The notes under the pieces were generated by a model, which worked only from the letters and a program-made list of their open reading frames with translations, ran no database searches and was not told the DNA's origin. Positions 1 to 47,021 of a stretch of DNA of 47,021 nucleotides are shown here, piece by piece. Made by a program: the position numbers and the translations under genes. The DNA comes from Streptococcus mitis (GTDB taxonomy: Bacteria > Bacillota > Bacilli > Lactobacillales > Streptococcaceae): contig NZ_KQ970285.1 in assembly GCF_001579035.1 (NCBI RefSeq), positions 210,199-257,219 on the forward strand, in the 5' to 3' direction. Position 1 is the first letter of the stretch, and every line of letters begins with the position of its first letter.

Positions 1-1
1 T

Positions 2-415
2 ATCTCTTCTGCCTTTGATATTTTGACCTTTATTTTGCTCTATTTTATCATTGTACCCATGACGACAGGTCAAGCCTATGTCCATGGAGCGGAGTCTGCC
101 GTAGGATTTATTGTCTTGTTTCAGACAGGTTGGTTTATCGAGTCTATGTGGTCACAGACCATGGTTATACATATGCTGCGTTCAGCCAAAATTCCCTTTT
201 TACAAAGTCGTCCAGCTTGGCTAGTCCTTGTGACAACCTTATTGGCTGCAGCCTTTGTGACCTTCCTTCCCTACAGTCCACTCGCAATCCTACTTCATCT
301 AACTCCTTTAAAACCGATTTATTTCATCTTTTTACTTTTCATCATTATTTTGTATATGATTAGCGTGACAATTGTGAAAAAAATCTATATCAAGAAATAT
401 CAAGAATGGCTGTAA
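2..415 (+). CDS. C-terminal end of MgtA-like cation-transporting P-type ATPase (5' end outside window)
   Basis: The open frame runs in from the window edge and ends at TAA 413-415; the ATG at 23 is internal. The visible 137 residues are hydrophobic and include FQTGWFIESMWSQT and HMLRSAKIPFLQSRP, which I recognise as the last transmembrane segments of magnesium-transporting (MgtA/MgtB type) P-type ATPases. About four membrane helices are visible, followed by a short basic tail. The phosphorylation and ATP-binding domains lie outside the window, so ion specificity is inferred from family resemblance only. The next gene has its own promoter, so this one probably ends its transcription unit. Confidence 0.8.
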   Translation: MSSAFDILTFILLYFIIVPMTTGQAYVHGAESAVGFIVLFQTGWFIESMWSQTMVIHMLRSAKIPFLQSRPAWLVLVTTLLAAAFVTFLPYSPLAILLHLTPLKPIYFIFLLFIIILYMISVTIVKKIYIKKYQEWL

Positions 416-500
416 ATTTCATTTTGTCAAGAAAAAAGTACGAAAATGACGAAAAAAGTCAAAAAAATTTAAAAATAGGTCGCAAGTCGGATGTTTTTTA

Positions 501-509
501 TGGTATAAT
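501..509 (+). promoter_or_regulatory. Extended -10 promoter of the spx gene
   Basis: TGGTATAAT is an extended -10 (TGn-TATAAT at 504-509). No good -35 lies 17 bp upstream, which is common for extended -10 promoters in streptococci. The Shine-Dalgarno GAAAGGGG follows at about 536-543, just before ATG 551. Confidence 0.65.
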
Positions 510-550
510 AGACTAAACTGATAGTAACATGTAGCGAAAGGGGTAGGTAC

Positions 551-949
551 ATGATTAAAATTTATACAGTCTCAAGTTGTACTAGCTGTAAAAAAGCAAA
601 AACCTGGCTCAATGCCCACCAGTTAAGTTATAAAGAACAAAACCTTGGTAAAGAAGGAATTACGAGAGAAGAATTACTGGATATTCTAACCAAAACAGAT
701 AACGGAATAGCCAGCATCGTTTCGTCTAAAAATCGCTATGCCAAAGCCCTTGGAGTGGATATTGAAGATTTGAGTGTCAACGAAGTTCTCAATCTGATTA
801 TGGAAACACCGAGAATTTTAAAGAGCCCAATCCTTGTAGATGAAAAACGCCTGCAAGTTGGCTACAAGGAAGACGATATTCGTGCCTTCCTACCACGCTC
901 TGTCCGTAATGTAGAAAATGCAGAAGCACGTTTGCGTGCAGCTCTATAA
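551..949 (+). CDS. spxA: Spx/ArsC-family transcriptional regulator
   Basis: This 132-residue protein has the Spx/ArsC-like thioredoxin fold signature: an N-terminal beta strand (IKIYTVSSC) followed by a CxxC redox switch (CTSC, residues 10-13) and the C-terminal PILVDEKRLQVGYKEDDIRAFLPR segment typical of Spx. Spx proteins bind the alpha C-terminal domain of RNA polymerase and redirect transcription during disulphide and cell-wall stress; they are turned over by ClpXP. Streptococci carry two paralogues, and I cannot tell from sequence alone which one this is. It appears monocistronic, with its own extended -10 promoter and terminator. Confidence 0.88.
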   Translation: MIKIYTVSSCTSCKKAKTWLNAHQLSYKEQNLGKEGITREELLDILTKTDNGIASIVSSKNRYAKALGVDIEDLSVNEVLNLIMETPRILKSPILVDEKRLQVGYKEDDIRAFLPRSVRNVENAEARLRAAL

Positions 950-954
950 ACATC

Positions 955-990
955 AAGGCTGGGAGCAATTCCCAGTCTTATTCTATTTTA
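955..990 (+). terminator. Intrinsic terminator after spx
   Basis: The inverted repeat AAGGCTGGGA / TCCCAGTCTT with a short AGCAA-type loop is followed by a T-rich tail. It lies directly downstream of the spx stop codon. Confidence 0.8.
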
Positions 991-1014
991 ATTTCAAAAA
1001 GAAAGAAGAAAGAA

Positions 1015-1584
1015 ATGAAAAAAATAGTTCTTGTTAGTCTAGCTTTCCTTTTTGTTCTGGTTGGTTGCGGACAGAAAAAAGAAACTGGACCAGCTACAAA
1101 AACAGAAAAGGAGACGCTTCAGTCGGCATTGCCAGTCATTGAAAATGCTGAGAAGAATACAGTTGTAACCAAGACTTTGCTCTTGCCTAAGTCAGATGAT
1201 GGTAGCCAGCAAACCCAAACCATTACTTATAAAGACAAGACTTTTTTGAATCTAACCATTCAACAAAAACGTCCAGTCTCTGATGAGTTGAAGACTTATA
1301 TCGACCAACATGGAGTGGAAGAAACTCAAAAAGCTCTTCTCGAGGCGGAGGAGAAGGATGAGTCTATCATAGAAGCTCGCAAATTAGCAGGATTTAAGCT
1401 TGAAACTAAACTATTGAGTGCAACAGAACTTCAAACAACGACTAGTTTTGATTTTCAAGTTTTGGATGTCAAGAAGGCTTCTCAGTTAGAATATTTGAAG
1501 AACATTGGTTTAGAAAATCTTTTGAAAAATGAACCAAGCAAATATATTTCAGACAGATTGGCAAATGGCGCGACAGAACAATAG
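1015..1584 (+). CDS. Putative lipoprotein (DUF1307-like)
   Basis: The 189-residue product starts with a type II signal peptide: basic MKK, a hydrophobic stretch, then lipobox LVGC with the lipid-attached Cys at about residue 18. The mature part is charged, with several Lys/Glu-rich helices and a QTQTITYKDKTFLNLTIQ strand region that resembles the DUF1307/YehR lipoproteins. Function is unknown; it is expected on the outer face of the membrane. The ribosome binding site (AAAGAAGAAAG) is weak. It sits between the spx terminator and the ireB promoter, so its transcription source is not obvious. The family assignment is tentative. Confidence 0.7.
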   Translation: MKKIVLVSLAFLFVLVGCGQKKETGPATKTEKETLQSALPVIENAEKNTVVTKTLLLPKSDDGSQQTQTITYKDKTFLNLTIQQKRPVSDELKTYIDQHGVEETQKALLEAEEKDESIIEARKLAGFKLETKLLSATELQTTTSFDFQVLDVKKASQLEYLKNIGLENLLKNEPSKYISDRLANGATEQ

Positions 1585-1611
1585 AAAATCCAAATAAATA
1601 GACTGCCTGAA

Positions 1612-1640
1612 TTGTAGAACGTAAGGAATTATGCTATAAT
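1612..1640 (+). promoter_or_regulatory. Promoter of the ireB-ruvX-DUF1292 operon
   Basis: TTGTAG (1612-1617), a 17-nt spacer and TATAAT (1635-1640) with a TGC extension make a good sigma-A promoter upstream of ATG 1671. Confidence 0.75.
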
Positions 1641-1670
1641 AGTACTATTCTAAGGAAAGAGGGTGTTAGA

Positions 1671-1937
1671 ATGGGATTTACTGAAGAAACAGTACGTTTT
1701 AAATTGGACGATTCCAATAAAAAAGAAATTAGCGAAACTCTGACTGATGTTTATGCTTCGTTGAACGATAAGGGCTACAACCCAATCAACCAAATCGTAG
1801 GTTACGTATTGAGTGGAGACCCTGCCTATGTTCCTCGTTATAATAATGCACGAAATCAAATCCGTAAGTATGAGCGTGATGAAATCGTTGAGGAATTGGT
1901 CCGCTACTACCTTAAAGGACAAGGAGTCGATCTATAA
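1671..1937 (+). CDS. ireB: IreB family regulatory phosphoprotein (UPF0297)
   Basis: This small acidic protein (88 residues; [14 protein letters not shown] start, [18 protein letters not shown] core) is a clear UPF0297/YrzL member. In Enterococcus faecalis the homologue IreB is a substrate of the Ser/Thr kinase IreK/PrkC and modulates cephalosporin resistance; the N-terminal Thr residues are the known phospho-sites in that family. It is first in a tight operon with ruvX (3 bp gap) and a DUF1292 gene, an order conserved across Firmicutes. Activity in this organism is inferred from the family. Confidence 0.9.
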
Positions 1938-1940
1938 CCT

Positions 1941-2360
1941 ATGAGAATTATGGGATTGGACGTCGGTTCAAAAACGGTAGGAGTGGCTATTAGCGACCCG
2001 CTCGGTTTTACAGCTCAAGGGCTTGAAATCATCCAAATCAATGAGGAGCAAGGCCAATTTGGTTTTGACCGCGTTAAGGAGTTGGTTGATACTTATAAGG
2101 TTGAACGATTTGTAGTGGGTTTGCCTAAAAACATGAACAATACAAGCGGACCGCGCGTGGAAGCTAGTCAAGCATACGGAGCAAAGCTAGAAGAGCTTTT
2201 TGGTTTACCAGTAGACTATCAAGATGAACGCTTGACAACAGTTGCCGCAGAGCGCATGTTGATTGAACAAGCAGATATCAGCCGTAATAAGCGCAAGAAA
2301 GTCATTGATAAGTTAGCAGCTCAGCTGATTTTACAAAATTATTTAGATAGAAAATTTTAA
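1941..2360 (+). CDS. ruvX: Putative pre-16S rRNA nuclease / Holliday junction resolvase RuvX (YqgF)
   Basis: The 139-residue protein carries the RNase H-like YqgF motifs: [17 protein letters not shown] at the N-terminus (catalytic Asp in LDVG), [10 protein letters not shown] in the middle and the second acidic site [15 protein letters not shown], ending with [17 protein letters not shown]. The family processes the 5' end of 16S rRNA and is also annotated as a Holliday junction resolvase. Length is normal. It lies directly behind ireB and 15 bp ahead of the DUF1292 gene, so all three are probably co-transcribed. Confidence 0.92.
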
Positions 2361-2375
2361 TACAAAGGAGAGGCT

Positions 2376-2681
2376 ATGTCACACGATCATAACCACGACC
2401 ACGAAGAACGTGAATTAATTACACTAGTAGATGAGCAAGGAAATGAAACCTTGTTTGAAATCCTTTTGACGATTGATGGAAAAGAAGAATTTGGTAAAAA
2501 CTATGTTCTTCTAGTACCAGTTAACGCAGAAGAAGATGAAGACGGACAAGTTGAAATCCAAGCTTACTCATTCATCGAAAACGAAGATGGAACAGAAGGT
2601 GAATTGCAACCAATCCCAGAAGACTCAGAAGACGAATGGAACATGATTGAAGAAGTCTTCAATAGTTTTATGGAGGAGTGA
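2376..2681 (+). CDS. DUF1292 (UPF0473) acidic protein
   Basis: The 101-residue protein begins with a His/Asp-rich segment ([11 protein letters not shown]) and continues with the DUF1292 core [20 protein letters not shown] and a very acidic C-terminus ending in VFNSFMEE. The function of this family is unknown; the His-rich start may bind metal, which is only a guess. It has a strong ribosome binding site (AAAGGAGAGG) and closes the ireB-ruvX operon, a position conserved in Firmicutes. Confidence 0.88.
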
Positions 2682-2685
2682 TACA

Positions 2686-3007
2686 GTCTGGGAGACTGTA
2701 TCACTCCAACTCCCAAAAATTGGGAAGAGTTGGAACGTCCAGTGGACGTTTTTAGCCTGACGCTAAAAATAAAAACCGTCAGTAAGTTCGGGGGACGTTT
2801 TTAGCCTGACGCTAAAAATAAAAACCGTCAGTAAGTCTGGGAGGCTGTATCAGCCCAACTCCCAGAAATTGGGAAGAGTTGGAATGTCCTGTGGATATTT
2901 TTACCCCAGTTCCTTTAAATAAGAGAGAGCTGGTAAGTCTGGGAGACTGTATCATCCCAACTCCTAGAAATTGGAAGAGTTGGAACGTCCGGAGGACGTT
3001 TTTAGCC
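2686..3007 (+). repeat. Three imperfect copies of a ~71-bp hairpin repeat
   Basis: Copies begin at 2686, 2835 and 2937. Each reads GTCTGGGAGRCTGTATCA, then an inverted repeat built from CCAACTCC / GAGTTGG, then a small hairpin of the type AACGTCC-nnn-GGACGTT followed by Ts. The last hairpin looks like an intrinsic terminator in copies 1 and 3; copy 2 has changed both arms (ATGTCC / GGATAT). The 457-bp stretch 2682-3138 has no convincing ORF, so this array is its main content. Confidence 0.8.
2744..2836 (+). repeat. Two identical 44-bp tandem repeats
   Basis: The 44-bp unit at 2744-2787 is repeated exactly at 2793-2836 (period 49 bp). Each unit holds an internal inverted repeat (TTTTTAGC / GCTAAAAA). 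The pair lies between the first and second copies of the larger hairpin repeat, as if part of the array had been duplicated. Confidence 0.85.
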
Positions 3008-3052
3008 CAAGTTAATAATCATAGTAGTTAGTTATTAGCTAACCAGGTAAGA

Positions 3053-3083
3053 GGTCGGGACGAAAATCCTGGCCTTGTTTTTG
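3053..3083 (+). terminator. Terminator-like hairpin before folC
   Basis: GGTCGGGA-CGAAAA-TCCTGGCC forms an 8-bp stem with two G-T pairs and is followed by TTGTTTTTG. It is the last of the stacked hairpins in the DUF1292-folC gap. Confidence 0.6.
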
Positions 3084-3138
3084 TTAGTCATCATGCTTTG
3101 GTGTGGTAATTGATTAGACTTTTATCAAGGAGATGTGT

Positions 3139-4389
3139 ATGTTTGAAGTAGAAGAATGGCTTCATAGTCGGATTGGTTTGAATTTTCGATCAGGCTTGGG
3201 CCGAATACAGCAAGCGGTGGATTTGTTAGGAAATCCTGAGCAGTCTTACCCTATTATCCATGTAACAGGGACTAATGGGAAAGGATCTACCATTGCTTTT
3301 ATGAGGGAGTTATTTATGGGGCATGGTAAAAAAGTCGCGACCTTTACCTCTCCTCATATCGTATCTATCAATGACCGAATCTGCATTAATGGGCAACCTA
3401 TAGCAGACACAGACTTCATCCGTTTGGCCGAGCAGGTCAAGGAGATGGAGAAAACGCTTCTGCAAACCCATGATCAGTTGTCCTTTTTTGAATTGCTGAC
3501 CTTGATTGCTTTTCTTTATTTTAGAGAGCAAGAGGTGGATTTGCTTCTACTAGAAGTGGGAATTGGTGGCTTACTTGACACAACCAATGTGGTAACTGGA
3601 GAGATTGCTGTCATCACCTCCATCGGATTTGATCATCAGGAGACTCTGGGTGACAGTATAGCAGCAATTGCAGAGCAGAAAGCTGGTATTTTCAAGGCTG
3701 GTGAGAAGGCAGTGATTGCTAAGTTGCCTTCAGAAGCTAGGCTTGTTTGTCAGAAAAAAGCAGACTCTTTAGCTGTTGACCTTTATCAGGCAGGTCAGGA
3801 TTTTTTAATGCTGAATGGGGGTTTTTCAAGCTCTTTGGCTAACCTTTCACAGTTGAAAATAGGCTTAGAAGGAGCTTATCAGCAGGAGAATGCGGCCTTG
3901 GCGTTGCAAACGTTTCTTCTTTTTATGAGGGAAGGAAAGGATGTTGTTGATGAACAGGCTGTAAGACAGGCTTTGGAGAAGACCCATTGGGCTGGGCGTT
4001 TGGAGTGTATTCGCCCACAGATTTATTTGGATGGTGCTCATAACCTCCCTGCCTTGACTCGCTTGGTTGAATTTATCAAAGAAAAAGAGCAGGAAGGTTA
4101 TCGTCCTCAAATCCTATTTGGAGCCTTGAAACGGAAGGATTATCAAGGGATGTTGGGTTATCTGACTGAAAATTTACCTCAGGTAGAACTCAAGGTGACC
4201 GGCTTTGACTATCAAGGGTCCTTGGACGAGACAGATGTGACCGGTTACCATGTAATTCCTTCTTACCGAGAATTTATTAGTAGTTTTGAAGAAAGAGCAG
4301 ATACGCAGGACTTGTTATTCATTACAGGGTCTCTCTATTTTATCTCAGAAGTACGGGGCTACTTGCTGGAACGTGAGCAGATAAATTGA
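3139..4389 (+). CDS. folC: Bifunctional dihydrofolate/folylpolyglutamate synthase
   Basis: FolC adds glutamate to dihydropteroate and to reduced folates in the cytoplasm. The protein (416 residues from this start) shows the Mur-ligase-type P-loop VTGTNGKGST, the VGIGGLLDTTNV motif, ITSIGFDHQETLG and the C-terminal LDGAHNLPAL segment. An in-frame ATG at 3133 abuts the AAGGAG ribosome binding site (3127-3132) with no spacing, so ATG 3139 is preferred. It follows a terminator-rich spacer and overlaps the next reading frame by 4 bases (TTGA), which suggests translational coupling. Confidence 0.93.
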   Translation: MFEVEEWLHSRIGLNFRSGLGRIQQAVDLLGNPEQSYPIIHVTGTNGKGSTIAFMRELFMGHGKKVATFTSPHIVSINDRICINGQPIADTDFIRLAEQVKEMEKTLLQTHDQLSFFELLTLIAFLYFREQEVDLLLLEVGIGGLLDTTNVVTGEIAVITSIGFDHQETLGDSIAAIAEQKAGIFKAGEKAVIAKLPSEARLVCQKKADSLAVDLYQAGQDFLMLNGGFSSSLANLSQLKIGLEGAYQQENAALALQTFLLFMREGKDVVDEQAVRQALEKTHWAGRLECIRPQIYLDGAHNLPALTRLVEFIKEKEQEGYRPQILFGALKRKDYQGMLGYLTENLPQVELKVTGFDYQGSLDETDVTGYHVIPSYREFISSFEERADTQDLLFITGSLYFISEVRGYLLEREQIN

Positions 4390-4823
4390 CCACTCTAGCA
4401 AGCCTTAGTCTCTTAGTAGCTTGTTCACAAAGAGTTCAACAGGTTCAACAACCAGCAGCTAAACCGCAAACACAACAAACTCAGCAATCACAATCTGCTG
4501 CTTCATCTTCCACAGAAAATACAAACCGGGCAACGACAAGTTCTTCACAAAATGCGCCTGAGGCTCAACCAACTAATATTGATGGGACTTATACAGGCCA
4601 AGATGACGGAGACCGTATCACTTTAGTGGTCACTGGAACGACTGGTACATGGACTGAGCTCGAATCTGACGGGGATCAGAAAGTCAAACAGGTCACATTT
4701 GATGCAGCAAATCAACGTATGATTATTGGCGATGATGTCAAAATTTACACTGTAAACGGTAATCAAATCATCGTAGATGATATGGATAGAGACCCATCGG
4801 ACCAAATCGTTTTAACTAAATAA
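4386..4823 (+). CDS. Putative lipoprotein with non-ATG start coupled to folC
   Basis: From TTG 4386 the frame reads MTTLASLSLLVACSQ, a short lipoprotein signal with lipobox LVAC (Cys at residue 13). A Gln/Ser/Thr-rich linker covers roughly residues 20-60 and a small beta-rich domain follows (DGTYTGQDDGDRITLVVTG to DPSDQIVLTK). The usual basic MKK start is missing: upstream in frame are only AAA, GAT, GCA and a TGA at 4374-4376. TTG overlaps the folC stop (TTGA), so coupling could start it, or the true start was lost and this is a degraded gene. A good terminator follows. Function unknown. Confidence 0.6.
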   Translation: MTTLASLSLLVACSQRVQQVQQPAAKPQTQQTQQSQSAASSSTENTNRATTSSSQNAPEAQPTNIDGTYTGQDDGDRITLVVTGTTGTWTELESDGDQKVKQVTFDAANQRMIIGDDVKIYTVNGNQIIVDDMDRDPSDQIVLTK

Positions 4824-4836
4824 GACTATGCAAGTA

Positions 4837-4866
4837 GAAAGGGCTGGATTTTTCAGCCTTTTTACT
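4837..4866 (+). terminator. Intrinsic terminator after the folC-lipoprotein unit
   Basis: AAAGGGCTGG-ATTTTT-CAGCCTTTTT is a GC-rich stem followed by a T tract, just after the lipoprotein stop codon. Confidence 0.85.
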
Positions 4867-4892
4867 TTTACCTAGAAAATAATCATAAATAC

Positions 4893-4922
4893 TTGCCTTC
4901 TATCGAATACCTGAGTTATACT
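4893..4922 (+). promoter_or_regulatory. Promoter of cls
   Basis: TTGCCT (4893-4898), an 18-nt spacer and TATACT (4917-4922) lie 47 bp ahead of the cls ATG, which has a strong AAGGAGG ribosome binding site at 4958-4964. Confidence 0.65.
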
Positions 4923-4968
4923 AGTATCAATTACTTGTTTTTAGCATTCAAAATATCAAGGAGGGGAT

Positions 4969-6501
4969 ATGAAATATAGGAAATTTCAATTATTGATGTC
5001 CAAGTATGGCTTTAGTCTTTCGATTATGTTACTTGAACTTTGTCTGGTTTTTGGTCTCTTTCTTTATTTAGGGCGCATGGCCCCCATTTTATGGATTACT
5101 GTCCTCATTCTACTGAGTATCATCACAATCATTTCGATAGTCAACCGTAATACGACTCCTGAGAATAAGGTAACCTGGTTATTAGTAGCCTTTGTGCCAG
5201 TATTTGGCCCCTTGCTCTATCTGATGTTTGGTGAAAGGCGATTGTCCAAAAAAGAAATCAAACAACTGAAGAAGCTAGGCTCCATGCATTTCCAAGAAGC
5301 AAATAGCCAGTTACTAAAAGAGGAATTAAAAGAAAGTGATAAGGCGGCATATGGCGTCATCAAGTCCTTATTGAGTATGGATACCAATGCCGATATCTAT
5401 GATCAAACTGCCTCTACATTTTTTCCTAACGGAGAAGCTATGTGGAAAAAGATGGTAGAAGATCTCAAAAAGGCTGAGAAATTTATCTTCTTGGAATATT
5501 ACATTATAGAAGAAGGTTTGATGTGGAATCGTATTCTAGAAATCTTGGAGCAAAAGGTCGCTCAAGGCATTGAAGTTAAACTGCTCTATGATGATATTGG
5601 CTGTATGGCTACTTTAACAGGAGATTATGCACATCGACTTCGTCAGCTGGGCATCGAGGCCCATAAATTCAATAAAGTTATTCCTCGTTTGACAGTGGCC
5701 TATAATAACAGAGATCATAGAAAAATATTGATTGTTGATGGTCAGATAGCCTATACTGGTGGGGTCAATCTGGCAGATGAGTACATTAACCACGTCGAGA
5801 GATTTGGTTATTGGAAGGATAGTGGAATTCGCTTGGACGGACTAGCAGTAAAAGCCCTGACACGCTTATTTTTGACCACTTGGTACATCAATCGAGGAGA
5901 GATTAGTGATTTTGATCAATATCATTTAGAAAATCATTCTATTCCAAGTGACGGATTAACCATTCCATACGGAAGTGGACCCAAGCCAATTTTTCGAACG
6001 CAGGTAGGGAAAAAGGTTTATCAGAGTTTGATCAATCAAGCAACGGAATCGGTCTATATTACGACACCTTATTTGATCATAGATTATGATTTAACGGAGA
6101 CAATCAAAAATGCAGCTATGAGAGGGGTCGATGTTCGAATTATCACCCCTTACATACCAGATAAGAAGTTCATTCAGTTAGTCACAAGAGGGGCTTATCC
6201 AGACCTTCTTTCTGCTGGGGTTCGAATTTATGAGTATAGCCCAGGTTTTATTCATAGTAAGCAGATGTTGGTAGACGAAGATTTTGCGGTGGTGGGGACA
6301 ATCAATCTCGACTACCGGAGCTTGGTACACCATTATGAAAATGCAGTCTTACTCTATAAAACTCCTTCTATAATGGAAATAGCCCGAGATTTTCAAAATA
6401 TATTTGCAGATTCTCAGGAAGTCTATCCTCATTCTATCAAAACGAGCTGGTATCAAAAGCTTGTAAAAGAAATTGCCCAGTTATTCGCCCCTATCTTATA
6501 A
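4969..6501 (+). CDS. cls: Cardiolipin synthase
   Basis: The 510-residue membrane protein has two N-terminal transmembrane helices (about residues 14-60) followed by two phospholipase D domains with HKD motifs: HRKILIVDG near residue 250 and IHSKQMLVDE near residue 425, each followed by the expected GG/GT-x-N segment (TGGVNLADEY, VGTINLDYRS). It joins two phosphatidylglycerol molecules into cardiolipin at the membrane. Length and architecture match bacterial ClsA-type enzymes. It has its own promoter and terminator, so it is probably monocistronic. Confidence 0.93.
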   Translation: MKYRKFQLLMSKYGFSLSIMLLELCLVFGLFLYLGRMAPILWITVLILLSIITIISIVNRNTTPENKVTWLLVAFVPVFGPLLYLMFGERRLSKKEIKQLKKLGSMHFQEANSQLLKEELKESDKAAYGVIKSLLSMDTNADIYDQTASTFFPNGEAMWKKMVEDLKKAEKFIFLEYYIIEEGLMWNRILEILEQKVAQGIEVKLLYDDIGCMATLTGDYAHRLRQLGIEAHKFNKVIPRLTVAYNNRDHRKILIVDGQIAYTGGVNLADEYINHVERFGYWKDSGIRLDGLAVKALTRLFLTTWYINRGEISDFDQYHLENHSIPSDGLTIPYGSGPKPIFRTQVGKKVYQSLINQATESVYITTPYLIIDYDLTETIKNAAMRGVDVRIITPYIPDKKFIQLVTRGAYPDLLSAGVRIYEYSPGFIHSKQMLVDEDFAVVGTINLDYRSLVHHYENAVLLYKTPSIMEIARDFQNIFADSQEVYPHSIKTSWYQKLVKEIAQLFAPIL

Positions 6502-6508
6502 GAAATCT

Positions 6509-6542
6509 AGGACTGAGGACACAAACCAGTCCTATTTTTCTT
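6509..6542 (+). terminator. Intrinsic terminator after cls
   Basis: AGGACTG (6509-6515) and CAGTCCT (6527-6533) form a perfect 7-bp stem followed by ATTTTTCTT. The T tract also supplies the T-rich region immediately upstream of the com box. Confidence 0.85.
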
Positions 6543-6548
6543 GTCTTT

Positions 6549-6556
6549 TACGAATA
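6549..6556 (+). promoter_or_regulatory. com box (cin box) for ComX/SigX
   Basis: TACGAATA matches exactly the non-canonical -10 element used by the competence sigma factor ComX in streptococci, and it is preceded by a T-rich run as usual. It lies 20 bp upstream of the small ORF at 6576, in the position expected for its promoter. Confidence 0.85.
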
Positions 6557-6575
6557 AGAAGATGTAGGAGGAAAG

Positions 6576-6719
6576 ATGCTGACCCAGAAAGAATTGGATT
6601 ATATCATATCATTTAAACAGACACAGTTACACCGCTTTCGAGAAATTGAAACCTTTGTGAAACTATGCAAAAAATCACTCAAACACCCATCGCAAGCTGA
6701 CAATCCTAGGACTTTTTGA
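6576..6719 (+). CDS. Small competence-induced protein (47 residues)
   Basis: ATG 6576 has a strong ribosome binding site (TAGGAGGAAAG) and encodes a 47-residue charged protein beginning MLTQKELDYIISFKQTQ and ending ADNPRTF. No domain or membrane segment is evident; it looks mostly helical and basic. The com box 20 bp upstream indicates expression in the late competence regulon. In S. pneumoniae a 'competence-induced protein Ccs4' is annotated between cls and nrdD; this ORF or the next is probably that gene. Function is unknown. Confidence 0.7.
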   Translation: MLTQKELDYIISFKQTQLHRFREIETFVKLCKKSLKHPSQADNPRTF

Positions 6720-6755
6720 TATACTAAGACAGATAAATTGAATAGGAGAAACGAT

Positions 6756-8294
6756 ATGAGTGTGTATGGTAGAGTAGAAGAAGTTCATCAGGAGAATCGT
6801 GAACCTCTAGAATACCAAATCGAACAAGAATTGCATCATCGTGAATCAAGTCGTCTTCCTTTGGTGAAAATTTTACTATGGAGTACGCTTGTAACAGGAA
6901 TAACTCTAGGAGTACCGCTATTACTCGATTTAATGAGTGCACAAGAAGTGCAGGATTTTTATGCAGGTTGGGCGCTTCATCAGACAGGGAAGATTTACAG
7001 CGACTATTATGGAAGTCAAGGTTTACTTTATTATTTGCTGACTTACGTGACTCAGGGCGGATTTTTCTTTGCCATCTTTGAGTGGTTAGCCTTGGTAGCA
7101 GGAGGATTTTTCCTCTTTCGATCGGCGGACACCTTGACAGAGCAAGGAGACCAAGCTGGACAAATGGTGACTATTTTTTATATGCTAGTTATAGGTCTTG
7201 CTTTTGGTGGAGGCTATGCGACTCTTTTAGCGCTTCCTTTCTTATTCGCGGCCTTTAGTTTAGTTGCGGCTTATCTAAGTAATCCAAACCATGATAAGGG
7301 ATTTGTACGGATTGGGCTGGCTTTGGCGGGCGGATTTTTCTTTGCTCCCTTGGCATCGCTCCTGTTTATTGCTGTAGTGAGTTTAGGCTTGTTGGTCTTT
7401 AACCTTGGGCATAGACGTTTTACACATGGATTTTATCAGTTTCTTGCAGTGGCTTTAGGTTTTTCACTTGTCTTTTATCCAACTGCCTATTATAGTGTTG
7501 CAACAGGAAGTTTTGGGGATGCCATTAGTGGTATTCGCTATCCCATTGACAGTATTCGCTTTGATTTCACTTCTAAAATTTTAGAGAATATGGCTTTTTA
7601 TGGCTTGTTGTCCCTTGGTTTGGGATTTGTGGTTTGTATCTTTTTAGGTCTCTTTCAATCCAAACCTTCTAAACTATACGTCATTTCGGTTCCTGCAAGT
7701 TTTGTGACAATTTTAGGTTTGATTTTGCTTTTCTTTTCACAAGAGCCTCTGCACGCTTCTTATTTGATGGTCGTCTTCCCTGTTTTCCTACTTTTATTGG
7801 TAACCAATATTAAGAGTCAACAGAGGGGGCGTAGTGTTAGAAGAAGACGAAGAGAGACGCCAGTTAGCCTATGGAGTCGTTTCTTCAAAGGAAATCTATA
7901 TCTGCCAGTTTTAGGGCTTGTCTATCTTTTGACTGTTCCCTTTTTGATAAAGTTTGTCCTTTATCCGGTACCTTATCAAGAACGTAATCGTCTTGCTGAT
8001 TTAGTGAAAGAGGAGACAAGTACGGAAGATGCTGTCTATGCATGGGATGATACTGCTACTCTTTATCGTAAGAGTGAGCGCTTGTCGCCATCGGCTATTT
8101 TGTCCCCGTTGCACTATACAGCAACTGAGGAAAATCGGAATAAGCTACTCAATGACTTGAAAGAAAAACAACCTAAGGTGATTGTGGTGAACGATAAGGT
8201 GTCAGTCTGGTCTGAAGTGGAAACAATCTTGAAAGAAAATTACCAACCAGTAAAGACTGATTACTCAGAGTTTAAAGTCTATAAAATCAAATAA
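6756..8294 (+). CDS. Polytopic membrane protein, probable late-competence gene
   Basis: The start is ATG 6756, six bases after AGGAGA; the upstream TTG at 6738 would precede the ribosome binding site. The 512-residue protein has a hydrophilic N-terminus, about ten hydrophobic segments between residues 45 and 410, a basic loop (RRRRRE) near residue 365 and a soluble C-terminal domain of about 90 residues. The pattern QTGKIYSDYYGSQG between early helices and the C-terminal soluble domain recall GT-C type membrane glycosyltransferases, which is only a suggestion. It follows the com-box-driven small ORF by 36 bp and no terminator separates them, so competence induction is likely. Confidence 0.75.
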   Translation: MSVYGRVEEVHQENREPLEYQIEQELHHRESSRLPLVKILLWSTLVTGITLGVPLLLDLMSAQEVQDFYAGWALHQTGKIYSDYYGSQGLLYYLLTYVTQGGFFFAIFEWLALVAGGFFLFRSADTLTEQGDQAGQMVTIFYMLVIGLAFGGGYATLLALPFLFAAFSLVAAYLSNPNHDKGFVRIGLALAGGFFFAPLASLLFIAVVSLGLLVFNLGHRRFTHGFYQFLAVALGFSLVFYPTAYYSVATGSFGDAISGIRYPIDSIRFDFTSKILENMAFYGLLSLGLGFVVCIFLGLFQSKPSKLYVISVPASFVTILGLILLFFSQEPLHASYLMVVFPVFLLLLVTNIKSQQRGRSVRRRRRETPVSLWSRFFKGNLYLPVLGLVYLLTVPFLIKFVLYPVPYQERNRLADLVKEETSTEDAVYAWDDTATLYRKSERLSPSAILSPLHYTATEENRNKLLNDLKEKQPKVIVVNDKVSVWSEVETILKENYQPVKTDYSEFKVYKIK

Positions 8295-8297
8295 CCA

Positions 8298-8354
8298 AAT
8301 CAATATCTTGTGTATTTTTAAAAATTTTAGGATTTTTAACACAAGATATTGATT
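8298..8354 (+). promoter_or_regulatory. Tandem NrdR-box-like operator upstream of nrdD
   Basis: Two 16-mers, 8298-8313 (AATCAATATCTTGTGT) and 8339-8354 (ACACAAGATATTGATT), are exact reverse complements. Each matches about 13 of 16 positions of the NrdR consensus ACACWATATATWGTGT as I remember it. Their centres are 41 bp apart, about four helical turns, and the right box covers the nrdD -35. The same inverted repeat could act as terminator for the upstream gene, since T-rich sequence follows it. Confidence 0.7.
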
Positions 8355-8376
8355 TTTCTTTTTAGAGTGGTATAAT
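8349..8376 (+). promoter_or_regulatory. Promoter of nrdD
   Basis: TTGATT (8349-8354), a 16-nt spacer and a perfect TATAAT (8371-8376) lie 38 bp upstream of the nrdD start. The -35 is inside the right NrdR-like box. Confidence 0.75.
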
Positions 8377-8413
8377 ACTTTTTAGAAAGAACATTTTAGA
8401 AAAGAGCATGCAT

Positions 8414-10621
8414 ATGATTGCACTAGAAGAAAAAATTACAATTTTGCCAACTCTCTTCGTCGAGAAACGAGATGGGAGACGTGTTGTATTTGATGTGGAC
8501 AAGATTGACAAGGCTCTCCACAAGGCAGCAGACAAGGTTATGGATGTGACACCCTTGGTCGAAAAACGCCTCAATGCTCTGACCGAGCGAATTGTCACAG
8601 AAATTCATAGTCGCTTTCCACAGGGGGTTAAGATTTACGAAATTCAAAATATTGTAGAACATGAACTCCTTGAAGCCAAAGAATATGCGCTGGCTGAGGA
8701 GTATATTACTTATCGGACACAAAGGGATTTTGAGCGCTCAAAAGCGACAGATATTAACTTTAGTATCCATAAACTACTCAACAAAGACCAGGCGGTTGTC
8801 AATGAAAATGCTAATAAAGACAGTGATGTCTTTAACACTCAGCGTGATTTGACAGCAGGGATTGTTGGGAAATCAATCGGACTGCAAATGCTTCCTAAGC
8901 ACGTAGCCAATGCCCACCAAAAGGGGGATATCCACTATCACGATTTGGACTACAGTCCCTATACCCCTATGACCAACTGCTGTTTGATTGATTTTAAGGG
9001 TATGTTGGAAAATGGTTTTAAGATTGGAAATGCAGAGGTAGAGAGTCCCAAGTCTATCCAGACTGCGACAGCACAGATTTCTCAAATCATTGCCAACGTT
9101 GCTTCTAGCCAGTACGGTGGCTGTTCAGCTGACCGTATCGATGAAATTTTGGCGCCTTATGCAGAGAAGAACTATCAAAAACATCTCAAAGATGCAGAAG
9201 AGTGGGTATTGCCTGAAAAACGGGAAGATTACGCTTGGAAGAAAACGCAAAAGGACATCTACGATGCCATGCAATCTCTTGAGTATGAAATCAATACTCT
9301 CTTCACTTCAAATGGACAAACACCTTTTACTTCGCTAGGTTTTGGTCTGGGAACCAGTCGTTTTGAACGAGAAATTCAAAAAGCTATTTTAAACATTCGC
9401 ATCAAGGGTCTTGGTTCAGAACACCGTACGGCTATCTTTCCTAAACTTATCTTCACGCTTAAAAGAGGATTCAATTTAGAGGAAGGTTCGCCTAACTACG
9501 ACATCAAACAGTTGGCCCTCGAGTGTGCAACCAAACGGATGTATCCGGATGTCTTATCCTATGATAAGATTGTTGACTTGACAGGTTCTTTCAAAGTTCC
9601 TATGGGCTGCCGTTCGTTCCTTCAAGGATGGAAAGATGAGAATGGTGTAGAAGTCAATTCGGGTCGGATGAATCTAGGCGTTGTGACAGTTAACCTGCCT
9701 CGTATTGCTCTTGAGTCTGAGGGCGACATGAATAAGTTCTGGGAAATCTTCAACGAGCGTATGAATATCGCTGAGGATGCTCTGGTTTACCGTGTCGAAC
9801 GAACCAAGGAAGCGACACCGGCAAATGCTCCTATTCTTTATCAGTACGGTGCTTTTGGCCATCGTCTAGGTAAAGAAGAAAGTGTTGACCAGCTCTTTAA
9901 GAATCGTCGGGCAACAGTTTCGCTGGGTTACATCGGCTTGTATGAAGTAGCGACAGTTTTCTTTGGTAACAGCTGGGAAAGTAATCCAGATGCTAAGGAA
10001 TTCACGCTAGACATCATTCGCGATATGAAACGCCGTGTAGAAGAGTGGTCTGACCAATATGGCTACCATTTCTCTATCTACTCAACACCGTCTGAAAGTT
10101 TGACAGACCGTTTCTGTCGACTAGATACAGACAAGTTTGGTTCTATTCCTGATATTACAGATAAGGAATACTACACCAACTCTTTCCACTACGATGTTCG
10201 TAAAAATCCAACACCGTTTGAAAAATTAGACTTTGAGAAAGTCTATCCAGAAGCAGGTGCGTCAGGTGGTTTCATCCATTATTGTGAGTATCCAGTCCTC
10301 CAGCAAAATCCTAAAGCCTTGGAAGCTGTCTGGGATTATGCTTATGACCGTGTGGGTTATCTTGGAACCAATACTCCAATAGACCGTTGCTACAAGTGTG
10401 ACTTTGAAGGGGATTTTGAACCAACTGAGAGAGGATTTGCTTGTCCAAACTGTGGCAATAGCGACCCTAAAACAGTAGACGTTGTTAAACGGACTTGTGG
10501 CTATTTAGGTAATCCTCAAGCGAGACCCATGGTCAACGGCCGTCACAAGGAAATCGCAGCGCGTGTCAAACATATGAATGGCTCAACGATTAAAATAGCT
10601 GGTAACCAAGTAACCAATTAG
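8414..10621 (+). CDS. nrdD: Anaerobic ribonucleoside-triphosphate reductase
   Basis: NrdD reduces ribonucleoside triphosphates to deoxyribonucleotides without oxygen, using a glycyl radical. The 735-residue protein has an N-terminal ATP cone (FVEKRDGRRVVFDVDKI), the central barrel with active-site cysteines (PMTNCCLIDF region), a C-terminal four-Cys zinc site (CYKC ... CPNC) and the radical loop RTCGYLG near the C-terminus. ATG 8414 is preferred over ATG 8408 because the AAAGAG ribosome binding site touches the latter. Its activase NrdG is encoded nearby at 11316, and a tandem NrdR-like operator precedes it. Confidence 0.95.
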   Translation: MIALEEKITILPTLFVEKRDGRRVVFDVDKIDKALHKAADKVMDVTPLVEKRLNALTERIVTEIHSRFPQGVKIYEIQNIVEHELLEAKEYALAEEYITYRTQRDFERSKATDINFSIHKLLNKDQAVVNENANKDSDVFNTQRDLTAGIVGKSIGLQMLPKHVANAHQKGDIHYHDLDYSPYTPMTNCCLIDFKGMLENGFKIGNAEVESPKSIQTATAQISQIIANVASSQYGGCSADRIDEILAPYAEKNYQKHLKDAEEWVLPEKREDYAWKKTQKDIYDAMQSLEYEINTLFTSNGQTPFTSLGFGLGTSRFEREIQKAILNIRIKGLGSEHRTAIFPKLIFTLKRGFNLEEGSPNYDIKQLALECATKRMYPDVLSYDKIVDLTGSFKVPMGCRSFLQGWKDENGVEVNSGRMNLGVVTVNLPRIALESEGDMNKFWEIFNERMNIAEDALVYRVERTKEATPANAPILYQYGAFGHRLGKEESVDQLFKNRRATVSLGYIGLYEVATVFFGNSWESNPDAKEFTLDIIRDMKRRVEEWSDQYGYHFSIYSTPSESLTDRFCRLDTDKFGSIPDITDKEYYTNSFHYDVRKNPTPFEKLDFEKVYPEAGASGGFIHYCEYPVLQQNPKALEAVWDYAYDRVGYLGTNTPIDRCYKCDFEGDFEPTERGFACPNCGNSDPKTVDVVKRTCGYLGNPQARPMVNGRHKEIAARVKHMNGSTIKIAGNQVTN

Positions 10622-10632
10622 AAAGAAATGAA

Positions 10633-10773
10633 ATGGGAAAATATCAATTAGACGATAAGGGGCGTGCACAAGTGACCCGTTATCACGAGAAACACTCTAA
10701 AGGTGGAGCTGGTAAGAAAGAACGCTTGCTCAACCTCAGAGAACAATTTTTAAATAAGAATAAGAAGAAATAA
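10633..10773 (+). CDS. Small basic conserved protein between nrdD and the GNAT gene
   Basis: ATG 10633 opens a 46-codon frame: MGKYQLDDKGRAQVTRYHEK, then a Gly/Lys-rich stretch and NLREQFLNKNKKK. It is strongly basic, has no membrane segment, and begins 12 bp after the nrdD stop, so it should be co-transcribed with nrdD. Pneumococcal genomes carry an unnamed small gene at this position, which supports it as real. I do not recognise a domain; the composition would fit a nucleic-acid-binding peptide but nothing shows this. Confidence 0.6.
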   Translation: MGKYQLDDKGRAQVTRYHEKHSKGGAGKKERLLNLREQFLNKNKKK

Positions 10774-10798
10774 AAGTGAGAGTCAGCTCTCGCTTTTC
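10774..10798 (+). terminator. Intrinsic terminator inside the nrd locus
   Basis: AGTGAGAG-TCAG-CTCTCGCT followed by TTTCTC lies just after the small ORF stop. It would separate nrdD and the small ORF from the GNAT-nrdG-kinase unit, or act as an attenuator. Confidence 0.75.
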
Positions 10799-10816
10799 TC
10801 ATAGTGGGAGGTAAGG

Positions 10817-11323
10817 ATGGAATTACACAGACCAAGATTAGCAGATAAAGAAACAGTTTTAGAGATGATGGCAGAGTTTGAAAAGAGCCAATCAGCCCAT
10901 GATGGCGGATTTTGGGATACAGAGAACTTTGTGTATGAAGAGTGGTTGGAAACAAATATGCAAAAAGAGACAGGAATAAACTTGCCTGAAAATCGTGTTC
11001 CTTCTATTCAATTTGTATCATTTGATGATGCAGGTCATGCTCTAGGATTTTTGAATCTGCGATTGAGACTGAATGAGGGTTTACTGAATTATGCTGGCCA
11101 CATTGGCTACTCCATTCGTCCATCTGAAAGAGGCAAGGGTTATGCAAAAGAGACTCTCCGTCAGGGCTTGCAAGTTGCTAAGGAAAAGAACATCAAGAGA
11201 ACTCTAGTGACCTGTAGCGTGAAGAATCCTGCTAGCAGAGTAGTTATTCTAGCAAATGGTGGGCTCCTTGAGGATGTTCGCAATGGTGTGGAGCGTTATT
11301 GGATAGAGGTAGCGAATGAATAA
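10817..11323 (+). CDS. GNAT family N-acetyltransferase
   Basis: The 168-residue protein shows the GNAT fold, with the acetyl-CoA-binding motif A at about residues 95-115 (GHIGYSIRPSERGKGYAKETL; RGKGYA is the pyrophosphate loop) and the C-terminal VILANGGLLEDVR / ERYWIEV segment seen in RimJ/RimL-like enzymes. Substrate unknown. It starts after a GGGAGG ribosome binding site and overlaps nrdG by 8 bases. Its conserved place between nrdD and nrdG may just reflect operon history. Confidence 0.87.
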   Translation: MELHRPRLADKETVLEMMAEFEKSQSAHDGGFWDTENFVYEEWLETNMQKETGINLPENRVPSIQFVSFDDAGHALGFLNLRLRLNEGLLNYAGHIGYSIRPSERGKGYAKETLRQGLQVAKEKNIKRTLVTCSVKNPASRVVILANGGLLEDVRNGVERYWIEVANE

Positions 11324-11906
11324 TCCAAAACCACAAGAATGGAAAAGTGAGGAACTCAGTCAAGGGCGTATTATTGATTACAAGGCCTTCAACTTTGTGG
11401 ATGGAGAGGGTGTGCGTAACTCTCTCTATGTATCAGGCTGCATGTTTCACTGCGAGGGGTGTTATAATGTAGCGACTTGGTCTTTTAATGCTGGCATTCC
11501 CTATACAGCAGAGCTAGAAGAACAGATCATGGCAGACCTTGCCCAGCCCTATGTTCAAGGCTTGACTTTGTTGGGAGGAGAACCTTTTCTCAATACGGGG
11601 ATTCTCCTGCCTCTCGTTAAACGCATTCGAAAGGAACTACCAGAAAAAGACATCTGGTCCTGGACGGGCTACACTTGGGAAGAAATGATGCTGGAGACTC
11701 CAGACAAATTGGAACTCTTATCACTGATTGACATCCTTGTAGATGGACGGTATGACCGAACTAAGAGAAATCTCATGCTCCAGTTTCGAGGATCGTCCAA
11801 CCAACGAATTATCGATGTGCAAAAATCGCTCCAAAGTGAGCAAGTAGTGATTTGGGACAAGCTTAATGACGGAAAAGAAAGCTATGAACAGGTGAAGAGA
11901 GAATGA
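11316..11906 (+). CDS. nrdG: Anaerobic ribonucleotide reductase activating protein (radical SAM)
   Basis: NrdG uses S-adenosylmethionine and a [4Fe-4S] cluster to put the glycyl radical on NrdD. The 196-residue protein has the CxxxCxxC cluster motif in SGCMFHCEGCYN (about residues 42-49), FVDGEGVRNSLYVSGC before it, and the GGEPF SAM-binding motif near residue 88. Length is somewhat above the E. coli protein but normal for streptococci. It overlaps both neighbours (GNAT upstream, kinase downstream by 4 bases, ATGA), indicating one polycistronic message. Confidence 0.94.
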   Translation: MNNPKPQEWKSEELSQGRIIDYKAFNFVDGEGVRNSLYVSGCMFHCEGCYNVATWSFNAGIPYTAELEEQIMADLAQPYVQGLTLLGGEPFLNTGILLPLVKRIRKELPEKDIWSWTGYTWEEMMLETPDKLELLSLIDILVDGRYDRTKRNLMLQFRGSSNQRIIDVQKSLQSEQVVIWDKLNDGKESYEQVKRE

Positions 11907-12532
11907 AGAAAAAAGACTTAGTAGACCAACTAGTCTCAGAGATCGAGACGGGGAAAGTCAGGACACTGGGAATATACGGTCATGGGGCTTCAGGTAAATC
12001 AACCTTTGCACAGGAATTGTACCAAACCTTAGATTATACTACGGTAAATTTGCTAGAAACAGATCCTTATATCACCTCAGGACGCCATCTGGTAGTGCCA
12101 AAGGAGACTCCAGACCAAAAAGTGACCGCTTGTTTACCTGTGGCTCATGAACTGGTAAGTTTAGAAAGAGACATTCTCGCTTTAAAGGCTGGCATGGATA
12201 TCTTAACAATTGAAGAACCTTGGAAGGCTAGTGAGGTCTTATCTGGAGCCAAACTAATTCTGATTGTCGAAGGGATGTCTGTAGGATTTTTACCAAAGGA
12301 ACTCTTTGACAAAACCATCTGTTTCTACACGGATGAGGACACCGAATTAAAGAGGCGCCTAGCTAGAGATACGACTGTGAGAAATCGCGATGCCTCCTTT
12401 ATATTGGCTAGCCATCAGATGAGACGGGAGCAGTATCTGCGATACTATAAAGAAACTGAGTCAAGGGCGGACATTCTAGTGGACCAATCAGAAGGTAAAT
12501 TTGAGGTCAAGAGGAGTCAGCTTATTATATAG
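11903..12532 (+). CDS. Uridine kinase / phosphoribulokinase-family P-loop kinase
   Basis: The 209-residue protein has an early Walker A motif (GHGASGKST, about residues 26-34), an LLETDPYITSGRH segment in the position of the substrate-binding loop, LILIVEGMSVG as the Walker B-like strand and KRRLARDTTVRNRD near the lid. This fits the uridine kinase-like group of P-loop kinases. The true substrate is not certain; a nucleoside role would suit its coupling (ATGA overlap) to nrdG. It is the last gene before the ribosomal protein promoter. Confidence 0.8.
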   Translation: MKKKDLVDQLVSEIETGKVRTLGIYGHGASGKSTFAQELYQTLDYTTVNLLETDPYITSGRHLVVPKETPDQKVTACLPVAHELVSLERDILALKAGMDILTIEEPWKASEVLSGAKLILIVEGMSVGFLPKELFDKTICFYTDEDTELKRRLARDTTVRNRDASFILASHQMRREQYLRYYKETESRADILVDQSEGKFEVKRSQLII

Positions 12533-12611
12533 AAGAAAATCCCTAATTTTAGAAAGAAAAAGTAGGAAAACAGTTTCATCGTAAAAAAACGAAAAAACAG
12601 CAACAAATCCC

Positions 12612-12640
12612 TTGCAATCGCAGGGGCTTTGTGTTATTCT
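12612..12640 (+). promoter_or_regulatory. Main promoter of the S10-spc-alpha operon
   Basis: TTGCAA (12612-12617), a 17-nt spacer and TATTCT (12635-12640) with a TG extension two bases upstream. The -35 is inside a small hairpin (CCCTTGC-AATC-GCAGGGG) that could also end the kinase transcript. Confidence 0.7.
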
Positions 12641-12644
12641 ATTA

Positions 12645-12771
12645 TGGTGCTGTAAATTACAGCCTTAGCTTTGATGCAAGAGGTTGCGACACGCTCGGTT
12701 GCATTGCCACGCAACACCGCGTCGGTTTTCTTGTGGAGCTAGCCTATTATCTTAAATAGACGAAAAGGAGA
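12645..12771 (+). promoter_or_regulatory. Structured 5' leader of the ribosomal operon
   Basis: About 130 nt separate the promoter from rpsJ. The leader contains nested inverted repeats: GCTGTAAATTACAGC near the start, and a larger stem around 12690-12735 with GTTGC / GCAAC inside CGAC / GTCG arms. This fits a regulated leader. No known ribosomal-protein binding motif was recognised. Confidence 0.45.
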
Positions 12772-12776
12772 AAAAG

Positions 12777-13085
12777 ATGGCAAACAAAAAAATCCGTATC
12801 CGTTTGAAAGCTTACGAACACCGTACGCTTGACACAGCGGCTGCAAAAATCGTAGAATCAGCTACTCGTACAGGTGCACAAGTTGCGGGTCCAATCCCAC
12901 TTCCAACTGAACGTAGCCTCTACACAATCATTCGTGCGACTCACAAATACAAAGACTCACGCGAACAATTTGAAATGCGTACACACAAACGTTTGATCGA
13001 TATCGTTAACCCAACTCAAAAAACAGTTGATGCTTTGATGAAATTGGATCTTCCAAGTGGTGTAAACGTAGAAATCAAACTTTAA
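12777..13085 (+). CDS. rpsJ: 30S ribosomal protein S10
   Basis: The 102-residue protein ([22 protein letters not shown]...) is a standard bacterial S10, a 30S head protein that also pairs with NusB in antitermination. It opens the S10 cluster after an AAAGGAG ribosome binding site. The codon use is strongly biased, as in the other ribosomal genes here. An unusually long 216-bp spacer with a structured repeat separates it from rplC. Confidence 0.98.
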
Positions 13086-13127
13086 TCTAAAATATAAAAG
13101 AGCAGAGGCTGGTGTTTCAATCTAATT

Positions 13128-13230
13128 GAACACGGGCTAAACTCGGTGTGAAAAAGATAAACTTCCTAGTGTCTGCTAGACACTGCGTCAGTTTCCTATT
13201 TTCACTTTGAGTTTGACGCCCTTTGTATCT
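13128..13230 (+). repeat. Structured intergenic element A (rpsJ-rplC gap)
   Basis: The region folds as one long interrupted hairpin: GGGC/GCCC, AAACTC/GAGTTT, GTGAAA/TTTCAC, AAACT/AGTTT and AGTGTC/GACACT, with internal loops AAGAT|CCTA and TCCT|GCGTC. It ends with TTTGTATC. Related copies with different stem bases lie at 19601-19699 (inverted), 19723-19824 and, more weakly, 20290-20375. Confidence 0.75.
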
Positions 13231-13301
13231 TAGACTTGAGCATAAAAAACGCTCGTTAAAAACTTTTTGAATAAAAAATATAGAAAAGGAACTATTTTCT
13301 C

Positions 13302-13928
13302 ATGACAAAAGGAATCTTAGGGAAAAAAGTGGGAATGACTCAAATCTTCACTGAAGCTGGCGAATTGATCCCTGTAACAGTTATTGAAGCAACTCCAAAC
13401 GTTGTCCTTCAAGTTAAAACTGTTGAAACAGACGGATACAACGCTATCCAAGTTGGTTTCGATGACAAACGCGAAGTATTGAGCAACAAACCTGCTAAAG
13501 GACATGTAGCGAAAGCTAACACGGCTCCTAAGCGCTTCATTCGTGAATTCAAAAACGTTGAAGGCTTGGAAGTTGGCGCTGAAATCACAGTTGAAACATT
13601 CGCAGCTGGAGACGTTGTTGACGTAACTGGTACTTCTAAAGGTAAAGGTTTCCAAGGTGTTATCAAACGCCACGGACAATCACGTGGACCAATGGCTCAC
13701 GGTTCTCGTTACCACCGTCGTCCAGGTTCTATGGGACCTGTTGCACCTAACCGCGTATTCAAAGGTAAAAACCTTGCAGGACGTATGGGTGGCGACCGCG
13801 TAACAATTCAAAACCTTGAAGTTGTACAAGTTGTTCCAGAAAAGAACGTTATCCTTATCAAAGGTAACGTACCAGGTGCTAAGAAATCTCTTATCACTAT
13901 CAAATCAGCAGTTAAAGCTGGTAAATAA
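13302..13928 (+). CDS. rplC: 50S ribosomal protein L3
   Basis: The 208-residue protein starts [16 protein letters not shown] and carries the conserved [15 protein letters not shown] and [22 protein letters not shown] segments whose extension reaches the peptidyl transferase centre. Length is typical. The ribosome binding site (AAAAGGA) is about 11 bases upstream, longer than usual. It follows the structured spacer element A. Confidence 0.98.
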
Positions 13929-13952
13929 TAAAGAAAGGGGAAATCAGTCACA

Positions 13953-14576
13953 ATGGCAAACGTAACATTATTTGACCAAACTGGTAAAGAAGCTGGCCAA
14001 GTTGTTCTTAACGATGCAGTATTTGGTATCGAACCAAATGAATCAGTTGTGTTTGATGTGATCATCAGCCAACGCGCAAGCCTTCGCCAAGGAACACACG
14101 CTGTTAAAAACCGCTCTGCAGTATCAGGTGGTGGACGCAAACCATGGCGTCAAAAAGGAACTGGACGTGCTCGTCAAGGTTCTATCCGCTCACCACAATG
14201 GCGTGGTGGTGGTGTTGTCTTCGGACCAACTCCACGTTCATACGGCTACAAACTTCCACAAAAAGTTCGTCGCCTAGCTCTTAAATCAGTTTACTCTGAA
14301 AAAGTTGCTGAAAACAAATTTGTAGCCGTTGATTCTCTTGAATTTACAGCTCCAAAAACTGCTGAATTTGCAAAAGTTCTTGCAGCATTGAGCATCGATT
14401 CTAAAGTTCTTGTTATCCTTGAAGAAGGAAATGAATTCGCAGCTCTTTCAGCTCGTAACCTTCCAAACGTGAAAGTTGCAACTGCTACAACTGCAAGTGT
14501 TCTTGACATCGCAAATAGCGACAAACTTCTTGTCACACAAGCAGCTATCTCTAAAATCGAGGAGGTTCTTGCATAA
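13953..14576 (+). CDS. rplD: 50S ribosomal protein L4
   Basis: The 207-residue L4 has the extended exit-tunnel loop [13 protein letters not shown] at residues 63-75. The G69-T70-G71 stretch where pneumococcal macrolide-resistance changes are known is unaltered, so nothing here predicts L4-based macrolide resistance. It overlaps rplW by one base (TAATG), which suggests coupled translation. Confidence 0.98.
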
Positions 14577-14872
14577 TGAATTTGTATGATGTTATCAAAA
14601 AACCTGTCATCACTGAAAGCTCAATGGCTCAACTTGAAGCAGGCAAATATGTATTTGAAGTTGACACTCGTGCACACAAACTTTTGATTAAGCAAGCTGT
14701 TGAAGCTGCTTTCGAAGGTGTTAAAGTTGCCAACGTTAACACAATCAACGTAAAACCAAAAGCTAAACGTGTTGGACGTTACACTGGTTTTACTAACAAA
14801 ACTAAAAAAGCTATCATCACACTTACAGCTGATTCTAAAGCAATCGAGTTGTTTGCTGCTGAAGCTGAATAA
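14576..14872 (+). CDS. rplW: 50S ribosomal protein L23
   Basis: This 98-residue protein ([21 protein letters not shown]...) is L23, which sits at the tunnel exit and docks trigger factor and SRP. The start overlaps the rplD stop, and the AGGAGG ribosome binding site lies inside the end of rplD. Confidence 0.98.
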
Positions 14873-14889
14873 TCTAAGGAGGAAATATC

Positions 14890-15723
14890 GTGGGAATTCG
14901 TGTTTATAAACCAACAACAAACGGTCGCCGTAATATGACTTCTTTGGATTTCGCTGAAATCACAACAAGCACTCCTGAAAAATCATTGCTTGTTGCATTG
15001 AAGAGCAAGGCTGGTCGTAACAACAACGGTCGTATCACAGTTCGTCACCAAGGTGGTGGACACAAACGTTTCTACCGTTTGGTTGACTTCAAACGTAATA
15101 AAGACAACGTTGAAGCAGTTGTTAAAACAATCGAGTACGATCCAAACCGTTCTGCAAACATCGCTCTTGTACACTACACTGACGGTGTGAAAGCATACAT
15201 CATCGCTCCAAAAGGTCTTGAAGTAGGTCAACGTATCGTTTCAGGTCCAGAAGCAGATATCAAAGTCGGAAACGCTCTTCCACTTGCTAACATCCCAGTT
15301 GGTACTTTGATCCACAATATCGAGTTGAAACCAGGTCGTGGTGGTGAATTGGTACGTGCTGCTGGTGCATCTGCTCAAGTATTGGGTTCTGAAGGCAAAT
15401 ACGTTCTTGTTCGTCTTCAATCAGGTGAAGTTCGTATGATTCTTGGAACTTGCCGTGCTACAGTTGGTGTTGTCGGAAACGAACAACATGGACTTGTAAA
15501 CCTTGGTAAAGCAGGACGTAGCCGTTGGAAAGGTATTCGTCCAACAGTTCGTGGTTCTGTAATGAACCCTAACGATCACCCACACGGTGGTGGTGAAGGT
15601 AAAGCACCAGTTGGTCGTAAAGCACCATCTACCCCATGGGGCAAACCTGCTCTTGGTCTTAAAACTCGTAACAAGAAAGCGAAATCTGACAAACTTATCG
15701 TTCGTCGTCGCAACGAGAAATAA
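14890..15723 (+). CDS. rplB: 50S ribosomal protein L2
   Basis: L2 (277 residues) begins at a GTG codon after AAGGAGG and contains the conserved [18 protein letters not shown] and [14 protein letters not shown] motifs; the latter holds the histidine important for peptidyl transfer. Length is standard. The gap to rpsS is about 100 bp and contains two hairpins. Confidence 0.98.
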
Positions 15724-15728
15724 TATTA

Positions 15729-15805
15729 AACTAGTCGCTTAAGCAACTAGTAAATCCGCCAGCTCGGTAGCGCTCCATGTGAGCGCAAGCCGCTGTGGTA
15801 CAACA
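15729..15805 (+). other. Hairpin-rich rplB-rpsS spacer
   Basis: ACTAGT-CGCTTAAGCA-ACTAGT is followed by a larger hairpin, CAGC...GCGCTC-CATGT-GAGCGC...GCTG. There is no T tract, so it is not a clear terminator; mRNA processing or stability are possible roles. Confidence 0.5.
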
Positions 15806-15826
15806 TTTAAAGGAGAAAATATAAAA

Positions 15827-16108
15827 ATGGGACGCAGTCTTAAAAAAGGACCTTTCGTCGATGAGCATTTGATGAAAAAAGTTGAAGCTCAAGCTAACGA
15901 CGAAAAGAAAAAAGTTATTAAAACTTGGTCACGTCGTTCAACGATCTTCCCAAGTTTCATTGGTTACACTATTGCAGTTTATGACGGTCGTAAACACGTA
16001 CCTGTTTACATCCAAGAAGACATGGTAGGTCACAAACTTGGTGAATTTGCACCAACTCGTACTTACAAAGGTCACGCTGCAGACGACAAGAAAACACGTA
16101 GAAAATAA
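15827..16108 (+). CDS. rpsS: 30S ribosomal protein S19
   Basis: The 93-residue S19 starts at ATG 15827 ([18 protein letters not shown]), seven or so bases after AAAGGAG; the longer in-frame extension from 15779 is rejected because it runs through the spacer hairpin. S19 is a 30S head protein that pairs with S13 at the A-site finger. Confidence 0.97.
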
Positions 16109-16119
16109 GGAGAACATAA

Positions 16120-16464
16120 ATGGCAGAAATTACTTCAGCTAAAGCAATGGCTCGTACAGTACGTGTTTCACCTCGTAAATCACGTCTTGTTCTTGATAAC
16201 ATCCGTGGTAAAAGCGTAGCCGATGCAATCGCAATCTTGACATTCACTCCAAACAAAGCTGCTGAAATCATCTTGAAAGTTTTGAACTCAGCTGTAGCTA
16301 ACGCTGAAAACAACTTTGGTTTGGATAAAGCTAACTTGGTAGTATCTGAAGCATTCGCAAACGAAGGACCAACTATGAAACGTTTCCGTCCACGTGCGAA
16401 AGGTTCAGCTTCACCAATCAACAAACGTACAGCTCACATCACTGTAGCTGTTGCAGAAAAATAA
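16120..16464 (+). CDS. rplV: 50S ribosomal protein L22
   Basis: The 114-residue L22 has the tunnel-lining beta hairpin ([21 protein letters not shown], about residues 88-108) without insertion or deletion, so it gives no sign of L22-type macrolide resistance. It sits 11 bp after rpsS and 12 bp before rpsC. Confidence 0.98.
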
Positions 16465-16476
16465 GGAGGTAAAATC

Positions 16477-17130
16477 GTGGGTCAAAAAGTACATCCAATT
16501 GGTATGCGTGTCGGCATCATCCGTGATTGGGATGCCAAATGGTATGCTGAAAAAGAATACGCGGATTACCTTCATGAAGATCTTGCAATCCGTAAATTCG
16601 TTCAAAAAGAACTTGCTGACGCAGCAGTTTCAACTATCGAAATCGAACGCGCAGTAAACAAAGTTAACGTTTCACTTCACACTGCTAAACCAGGTATGGT
16701 TATCGGTAAAGGTGGTGCTAACGTTGATGCACTCCGTGCAAAACTTAACAAATTGACTGGAAAACAAGTACACATCAATATCATCGAAATCAAACAACCT
16801 GATTTGGATGCTCACCTTGTAGGTGAAGGTATTGCTCGTCAATTGGAGCAACGTGTTGCTTTCCGTCGTGCACAAAAACAAGCAATCCAACGTGCAATGC
16901 GTGCTGGAGCTAAAGGAATCAAAACTCAAGTATCAGGTCGTTTGAACGGTGCAGATATCGCCCGTGCTGAAGGATACTCTGAAGGAACTGTTCCACTTCA
17001 CACACTTCGTGCAGATATCGATTACGCTTGGGAAGAAGCAGATACTACATACGGTAAACTTGGTGTTAAAGTATGGATCTACCGTGGTGAAGTTCTTCCA
17101 GCTCGCAAAAACACTAAAGGAGGTAAATAA
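16477..17130 (+). CDS. rpsC: 30S ribosomal protein S3
   Basis: S3 (217 residues) begins at GTG after a perfect AAGGAGGT. The KH RNA-binding domain motif [15 protein letters not shown] is visible near residues 72-86. S3 lines the mRNA entry tunnel. Confidence 0.98.
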
Positions 17131-17133
17131 CCA

Positions 17134-17547
17134 ATGTTAGTACCTAAACGTGTTAAACACCGTCGTGAATTCCGTGGAAAAATGCGCGGTGAAGCAAAAG
17201 GTGGAAAAGAAGTAGCATTCGGTGAATACGGTCTTCAAGCTACAACTAGCCACTGGATCACTAACCGCCAAATCGAAGCTGCTCGTATCGCCATGACTCG
17301 TTACATGAAACGTGGTGGTAAAGTTTGGATTAAAATCTTCCCACACAAATCATACACTGCTAAAGCTATCGGTGTGCGTATGGGATCTGGTAAAGGGGCA
17401 CCTGAAGGTTGGGTAGCACCAGTTAAACGTGGTAAAGTGATGTTCGAGATTGCTGGTGTATCTGAAGAGATTGCACGCGAAGCGCTTCGTCTTGCTAGCC
17501 ACAAATTGCCAGTTAAATGTAAATTCGTAAAACGTGAAGCAGAATAA
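17134..17547 (+). CDS. rplP: 50S ribosomal protein L16
   Basis: The 137-residue L16 ([19 protein letters not shown]...) contacts the A-site tRNA. It starts only 3 bp after the rpsC stop; its ribosome binding site (AAAGGAGG) lies inside the 3' end of rpsC, so translation is probably coupled. Confidence 0.98.
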
Positions 17548-17556
17548 GGAGAAGGC

Positions 17557-17763
17557 ATGAAACTTAATGAAGTAAAAGAATTTGTTAAAGAACTTCGTGG
17601 TCTTTCTCAAGAAGAACTCGCGAAGCGCGAAAACGAATTGAAAAAAGAATTGTTTGAACTTCGTTTCCAAGCTGCTACTGGTCAATTGGAACAAACAGCT
17701 CGCTTGAAAGAAGTTAAAAAACAAATCGCTCGTATCAAAACAGTTCAATCTGAAGCGAAATAA
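17557..17763 (+). CDS. rpmC: 50S ribosomal protein L29
   Basis: The 68-residue, all-helical L29 ([21 protein letters not shown]...) lies near the tunnel exit. It follows rplP by 9 bp with an AAGGAGAA ribosome binding site. Confidence 0.97.
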
Positions 17764-17787
17764 TAGACTAGGGAAGGAGAAATTTCA

Positions 17788-18048
17788 ATGGAACGCAATA
17801 ATCGTAAAGTTCTTGTTGGACGTGTTGTATCTGACAAAATGGACAAGACAATCACAGTTGTAGTTGAAACAAAACGTAACCACCCAGTCTATGGTAAACG
17901 TATTAACTACTCTAAAAAATACAAAGCTCATGATGAAAACAATGTTGCCAAAGAAGGCGATATCGTACGTATCATGGAAACTCGTCCGCTTTCAGCTACA
18001 AAACGTTTCCGTCTTGTAGAAGTTGTTGAAGAAGCGGTCATCATCTAA
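17788..18048 (+). CDS. rpsQ: 30S ribosomal protein S17
   Basis: The 86-residue OB-fold protein ([21 protein letters not shown]...) is S17, a primary 16S rRNA binder. GAAGGAGA precedes the start. Confidence 0.98.
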
Positions 18049-18073
18049 TCAAACCTGAAAGGAGAAAACTGAA

Positions 18074-18442
18074 ATGATTCAAACAGAAACTCGTTTGAAA
18101 GTCGCAGACAACAGCGGTGCTCGCGAAATCTTGACTATCAAAGTTCTTGGTGGTTCAGGACGTAAATTTGCAAACATCGGTGATGTTATCGTGGCATCTG
18201 TAAAACAAGCTACTCCTGGTGGTGCGGTTAAAAAAGGTGACGTTGTTAAAGCAGTTATCGTTCGTACTAAATCAGGTGCTCGTCGTGCTGATGGTTCATA
18301 CATCAAATTTGACGAAAACGCAGCAGTTATCATCCGTGAAGACAAAACTCCTCGCGGAACACGTATCTTTGGCCCAGTTGCACGTGAATTGCGTGAAGGT
18401 GGCTTCATGAAGATCGTGTCACTTGCTCCAGAAGTACTTTAA
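18074..18442 (+). CDS. rplN: 50S ribosomal protein L14
   Basis: The 122-residue L14 starts [20 protein letters not shown] and has the usual [15 protein letters not shown] and [13 protein letters not shown]-like segments (here [11 protein letters not shown]). It forms an inter-subunit bridge and first member of the spc-type gene group. A 78-bp spacer with two hairpins follows. Confidence 0.98.
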
Positions 18443-18460
18443 TTTTTAGAAACAAACTAG

Positions 18461-18496
18461 TCCCCTGGATTTACCTCCAGGGTGCCCTTATGGGCG
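18461..18496 (+). other. Paired hairpins in the rplN-rplX spacer
   Basis: CCCTGGA-TTTACC-TCCAGGG and GCCC-TTAT-GGGC stand back to back between L14 and L24, without a T tract. They resemble the other intercistronic hairpins in this operon. Confidence 0.5.
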
Positions 18497-18520
18497 TAAG
18501 AAAAATCAAGGAGAAACCTA

Positions 18521-18826
18521 ATGTTTGTAAAAAAAGGCGACAAAGTTCGCGTAATCGCTGGTAAAGATAAGGGAACAGAAGCTGTTGTCCTTACTGCCCT
18601 TCCAAAAGTAAACAAAGTTATCGTTGAAGGTGTTAACATCGTTAAGAAACACCAACGTCCAACTAACGAGCTTCCTCAAGGTGGTATCATCGAGAAAGAA
18701 GCAGCTATCCACGTATCAAACGTTCAAGTTTTGGACAAAAATGGTGTAGCTGGTCGTGTTGGTTACAAATTTGTAGACGGTAAAAAAGTTCGCTACAACA
18801 AAAAATCAGGCGAAGTGCTTGATTAA
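18521..18826 (+). CDS. rplX: 50S ribosomal protein L24
   Basis: The 101-residue L24 starts with the KOW-type [20 protein letters not shown] segment. It initiates 50S assembly. AAGGAGAAA precedes the ATG. Confidence 0.98.
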
Positions 18827-18849
18827 TCACGAAGGAAAGGAGAAGTATA

Positions 18850-19392
18850 ATGGCAAATCGTTTAAAAGAAAAATATCTTAATGAAGTAGTTCCTGCTTTG
18901 ACAGAACAATTTAACTACTCATCAGTGATGGCTGTGCCTAAAGTAGATAAGATCGTTTTGAACATGGGTGTTGGTGAAGCTGTATCAAACGCTAAAAGCC
19001 TTGAAAAAGCTGCTGAAGAATTGGCACTTATCTCAGGTCAAAAACCACTTATCACTAAAGCTAAAAAATCAATCGCCGGCTTCCGTCTTCGTGAAGGTGT
19101 TGCGATCGGTGCAAAAGTTACCCTTCGTGGTGAACGTATGTACGAATTCTTGGATAAATTGGTTTCAGTTTCACTTCCACGTGTACGTGACTTCCACGGT
19201 GTTCCTACAAAATCATTTGATGGACGCGGAAACTACACACTTGGTGTGAAAGAACAATTGATCTTCCCAGAAATCAACTTCGATGACGTTGACAAAACTC
19301 GTGGTCTTGACATCGTTATCGTAACAACTGCTAACACTGACGAAGAGTCACGTGCATTGCTTACAGGCCTTGGAATGCCTTTTGCAAAATAA
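18850..19392 (+). CDS. rplE: 50S ribosomal protein L5
   Basis: L5 (180 residues) binds 5S rRNA at the central protuberance. Conserved segments [28 protein letters not shown] and [18 protein letters not shown] are all present. Spacing to rpsZ is 17 bp. Confidence 0.98.
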
Positions 19393-19409
19393 TATAGGAG
19401 GTAAATCTA

Positions 19410-19595
19410 ATGGCTAAAAAATCAATGATTGCTAAGAACAAACGTCCAGCGAAGTTCTCTACTCAAGCTTATACTCGTTGTGAAAAATGTGGCCGTCCAC
19501 ATTCAGTTTACCGCAAATTTAAACTTTGCCGTGTTTGCTTCCGTGAATTAGCTTACAAAGGACAAATCCCTGGTGTAACAAAAGCATCTTGGTAA
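19410..19595 (+). CDS. rpsZ: 30S ribosomal protein S14 type Z (zinc-binding)
   Basis: This 61-residue protein is the short, zinc-binding S14 form: cysteines at CEKC (24, 27) and CRVC (40, 43). The long non-zinc paralogue used under zinc limitation is not in this window. It follows rplE closely and precedes the longest spacer of the operon (284 bp). Confidence 0.97.
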
Positions 19596-19600
19596 TTTAA

Positions 19601-19699
19601 GATATCAAGGGCGTCAAAACTCTAAGTGAAAATAGGAAACTTGACGAAGAAACTGAAGTTTCTAGGAAAGTTTATCTTTTTCACACAGAGTTTAGCCCG
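19601..19699 (-). repeat. Structured intergenic element B, inverted copy (rpsZ-rpsH gap)
   Basis: Read on the minus strand, this matches element A closely: GGGCTAAACTC, TGTGAAAAAGATAAACTT, CCTATTTTCAC, GAGTTT, GACGCCC. The apical hairpin differs (GAAAC/GTTTC instead of AGTGTC/GACACT) yet still pairs. It lies head-to-head with element C. Confidence 0.78.
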
Positions 19700-19722
19700 G
19701 GTTCAGTTGGGCTTGCCAATTT

Positions 19723-19824
19723 GAACACGAGCTACAGCTTTGGCAAAAAAGACCAATTTGCTTTGGAGCATCGCTCCTGCATCAAATTGCCTATTTTCGC
19801 TCTTGCTGTTACGCTCTTTGTATC
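19723..19824 (+). repeat. Structured intergenic element C (rpsZ-rpsH gap)
   Basis: It has the same layout and about the same length as element A (GAACACGAGC start, CCTATTTTC core, CTTTGTATC end), but nearly every helix has changed on both arms: ACAGC/GCTGT, AATTT/AAATT, GGAGC/GCTCC. The internal loops (AAGACC|GCCTA) are conserved. Confidence 0.75.
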
Positions 19825-19879
19825 ATGTATTAACTAGCAAGTGCAACTTGCAAACTACTAGTAAGAGGAGAAAAACAAA

Positions 19880-20278
19880 ATGGTTATGACTGACCCAATC
19901 GCAGACTTCCTAACTCGTATTCGTAACGCTAACCAAGCTAAACACGAAGTACTTGAAGTACCTGCATCAAACATCAAAAAAGGGATTGCTGAAATCCTTA
20001 AACGCGAAGGTTTTGTAAAAAACGTTGAAATCATCGAAGATGACAAACAAGGCATCATCCGTGTATTCCTTAAATACGGACCAAACGGTGAAAAAGTTAT
20101 CACTAACTTGAAACGTGTTTCTAAACCAGGACTTCGTGTCTACAAAAAACGTGAAGACCTTCCAAAAGTTCTTAACGGACTTGGAATTGCTATCCTTTCA
20201 ACTTCTGAAGGTTTGCTTACTGATAAAGAAGCACGCCAAAAGAATGTTGGTGGTGAGGTTATCGCTTACGTTTGGTAA
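19880..20278 (+). CDS. rpsH: 30S ribosomal protein S8
   Basis: The 132-residue S8 ([23 protein letters not shown]...) is a primary 16S rRNA binder; in E. coli it is the translational repressor of the spc operon. ATG 19880 is chosen over ATG 19886 for its spacing from AGAGGAG. Structured elements lie on both sides of the gene (B and C before, D after). Confidence 0.98.
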
Positions 20279-20289
20279 TATTTAGCTCC

Positions 20290-20375
20290 CAATTTCTTTG
20301 TGACTCTTCGTTATCGTCTCTTGCCTAACCTAAAGTTATGCCTGCGAGACGATGCCTAGATTCACTTTGAAATTG
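20290..20375 (+). repeat. Structured intergenic element D (rpsH-rplF gap), divergent
   Basis: CAATTTC (20290-20296)/GAAATTG (20369-20375) and GTGA/TTCAC pair outside ATCGTCTC (20313-20320)/GAGACGAT (20346-20353). The 3' side CCTAGATTCACTTTGA parallels CCTATTTTCACTTTGA of element A, so it may be a distant member of the same family. Confidence 0.55.
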
Positions 20376-20391
20376 AAAACTAAATGTTCCT

Positions 20392-20413
20392 TTAAATCGA
20401 GAAATCGATTTAA
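20392..20413 (+). other. Hairpin with GAAA loop before rplF
   Basis: TTAAATCGA-GAAA-TCGATTTAA is a perfect 9-bp stem with a GNRA-type tetraloop about 50 bp upstream of the rplF start. It has no T tract. Confidence 0.55.
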
Positions 20414-20465
20414 CCCCGTGAAAACTGGCCATTCTGGCCTGACAATTTAACAGGAGAAAATAAAT

Positions 20466-21002
20466 ATGTCACGTATTGGTAATAAAGTTATCGTGTTGCC
20501 TGCTGGTGTTGAACTCACTAACAATGACAACCTTGTAACTGTAAAAGGACCTAAAGGAGAACTTACTCGTGAGTTCTCAAAAGATATTGAAATCCGTGTG
20601 GAAGGTACTGAAGTAACTCTTCACCGTCCAAACGATTCAAAAGAAATGAAAACTATCCACGGAACTACTCGTGCCCTTTTGAACAACATGGTTGTTGGTG
20701 TATCAGAAGGATTCAAGAAAGAACTTGAAATGCGCGGGGTTGGTTACCGTGCACAACTTCAAGGATCTAAACTTGTTTTGGCTGTTGGTAAATCTCATCC
20801 AGATGAAGTTGAAGCTCCAGAAGGAATTACTTTTGAACTTCCAAACCCAACAACAATCGTTGTTAGCGGAATTTCAAAAGAAGTAGTTGGTCAAACAGCT
20901 GCTTACGTACGTAGCCTTCGTTCACCAGAACCATATAAAGGTAAAGGTATCCGTTACGTTGGTGAATTTGTTCGCCGTAAAGAAGGTAAAACAGGTAAAT
21001 AA
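20466..21002 (+). CDS. rplF: 50S ribosomal protein L6
   Basis: L6 (178 residues; [17 protein letters not shown]..., C-terminal [14 protein letters not shown]) lies near the sarcin-ricin loop and factor-binding centre. The two-domain length is standard. ACAGGAGA precedes the start. Confidence 0.98.
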
Positions 21003-21085
21003 TGTTGAGTGGTTGATTCTCAACCACCAACCTATTTTCCAACTTTGTGCATAGCACACGATTTAAAACTAAAGAGGTGAAAACT

Positions 21086-21442
21086 GTGATTTCAAAACCA
21101 GATAAAAACAAACTCCGCCAAAAACGCCACCGTCGCGTTCGCGGAAAACTCTCTGGAACTGCTGATCGCCCACGTTTGAACGTATTCCGTTCTAATACAG
21201 GCATCTACGCTCAAGTGATTGATGACGTAGCGGGTGTAACGCTCGCAAGTGCTTCAACTCTTGACAAAGAAGTTTCAAAAGGAACTAAAACTGAACAAGC
21301 CGTTGCTGTCGGTAAACTCGTTGCAGAACGTGCAAACGCTAAAGGTATTTCAGAAGTGGTGTTCGACCGCGGTGGATATCTATATCACGGACGTGTGAAA
21401 GCTTTGGCTGATGCAGCTCGTGAAAACGGATTGAAATTCTAA
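21086..21442 (+). CDS. rplR: 50S ribosomal protein L18
   Basis: L18 (118 residues) binds 5S rRNA. The start is GTG 21086 ([19 protein letters not shown]) with AGAGGTG upstream; the longer in-frame start at 21047 would precede the ribosome binding site. An 8-bp hairpin (GTGGTTGA/TCAACCAC) lies in the 83-bp gap after rplF. Confidence 0.97.
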
Positions 21443-21459
21443 TAGGAGGACACTAGAAA

Positions 21460-21954
21460 ATGGCATTTAAAGACAATGCAGTTGAATTAGAAGAACGCGT
21501 AGTTGCTGTCAACCGTGTTACTAAAGTTGTTAAAGGTGGACGTCGTCTTCGTTTCGCAGCTCTTGTTGTTGTTGGTGACCACAACGGTCGCGTAGGATTT
21601 GGTACTGGTAAAGCTCAAGAAGTTCCAGAAGCAATCCGTAAAGCAGTAGATGATGCTAAGAAAAACTTGATCGAAGTTCCTATGGTTGGAACAACAATCC
21701 CACACGAAGTTCTTTCAGAATTCGGTGGAGCTAAAGTATTGTTGAAACCTGCTGTAGAAGGTTCTGGGGTTGCCGCTGGTGGTGCAGTTCGTGCCGTTGT
21801 GGAATTGGCAGGTGTGGCAGATATTACATCTAAATCACTTGGTTCTAACACTCCAATCAACATTGTTCGTGCAACTGTTGAAGGTTTGAAACAATTGAAA
21901 CGCGCTGAAGAAGTTGCTGCCCTTCGTGGTATTTCAGTTTCTGATTTGGCATAA
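21460..21954 (+). CDS. rpsE: 30S ribosomal protein S5
   Basis: S5 (164 residues) has the dsRNA-binding-like N-terminal domain with [18 protein letters not shown], the loop linked to spectinomycin sensitivity, unaltered by eye. The [15 protein letters not shown] helix is also present. Confidence 0.98.
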
Positions 21955-21967
21955 GAAAGGGGATAAA

Positions 21968-22150
21968 ATGGCTCAAATTAAAATTACTTTGACTAAGTCT
22001 CCAATCGGACGCATTCCATCACAACGTAAAACTGTTGTAGCACTTGGACTTGGCAAATTGAACAGCTCTGTTATTAAAGAAGATAACGCTGCTATCCGTG
22101 GTATGATCACTGCAGTATCTCACTTGGTAACAGTTGAAGAAGTAAACTAA
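21968..22150 (+). CDS. rpmD: 50S ribosomal protein L30
   Basis: L30 (60 residues; [22 protein letters not shown]...) starts at ATG 21968 after AAAGGGG. The upstream in-frame ATG at 21914 lies inside rpsE and is rejected. Confidence 0.97.
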
Positions 22151-22155
22151 TGAAT

Positions 22156-22189
22156 TTTTAGGGGATGTGCACTATACCATCCCCTAAAA
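22156..22189 (+). other. Strong hairpin in the rpmD-rplO spacer
   Basis: TTTTAGGGGATG (22156-22167) and CATCCCCTAAAA (22178-22189) form a perfect 12-bp stem with a 10-nt loop. There is no T tract after it. A second, weaker hairpin (GGGAGA/TCTCCC) follows near 22238-22256. Confidence 0.6.
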
Positions 22190-22295
22190 CTAGATATAGT
22201 CATCTATGATGACGTCGTATAGGCGAGTTGAGTGGGGGAGACAACCTTTTCTCCCTTATCGGCGCTAGCATTTTACAAAAGAGGAGAAAATAAAA

Positions 22296-22736
22296 ATGAA
22301 ACTTCATGAATTGAAACCTGCAGAAGGTTCTCGTAAAGTACGTAACCGCGTTGGTCGTGGTACTTCATCAGGTAACGGTAAAACATCTGGTCGTGGTCAA
22401 AAAGGTCAAAAATCTCGTAGCGGTGGCGGAGTTCGCCTTGGTTTTGAAGGTGGACAAACTCCATTGTTCCGTCGTCTTCCAAAACGTGGATTCACTAACA
22501 TCAACGCTAAAGAATACGCAATTGTGAACCTTGACCAATTGAACGTCTTTGAAGATGGTGCTGAAGTTACTCCAGTTGTTCTTATCGAAGCAGGAATTGT
22601 TAAAGCTGAAAAATCAGGTATTAAAATTCTTGGTAACGGTGAGTTGACTAAGAAATTGACTGTGAAAGCAGCTAAATTCTCTAAATCAGCTGAAGAAGCT
22701 ATCACTGCTAAAGGTGGTTCAGTAGAAGTCATCTAA
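22296..22736 (+). CDS. rplO: 50S ribosomal protein L15
   Basis: L15 (146 residues) has the Gly/Lys/Arg-rich N-terminal extension ([22 protein letters not shown]) and the C-terminal globular domain. It is 12 bp from secY. Confidence 0.98.
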
Positions 22737-22748
22737 GAGAGGTGACCT

Positions 22749-24059
22749 ATGTTTTTTAAATTATTAAGAGAAGCTCTTAAAGTCAAGCAGGTTCGATCAA
22801 AAATTTTATTTACAATTTTTATCGTTTTGGTCTTTCGTATCGGAACTAGCATTACAGTTCCTGGTGTGAATGCCAATAGCTTGAATGCTTTAAGTGGATT
22901 ATCCTTCTTAAACATGTTGAGCTTGGTGTCGGGGAATGCCCTAAAAAACTTTTCGATTTTTGCCCTAGGAGTTAGTCCCTATATCACCGCTTCTATCGTT
23001 GTCCAACTCTTGCAAATGGATATTTTACCCAAGTTTGTAGAGTGGGGAAAACAAGGGGAAGTAGGCCGAAGAAAATTGAATCAAGCTACTCGTTATATTG
23101 CTCTAGTTCTCGCTTTTGTGCAATCTATCGGGATTACAGCTGGTTTTAATACCTTGGCTGGAGCTCAATTGATTAAAACTGCTTTAACTCCACAAGTTTT
23201 TCTGACGATTGGTATCATCTTAACAGCTGGTAGTATGATTGTCACTTGGTTGGGTGAGCAAATTACAGATAAGGGATACGGAAATGGTGTTTCCATGATT
23301 ATCTTTGCCGGGATTGTTGCCTCAATTCCAGAGATGATTCAAGGCATCTATGTAGACTACTTTGTGAACGTCCCAAGTAGCCGTATCACTTCATCTATCA
23401 TTTTCGTAATCATTTTGATTATTACTGTATTGTTGATTATTTACTTTACAACTTATGTTCAACAAGCAGAATACAAAATTCCAATCCAATATACTAAGGT
23501 TGCACAAGGTGCTCCATCTAGCTCTTACCTTCCATTGAAGGTAAACCCTGCTGGAGTTATCCCTGTTATCTTTGCCAGTTCCATTACTGCAGCGCCTGCG
23601 GCGATTCTTCAATTTTTGAGCGCTACAGGTCATGATTGGGCTTGGGTAAGGGTAGCACAAGAGATGTTGGCAACCACTTCTCCAACTGGTATTGCCATGT
23701 ATGCTTTGTTGATTATTCTCTTTACATTCTTCTATACGTTTGTACAGATTAATCCTGAAAAAGCGGCAGAGAACCTACAAAAGAGCGGTGCCTATATCCA
23801 TGGAGTTCGTCCTGGTAAAGGTACAGAAGAATATATGTCTAAACTTCTTCGTCGTCTTGCAACTGTTGGTTCCCTCTTCCTTGGTGTGATTTCCATTTTG
23901 CCGATTGCAGCTAAAGATGTATTTGGTCTTTCTGATGTTGTTGCCTTTGGTGGAACAAGTCTCTTGATCATTATCTCTACTGGTATCGAAGGAATCAAGC
24001 AATTGGAAGGTTACCTATTGAAACGTAAGTATGTTGGTTTCATGGACAGAACAGAATAA
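22749..24059 (+). CDS. secY: Preprotein translocase subunit SecY
   Basis: SecY (436 residues) is the membrane channel of the Sec translocon. About ten transmembrane segments are visible, with the plug/first-helix segment VFRIGTSITVPGVN, the ALGVSPYITASIVVQLLQM helix and the cytoplasmic loop GIRPGKGTEEY-like VRPGKGTEEYMSKLLRR. It is a normal-length housekeeping SecY, not SecY2. It is cotranscribed with rplO and followed by a structured 150-bp spacer. Confidence 0.97.
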   Translation: MFFKLLREALKVKQVRSKILFTIFIVLVFRIGTSITVPGVNANSLNALSGLSFLNMLSLVSGNALKNFSIFALGVSPYITASIVVQLLQMDILPKFVEWGKQGEVGRRKLNQATRYIALVLAFVQSIGITAGFNTLAGAQLIKTALTPQVFLTIGIILTAGSMIVTWLGEQITDKGYGNGVSMIIFAGIVASIPEMIQGIYVDYFVNVPSSRITSSIIFVIILIITVLLIIYFTTYVQQAEYKIPIQYTKVAQGAPSSSYLPLKVNPAGVIPVIFASSITAAPAAILQFLSATGHDWAWVRVAQEMLATTSPTGIAMYALLIILFTFFYTFVQINPEKAAENLQKSGAYIHGVRPGKGTEEYMSKLLRRLATVGSLFLGVISILPIAAKDVFGLSDVVAFGGTSLLIIISTGIEGIKQLEGYLLKRKYVGFMDRTE

Positions 24060-24060
24060 A

Positions 24061-24085
24061 AGTATTTACGGAATCAGTAAATACT
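24061..24085 (+). other. Hairpin after secY
   Basis: AGTATTTAC and GTAAATACT form a 9-bp stem with a 7-nt loop directly after the secY stop; there is no T tract. Confidence 0.5.
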
Positions 24086-24142
24086 GAGGGAGTGGAGGTT
24101 TAAACTCTAACATTTGTGAGAGTTTGGTCTCCCCTCTTCTAT

Positions 24143-24196
24143 TTTGTTTTTAAATAGGGGTGAAAAGATTTTTTACTTCTATTTAAAAATAAAATA
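24143..24196 (+). other. 17-bp inverted repeat in front of adk
   Basis: ATTTTGTTTTTAAATAG (24143-24159) and CTATTTAAAAATAAAAT (24180-24196 by eye, within a base) pair at 16 of 17 positions. The right arm ends immediately before the AAGGAG ribosome binding site of adk, so folding could affect translation initiation. Confidence 0.55.
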
Positions 24197-24209
24197 AGGA
24201 GATCAGATC

Positions 24210-24848
24210 ATGAATCTTTTGATTATGGGCTTACCGGGTGCAGGTAAGGGAACTCAAGCAGCGAAAATCGTAGAACAATTCCATGTTGCACATATCTCAA
24301 CAGGTGATATGTTCCGCGCTGCAATGGCAAATCAAACTGAAATGGGTGTTCTTGCTAAGTTATATATTGACAAGGGTGAATTGGTTCCTGATGAAGTTAC
24401 AAATGGGATCGTAAAAGAACGTCTTTCACAAGATGATATTAAAGAAACAGGATTCTTGTTGGATGGTTACCCACGTACAATCGAACAAGCTCATGCCTTG
24501 GACAAAACATTGGCTGAACTTGGCATTGAACTAGAAGGTGTTATCAACATTGAAGTAAATCCTGACAGCCTTTTGGAACGTTTGAGTGGTCGTATTATCC
24601 ACCGCGTAACTGGAGAAACTTTCCACAAGATCTTTAACCCACCAGTTGACTATAAAGAAGAAGATTATTACCAACGTGAAGATGATAAACCTGAGACAGT
24701 AAAACGTCGTTTGGACGTTAATATTGCTCAAGGGGAACCAATCATTGCTCACTACCGTGCCAAAGGTTTGGTTCACGACATCGAAGGTAATCAAGATATC
24801 AATGATGTCTTTTCAGATATCAAAAAAGTATTGACAAATTTGAAATAA
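24210..24848 (+). CDS. adk: Adenylate kinase
   Basis: Adk converts ATP plus AMP to two ADP. The 212-residue protein has the P-loop [10 protein letters not shown] (residues 7-16), the AMP site segment [20 protein letters not shown] and the [21 protein letters not shown]. The LID has no cysteines, so it is the non-zinc form usual in streptococci. It keeps the conserved secY-adk-infA order. Confidence 0.97.
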
Positions 24849-24862
24849 AGCGTTTTTCACAC

Positions 24863-24891
24863 TTGCAAAAATTCGCTATAAATGTTATACT
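24863..24891 (+). promoter_or_regulatory. Internal promoter for infA-rpmJ-rpsM-rpsK-rpoA-rplQ
   Basis: TTGCAA (24863-24868), a 17-nt spacer and TATACT (24886-24891) with a TG extension form a strong promoter between adk and infA. It would let the alpha-operon genes be transcribed independently of the S10 promoter. Confidence 0.75.
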
Positions 24892-24964
24892 GAGATAGTC
24901 TGACTTATAATTGTTGTCTCTGTGTCTAGAGGCATCGAATCGAAATTTATGGAGGTGCTTTTGC

Positions 24965-25183
24965 GTGGCAAAAGACGATGTGATTGAAGTTGAAGGCAAA
25001 GTAGTTGATACAATGCCGAATGCAATGTTTACGGTTGAACTTGAAAATGGACATCAGATTTTAGCAACAGTTTCTGGTAAAATTCGTAAAAACTATATTC
25101 GTATTTTAGCGGGAGATCGTGTTACTGTCGAAATGAGTCCATATGACTTGACACGTGGACGTATCACTTACCGCTTTAAATAA
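24965..25183 (+). CDS. infA: Translation initiation factor IF-1
   Basis: IF-1 is a 72-residue OB-fold protein that blocks the 30S A site during initiation. The start is GTG 24965 ([22 protein letters not shown]) after GGAGGTG; the upstream in-frame extension to 24911 runs through the 5' leader and is rejected. Length is the family standard. Confidence 0.97.
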
Positions 25184-25207
25184 TCGAAAAACTTGGAGGG
25201 ATAAGAA

Positions 25208-25324
25208 ATGAAAGTAAGACCATCGGTCAAACCAATTTGCGAATACTGTAAAGTTATTCGTCGTAATGGTCGTGTTATGGTAATTTGCCCAGCAAATCCA
25301 AAACACAAACAACGTCAAGGATAA
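25208..25324 (+). CDS. rpmJ: 50S ribosomal protein L36 (zinc form)
   Basis: The 38-residue L36 ([19 protein letters not shown]...) keeps the Cys11, Cys14, Cys27, His33 zinc ligands. It starts after GGAGGGAT and lies between infA and rpsM. Confidence 0.97.
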
Positions 25325-25341
25325 GATAGAAAGGAGAAAAC

Positions 25342-25707
25342 ATGGCTCGTATTGCTGGAGTTGACATTCCAAATGACAAACGCGTAGTAATCTCATTGAC
25401 TTATGTTTATGGTATCGGACTTGCAACATCTAAGAAAATTTTGGCTGCTGCTGGAATCTCAGAAGATGTTCGTGTACGTGATCTTACATCAGATCAAGAA
25501 GATGCTATCCGTCGTGAAGTGGATGCAATCAAAGTTGAAGGTGACCTTCGTCGTGAAGTAAACTTGAATATTAAACGTTTGATGGAAATCGGTTCATACC
25601 GTGGTATCCGTCACCGTCGTGGACTTCCTGTCCGTGGACAAAACACTAAAAACAACGCTCGCACTCGTAAAGGTAAAGCTGTTGCGATTGCTGGTAAGAA
25701 AAAATAA
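25342..25707 (+). CDS. rpsM: 30S ribosomal protein S13
   Basis: S13 (121 residues; [19 protein letters not shown]...) contacts P-site tRNA and L5 through bridge B1. The basic C-terminal tail ([17 protein letters not shown]) is intact. AAGGAGAA precedes the ATG. Confidence 0.98.
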
Positions 25708-25724
25708 TATAGGAGGTAAAAGTC

Positions 25725-26108
25725 TTGGCTAAACCAACACGTAAACGTCGTGTGAAAAAGAATATCGAATCTGGTATTGCTCATATTCACGCTACATTTA
25801 ATAACACTATTGTTATGATTACTGATGTGCATGGTAATGCAATTGCTTGGTCATCAGCTGGTGCTCTTGGTTTCAAAGGTTCTCGTAAATCTACACCATT
25901 CGCTGCTCAAATGGCTTCTGAAGCTGCTGCTAAATCTGCACAAGAACACGGTCTTAAATCAGTTGAAGTTACTGTAAAAGGTCCAGGTTCTGGTCGTGAG
26001 TCAGCTATTCGTGCGCTTGCTGCCGCTGGTCTTGAAGTAACAGCAATTCGTGATGTGACTCCAGTGCCACACAATGGTGCTCGTCCTCCAAAACGTCGCC
26101 GTGTATAA
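25725..26108 (+). CDS. rpsK: 30S ribosomal protein S11
   Basis: S11 (127 residues; [25 protein letters not shown]...) starts at a TTG codon, the only TTG start among the ribosomal genes here, behind a strong AGGAGGT that supports it. It is a platform protein near the E site. Confidence 0.97.
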
Positions 26109-26150
26109 TCATCGCATTACACTGCTTTTCGTTTAAGAGGGAGTAACTAA

Positions 26151-27086
26151 ATGATCGAGTTTGAAAAACCAAATATAACAAAAATTGATGAAAATAAAGA
26201 TTATGGCAAGTTTGTAATTGAACCACTTGAACGTGGCTACGGTACAACTCTTGGTAACTCTCTTCGTCGTGTACTTCTAGCTTCTCTACCAGGAGCAGCT
26301 GTGACATCTATCAATATTGATGGTGTGTTACATGAGTTTGACACAGTTCCAGGTGTTCGTGAAGACGTGATGCAAATCATTCTGAACATTAAAGGAATTG
26401 CAGTGAAATCGTACGTTGAAGACGAAAAAATCATCGAACTAGATGTTGAAGGTCCTGCTGAAGTAACAGCTGGTGACATTTTGACAGATAGCGATATTGA
26501 AATTGTAAATCCAGATCATTATCTCTTTACAATCGGTGAAGGTTCTTCCCTAAAAGCGACTATGACTGTTAACAGTGGTCGTGGATATGTACCTGCTGAT
26601 GAAAATAAAAAAGATAATGCACCAGTTGGAACACTTGCTGTAGATTCTATTTATACACCAGTTACAAAAGTCAACTATCAAGTGGAACCTGCTCGTGTAG
26701 GTAGCAATGATGGATTTGACAAATTAACCCTTGAAATCTTGACAAATGGAACAATTATTCCAGAAGATGCTTTAGGGCTTTCAGCACGTATTTTGACAGA
26801 ACATCTTGATTTGTTTACAAATCTTACTGAGATTGCTAAGTCAACTGAAGTGATGAAAGAAGCTGATACTGAATCTGACGACCGTATTTTGGATCGTACG
26901 ATTGAGGAACTGGACTTGTCTGTGCGTTCATACAACTGTTTAAAACGTGCCGGTATCAATACTGTGCATGATTTGACAGAAAAATCTGAAGCAGAGATGA
27001 TGAAAGTACGAAATCTTGGACGCAAGAGTTTGGAAGAAGTGAAACTCAAACTCATTGATTTGGGTCTTGGATTAAAAGATAAATAA
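26151..27086 (+). CDS. rpoA: RNA polymerase alpha subunit
   Basis: RpoA (311 residues) has the N-terminal dimerisation domain ([24 protein letters not shown]) and the C-terminal domain with [16 protein letters not shown] and [16 protein letters not shown], the target for activators and for Spx. rpsD (S4) is not between rpsK and rpoA, as is usual in streptococci. Confidence 0.98.
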
Positions 27087-27097
27087 AGGAGGAATAA

Positions 27098-27484
27098 ATG
27101 GCTTACCGTAAACTAGGACGCACTAGCTCACAGCGTAAAGCAATGCTTCGTGATTTGACAACTGACCTTTTGATCAACGAATCAATCGTGACAACTGAAG
27201 CTCGTGCTAAAGAAATCCGTAAAACTGTTGAAAAAATGATTACTCTAGGTAAACGTGGTGATTTGCATGCACGTCGTCAAGCAGCTGCTTTCGTACGTAA
27301 TGAAATCGCATCTGAAAACTATGATGAAGCAACTGATAAGTACACTTCTACTACAGCACTTCAAAAATTGTTCTCAGAAATCGCACCTCGTTATGCTGAA
27401 CGTAACGGTGGATACACTCGTATCCTTAAAACTGAACCACGTCGTGGTGATGCAGCGCCAATGGCGATTATCGAATTAGTATAA
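27098..27484 (+). CDS. rplQ: 50S ribosomal protein L17
   Basis: L17 (128 residues; [24 protein letters not shown]...) is the last gene of the supercluster. AAAGGAGG lies between it and rpoA. Confidence 0.98.
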
Positions 27485-27500
27485 AATCATCAATTTTGTT

Positions 27501-27587
27501 GAGTGTTATGATGATGGAGTCTTGTGCTCTTAGTCTAGCTCTGGTCTACCGCTAGGATTTCGGTCCTAGCGGGAACACTCATCATAA
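27501..27587 (+). promoter_or_regulatory. Structured region with two alternative pairings after rplQ
   Basis: A strong hairpin CCGCTAGGA/TCCTAGCGG (27549-27557/27564-27572) is enclosed by two partly exclusive outer stems: GAGTGTT/AACACTC (27501-27507/27574-27580) and TTATGATGA/TCATCATAA (27506-27514/27579-27587). It lies ahead of the final terminator. Confidence 0.5.
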
Positions 27588-27600
27588 GTTGGGATAGTAG

Positions 27601-27657
27601 ACGCTTGTTTACGAAATTGTTTTTTGCTTAAGAACAACTTCGTAAGCAGGCGTTTTT
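27601..27657 (+). terminator. Terminator of the ribosomal supercluster
   Basis: A long stem (ACGCTTGTTTACGAA...TTGTT with AACAA...TTCGTAAGCAGGCGT) is followed by TTTTTGAG. It is the strongest terminator after rplQ. Confidence 0.85.
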
Positions 27658-27677
27658 GAGTATTTTCGTTAGAATTA

Positions 27678-27686
27678 TGCTATACT
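27678..27686 (+). promoter_or_regulatory. Extended -10 promoter of the ACT/DUF711 operon
   Basis: TGC-TATACT (27681-27686) is an extended -10 without a clear -35, 62 bp upstream of the ACT gene. Confidence 0.6.
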
Positions 27687-27748
27687 ATTTGAAAAGAATC
27701 CTGTTTAATGTTCAGGTTTCCTATTAAAAGAAGAATTGGAGTTTGCTT

Positions 27749-28015
27749 ATGAAAGCGATTATAACTGTTGTTGGTAAAGATAAATCTGGAATTGTTGCAG
27801 GTGTTTCTGGCAAAATTGCAGAATTGGGTTTGAACATAGACGATATTTCTCAAACTGTCTTAGATGAATATTTCACGATGATGGCTGTTGTCTCTAGTGA
27901 TGAAAAGCAAGATTTTACTTATCTGCGAAATGAGTTTGAAGCTTTTGGACAAACTTTGAATGTAAAAATCAATATTCAGAGTGCAGCGATTTTCGAAGCT
28001 ATGTATAATATCTAG
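27749..28015 (+). CDS. ACT domain protein (UPF0237)
   Basis: The 88-residue protein is a single ACT domain (MKAIITVVGKDKSGIVAGVSGKIAELGLNIDDISQTV), the UPF0237 type related to glycine-cleavage regulator GcvR. ACT domains bind amino acids and regulate partners. ATG 27749 is preferred to the TTG at 27743 for spacing to TTGGAG. The DUF711 gene follows within 9 bp, and the pair is conserved in many Firmicutes and archaea, suggesting a joint role that is not yet known. Confidence 0.9.
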   Translation: MKAIITVVGKDKSGIVAGVSGKIAELGLNIDDISQTVLDEYFTMMAVVSSDEKQDFTYLRNEFEAFGQTLNVKINIQSAAIFEAMYNI

Positions 28016-28024
28016 GAGGTGCAC

Positions 28025-29362
28025 ATGGATATTAGACAAGTTACGGAAACTATCGCCATGATTGAGGAGCAAAACTTCGATATTAGAACCATTACCATGG
28101 GAATTTCCCTTTTGGACTGTATCGATCCAGATATCAATCGTGCTGCGGAGAAAATTTATCAAAAGATTACGACCAAGGCGGCTAATTTAGTGGCTGTTGG
28201 GGATGAAATTGCAGCTGAGTTGGGAATTCCAATCGTTAATAAGCGTGTATCGGTGACTCCTATTTCTCTGATTGGGGCAGCGACAGATGCGACGGACTAC
28301 GTGGTTCTGGCAAAAGCGCTTGATAAGGCTGCGAAAGAGATTGGTGTGGACTTTATTGGTGGTTTCTCTGCCTTGGTACAAAAAGGTTATCAAAAGGGAG
28401 ATAAGATTCTCATCAATTCTATTCCTCGTGCTCTGGCTGAAACGGACAAGGTCTGCTCGTCAGTCAATATCGGCTCAACCAAGTCTGGTATCAATATGAC
28501 GGCTGTGGCGGATATGGGACGAGTTATCAAGGAAACGGCTAATCTATCAGATATGGGAGCGGCCAAGTTGGTTGTGTTCGCTAATGCTGTTGAGGACAAT
28601 CCATTTATGGCTGGTGCCTTCCATGGTGTTGGGGAAGCAGATGTTATCATCAATGTCGGAGTTTCTGGTCCTGGCGTGGTCAAGCGTGCCTTGGAAAAAG
28701 TTCGTGGACAGAGCTTTGATGTAGTAGCAGAAACAGTTAAGAAGACTGCCTTTAAAATCACTCGTATCGGTCAATTGGTTGGTCAGTTGGCCAGTGAGAG
28801 ACTGGGTGTGGAGTTTGGTATTGTGGACTTGAGTTTGGCACCAACTCCTGCGGTTGGAGATTCTGTGGCACGTGTCCTTGAAGAAATGGGGCTAGAAACA
28901 GTTGGTACGCACGGAACGACGGCTGCCTTGGCTCTCTTGAATGACCAAGTTAAGAAGGGTGGAGTGATGGCCTGCAACCAAGTTGGTGGTTTGTCTGGTG
29001 CCTTTATCCCTGTTTCTGAGGATGAGGGTATGATTGCGGCAGTGCAAAATGGCTCTCTTAATTTAGAAAAACTGGAGGCCATGACGGCTATCTGTTCTGT
29101 TGGTTTGGATATGATTGCCATCCCAGAAGATACACCTGCTGAGACCATTGCGGCTATGATTGCGGATGAGGCTGCAATTGGTGTCATTAACATGAAAACA
29201 ACAGCTGTACGTATCATTCCCAAAGGAAAAGAAGGCGATATGATTGAGTTTGGTGGTCTTCTTGGTACAGCTCCAGTAATGAAAGTCAATGGAGCTTCGT
29301 CTGTTGATTTTATCTCTCGTGGAGGACAAATCCCAGCACCAATTCATAGTTTTAAAAATTAA
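28025..29362 (+). CDS. DUF711 / UPF0210 family protein
   Basis: The 445-residue protein is a DUF711 (UPF0210) member, sometimes labelled PFL family because its fold resembles pyruvate formate-lyase, but no catalytic role is established. Conserved stretches include [47 protein letters not shown] and the C-terminal [14 protein letters not shown] 28025 follows a perfect AGGAGGT. It is coupled to the ACT gene upstream. No signal peptide or membrane segment. Confidence 0.88.
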
Positions 29363-29377
29363 GAAAATAGGAGAAAT

Positions 29378-29415
29378 TTTAAGTTCTATTTAAGGTTGGA
29401 TGTGTATACTATAAT
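29378..29415 (+). promoter_or_regulatory. CiaR-regulated promoter
   Basis: TTTAAG (29378-29383), TTCTA, TTTAAG (29389-29394) is exactly the direct repeat TTTAAG-N5-TTTAAG bound by CiaR in pneumococcus. A -10 TATACT at 29405-29410 lies 10 bp downstream (alternative TATAAT 29410-29415), the spacing expected for Cia-dependent promoters. Confidence 0.88.
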
Positions 29416-29416
29416 C

Positions 29417-29567
29417 ATTAAATAAAGACCTCCTAATATTATTTGAAACAGATAACACTGATTTAGTTTGAATTTGATTTTCATCTAATATCTTTATTTA
29501 ATAGAACTCCTAAACTTTTTCATAATAATCTCCTGCAAAAGTCGCCTGTCTGGGTGGCTTTTGTTTT
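29417..29567 (+). ncRNA. ccn: csRNA (Cia-dependent small RNA)
   Basis: Transcription from the CiaR promoter would give an RNA of about 145-150 nt ending at the terminator AAAAGTCGCC/GGTGGCTTTT with its T tail (29537-29567). A perfect 12-bp stem ATTAAATAAAGA/TCTTTATTTAAT (29417-29428/29491-29502) and three unpaired anti-Shine-Dalgarno-like CTCCT patches (ACCTCCTAA, ACTCCTAAAC, ATCTCCTGC) match the known csRNA design, in which such patches pair with target ribosome binding sites. Exact start and which ccn paralogue are not determined. Confidence 0.82.
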
Positions 29568-29575
29568 ATCATCCA

Positions 29576-29584
29576 TGATATAAT
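29576..29584 (+). promoter_or_regulatory. Extended -10 promoter of the phosphoglycerate mutase family gene
   Basis: TGA-TATAAT (29579-29584) lies 23 bp before the start codon, immediately after the csRNA terminator. Confidence 0.6.
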
Positions 29585-29606
29585 AGAAGCAAATGGAGGA
29601 CGGAAA

Positions 29607-30299
29607 ATGGTAAAAGTACGATTGTATTTGGTACGTCATGGCAAGACCATGTTTAACACGATTGGTCGCGCGCAAGGTTGGAGCGATACTCCCTTAACAA
29701 CTGAAGGTGAACGAGGGATTCAAGAGTTAGGAATCGGTTTGCGAGAATCTGGTCTGCAGTTTGAGCGTGCTTATTCGAGTGATTCTGGGCGCACCATTCA
29801 GACAATGGGAATTATCCTTGACGAGCTTGGCTTGCAGGGAAAAATTCCTTATCGCATGGACAAGCGGATCAGAGAATGGTGTTTTGGTAGCTTTGATGGA
29901 GCTTATGATGGTGATCTTTTCATGGGCATTATTCCTCGTATCTTTAATGTGGACCATGTTCACCAATTATCTTATGCTGAACTGGCTGAGGGCTTGGTAG
30001 AGGTCGATACAGCTGGTTGGGCTGAAGGCTGGGAAAAACTCAGTGGCCGAATCAAGGAAGGTTTTGAAGCGATTGCCAAAGAAATGGAAGAACAAGGTGG
30101 AGGCAATGCTCTCGTTGTCAGCCATGGAATGACCATTGGAACCATTGTTTATCTGATCAATGGTATGCATCCACATGGTCTCGATAATGGTAGCGTGACG
30201 ATTCTTGAATATGAGGACGGTCAGTTTAGCGTTGAGGTTGTTGGTGACCGTAGTTACCGAGAACTAGGACGTGAGAAGATGGAGGAAGCCTCTATTTAA
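29607..30299 (+). CDS. Histidine phosphatase / phosphoglycerate mutase family protein
   Basis: The 230-residue protein has the RHG motif (LVRHGKTMFN, catalytic His about residue 11), SDSGRTIQT and the second His in VVSHGMT. This is the histidine-phosphatase superfamily; many members are broad phosphatases rather than glycolytic mutases, and the inserted region DGDLFMGIIPRIFNVDHVHQ is unlike GpmA. No operon partner is obvious. A BOX element begins at its stop codon. Confidence 0.88.
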   Translation: MVKVRLYLVRHGKTMFNTIGRAQGWSDTPLTTEGERGIQELGIGLRESGLQFERAYSSDSGRTIQTMGIILDELGLQGKIPYRMDKRIREWCFGSFDGAYDGDLFMGIIPRIFNVDHVHQLSYAELAEGLVEVDTAGWAEGWEKLSGRIKEGFEAIAKEMEEQGGGNALVVSHGMTIGTIVYLINGMHPHGLDNGSVTILEYEDGQFSVEVVGDRSYRELGREKMEEASI

Positions 30300-30495
30300 T
30301 ACTCTTCGAAAATCTCTTCAAACTGTGTCAACGTCGTCTTGCCGTAGATATGGTTACTGACTTCGTCAGTTCTATCCACAACCTCAAAACAGTGTTTTGA
30401 GCTGACTTCGTCAGTCTTATCTACAACCCCAAAGCAGTGCTTTGAGCAACCTGCGGCTAGTATCCTAGTTTGCTCTTTGATTTTCATTGAGTATA
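30299..30495 (+). repeat. BOX element (boxA-boxB-boxC)
   Basis: The region begins ATACTCTTCGAAAATCTC and ends TTTGATTTTCATTGAGTAT, the well-known boxA and boxC ends of the pneumococcal BOX repeat. Between them are the boxB-type GTTACTGACTTCGTCAG and CCTCAAAACAGTGTTTTGAG hairpins. It starts at the last base of the phosphoglycerate mutase family stop codon. The short ORF on the minus strand inside it is an artefact of the repeat. Confidence 0.93.
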
Positions 30496-30551
30496 ATCAG
30501 TTTAGACTTGCTTGCTAGGAACTAGGGATTTGATAAGAATATCAAGATAAG

Positions 30552-30587
30552 AAAAAACAGCCGAGGGTAATCCTTTCGGCTGTTTTT
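30552..30587 (-). terminator. Bidirectional terminator after the ABC permease gene
   Basis: AAAACAGCCGA-GGGTAATCC-TTTCGGCTGTTTTT has T tracts on both strands. It lies 12 bp beyond the minus-strand permease stop and also closes plus-strand transcription from the phosphoglycerate mutase family gene. Confidence 0.88.
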
Positions 30588-30598
30588 GAGGGGGAAAA

Positions 30599-32257
30599 CT
30601 AAAGTGTAATGCTGTTGCTTTTAGAGATTTTCATGAACAAGAGCAAGGAACCTACTGTTAGAACAGTGAGGATAGTTGACAAGGCTGCGGCTACACCGTA
30701 ATTTCCTCTGAGAACTTCTGTATAAATGGCTACAGTCATTGTTCTTGTTTTGACATTGTAGAGGAGGATAGAAGTAGAGAGTTCTGAAATCATTGTGACC
30801 CAAGATAAGATGGCTCCAGAAATAATACCAGATAGCATCATTGGAGTTGTAATCTTGGCAAAGGTATTGAGACGGCTACTTCCTAAGCTTTCAGCGGCTT
30901 CTTCAATACTTGGTGCTATTTGTTGCAAGCTAGCAACAGATGAGCGAATAGTATAAGGCAATCTTCTGACAGATAGGGACATAATCAGGATGAAAGCTGT
31001 CCCAGTAATCATAAGAAATCCACTTCCAAATAGACCGGTATTGAAGGAAGAAATGAAGGCAATCCCTAGAACGGTTCCTGGTACAATATAAGGAACCATA
31101 CTGAGGCTGTCAATTAAGTTTGTAAACAAATTCCGTTTTCTAACGGCTAGGTAGGAGATAAATGTTGCAAATAGAACAACTAGAACTAAGGCAATCAAAG
31201 GGATACGAATGGTATTGAAAATAGCAGAGCCCATACGATTGAAAGCTACCTTGTAACTGTTTAGAGAATAACCTTTGACAAATACCATACCTGATGTTTT
31301 TAGAAAAGAAGTATAAATCAAGTAAATTTGAGGTAAAACAGAGATAAAGATAATTCCGTAGACTGTTGCATAAATGGCAGCCATTTTTCCTTTTGTAGTT
31401 TTTTTAGGCTCAATTGGATGGAGCGAATTCATGCTGAAACTGTAGCGATTTGCAATGTGTTTTTGGATAAGGAAAATTGCCAAGGCAATGATAATCGCCA
31501 TAATTGCTAAAGCAGATGCAAAAGCAGAATTTCCTCCAACCTCGCTAATGAATTGGGTATAAATCAAGACGGGGAAAGTCCGATACCCTTCACCAATCAA
31601 CATAGGCGTTCCAAAGTCTGAGAATGCTCTCATAAATACAAGTAGGGCAGCAGCTAGTAAGGTTGGAACGAGGAGAGGTAAAATGACCGTTACGATACGC
31701 TTAAATCCGAAGGACCCCATACTTTCAGCTGCTTCAAGTAGAGAATTGTCAATACTCTTCATTGTCCCAGCAACGTATAGAAATACCAGTGGGAATAGTT
31801 GCAGTGTAAAGACAAGTACAATTCCTTTGAATCCATAAATATCGATAGCTGGAAGATGAAGGGAATTTGTCAGGAATTTAGTAATGACCCCGTTTCGTCC
31901 CAGTAAGAGAATCCAGGAGTAGGCTCCCACAAAAGGAGCTGACATGGAAGCAATGATAATCAATATTTGTAGAAATTTCTTCCCCTTGAAGTCATACATA
32001 GAGAAGAGATAAGCTAATAGGGTTCCTACGACTAAGGAAGTGACAGTAGCGGTAATGGAAACCTTGAAACTGTTAACAAGTGTCTCAGAGTAGTAGGCTT
32101 TACTAAAGAAAGTGACAAAATTAGCTAGTGAGAATTGACCTTCATGTATGAGTGCTTGCTTGAGCACGGTAACGATAGGATAAACGAGAAAGACAAGATA
32201 GGTAAGAAAGATGAAGAAAGAGGAGGCTGTCCAAATATTTAGTTTTTTACGTTCCAT
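30599..32257 (-). CDS. ABC transporter permease, double-length (Fe3+/hexose-phosphate type)
   Basis: The 552-residue membrane protein contains two fused permease units, each with an EAA-type loop: EAAESMGSFGFKRI around residue 185 and EAAESLGSSRLNTF around residue 465. About twelve transmembrane segments are visible. Such FbpB/AfuB-type permeases pair with a single ATPase. It overlaps the ATPase gene by 11 bases. Annotation pipelines usually call it an iron transporter; the neighbouring two-component system suggests hexose phosphates instead (inference). Confidence 0.88.
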   Translation of the reverse strand: MERKKLNIWTASSFFIFLTYLVFLVYPIVTVLKQALIHEGQFSLANFVTFFSKAYYSETLVNSFKVSITATVTSLVVGTLLAYLFSMYDFKGKKFLQILIIIASMSAPFVGAYSWILLLGRNGVITKFLTNSLHLPAIDIYGFKGIVLVFTLQLFPLVFLYVAGTMKSIDNSLLEAAESMGSFGFKRIVTVILPLLVPTLLAAALLVFMRAFSDFGTPMLIGEGYRTFPVLIYTQFISEVGGNSAFASALAIMAIIIALAIFLIQKHIANRYSFSMNSLHPIEPKKTTKGKMAAIYATVYGIIFISVLPQIYLIYTSFLKTSGMVFVKGYSLNSYKVAFNRMGSAIFNTIRIPLIALVLVVLFATFISYLAVRKRNLFTNLIDSLSMVPYIVPGTVLGIAFISSFNTGLFGSGFLMITGTAFILIMSLSVRRLPYTIRSSVASLQQIAPSIEEAAESLGSSRLNTFAKITTPMMLSGIISGAILSWVTMISELSTSILLYNVKTRTMTVAIYTEVLRGNYGVAAALSTILTVLTVGSLLLFMKISKSNSITL

Positions 32258-33338
32258 GGTTGACTCCTTTTATCAGGTTTTGTGAACCATCTGCAGAAAA
32301 GACGTTTAATTTTTGAGTATTGATTCGTAGGCGAATACGATCGCCTTTTTGTAGATCTTCTTCAAAAGTTGATTCTTCGCTAACTTGAATTTTTGAGGCA
32401 AACCCTGTTTCGATGAAGTATTCAGTATTCAGTCCAAGATAGACGCTATCGCTAATAGTTCCTTCAATATCTCCAGATTCATCTTTGATAAACTCTTCAG
32501 GACGAATGCTTACATGAATGGCTTGCTCCTCAGCATGATCAAGGGCTGGCATTCGAAGGGCATAGCCATCTGAAAATACGATATAAGCGCCGTCGCTCCG
32601 TTTTTCAAGAGTGGCGGGGATAATATTTGTGCGTCCGATAAAGGTTGCTACAAACTCATTAGCTGGTTTATGATAGAGTTCTTTTGGCCGACCGATTTGT
32701 TGGATGACTCCGTCTTTCATAACAGCAATTTGGTCTGAAATAGCCATAGCTTCTTCTTGGTCGTGGGTCACATAAACAGTTGTAATTCCTACTTCGTGTT
32801 GGATTTCTCGAATGGCTTGACGCATATCCAAGCGAAGTTTGGCATCCAGATTACTAAGTGGCTCGTCCATGAGGAGAACACTTGGATTAACCGCTAAGGC
32901 ACGTGCCAAGGCGACACGTTGTTGTTGTCCACCACTGAGTTTATCGGGCTTTCGATCCGCATATTGAGCAATTTGCATGAGTTCAAGATATTTATTGGTC
33001 TGTTGAATCAATTCTTCTTTTGGAACCTTCTTTTGCTTAAGACCAAAAGCAACATTATCTCGAACAGTCAAATGTGGGAAAATAGCGTAGTTTTGAAAAA
33101 CCATCCCGATATTGCGTTTGCTGGGTTCCATATTATTGATTTTTGTATCATCGAAGTAAAATTCTCCGCCTTCGATACTGTTGAAACCTGCAATCATACG
33201 AAGAAGAGTCGTTTTCCCACAACCTGAAGGTCCAAGAAGGGTAAAGAGACTTCCTTTTGGAATTGTAATGTTCAAATTCTCAATAACAGGGACATCGTGG
33301 TAGATTTTTTTGGCGTTGATAATTTTGATCTCACTCAT
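32247..33338 (-). CDS. ABC transporter ATP-binding protein (FbpC/AfuC type)
   Basis: The 363-residue ATPase has Walker [10 protein letters not shown] (about residues 36-44), Q-loop [12 protein letters not shown], signature [16 protein letters not shown], Walker [14 protein letters not shown] and the switch His in [13 protein letters not shown]-like C-terminal domain of about 120 residues follows. The family includes iron, polyamine, 2-aminoethylphosphonate and sugar-phosphate importers. It sits between the binding protein and permease genes in one minus-strand operon. Confidence 0.9.
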
Positions 33339-33350
33339 AGTGAACCTCTT

Positions 33351-34397
33351 TTACTGTTTAGATTGGATATCTGTAAAGACTTCGTTGTATTTCTTAACGA
33401 TATCTGATTTATTCTTGATGACATAATCATAATCTTCAGTGAGTGTTTTGATTTTGTCAATTGGTTTCATATTTTCGCTTGTTTTGGCATTTTTACGAAC
33501 AGGACGGTTAGTAGTGGTTGTACCAAGTGTATCTTGTACTTCTTGAGAGATAATAAAATCGATAAATTTCTTGGCATTTTCCATATTTTTCGCTTTTTTA
33601 ACGATAGCAGCACTAGCAGGTAGGAAGACGGTTCCTTCTTTTGGATAGACTACCTTAATGTTAGCTCCGTCATTTAAGAGTTTAACTGCTGGATCTTCAT
33701 AAGAGAGACCAACAGCCATTTCTCCGTCAGCGACTGCTTTATAGACACCAGATGAACTTGAACCGATTTTCCCATCAATAAGTGTGAAGAGATCTTTTAC
33801 ATAAGACCAGGCTTTATCGTCTTTGTAACCACCTTGAGCTTGTAGCATATTTGTTAATTGAGCAAAGGCGCTAGAAGAGTTTGCTGGGTCAGCAGTTGCA
33901 ATTTTTCCTTTTAGTTCAGGTTTGAGAAGGTCGCTATATCCTTCGATGTTCATGCCTTTTGTTAAATCAGGATTGACGATTAAAACACTACCATCTAGTG
34001 TATAAGGAGTAGAGTAGCCAGTTGTGTTTTGATATTCTTTGATAACATTATCATTTTCTTTTGAAGTATAGTTTTCAAAGAGTTCTCCGTGGGTAGCATA
34101 TTGTGTATAAGAACCACCAAAGATGACATCAGCTACAGGAGCTTCTTTTTCTGACTCTAGTTTTTTGAAAAGTTCTCCAGTACCAGCTTGAATCAGTTCT
34201 ACTTTGATACCATATTTTTCTTCAAAGGCAGGAATAGTTGCTCCGATTAAGCCCTCTGAGTTTGGTGAATAAACGACTAGCGAACCGCCGTCTCCTTTAT
34301 CAGATGAACCGCCATCGGCAGATTCATTAGAAGAACAAGCAACAAGACCAAAAAGAGCTAGTCCGCAAGCAGCATAATACATCCATTTCTTTTTCAT
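33351..34397 (-). CDS. ABC transporter substrate-binding lipoprotein, AfuA/HptA-like
   Basis: The 348-residue protein begins with a lipoprotein signal (MKKKWMYYAACGLALFGLVAC; lipidated Cys21) and a Ser/Gly/Asp-rich linker, then a two-lobed binding-protein domain (LVVYSPNSEGLIGATIPAFEEKYGIKVELIQAGTGEL...). This family is labelled 'iron' by default, yet AfuA (Actinobacillus) and HptA (S. aureus) bind hexose phosphates. No Tyr-Tyr pair typical of iron-binding FbpA was noticed. It is 12 bp from the ATPase gene, has a cre site upstream, and follows a kinase and regulator gene. Confidence 0.85.
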   Translation of the reverse strand: MKKKWMYYAACGLALFGLVACSSNESADGGSSDKGDGGSLVVYSPNSEGLIGATIPAFEEKYGIKVELIQAGTGELFKKLESEKEAPVADVIFGGSYTQYATHGELFENYTSKENDNVIKEYQNTTGYSTPYTLDGSVLIVNPDLTKGMNIEGYSDLLKPELKGKIATADPANSSSAFAQLTNMLQAQGGYKDDKAWSYVKDLFTLIDGKIGSSSSGVYKAVADGEMAVGLSYEDPAVKLLNDGANIKVVYPKEGTVFLPASAAIVKKAKNMENAKKFIDFIISQEVQDTLGTTTTNRPVRKNAKTSENMKPIDKIKTLTEDYDYVIKNKSDIVKKYNEVFTDIQSKQ

Positions 34398-34440
34398 GAT
34401 GGATACCTCCGTTGTGTTATTTAAGTTTATTTTAAAACAA

Positions 34441-34454
34441 TGTAAGCGTTTTTA
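34441..34454 (-). promoter_or_regulatory. cre site (CcpA) upstream of the binding protein gene
   Basis: TGTAAGCGTTTTTA matches the catabolite-response element TGWAANCGNTNWCA at 13 of 14 positions. It is 44 bp upstream of the binding-protein start codon on the minus strand, where bound CcpA would repress. Confidence 0.72.
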
Positions 34455-34508
34455 AAACCGATAATTCTATTCTATTAGAGTAAAATTCTCTACAAAAAGA
34501 AGAATAGC

Positions 34509-35282
34509 TTATTTTACTATTCTTCCGAGTGATTTCAATTCCTTTGGGGAAATATGGAGATACTTTTTAAATACTTTGGCAAAATATTTATAGTCTGAAA
34601 ATCCAACTTGATCAGAGATGTCGCTTAGAGGGGAGTTGGGAGATTCAGCCATCTTATCTATAGCTTGTTTCAGACGATATTGTAAGATATATTCATTTAG
34701 AGTCATGGGGAAGTCTTCTTTGATAACTTTATATAGATAGCTTTCGCTATAGTTTAAAGCTTCAGCAATAGTCGCAATCGTAAAATGCTCTGCATAATGC
34801 TTGTGGACAAAGGAAATAATTTGTTGAATGATTTGGTTTTGTGTATCAATCTGTTGGATAGAGGTGAGTAAAGTTTGATATTCTTCTAAAAAAGGAGTTT
34901 CTTGATAGGTGCTACCTTGTAATCGCAAAACAATGTTTTGAAGACATTCTGTCAATTCCTTGGTGTCAATTGGCTTGGATAAGAAATCAACTGCTCCATA
35001 TTGCATGGCTTTTTTGGCATTTTGAAAATCGTTATAACCTGATAAGATAACTTTTTCATAGGGGAGGGTACGAGTGGCTTCGAACATCATAAAAGCATCC
35101 ATAATTGGCATTGTGATGTCTGTTAAGACAATATGAGGTTCTTTTTCTTGGATGAGTTTCATTCCCTCTTGACCGTGACTGGCAGTTCCTACGACTTGGA
35201 TACCTAAGGCAGAGTAGTCTACGGCAATCTCTAGCCATTTTCGGATGAGGTGTTCGTCTTCTACGATAATGAGCTTAAACAT
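34509..35282 (-). CDS. AraC-type (YesN/HptR-like) response regulator
   Basis: The 257-residue regulator has an N-terminal receiver domain with acidic pair VEDEH, phosphoacceptor Asp55 in VLTDITMPIMD, and Lys in LSKPID. The C-terminal ~100 residues form an AraC-type DNA-binding domain (IATIAEALNYSESYLYKVIKEDFPMTLNEYI ... VGFSDYKYFAKVFKKYLHISPKEL). It overlaps the kinase gene by 8 bases. Length matches HptR of S. aureus. A role in controlling the adjacent transporter is inferred from position. Confidence 0.9.
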   Translation of the reverse strand: MFKLIIVEDEHLIRKWLEIAVDYSALGIQVVGTASHGQEGMKLIQEKEPHIVLTDITMPIMDAFMMFEATRTLPYEKVILSGYNDFQNAKKAMQYGAVDFLSKPIDTKELTECLQNIVLRLQGSTYQETPFLEEYQTLLTSIQQIDTQNQIIQQIISFVHKHYAEHFTIATIAEALNYSESYLYKVIKEDFPMTLNEYILQYRLKQAIDKMAESPNSPLSDISDQVGFSDYKYFAKVFKKYLHISPKELKSLGRIVK

Positions 35283-36924
35283 GAGTTAGTCCTTTCGTTA
35301 CAAATTTGACCCAAGTTTCTCCTTGGCGATTGACTCCTAGATCTAGCTGGACATCAGAAAAGAAATTGCTCAATCGTTTGTAGCTGTTTACGATGCCATG
35401 CTGGGTATGAGGGCTTTTTAAAGAGTCTAAAATAGCGAGTCGCTCTTGTTTGGTGAGTCCTCCAGCATTATCTTTGACTAAAAAAGTTAGAGAATCTGCT
35501 TCCAAGGTAATTTGGATATCAATATGAAGATCAATACGGTATTGCATCCCATATTTTATAGCATTTTCTACTAGAGGAAGCAAGAAAAGTTTAGGAATAG
35601 GTTGATTATCGACAGTTTCTGGGCAGACAATATCATAGGAAAAGTGCTCGAAACGAATCTTATGAATCATAAGGTAATCCTCTATAATCTTTAAATCCTG
35701 ACAAATGGTTGTTTCTTTTTCTAAATCGGTGATACTGTAGCGAAGAATGCGCGTGAGATTTTGAATCAGGTCTTGTGTGAGAGCAGCATCCATTAAAGAA
35801 GTGATTTTAATCGTCTCAAGTGTATTGTAGAGAAAATGAGGATTGAACTGAGCTTCCAGCATTTTTCTTTCAAAAATCCACTTTTCTTTTTCTATGGTTA
35901 GCATTTTTTGATGAAGTTGATCTAATTCGTACAACATATTGTTGATTTTTTCTGCCATAAACTCAAACTCATCCCCTGTTTGTAGAGAAAGCCTTTTATC
36001 TGCTTGTTTGGGAATTTCTTGAAGTTGGTAAACCAAACTTTCAATAGGAACAGCATTGTGTGTAGCAATCTTATGAGCAATTCGTCTTGCTTGCCAGAAG
36101 TAGAGGAAGAATATACATAAGGTGAGGACGGAGGCTAGACCGAGTAAGCTAGGAATGGGAAAGAAGGATTGAAAAGTATAGATTGAAAAAATAGCACCGA
36201 CTTTTTCTTTTTGAACAATAAGCGGTTCATTCGCATACCAGTGGGTGCGAGAGTGTAGGAGTTTTTCATCCAATTTTTCAAGAGTGGAACGAGTAAACTG
36301 ATTTGTATTGTTGGAAAACATATTTCCAAAGCTATCGGTAATGATGTATTTGGAATTGATCATTGGGAAACTTGAAATGAAATCATTCTCATTTACGAAA
36401 GCAATAGTATAGGCCTTAACTCGTTGGTTTTGAAGTAGTGGTTTGATAAAGAGTGTGTAATGTTGCTTATCTGAAGAGAGTGCAATTTTTTCTGTAACTT
36501 TATCCTGAGAAGGATTTTGAATGAGTAGTTTTAGATAGTAGGGTGATAAAATACTTTCTTGATGATTTCGATTGGTACTAAATAGTAATTCACCTGTATC
36601 GCTTAGAATAATGAGGTCAGAACTAAGCTTTAATTTAGCTTTTGTCTCATAAAATAAGCTAAAGACTTCTCTCTCTGTGTGTTTGCCGTCCAAAAATCCA
36701 AGAATCATTTTATGGTTCATGGTAGTCAGGAGCTCATTATTGGCTTCTTTCATCTCTTGAACCTGCTTGACAATCTGTCTCGTGTCTTTGGAGAGTTGTT
36801 GCTTTTGTAAAAAATAGGAAAAACCAAAAAGTAAAATGAGTAGTAAAAGTGAGGTCACAAAGGCTGCGATAGAGCTTCTATGGAGAATTTCTTTTTGGAG
36901 AGATTTTTTAAAGGAATGAGACAT
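35275..36924 (-). CDS. YesM/HptS-like sensor histidine kinase
   Basis: The 549-residue kinase has an N-terminal transmembrane helix (about residues 18-38), an extracellular sensing domain of about 210 residues, a second helix near residues 255-275, a HAMP-like linker, then the LytS/YesM-type kinase core with phosphoacceptor His in EAQFNPHFLYNTLETIK, the N box LPLVENAIKYG and DNAGGL. Such kinases often work with an extracellular binding protein. It opens the minus-strand operon with a good promoter. Confidence 0.9.
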   Translation of the reverse strand: MSHSFKKSLQKEILHRSSIAAFVTSLLLLILLFGFSYFLQKQQLSKDTRQIVKQVQEMKEANNELLTTMNHKMILGFLDGKHTEREVFSLFYETKAKLKLSSDLIILSDTGELLFSTNRNHQESILSPYYLKLLIQNPSQDKVTEKIALSSDKQHYTLFIKPLLQNQRVKAYTIAFVNENDFISSFPMINSKYIITDSFGNMFSNNTNQFTRSTLEKLDEKLLHSRTHWYANEPLIVQKEKVGAIFSIYTFQSFFPIPSLLGLASVLTLCIFFLYFWQARRIAHKIATHNAVPIESLVYQLQEIPKQADKRLSLQTGDEFEFMAEKINNMLYELDQLHQKMLTIEKEKWIFERKMLEAQFNPHFLYNTLETIKITSLMDAALTQDLIQNLTRILRYSITDLEKETTICQDLKIIEDYLMIHKIRFEHFSYDIVCPETVDNQPIPKLFLLPLVENAIKYGMQYRIDLHIDIQITLEADSLTFLVKDNAGGLTKQERLAILDSLKSPHTQHGIVNSYKRLSNFFSDVQLDLGVNRQGETWVKFVTKGLTHV

Positions 36925-36956
36925 CCGCTACCTCCTTGGAAGGGTTTTCTGTTATA

Positions 36957-36985
36957 AGTATAGCAGTTTAAAAATTCTAGAGCAA
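36957..36985 (-). promoter_or_regulatory. Promoter of the kinase-regulator genes
   Basis: On the minus strand, TTGCTC (36985-36980), a 17-nt spacer and TATACT (36962-36957) with a TGC extension. It reads into the kinase gene. Confidence 0.7.
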
Positions 36986-36995
36986 GGTAAAATAG

Positions 36996-37032
36996 AAAAG
37001 GTTTGGCTAAAATTTTTTAGCTAAACCTTTTG
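36996..37032 (-). terminator. Terminator of the glycyl-radical activase gene
   Basis: AAAAGGTTTGGCT-AAAATTTTTT-AGCTAAACCTTTT is a 12-bp-plus stem with T-rich ends on both strands, about 67 bp past the activase stop codon. Confidence 0.75.
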
Positions 37033-37098
37033 AAAAGTTAAGTATGTATTATAGATGCTTGTTATCTGCAAATAGCTAGAGCATTTCAAGGAAATGAA

Positions 37099-37875
37099 CT
37101 AGAAATAACAATTAATATGATGGTTCAGAAATACCTTTTGATAATCAATAAGATCTTCGGGATGAAGTGCGTTGACTCCATCCATTTCATATTTCCGATT
37201 TAATAAACGATATTTGTTTTCACCAAATTGATGAAAAGGGAGTAGTTGAACTTGGTCGATATTTAATGAGTTAAATAGAGTAGCGAATTCTTCTGCATCC
37301 TCTAAACTATTGTTAAAATCAGGAATAACCGGGATTCTTAAAACGATAGTTTTATGTTGAGAAAAAGCATAATGAATGTTTTTAATAATCATTTGATTAA
37401 AAACCCCAGTCACTTTTTTATGTTTTATAGAATTATAATGTTTTAGGTCTGTGTAGATAAAATCCACATATTGGATTAAATCAACAAATTTTTCATGATC
37501 AACAAAGGCAGTAGTTTCAATGGCAGTGTGTATGTGATGTTCTTTAGCTGACTTTAAGATGGCTTTAGCAAATTCAAACTGAGCAAATATTTCACCCCCT
37601 GATAAAGTTAAACCTCCACCGGATTCTTCGTAAAATTCTTTATCTTTTAATACCTCTGTAATAATTTCTTCTACAGTTTTTTCTTCACCTACTAAAGTGA
37701 ATTTCTCTCGTTGAGCATCTTTCATTTTTTCAGGTTTCATTCTTTGAGATTCAGGATTAGAACACCATGGACAGCGCAGAGGGCATCCTTTTAAAAAAAC
37801 AGTTGTACGAATACCCGGACCGTCATGAATTGAAAAGTGTTGAATATTAAAAATAATTCCTTTAGATATTTCCAT
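37099..37875 (-). CDS. Glycyl radical enzyme activating protein (radical SAM)
   Basis: The 258-residue protein has the radical SAM cluster motif GCPLRCPWCSN (Cys31, Cys35, Cys38), the SAM motif SGGE near residue 92 and the activase signature HDGPGIRTTVFLKGC. After Cys38 there is essentially no cysteine-rich insert, so the extra ferredoxin-like clusters found in many dehydratase activases are missing; it resembles PFL-activase in that respect. It would install the radical on the enzyme at 42074. It is divergent from the DeoR gene and shares operator DNA with it. Confidence 0.9.
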   Translation of the reverse strand: MEISKGIIFNIQHFSIHDGPGIRTTVFLKGCPLRCPWCSNPESQRMKPEKMKDAQREKFTLVGEEKTVEEIITEVLKDKEFYEESGGGLTLSGGEIFAQFEFAKAILKSAKEHHIHTAIETTAFVDHEKFVDLIQYVDFIYTDLKHYNSIKHKKVTGVFNQMIIKNIHYAFSQHKTIVLRIPVIPDFNNSLEDAEEFATLFNSLNIDQVQLLPFHQFGENKYRLLNRKYEMDGVNALHPEDLIDYQKVFLNHHINCYF

Positions 37876-37913
37876 AAGAGTTCCTCCTCTTTATAATTCT
37901 ATCCTATCACAAA

Positions 37914-37942
37914 AACGAAAGAAAAACAATTACGAACGAAAG
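37914..37942. promoter_or_regulatory. Tandem operator between activase and DeoR genes
   Basis: AACGAAAG occurs at 37914-37921 and 37935-37942, exactly 21 bp apart (two helical turns). The same CGAAAG core with the same period recurs before the glycyl radical enzyme gene at 42027-42063. It lies between the divergent promoters and is a likely binding site of the DeoR-type protein. Confidence 0.65.
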
Positions 37943-37951
37943 TTTAATTTG

Positions 37952-37980
37952 TTGTTTTTTGCTTTTTATTTTGGTAGAAT
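37952..37980 (+). promoter_or_regulatory. Promoter of the DeoR-family gene
   Basis: TTGTTT (37952-37957), a 17-nt spacer and TAGAAT (37975-37980) with a TGG extension, 17 bp before ATG 37997. Confidence 0.6.
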
Positions 37981-37996
37981 AAAACGGAGGTGTAAA

Positions 37997-38743
37997 ATGA
38001 AAAGATTGGAACAAATTATTAAATTAGTATCAGAATATGAAAAGATTGATGTTAATACATTATCGGAAAAATTAAATGTATCGAAAGTAACGATTAGAAA
38101 AGATTTAGATAAATTAGAGTCAAAAGGCTTATTACACAGAGAGCATGGATATGCTGTGTTAAATAGTGGAGATGACTTAAATGTACGCTTGTCAATTAAT
38201 TATGAAATTAAGAGAAAAATTGTTCAAGAAGCAGTAAAATTGGTATCAGATAATGAAACAATAATGATAGAATCTGGTTCAACCTGTGCTTTACTTGCTG
38301 AGGAAATTTGCAAGCAAAAAAGAAATGTTACGATTGTAACAAATTCATTTTTTATAGCAAATTTTGTGAGAGCTTATGATTCATGTCGTATTATTGTTCT
38401 TGGTGGAGAGTTTCAGAAGGATTCACAGGTTACTGTGGGACCTTTATTAAAAGAAATGATACAGACTTTTCATGTGCATCAAGCTTTTGTTGGGACAGAT
38501 GGTTACGATAAAGAGATGGGCTTTACAGGAAAAGATTTAATGCGCAGTGAGGTAGTTCAATATATTTCAGCAGCGTCGGATAAAGTCATTGTCCTAACTG
38601 ACTCAAGTAAATTTGATAAAAGGGGTATAGTAAGAAGATTTGCTTTAAGTCAAGTCTATGAAGTAATAACAGACGAAAAACTTTCTAAACAAAATATAGC
38701 TACATTAGAAAATGCTGGGATAATGGTTAAGGTAGTTTCGTAA
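37997..38743 (+). CDS. DeoR family transcriptional regulator
   Basis: ATG 37997 follows GGAGGTG; the upstream TTG at 37949 is rejected. The 248-residue protein has an N-terminal helix-turn-helix (LSEKLNVSKVTIRKDLDKLESKGLLHREHG) and a DeoR sensor domain with ESGSTCALLAEEI, VTNSFFIA and VVLTDSSKFDKRGIVR-like segment, which in the family bind phosphorylated sugars. It is probably the local repressor of the activase and glycyl radical enzyme genes via the CGAAAG tandem repeats. Confidence 0.9.
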   Translation: MKRLEQIIKLVSEYEKIDVNTLSEKLNVSKVTIRKDLDKLESKGLLHREHGYAVLNSGDDLNVRLSINYEIKRKIVQEAVKLVSDNETIMIESGSTCALLAEEICKQKRNVTIVTNSFFIANFVRAYDSCRIIVLGGEFQKDSQVTVGPLLKEMIQTFHVHQAFVGTDGYDKEMGFTGKDLMRSEVVQYISAASDKVIVLTDSSKFDKRGIVRRFALSQVYEVITDEKLSKQNIATLENAGIMVKVVS

Positions 38744-38755
38744 GAGGTTAAGTGT

Positions 38756-39736
38756 ATGAATCAAGATAGGAATAAACTGCTCTCTAAAATTGCTTATCTG
38801 TATTATATTGAAAACTTAAATCAGTCACAAATAGCAGCAAAATTAGGAATTTATAGAACCTCTATTAGTAGAATGTTAACAGAAGCAAGGAATGCAGGAA
38901 TTGTTAAAATTGAAATAGAGAATTTTGATACCAATATGTTTAAGTTGGAAAATTATGTAAAAGAAAAGTATGGTCTGGAAAGTTTAGAAATTATTCCAAA
39001 CGAATTTGATGATAATCCAACAATTTTATCTGAAAGAATTTCTCAAGTTGCAGCAGGCGTCCTTAGGAATCTAATTGATGATAATATGAACATTGGCTTT
39101 TCTTGGGGGAAAAGTTTAAGTAATTTAGTAGATCTAATCCACAGCAAAAGTGTCCGAAATGTTCACTTCTATCCTCTAGCAGGTGGTCCTAGTCACATAC
39201 ACGCTAAATACCATGTGAATACACTGATTTATGAAATGTCTAGAAAATTTCATGGAGAGTGTACATTTATGAATGCAACGATTGTGCAAGAAAATAAATT
39301 GTTAGCAGATGGTATTTTGCAATCAAGATATTTTGAAGATTTGAAAAATAGTTGGAAAGATTTAGATATAGCTGTAGTCGGAATTGGTGATTTTAGCAAT
39401 AAAGGAAAACATCAATGGTTAGACATGCTTACAGAGGATGACTTTAAAGAATTGACCAAAGTTAAAACTGTAGGAGAAATTTGTTGTCGATTTTTTGATT
39501 CAAAAGGTAAAGAAGTCTATGAAAACTTACAGGAAAGAACGATAGCAATCTCTTTGGAAGATTTAAAAAATATTCCTCAAAGTTTAGCTGTTGCTTACGG
39601 TGATACGAAAGTATCTTCGATTCTTTCTGTCTTGCGTGCTAATTTAGTAAATCATTTGATTACAGATAAAAATACAATTTTAAAAGTTTTGGAAGAAGAT
39701 GGTGATTTTTCTTTTCGAAATATTTTATGTGAGTGA
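38756..39736 (+). CDS. SorC/DeoR-like sugar-binding transcriptional regulator
   Basis: The 326-residue protein has an N-terminal helix-turn-helix (YLYYIENLNQSQIAAKLGIYRTSISRMLTEAR) and a C-terminal SorC sugar-binding domain with IGFSWGKSLSNLV, HFYPLAGGPSH and DIAVVGIGD. SorC proteins respond to phosphorylated sugars and can activate or repress. It is 12 bp after the DeoR gene, so both are co-expressed. The palindromes at 39783 and around 41926-41962 are candidate sites. Confidence 0.88.
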   Translation: MNQDRNKLLSKIAYLYYIENLNQSQIAAKLGIYRTSISRMLTEARNAGIVKIEIENFDTNMFKLENYVKEKYGLESLEIIPNEFDDNPTILSERISQVAAGVLRNLIDDNMNIGFSWGKSLSNLVDLIHSKSVRNVHFYPLAGGPSHIHAKYHVNTLIYEMSRKFHGECTFMNATIVQENKLLADGILQSRYFEDLKNSWKDLDIAVVGIGDFSNKGKHQWLDMLTEDDFKELTKVKTVGEICCRFFDSKGKEVYENLQERTIAISLEDLKNIPQSLAVAYGDTKVSSILSVLRANLVNHLITDKNTILKVLEEDGDFSFRNILCE

Positions 39737-39739
39737 AAA

Positions 39740-39768
39740 TGATAGACTGATTCAGTTTATCGTTTTTT
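39740..39768 (+). terminator. Terminator after the regulator pair
   Basis: GATAGACTG-ATT-CAGTTTATC followed by GTTTTTTATTTTT, directly after the SorC-family stop. Confidence 0.8.
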
Positions 39769-39782
39769 ATTTTTAATCATTT

Positions 39783-39794
39783 GCACATTTGTGC
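39783..39794 (+). promoter_or_regulatory. Palindromic operator upstream of the PTS promoter
   Basis: GCACATTTGTGC has perfect 5-bp arms around TT and lies 38 bp upstream of the PTS -35, a position suited to an activator. Related sites occur before the glycyl radical enzyme gene. Confidence 0.55.
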
Positions 39795-39831
39795 TTAAAT
39801 AAATAAAAATAGTTTATCTGTTGTTTTTGGA

Positions 39832-39860
39832 TTGACAACTTTATTATGTAGTTGTATTCT
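39832..39860 (+). promoter_or_regulatory. Promoter of the PTS operon
   Basis: A perfect TTGACA (39832-39837), 17-nt spacer and TATTCT (39855-39860). Confidence 0.75.
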
Positions 39861-39892
39861 ATAGATACAAAAGAAAATTTTAAAATTTCAAA

Positions 39893-39910
39893 TGAAAAAA
39901 GCTTTTTACA
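39893..39910 (+). promoter_or_regulatory. Near-palindrome in the PTS 5' leader
   Basis: TGAAAAAAGCTTTTTACA is an 18-bp near-palindrome between promoter and start codon. It resembles a degenerate cre or another repressor site, but lacks the central CG of a normal cre. Confidence 0.35.
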
Positions 39911-39931
39911 TAGTGAAATGAGGAGGAATTT

Positions 39932-40252
39932 ATGGAAATGATTGTTCCAGATCAAATTATCATGGGTTTAATTTTATATGCTGGTGATGCGAAACAACAT
40001 ATTTATAAAGCGTTAGATTACATAAAAAACGGTACATGTGAACGGTGTGAAGAAGAAATACAGTTAGCTGATGCCGCCTTATTAGAAGCCCATAATCTAC
40101 AAACAAAATTCTTGGCACAAGAAGCGTCTGGTACAAAAACGGAGATTACAGCACTTTTTGTCCATTCGCAAGATCATCTCATGACTAGTATGACGGAGAT
40201 TAATTTAATCAAAGAAATTATTAGTTTGAGAAAAGAACTTCATAAAAAATAA
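39932..40252 (+). CDS. PTS lactose/cellobiose-family IIA component
   Basis: The 106-residue protein is an all-helical IIA of the lactose/cellobiose family: start IIMGLILYAGDAKQHIYKALDYI and active-site His in FVHSQDHLMT (about residue 78). It takes phosphate from HPr and gives it to IIB. It is first in the PTS set IIA-IIB-IIC; no phospho-beta-glycosidase gene is nearby, which argues against a beta-glucoside disaccharide as substrate. Confidence 0.92.
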   Translation: MEMIVPDQIIMGLILYAGDAKQHIYKALDYIKNGTCERCEEEIQLADAALLEAHNLQTKFLAQEASGTKTEITALFVHSQDHLMTSMTEINLIKEIISLRKELHKK

Positions 40253-40297
40253 TACTAGAGTATTATCATTGTTATTAACATAGAGGAGGAAAATATA

Positions 40298-40606
40298 ATG
40301 GTGAAGATTGGTTTGTTTTGTGCAGCAGGATTTTCCACTGGTATGCTTGTAAATAATATGAAAATTGCAGCGCAAGCTAGTGGAGTTGAAGCAGAAATAG
40401 AGGCGTTTTCTCAGTCCAAATTAGCTGATTATGCGCCAAATATAGATGTTGCACTATTGGGTCCACAAGTCGCTTATACATTAGATAAATCAAAAGAAAT
40501 TTGTGATAAGTGTGATATTCCGATAGCTGTTATTCCGATGATGGATTATGGTATGTTAGATGGGAAAAAAGTATTAGATTTAGCCCTATCTTTGATTAAT
40601 GGGTAA
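40298..40606 (+). CDS. PTS lactose/cellobiose-family IIB component
   Basis: The 102-residue IIB has the phospho-cysteine loop CAAGFSTGM at residues 8-16 (Cys8) and the second half LLGPQVAYTLDKSKEICDKCDIPIAVIPMMDYGMLDG. It passes phosphate to the sugar during transport by IIC. AGGAGGAAA precedes the start; IIC follows immediately. Confidence 0.92.
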   Translation: MVKIGLFCAAGFSTGMLVNNMKIAAQASGVEAEIEAFSQSKLADYAPNIDVALLGPQVAYTLDKSKEICDKCDIPIAVIPMMDYGMLDGKKVLDLALSLING

Positions 40607-40622
40607 GAAAAGGAGTTTTATT

Positions 40623-41912
40623 ATGGCAAAGATGGATGTTCAGAAAATCATTGCACCAATGATGAAATTTGTGAATATGCGTGGTATTATAGCTCTAAAA
40701 GATGGTATGTTGGCTATTTTACCATTAACAGTAGTTGGAAGTTTATTCTTGATTATAGGGCAATTACCCTTTGAAGGATTGAATCAAAGTATTGCTAGTG
40801 TATTTGGGGCAGACTGGACAGAGCCTTTTATGCAAGTCTATTCAGGAACTTTTGCTATTATGGGTCTAATTTCTTGTTTTTCAATTGCCTATTCTTATGC
40901 TAAGAATAGCGGAGTAGAGGCATTGCCAGCTGGGGTTCTTTCTGTATCTGCATTCTTTATTTTGCTAAGATCATCTTATATCCCTAAACAAGGTGAGGCG
41001 ATTGGAGACGCTATTAGTAAAGTTTGGTTTGGAGGCCAAGGAATTATCGGTGCTATCATTATAGGTTTGGTAGTAGGAAGTATTTATACCTTCTTTATAA
41101 AGAGAAAAATTGTTATTAAGATGCCAGAACAAGTTCCACAAGCTATTGCCAAACAGTTTGAAGCAATGATTCCAGCATTTGTAATTTTCTTATCTTCTAT
41201 GATTGTATATATTTTAGCGAAGTCATTGACTAATGGCGGAACATTTATTGAAATGATTTATTCTGTTATTCAAGTTCCATTGCAAGGTTTAACTGGATCT
41301 TTGTATGGTGCGATTGGAATTGCCTTTTTCATATCATTTTTATGGTGGTTTGGTGTCCATGGACAATCGGTAGTAAATGGAGTAGTGACAGCTCTGCTTT
41401 TATCTAATCTTGATGCTAATAAAGCTATGTTAGCCTCTGGTAATCTATCATTAGAAAATGGTGCACATATTGTTACTCAACAATTTTTAGATTCATTTTT
41501 AATTCTATCAGGTTCAGGGATTACGTTTGGTCTTGTAGTTGCCATGCTTTTTGCAGCAAAATCAAAACAATACCAAGCCTTAGGGAAAGTAGCAGCTTTT
41601 CCAGCAATATTTAACGTAAATGAGCCAGTTGTATTTGGATTTCCGATTGTCATGAATCCAGTTATGTTTGTACCTTTCATTCTTGTTCCTGTACTTGCAG
41701 CTGTTATAGTATATGGAGCTATTGCAACAGGTTTCATGCAGCCATTTTCAGGAGTTACATTACCTTGGAGCACCCCAGCTATTATATCAGGATTTATGGT
41801 TGGTGGATGGCAAGGAGTTATTACTCAGCTGGTGATATTAGCGATGTCTACATTAGTTTATTTCCCATTCTTTAAAGTACAGGATCGTTTAGCTTATCAG
41901 AATGAAGCATGA
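40623..41912 (+). CDS. PTS lactose/cellobiose-family IIC permease
   Basis: The 429-residue membrane protein has about ten transmembrane helices, the WWFGVHGQSVVNGVV motif and NEPVVFGFPIVMNP, both typical of cellobiose-type IIC (the conserved His and Glu lie here). ATG 40623 follows AAAGGAG; the ATG at 40599 overlapping IIB is less likely. It would import a sugar or polyol-like substrate phosphorylated at C6. Substrate is inferred from context to be an anhydrohexitol. Confidence 0.9.
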   Translation: MAKMDVQKIIAPMMKFVNMRGIIALKDGMLAILPLTVVGSLFLIIGQLPFEGLNQSIASVFGADWTEPFMQVYSGTFAIMGLISCFSIAYSYAKNSGVEALPAGVLSVSAFFILLRSSYIPKQGEAIGDAISKVWFGGQGIIGAIIIGLVVGSIYTFFIKRKIVIKMPEQVPQAIAKQFEAMIPAFVIFLSSMIVYILAKSLTNGGTFIEMIYSVIQVPLQGLTGSLYGAIGIAFFISFLWWFGVHGQSVVNGVVTALLLSNLDANKAMLASGNLSLENGAHIVTQQFLDSFLILSGSGITFGLVVAMLFAAKSKQYQALGKVAAFPAIFNVNEPVVFGFPIVMNPVMFVPFILVPVLAAVIVYGAIATGFMQPFSGVTLPWSTPAIISGFMVGGWQGVITQLVILAMSTLVYFPFFKVQDRLAYQNEA

Positions 41913-41925
41913 TAATTCTAAAAAA

Positions 41926-41962
41926 ACATTTGTGTATTATCATTAAACATACACATTTGTGC
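41926..41962 (+). promoter_or_regulatory. Two palindrome-like sites upstream of the glycyl radical enzyme gene
   Basis: ACATTTGTGT (41926-41935) and ACACATTTGTGC (41951-41962) share the CATTTGTG core with the site at 39783. They lie about 40-75 bp upstream of the -35 of the next gene, compatible with activator binding. Confidence 0.5.
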
Positions 41963-41999
41963 TAAAAATTAGAGAGTTAAAGTTTTTCTAGTTAAAAGC

Positions 42000-42028
42000 T
42001 TGAAATTTTCTAAAAAACCAGGTATTAT
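42000..42028 (+). promoter_or_regulatory. Promoter of the glycyl radical enzyme gene
   Basis: TTGAAA (42000-42005), a 17-nt spacer and TATTAT (42023-42028). The tandem operator begins at the -10, so a bound repressor would block it. Confidence 0.68.
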
Positions 42029-42063
42029 ATTTTCGAAAGAAACAAAAATATTTTCGAAAGAAA
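42027..42063 (+). promoter_or_regulatory. Tandem operator with perfect 16-bp direct repeat
   Basis: ATATTTTCGAAAGAAA occurs at 42027-42042 and again at 42048-42063, a 21-bp period. The repeats run from the -10 to the ribosome binding site. The CGAAAG core and period equal those in the activase-DeoR intergenic region. Confidence 0.72.
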
Positions 42064-42073
42064 GGTGCTTACG

Positions 42074-44512
42074 ATGGTAAATACAGAAGTAGCAAGAACA
42101 ACAATCAAGACAGAATATTTTGGCAGCCTTACTGAAAGGATGAACAAATATCGAGAAGATGTTTTAAATAAAAAACCTTATATTGATGCTGAAAGAGCAG
42201 TTTTAGCAACACGCGCTTATGATCGATATAAGGAACAACCTAATGTCCTAAAACGCGCCTATATGCTCAAAGAAATTTTGGAAAATATGACTATTTATAT
42301 CGAAGAAGAATCTATGATTGCGGGAAATCAAGCTTCTTCCAATAAAGATGCTCCTATTTTTCCAGAATATACGCTAGAATTTGTTCTCAATGAGTTGGAT
42401 CTTTTTGAAAAGCGTGATGGAGATGTTTTCTATATTACAGAAGAAACAAAAGAACAACTTAGAAGTATTGCTCCGTTTTGGGAAAATAATAATTTACGTG
42501 CTAGAGCTGGTGCCTTGTTACCTGAAGAAGTGTCTGTTTATATGGAAACAGGATTCTTCGGTATGGAAGGTAAGATGAATTCTGGAGATGCTCACTTAGC
42601 AGTTAACTATCAGAAACTGTTGCAATTTGGTTTAAGAGGTTTTGAAGAGCGGGCTCGTAAAGCGAAAGCAGCGCTAGATTTAACAGATCCAGCAAGTATT
42701 GATAAATATCATTTTTACGACTCTATATTTATCGTAATCGATGCTATTAAAGTATATGCAAATCGCTTTGTTGATCTTGCTAAAAGTTTAGCCGAAAATG
42801 CAAATCCTAAACGTAAGAAAGAATTACTTGAGATTGCAGATATTTGCTCTAGAGTCCCATATGAACCGGCAACTACTTTTGCAGAAGCTATTCAATCAGT
42901 TTGGTTTATTCAATGTATTTTACAAATTGAATCTAATGGCCACTCTCTTTCATATGGTCGTTTTGATCAATATATGTATCCATATATGAAGGCTGATTTA
43001 GAAAGTGGTAAAGAAACAGAAGATAGCATTGTTGAACGTCTGACAAATCTTTGGATTAAGACAATTACAATTAATAAGGTTCGCAGTCAAGCACATACAT
43101 TTTCTTCAGCAGGAAGTCCTTTATATCAAAATGTTACAATTGGTGGACAGACTCGAGATAAGAAGGATGCTGTTAACCCATTATCTTATTTGGTATTAAA
43201 ATCAGTTGCACAAACCCATCTACCGCAACCTAATCTAACTGTACGTTACCATGCAGGTTTAGATGCTCGTTTCATGAATGAGTGTATTGAAGTGATGAAA
43301 CTTGGTTTTGGTATGCCTGCATTTAATAATGATGAGATTATTATTCCTTCTTTTATTGCAAAAGGAGTATTGGAAGATGATGCTTATGATTACAGTGCCA
43401 TTGGATGTGTTGAAACGGCAGTTCCAGGGAAATGGGGCTATCGTTGCACAGGTATGAGTTATATGAACTTCCCTAAGGTTCTACTTATCACGATGAATGA
43501 TGGAATTGATCCGGCTTCGGGTAAACGGTTTGCACCAAGCTTTGGTCATTTTAAGGATATGAAGAACTTTTCTGAATTAGAAAATGCTTGGGATAAAACA
43601 CTAAGATATTTGACACGAATGAGTGTTATTGTTGAAAATTCTATTGATTTATCATTGGAACGAGAAGTTCCTGATATTCTATGTTCAGCATTGACTGATG
43701 ATTGTATTGGTCGTGGAAAACACCTTAAAGAAGGTGGAGCAGTATATGATTATATATCAGGTTTGCAAGTTGGAATTGCAAATTTGTCGGATTCATTAGC
43801 TGCAATTAAAAAATTGGTATTTGAGGAAGAACGTATAAGCCCAAGTCAGCTTTGGCATGCACTGGAAACAGATTATGCCGGAGAAGAAGGTAAGGTCATT
43901 CAAGAAATGTTGATTCATGATGCACCTAAGTACGGTAATGATGATGATTATGCTGACAAATTGGTTACTGCTGCTTATGACATTTATGTTGATGAAATTG
44001 CTAAATATCCTAATACACGTTATGGAAGAGGTCCTATTGGAGGAATTCGTTATTCAGGAACATCTTCTATCTCAGCCAACGTAGGGCAGGGACGTGGAAC
44101 ATTAGCAACTCCAGATGGACGCAACGCGGGTACACCGTTAGCAGAGGGTTGTTCACCATCACATAATATGGATCAACACGGTCCTACATCTGTTTTAAAA
44201 TCTGTTTCAAAATTACCAACAGATGAAATCGTAGGTGGGGTTCTCTTAAATCAGAAAGTAAATCCTCAAACCTTAGCCAAAGAAGAAGATAAATTAAAAC
44301 TAATTGCTTTGTTACGAACATTCTTTAATCGTTTACATGGGTACCATATTCAATACAATGTTGTTTCCAGAGAGACGCTGATTGACGCTCAGAAACATCC
44401 TGAAAAACACAGAGACTTAATTGTTCGTGTTGCAGGCTACTCTGCATTCTTCAATGTTCTTTCTAAGGCAACCCAAGATGATATTATAGGACGTACTGAG
44501 CATACATTGTAA
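42074..44512 (+). CDS. Glycyl radical enzyme, PflD/YbiW-like (C-O lyase rather than pyruvate formate-lyase)
   Basis: ATG 42074 follows AAAGGTG; the GTG at 42065 is inside the ribosome binding site. The 812-residue protein has the glycyl radical loop RVAGYSAFF with the radical Gly at 788, and the active-site loop SAIGCVETAVPG with Cys445 and Glu447. True pyruvate formate-lyase has two adjacent cysteines; Cys-Val-Glu is the signature of dehydratase-type enzymes such as glycerol dehydratase, CutC, PflD and YbiW. Genomes usually call it formate acetyltransferase. Neighbours (PTS, FSA aldolase, GldA, activase) suggest opening of a PTS-phosphorylated anhydrohexitol, as shown for E. coli PflD/YbiW. 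Confidence 0.9.
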   Translation: MVNTEVARTTIKTEYFGSLTERMNKYREDVLNKKPYIDAERAVLATRAYDRYKEQPNVLKRAYMLKEILENMTIYIEEESMIAGNQASSNKDAPIFPEYTLEFVLNELDLFEKRDGDVFYITEETKEQLRSIAPFWENNNLRARAGALLPEEVSVYMETGFFGMEGKMNSGDAHLAVNYQKLLQFGLRGFEERARKAKAALDLTDPASIDKYHFYDSIFIVIDAIKVYANRFVDLAKSLAENANPKRKKELLEIADICSRVPYEPATTFAEAIQSVWFIQCILQIESNGHSLSYGRFDQYMYPYMKADLESGKETEDSIVERLTNLWIKTITINKVRSQAHTFSSAGSPLYQNVTIGGQTRDKKDAVNPLSYLVLKSVAQTHLPQPNLTVRYHAGLDARFMNECIEVMKLGFGMPAFNNDEIIIPSFIAKGVLEDDAYDYSAIGCVETAVPGKWGYRCTGMSYMNFPKVLLITMNDGIDPASGKRFAPSFGHFKDMKNFSELENAWDKTLRYLTRMSVIVENSIDLSLEREVPDILCSALTDDCIGRGKHLKEGGAVYDYISGLQVGIANLSDSLAAIKKLVFEEERISPSQLWHALETDYAGEEGKVIQEMLIHDAPKYGNDDDYADKLVTAAYDIYVDEIAKYPNTRYGRGPIGGIRYSGTSSISANVGQGRGTLATPDGRNAGTPLAEGCSPSHNMDQHGPTSVLKSVSKLPTDEIVGGVLLNQKVNPQTLAKEEDKLKLIALLRTFFNRLHGYHIQYNVVSRETLIDAQKHPEKHRDLIVRVAGYSAFFNVLSKATQDDIIGRTEHTL

Positions 44513-44530
44513 AATAAAGAGGTTCTTTTT

Positions 44531-45199
44531 ATGGAATTTATGCTTGACACATTAAATTTAGATGAGATTAAAAAATGGTCTGAAATTTTACCGCTAGCTG
44601 GGGTAACTTCAAATCCCACTATTGCAAAAAGAGAGGGTTCTATTAATTTTTTTGAACGAATCAAAGATGTAAGAGAATTGATTGGCTCTACACCCTCTAT
44701 TCATGTTCAGGTGATTTCTCAAGATTTTGAAGGCATCTTAAAGGATGCTCATGAAATTCGGAGACAAGCAGGAGATGATATATTTATCAAAGTACCTGTT
44801 ACTCCAGCTGGATTACGTGCAATAAAGGTGCTAAAAAAAGAGGGCTACCATATCACTGCAACAGCTATTTATACAGTTATTCAGGGATTATTAGCTATCG
44901 AAGCAGGAGTGGATTACCTAGCTCCATATTATAATAGAATGGAAAATCTGAACATTGATTCAAATTCTGTCATTCGTCAATTAGCTCTTGCTATTGATAG
45001 ACAGAACTCTCCTAGTAAGATTTTAGCTGCATCCTTTAAAAATGTAGCACAAGTAAATAATGCTTTAGCTACAGGTGCGCATGCTGTTACAGCAGGAGCA
45101 GATGTTTTTGAATCAGCTTTCGCCATGCCATCTATCCAAAAGGCGGTTGATGACTTTTCTGACGACTGGTTTGCTACTCAAAATAGTCGTTCCATTTAG
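44531..45199 (+). CDS. fsa: Fructose-6-phosphate aldolase-like protein (FSA/TalC family)
   Basis: The 222-residue protein is a small transaldolase-family member of FSA length: [29 protein letters not shown], the Schiff-base Lys87 in [12 protein letters not shown] and [10 protein letters not shown]. Gln60 in HVQV corresponds by eye to the Gln that marks FSA rather than transaldolase. FSA cleaves or forms fructose-6-phosphate-like ketoses to glyceraldehyde 3-phosphate plus a C3 ketone. It follows the glycyl radical enzyme by 18 bp and precedes gldA, as in E. coli fsaB-gldA. Confidence 0.9.
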
Positions 45200-45216
45200 A
45201 TAGAGAGGAAACAAAC

Positions 45217-46304
45217 ATGAGAATTTTTGCTAGTCCTTCGAGATATATTCAAGGGGAAAATGCCTTATTTGAAAATGCCAAATCAATATTGGATTTGGGG
45301 AATCGTCCTATTCTATTATGCGATCAGTTGGTTTATGATATTGTTGGAAAACGATTTGAAGATTACCTACATAGGTATGGTTTCCATATTGTTCTAGCCC
45401 AGTTTAATGGTGAAGCTTCTGACAATGAAATCAATCGAGTTGTTGCCTTGGCTGAGAAGGAAAATTGTGATAGTATTATCGGTCTTGGTGGGGAAGGACG
45501 ATTGATAGCGCAAAAGCTATTGCAGATTTGATTGAAAAGCCTGTTATTATTGCTCCAACAATTGCATCGACCGACGCACCTGTATCTGCTTTATCTGTTA
45601 TTTATACAGATGAAGGTGCATTTGATCATTATCTATTTTATTCTAAAAATCCAGATTTAGTTTTGGTTGATACAAAAGTTATTTCACAAGCCCCTAAGCG
45701 TTTATTAGCGTCTGGTATTGCAGATGGTTTAGCAACTTGGGTTGAGGCGCGTGCGGTTATGCAGGCAAATGGAAAAACTATGTTGGGACAACAGCAAACG
45801 TTGGCTGGAGTTGCAATTGCGAAGAAATGTGAAGAAACACTGTTTGCAGATGGTTTACAGGCTATGGCAGCTTGTGAAGCTAAAGTGGTGACACCAGCAT
45901 TAGAAAATATTGTTGAAGCTAATACTTTATTGAGTGGCCTAGGTTTTGAAAGTGGAGGATTAGCTGCGGCGCATGCGATTCATAATGGTTTTACTGCATT
46001 GACAGGTGACATTCATCATTTAACACATGGTGAAAAAGTAGCTTATGGAACCTTGGTACAACTTTTATTGGAAAATAGACCTAAAGAAGAACTTGATAAG
46101 TATATTGAGTTTTACAAAAAAATTGGTATGCCAACAACTCTAAAAGAAATGCATTTAGATCAAGTTGGATATGATGATTTAATAAAAGTTGGTAAACAAG
46201 CAACTATGGAGGGTGAGACAATCCATCAGATGCCGTTTAAGATTTCGCCTTCAGATGTTGCTCAAGCTATCATCGCTGTAGACGCCTATGTAAATTCAAA
46301 ATAA
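45217..46304 (+). pseudogene. gldA: Glycerol dehydrogenase, frameshifted
   Basis: Two adjacent frames together give one GldA: 45217-45531 (MRIFASPSRYIQGENALFENA to GLGG) and the continuation in another frame to 46304 ([30 protein letters not shown] ...). The break falls at the G run 45490-45493: with five Gs instead of four the sequence would read [16 protein letters not shown] and yield a normal 362-residue enzyme. Metal-site histidines ([16 protein letters not shown]) are present in the second part. GldA oxidises glycerol or reduces hydroxyacetone with NAD(H). It may be a real mutation, a slippage variant or a sequencing error. Confidence 0.85.
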
Positions 46305-46310
46305 ACAATA

Positions 46311-46343
46311 AGGACTACTGTTTTTAAAATGGTAGTCTTTTAT
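46311..46343 (+). terminator. Terminator after gldA
   Basis: GGACTACTG...TGGTAGTCTTTTATT forms a stem with a T tail, 7 bp after the stop codon. Confidence 0.75.
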
Positions 46344-46610
46344 TGATCCTCGTATTGAATCCGACGCTCTTCATAAATCAAAAAGCGACATAGGTTGTCG
46401 GCTATTTATTATAAATACATTAATGAGCATTCCAGTCGTATCTTCGGTCTAAAATTAGTATTTTGTGTTATAAGAGATAATCTTATTGTTATGCTCTTTG
46501 ATTTCCCGCATAACAATAAGATAAAAAAGTGGGAGATAGAGTAATTCATAGTCATCAAAATTGATGAAATACAGTATATAGTTTTTTCTTTTAACACATT
46601 TCAAATTCCC
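46344..46610. other. Gene-free stretch with a 15-bp palindrome ahead of leuS
   Basis: No convincing ORF lies between the gldA terminator and the leuS promoter. ATCTTATTGTTATGC (46480-46494) and GCATAACAATAAGAT (46508-46522) are a perfect 15-bp inverted repeat with A-rich sequence after it; a weaker CCGAC/GTCGG pair lies near 46360-46400. No T-box (no AGGGTGGNACC) was seen. Confidence 0.55.
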
Positions 46611-46620
46611 TCAAAAATGG

Positions 46621-46626
46621 TATAAT
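46621..46626 (+). promoter_or_regulatory. -10 element of leuS
   Basis: TATAAT is preceded by TGG at 46618-46620 (extended -10) and followed after 28 bp by ATG 46655 with a GGAGAGAG ribosome binding site. Confidence 0.65.
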
Positions 46627-46654
46627 AGTAACATCACAAAATTGGAGAGAGACC

Positions 46655-47021
46655 ATGAGTTTTTACAATCATAAAGAAATTGAGCCTAAGTGGCAGGGCT
46701 ACTGGGCAGAACATCATACATTTAAGACAGGAACAGATGCATCAAAACCGAAGTTTTATGCTCTTGATATGTTCCCTTATCCATCTGGAGCGGGTCTGCA
46801 CGTAGGACACCCAGAAGGTTATACCGCAACGGATATCCTCAGCCGTTACAAACGTGCGCAAGGCTACAATGTCCTTCACCCAATGGGTTGGGATGCTTTT
46901 GGTTTGCCTGCAGAGCAATACGCTATGGATACAGGTAATGACCCAGCAGAATTTACGGCTGAAAATATTGCCAACTTTAAACGCCAAATCAATGCGCTTG
47001 GATTTTCTTATGACTGGGATC
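46655..47021 (+). CDS. leuS: Leucyl-tRNA synthetase (N-terminal part; runs off window)
   Basis: The visible 122 residues ([24 protein letters not shown]...) are the start of leucyl-tRNA synthetase. The class I HIGH motif appears as HVGHPEG in the [21 protein letters not shown] segment, and [18 protein letters not shown] follows, as in all LeuRS. The KMSKS motif and editing domain lie outside the window. It has its own promoter. Confidence 0.96.

Follow-up and report, generated by a model that had tools for sequence, protein, structure and literature searches.

The small RNA csRNA5, published also under the names CcnE, F7, SN35 and srn061, is one of five csRNAs that are all predicted to bind comC. 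Its gene was recorded as F7 between SP0239 and SP0240 in S. pneumoniae TIGR4 (PMC3395615), SN35 has the same SP0239/SP0240 location (PMC2887815), and in strain D39 ccnE occupies positions 212734-212881, a length of 148 nt (PMC6212727). That csRNA5 contains an insertion exceeding 50 nt has already been described (PMC4211561). Northern blots have detected the RNA in S. pneumoniae and, as csRNA5(B6), in S. mitis B6 (PMC3091779 for the latter). Within the group of five, csRNA5 is the weakest repressor of comC, and it raises early competence promoter activity, an effect left unexplained (PMC4507080, also the source of the comC prediction). The literature further associates csRNAs with autolysis, lung infection and zinc tolerance (PMC8186281, PMC11478796), and the exonuclease Cbf1 binds the RNA (PMC7196914).

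The window analysed here is a stretch of 47,021 nucleotides from Streptococcus mitis, in which a csRNA gene and its CiaR-type promoter occupy positions 29378-29568 (Table 1). The gene is csRNA5/CcnE, already known in pneumococcus and close relatives. The locus is almost certainly ccnE, the strain belonging to the cluster of S. mitis, S. pneumoniae and S. pseudopneumoniae; CiaR would activate the gene, and its RNA would repress comC among others and raise the competence threshold. As a gene it extends by one strain an sRNA family already linked in the literature to competence, autolysis, zinc tolerance and infection. Added interest comes from the loop specific to csRNA5, whose role the published work leaves unexplained and for which a BOX origin is likely but unproven.

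Identity, setting and predicted structure of the gene

A sequence-only reading of the window had placed a full csRNA gene between a DUF711 gene and a gpm-like gene, and Pfam matches bear out both neighbours. We take these neighbours to be the counterparts of SP0239 and SP0240 of TIGR4. The product of the gpm-like gene falls under the cut-off for all 19 listed NCBIfam families, GpmB among them. No listed open reading frame of at least 60 amino acids overlaps 29378-29568 on either strand. The remark that standard gene finders miss the gene can stand for protein-gene callers only, because the Rfam covariance model csRNA (RF02379) scores it at 71 bits, above the curated gathering cut-off of 57.

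Table 1. Features of the ccnE locus and its neighbours, in window coordinates
Feature	Position	Strand	Remarks
DUF711 gene	28019..29362	+	Left neighbour; PF05167, 620 bits; position of SP0239 in TIGR4
CiaR direct repeat TTTAAG-TTCTA-TTTAAG	29378..29394	+	Exact match
-10 hexamer TATACT	29405..29410	+	10 nt past second TTTAAG; spacing as in PMC3091779
csRNA5/CcnE RNA	29417..29564	+	Rfam RF02379 29417-29564; 148 nt to end of terminator stem, 151 nt including T run
Stem 1, 5' arm	29417..29428	+	Predicted fold; 12-bp perfect stem with 29492-29503
First anti-Shine-Dalgarno patch CCTCCTAA	29429..29436	+	Predicted unpaired
55-nt insertion	29437..29491	+	Absent from same-slot short homologues; 3' part like boxC end of BOX
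Stem 1, 3' arm	29492..29503	+	Predicted fold
Single-stranded linker	29504..29534	+	csRNA nonamer (CTCCTAAAC), CAT (anti-AUG), CTCCT twice; predicted to pair with comC
Intrinsic terminator	29535..29568	+	Stem 29535-29564, 13 pairs
Histidine phosphatase / gpm-like gene	29607..30299	+	Right neighbour; PF00300, 119 bits; position of SP0240 in TIGR4

The identity of the gene is supported by several features. Alignment with the pneumococcal ccn genes, which the same reading had proposed as a check, gives 147 identical positions of 148 with two named S. pneumoniae loci of the csRNA5/CcnE type (L047 and L052), and csRNA5 of a B6-like genome is identical at 146/148. In the B6-like genome the positions of csRNA1, csRNA2 and csRNA3 agree within a base with those printed for S. 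mitis B6, and the RNA start at 29417 corresponds to 1944227, the printed begin of csRNA5(B6) (PMC3091779). The length of the RNA lies in the range of about 146-151 nt that marks csRNA5, as does the 55-nt insertion in a class characterized by one of more than 50 nt, and its place between DUF711 (SP0239) and the gpm-like gene (SP0240) is that of csRNA5. Together with the Rfam score, the promoter and the structure, this upholds the proposal of a full csRNA gene, albeit one previously described. Five csRNA genes, the window copy included, lie above the Rfam cut-off in the genome.

The structural elements named by the sequence-only reading are likewise present, namely a perfect 12-bp internal stem, three CTCCT anti-Shine-Dalgarno patches (at 29430, 29507 and 29530) and a terminator, which is the single one found in 29300-29700, where shuffles give a mean of 0.1. 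Folding of the RNA gives z = -4.28, a stability that none of 200 shuffles equals. In the predicted structure a 5' stem-loop and the intrinsic terminator flank an unpaired linker, and this linker carries, after the first stem-loop, the nonamer of the form [A/C]UCCUAAA[A/C] and an anti-start CAU. Among seven distinct short hairpins, which represent a few paralogues and relatives and in which the collecting pattern itself largely determined the innermost pairs 9-11, both partners change in 4 of the 11 pairs of stem 1, and a single cell of the 77 lacks pairing.

The flanking DNA (27601-30300) has 94-97% identity to pieces of 13 named loci from S. pseudopneumoniae, S. mitis, S. pneumoniae and other streptococci, with the best full-length match, 96.1%, to S. 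pseudopneumoniae (L048). A phage origin of the csRNA locus was considered and set aside, as a phage collection gave no match. Upstream, an L17 ribosomal protein downstream element (RF01708) is found at window positions 27500-27572 with 73.7 bits. Just where the gpm-like gene ends, at 30299-30494 with boundaries set by eye, there is a reverse-orientation repeat element that we take to belong to the BOX family, a name that fits PMC3049150. A 63-amino-acid open reading frame on the - strand (30296-30487) falls nearly entirely inside this element and is probably spurious.

The loop insertion and its resemblance to BOX repeats

The DUF711 protein is present in 92 of 98 genus genomes, and 70 of the 92 DUF711-gpm slots were examined, as 30 loci and 40 stretches. 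Sixteen slots hold the long form, 20 a short form that is without the insertion, and 34 no csRNA by a pattern that would miss csRNAs with a diverged promoter. Full-length matches to the long form occur in 40 of 284 genus genomes, the window's own included. Since long and short natural alleles thus occur in the same chromosomal slot, the role of the loop can be tested by comparing them. In 6 of the 16 long-form slots, recognized from the positions of the matches, the csRNA is displaced by 1.5-1.6 kb from DUF711, with its promoter retained. The content of this gap was seen in one of the six, the B6-like genome, where an open reading frame for a probably secreted protein of 498 amino acids lies between DUF711 and ccnE (L059, 235-1731, reverse complement).

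The 3' part of the 55-nt insertion matches BOX elements of its own genome. The best outside match has E = 4e-4, and a BOX end is visible in 13 of the 15 stretches fetched from that similarity search. A 17-nt core, GTTTGAATTTGATTTTC, is common to the insertion and the boxC end, along with flanking bases. The boxC 3' end is thus found in the insertion, the last 9 bases of which diverge from the BOX terminus. At the other end the likeness to boxA is weak, with 11/20 positions matched and 217 of 5000 shuffles as good. Both BOX modules at full length span at least 104 bp in elements of the same genome, and the insertion has 55 bp; it was accordingly rejected as a BOX element proper and would be at most a remnant.

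The resemblance was scored against two sets of repeats. Against the BOX elements of its own genome, a set that had been collected by similarity to the insertion itself, the insertion reaches a best local score of 43, contributed by one element (the other elements shown give 35-36), and this score is attained by none of 2000 shuffles (maximum 31) and none of 2000 window 55-mers. Against 13 BOX repeats found otherwise, a set that included csRNA6-type inserts and whose best forward match is a repeat in L053, the score is 34, with 0/1000 shuffles and 1/1000 window 55-mers as good. The rival account, in which the loop is an unrelated expansion, keeps a substantial though minority probability. It would accommodate the confinement of the good match to the 3' part, the 217 of 5000 shuffles that equal the boxA likeness, a length about half that of the commonest BOX in the genome (104 nt), the circular origin of the first set and the single window 55-mer that does as well against the second. 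Less readily does it account for scores that shuffles equal against neither set and window 55-mers do not equal against the first, or for the position of the match, which is terminal in the BOX as well as in the insertion. That the 3' part of the csRNA5 loop insertion derives from a BOX repeat, of which it would be a remnant, is on this comparison moderately supported.

A related arrangement is found in csRNA6-type genes, which are equated with csRNA6 of S. oralis Uo5 by total length and position rather than by the Uo5 sequence. In three genomes (L043/L193, L190 and L191) the hairpin 1 loop of such a gene holds an insertion of 103 nt, in the place that the csRNA5 insertion occupies. These make up three of the six stretches fetched to look for them; by the search pattern, L192, L194 and L195 have no csRNA6-type insertion gene. 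The L193 insertion, the one copy tested, matches a reverse-orientation BOX over its length with a score of 82, against a shuffle maximum of 29 (0/1000).

A broader picture can be drawn tentatively, and we regard it as possible rather than probable. The csRNA5 loop insertion would be a decayed BOX within the hairpin of a regulatory RNA, and in related species the csRNA6-type sister RNA would have received a second BOX, oppositely oriented, at the corresponding site. Diversification of the sRNA family would then be the work of mobile repeats, and the insertion would explain why csRNA5 acts on competence in a partly positive way. PMC4863584 describes islands that have integrated at csRNA genes. 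Among the matches listed from the csRNA, CiaR and BOX literature, in the portions of text available and with the original csRNA papers outside that scope, none states that the csRNA5 insertion is a BOX remnant, and the main text of a survey of pneumococcal repeats (PMC3049150) is without csRNA, sRNA or ccn. The BOX likeness of the csRNA5 insertion appears to be unreported in the literature searched.

Proposed CiaR control and predicted pairing with comC

The direct repeat and the correctly spaced -10 that the sequence-only reading had pointed out are both in place, in the arrangement of csRNA promoters, where NTTAAG-N5-TTTAAG lies 10 nt before the -10 region. Taken alone, TTTAAG-N5-TTTAAG has four exact matches in the whole genome against three for the reversed control pattern, a chance level at which the repeat by itself was dropped as evidence. 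The composite of repeat and -10 exactly 10 nt further on is found once in the window and in none of 100 shuffles, and genome-wide it has six matches against none for the reversed pattern. Five of the six precede the five csRNA genes that exceed the Rfam cut-off. The sixth (L068; G000 C2:207321) is near an IspD/TarI-like gene, named by eye, and probably lies in the lic region, which is CiaR-stimulated (PMC8317062).

Of the eight Trans_reg_C loci in the genome, one encodes a response regulator with the helix VVEVYVSKIRKKL and is followed by a histidine kinase gene. It was recognized as CiaR by this helix, which PMC3091779 gives as the recognition helix of CiaR from several streptococci. No NCBIfam model named CiaR is among the 25 listed of 89 families, and a PDB search with the protein returned only other response regulators (8 sequences). 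In S. oralis Uo5, a strain without csRNA5, the ciaR mutant no longer makes any csRNA (PMC3091779), and CiaR dependence of csRNA5 in pneumococcus is cited in PMC4507080.

The proposed mechanism is as follows. CiaR would bind the TTTAAG repeat and activate transcription from about 29417, giving an RNA of about 150 nt that would end at the terminator at 29535-29568. Unpaired CCUCC/CUCCU-CAU stretches would then pair with Shine-Dalgarno and start-codon regions, that of comC among them, and this pairing would block translation and thereby make competence harder to reach. By analogy with published work on other strains, the csRNA5 of the window is expected to be transcribed, to depend on CiaR and to act as a repressor.

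Pairing between the linker and the comC start region of this genome is predicted at -19.2 kcal/mol, which is matched by none of 2000 shuffled comC start regions and by 2 of 2000 shuffled linkers. Target prediction with the CTCCT patches had been suggested, and for the linker, which holds two of them, comC ranks second of 32 start regions (31 window genes and comC). A PTS EIIC-like gene start at window position 40623, the gene being named by eye, ranks first with -24.2 kcal/mol, better than comC, and the anti-Shine-Dalgarno patches pair with many start regions. The suggested action on competence through comC pairing is published for the family (PMC4507080), with csRNA5 the least effective member. 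Given this weak repression and the stimulation of early competence promoters, the main role of csRNA5 may be something other than restraining competence. The idea that the insertion hides the pairing region and so weakens the repression of comC is not supported, since the linker is predicted to be unpaired at 0.94 in csRNA5 as against 0.79 in csRNA1, and the first patch at 0.97 as against 1.0.

Among 54 long-form loci, which are not all from distinct genomes and count the window's own twice, the variable columns number 2/17 in the direct repeat (both in the N5 spacer), 1/24 in stem 1, 5/55 in the insertion, 1/31 in the linker, 6/34 in the terminator, 4/22 in the downstream spacer and 12/15 in the upstream spacer. 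The constancy of linker and stem 1 beside the adjacent upstream spacer, together with the expression and reported phenotypes of pneumococcal csRNA5 (PMC8186281, PMC3395615), makes it very improbable that this is a csRNA pseudogene whose promoter and RNA are retained through recent ancestry and serve no function, even though the insertion may derive from a mobile repeat and single ccn deletions including that of ccnE are without significant virulence effect in D39 (PMC11478796). Hardly any weight can be given to the idea that the stretch merely supplies the DUF711 gene with a 3' untranslated tail or a terminator. The CiaR repeat does follow the stop codon of that gene after a spacer of only 15 nt, and no terminator other than 29535-29564 was found in 29300-29700, but the csRNA has a CiaR promoter of its own and keeps it in the six genomes with the 1.5-1.6 kb displacement, in one of which the 498-amino-acid frame intervenes.

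The locus among known csRNAs and repeats

A csRNA5/CcnE gene is the reading that best describes the locus, and its nearest relative is csRNA5/CcnE of S. pneumoniae (F7, SN35, srn061), which has the same neighbours and, in D39, the same length; the one base that differs lies in the terminator loop. Next comes csRNA5(B6) of S. mitis B6, verified there by northern blot, which has the same start and structure but differs by two bases; in the B6-like genome csRNA5 is set apart from DUF711 by an insertion of 1.5 kb. The other csRNA genes of the same genome, presumably csRNA1-4 by position and sequence type, likewise have hairpin 1, an anti-Shine-Dalgarno patch, a nonamer-like stretch, a terminator and a CiaR promoter, but are without the 55-nt loop insertion. 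BOX elements of the A1C1 form share the 17-nt core of their boxC end with this insertion, which differs from them in being 55 rather than about 104 nt long and only weakly similar at its left end. Finally, csRNA6 of S. oralis Uo5, represented here by the three csRNA6-type genes, has, like csRNA5, an insertion in the loop of hairpin 1, and at the same site. In contrast to the csRNA5 insertion, that of the tested csRNA6-type copy is a full-length BOX in reverse orientation, and in the one genome compared (G067) about 11 kb separate the gene from the DUF711-gpm slot.
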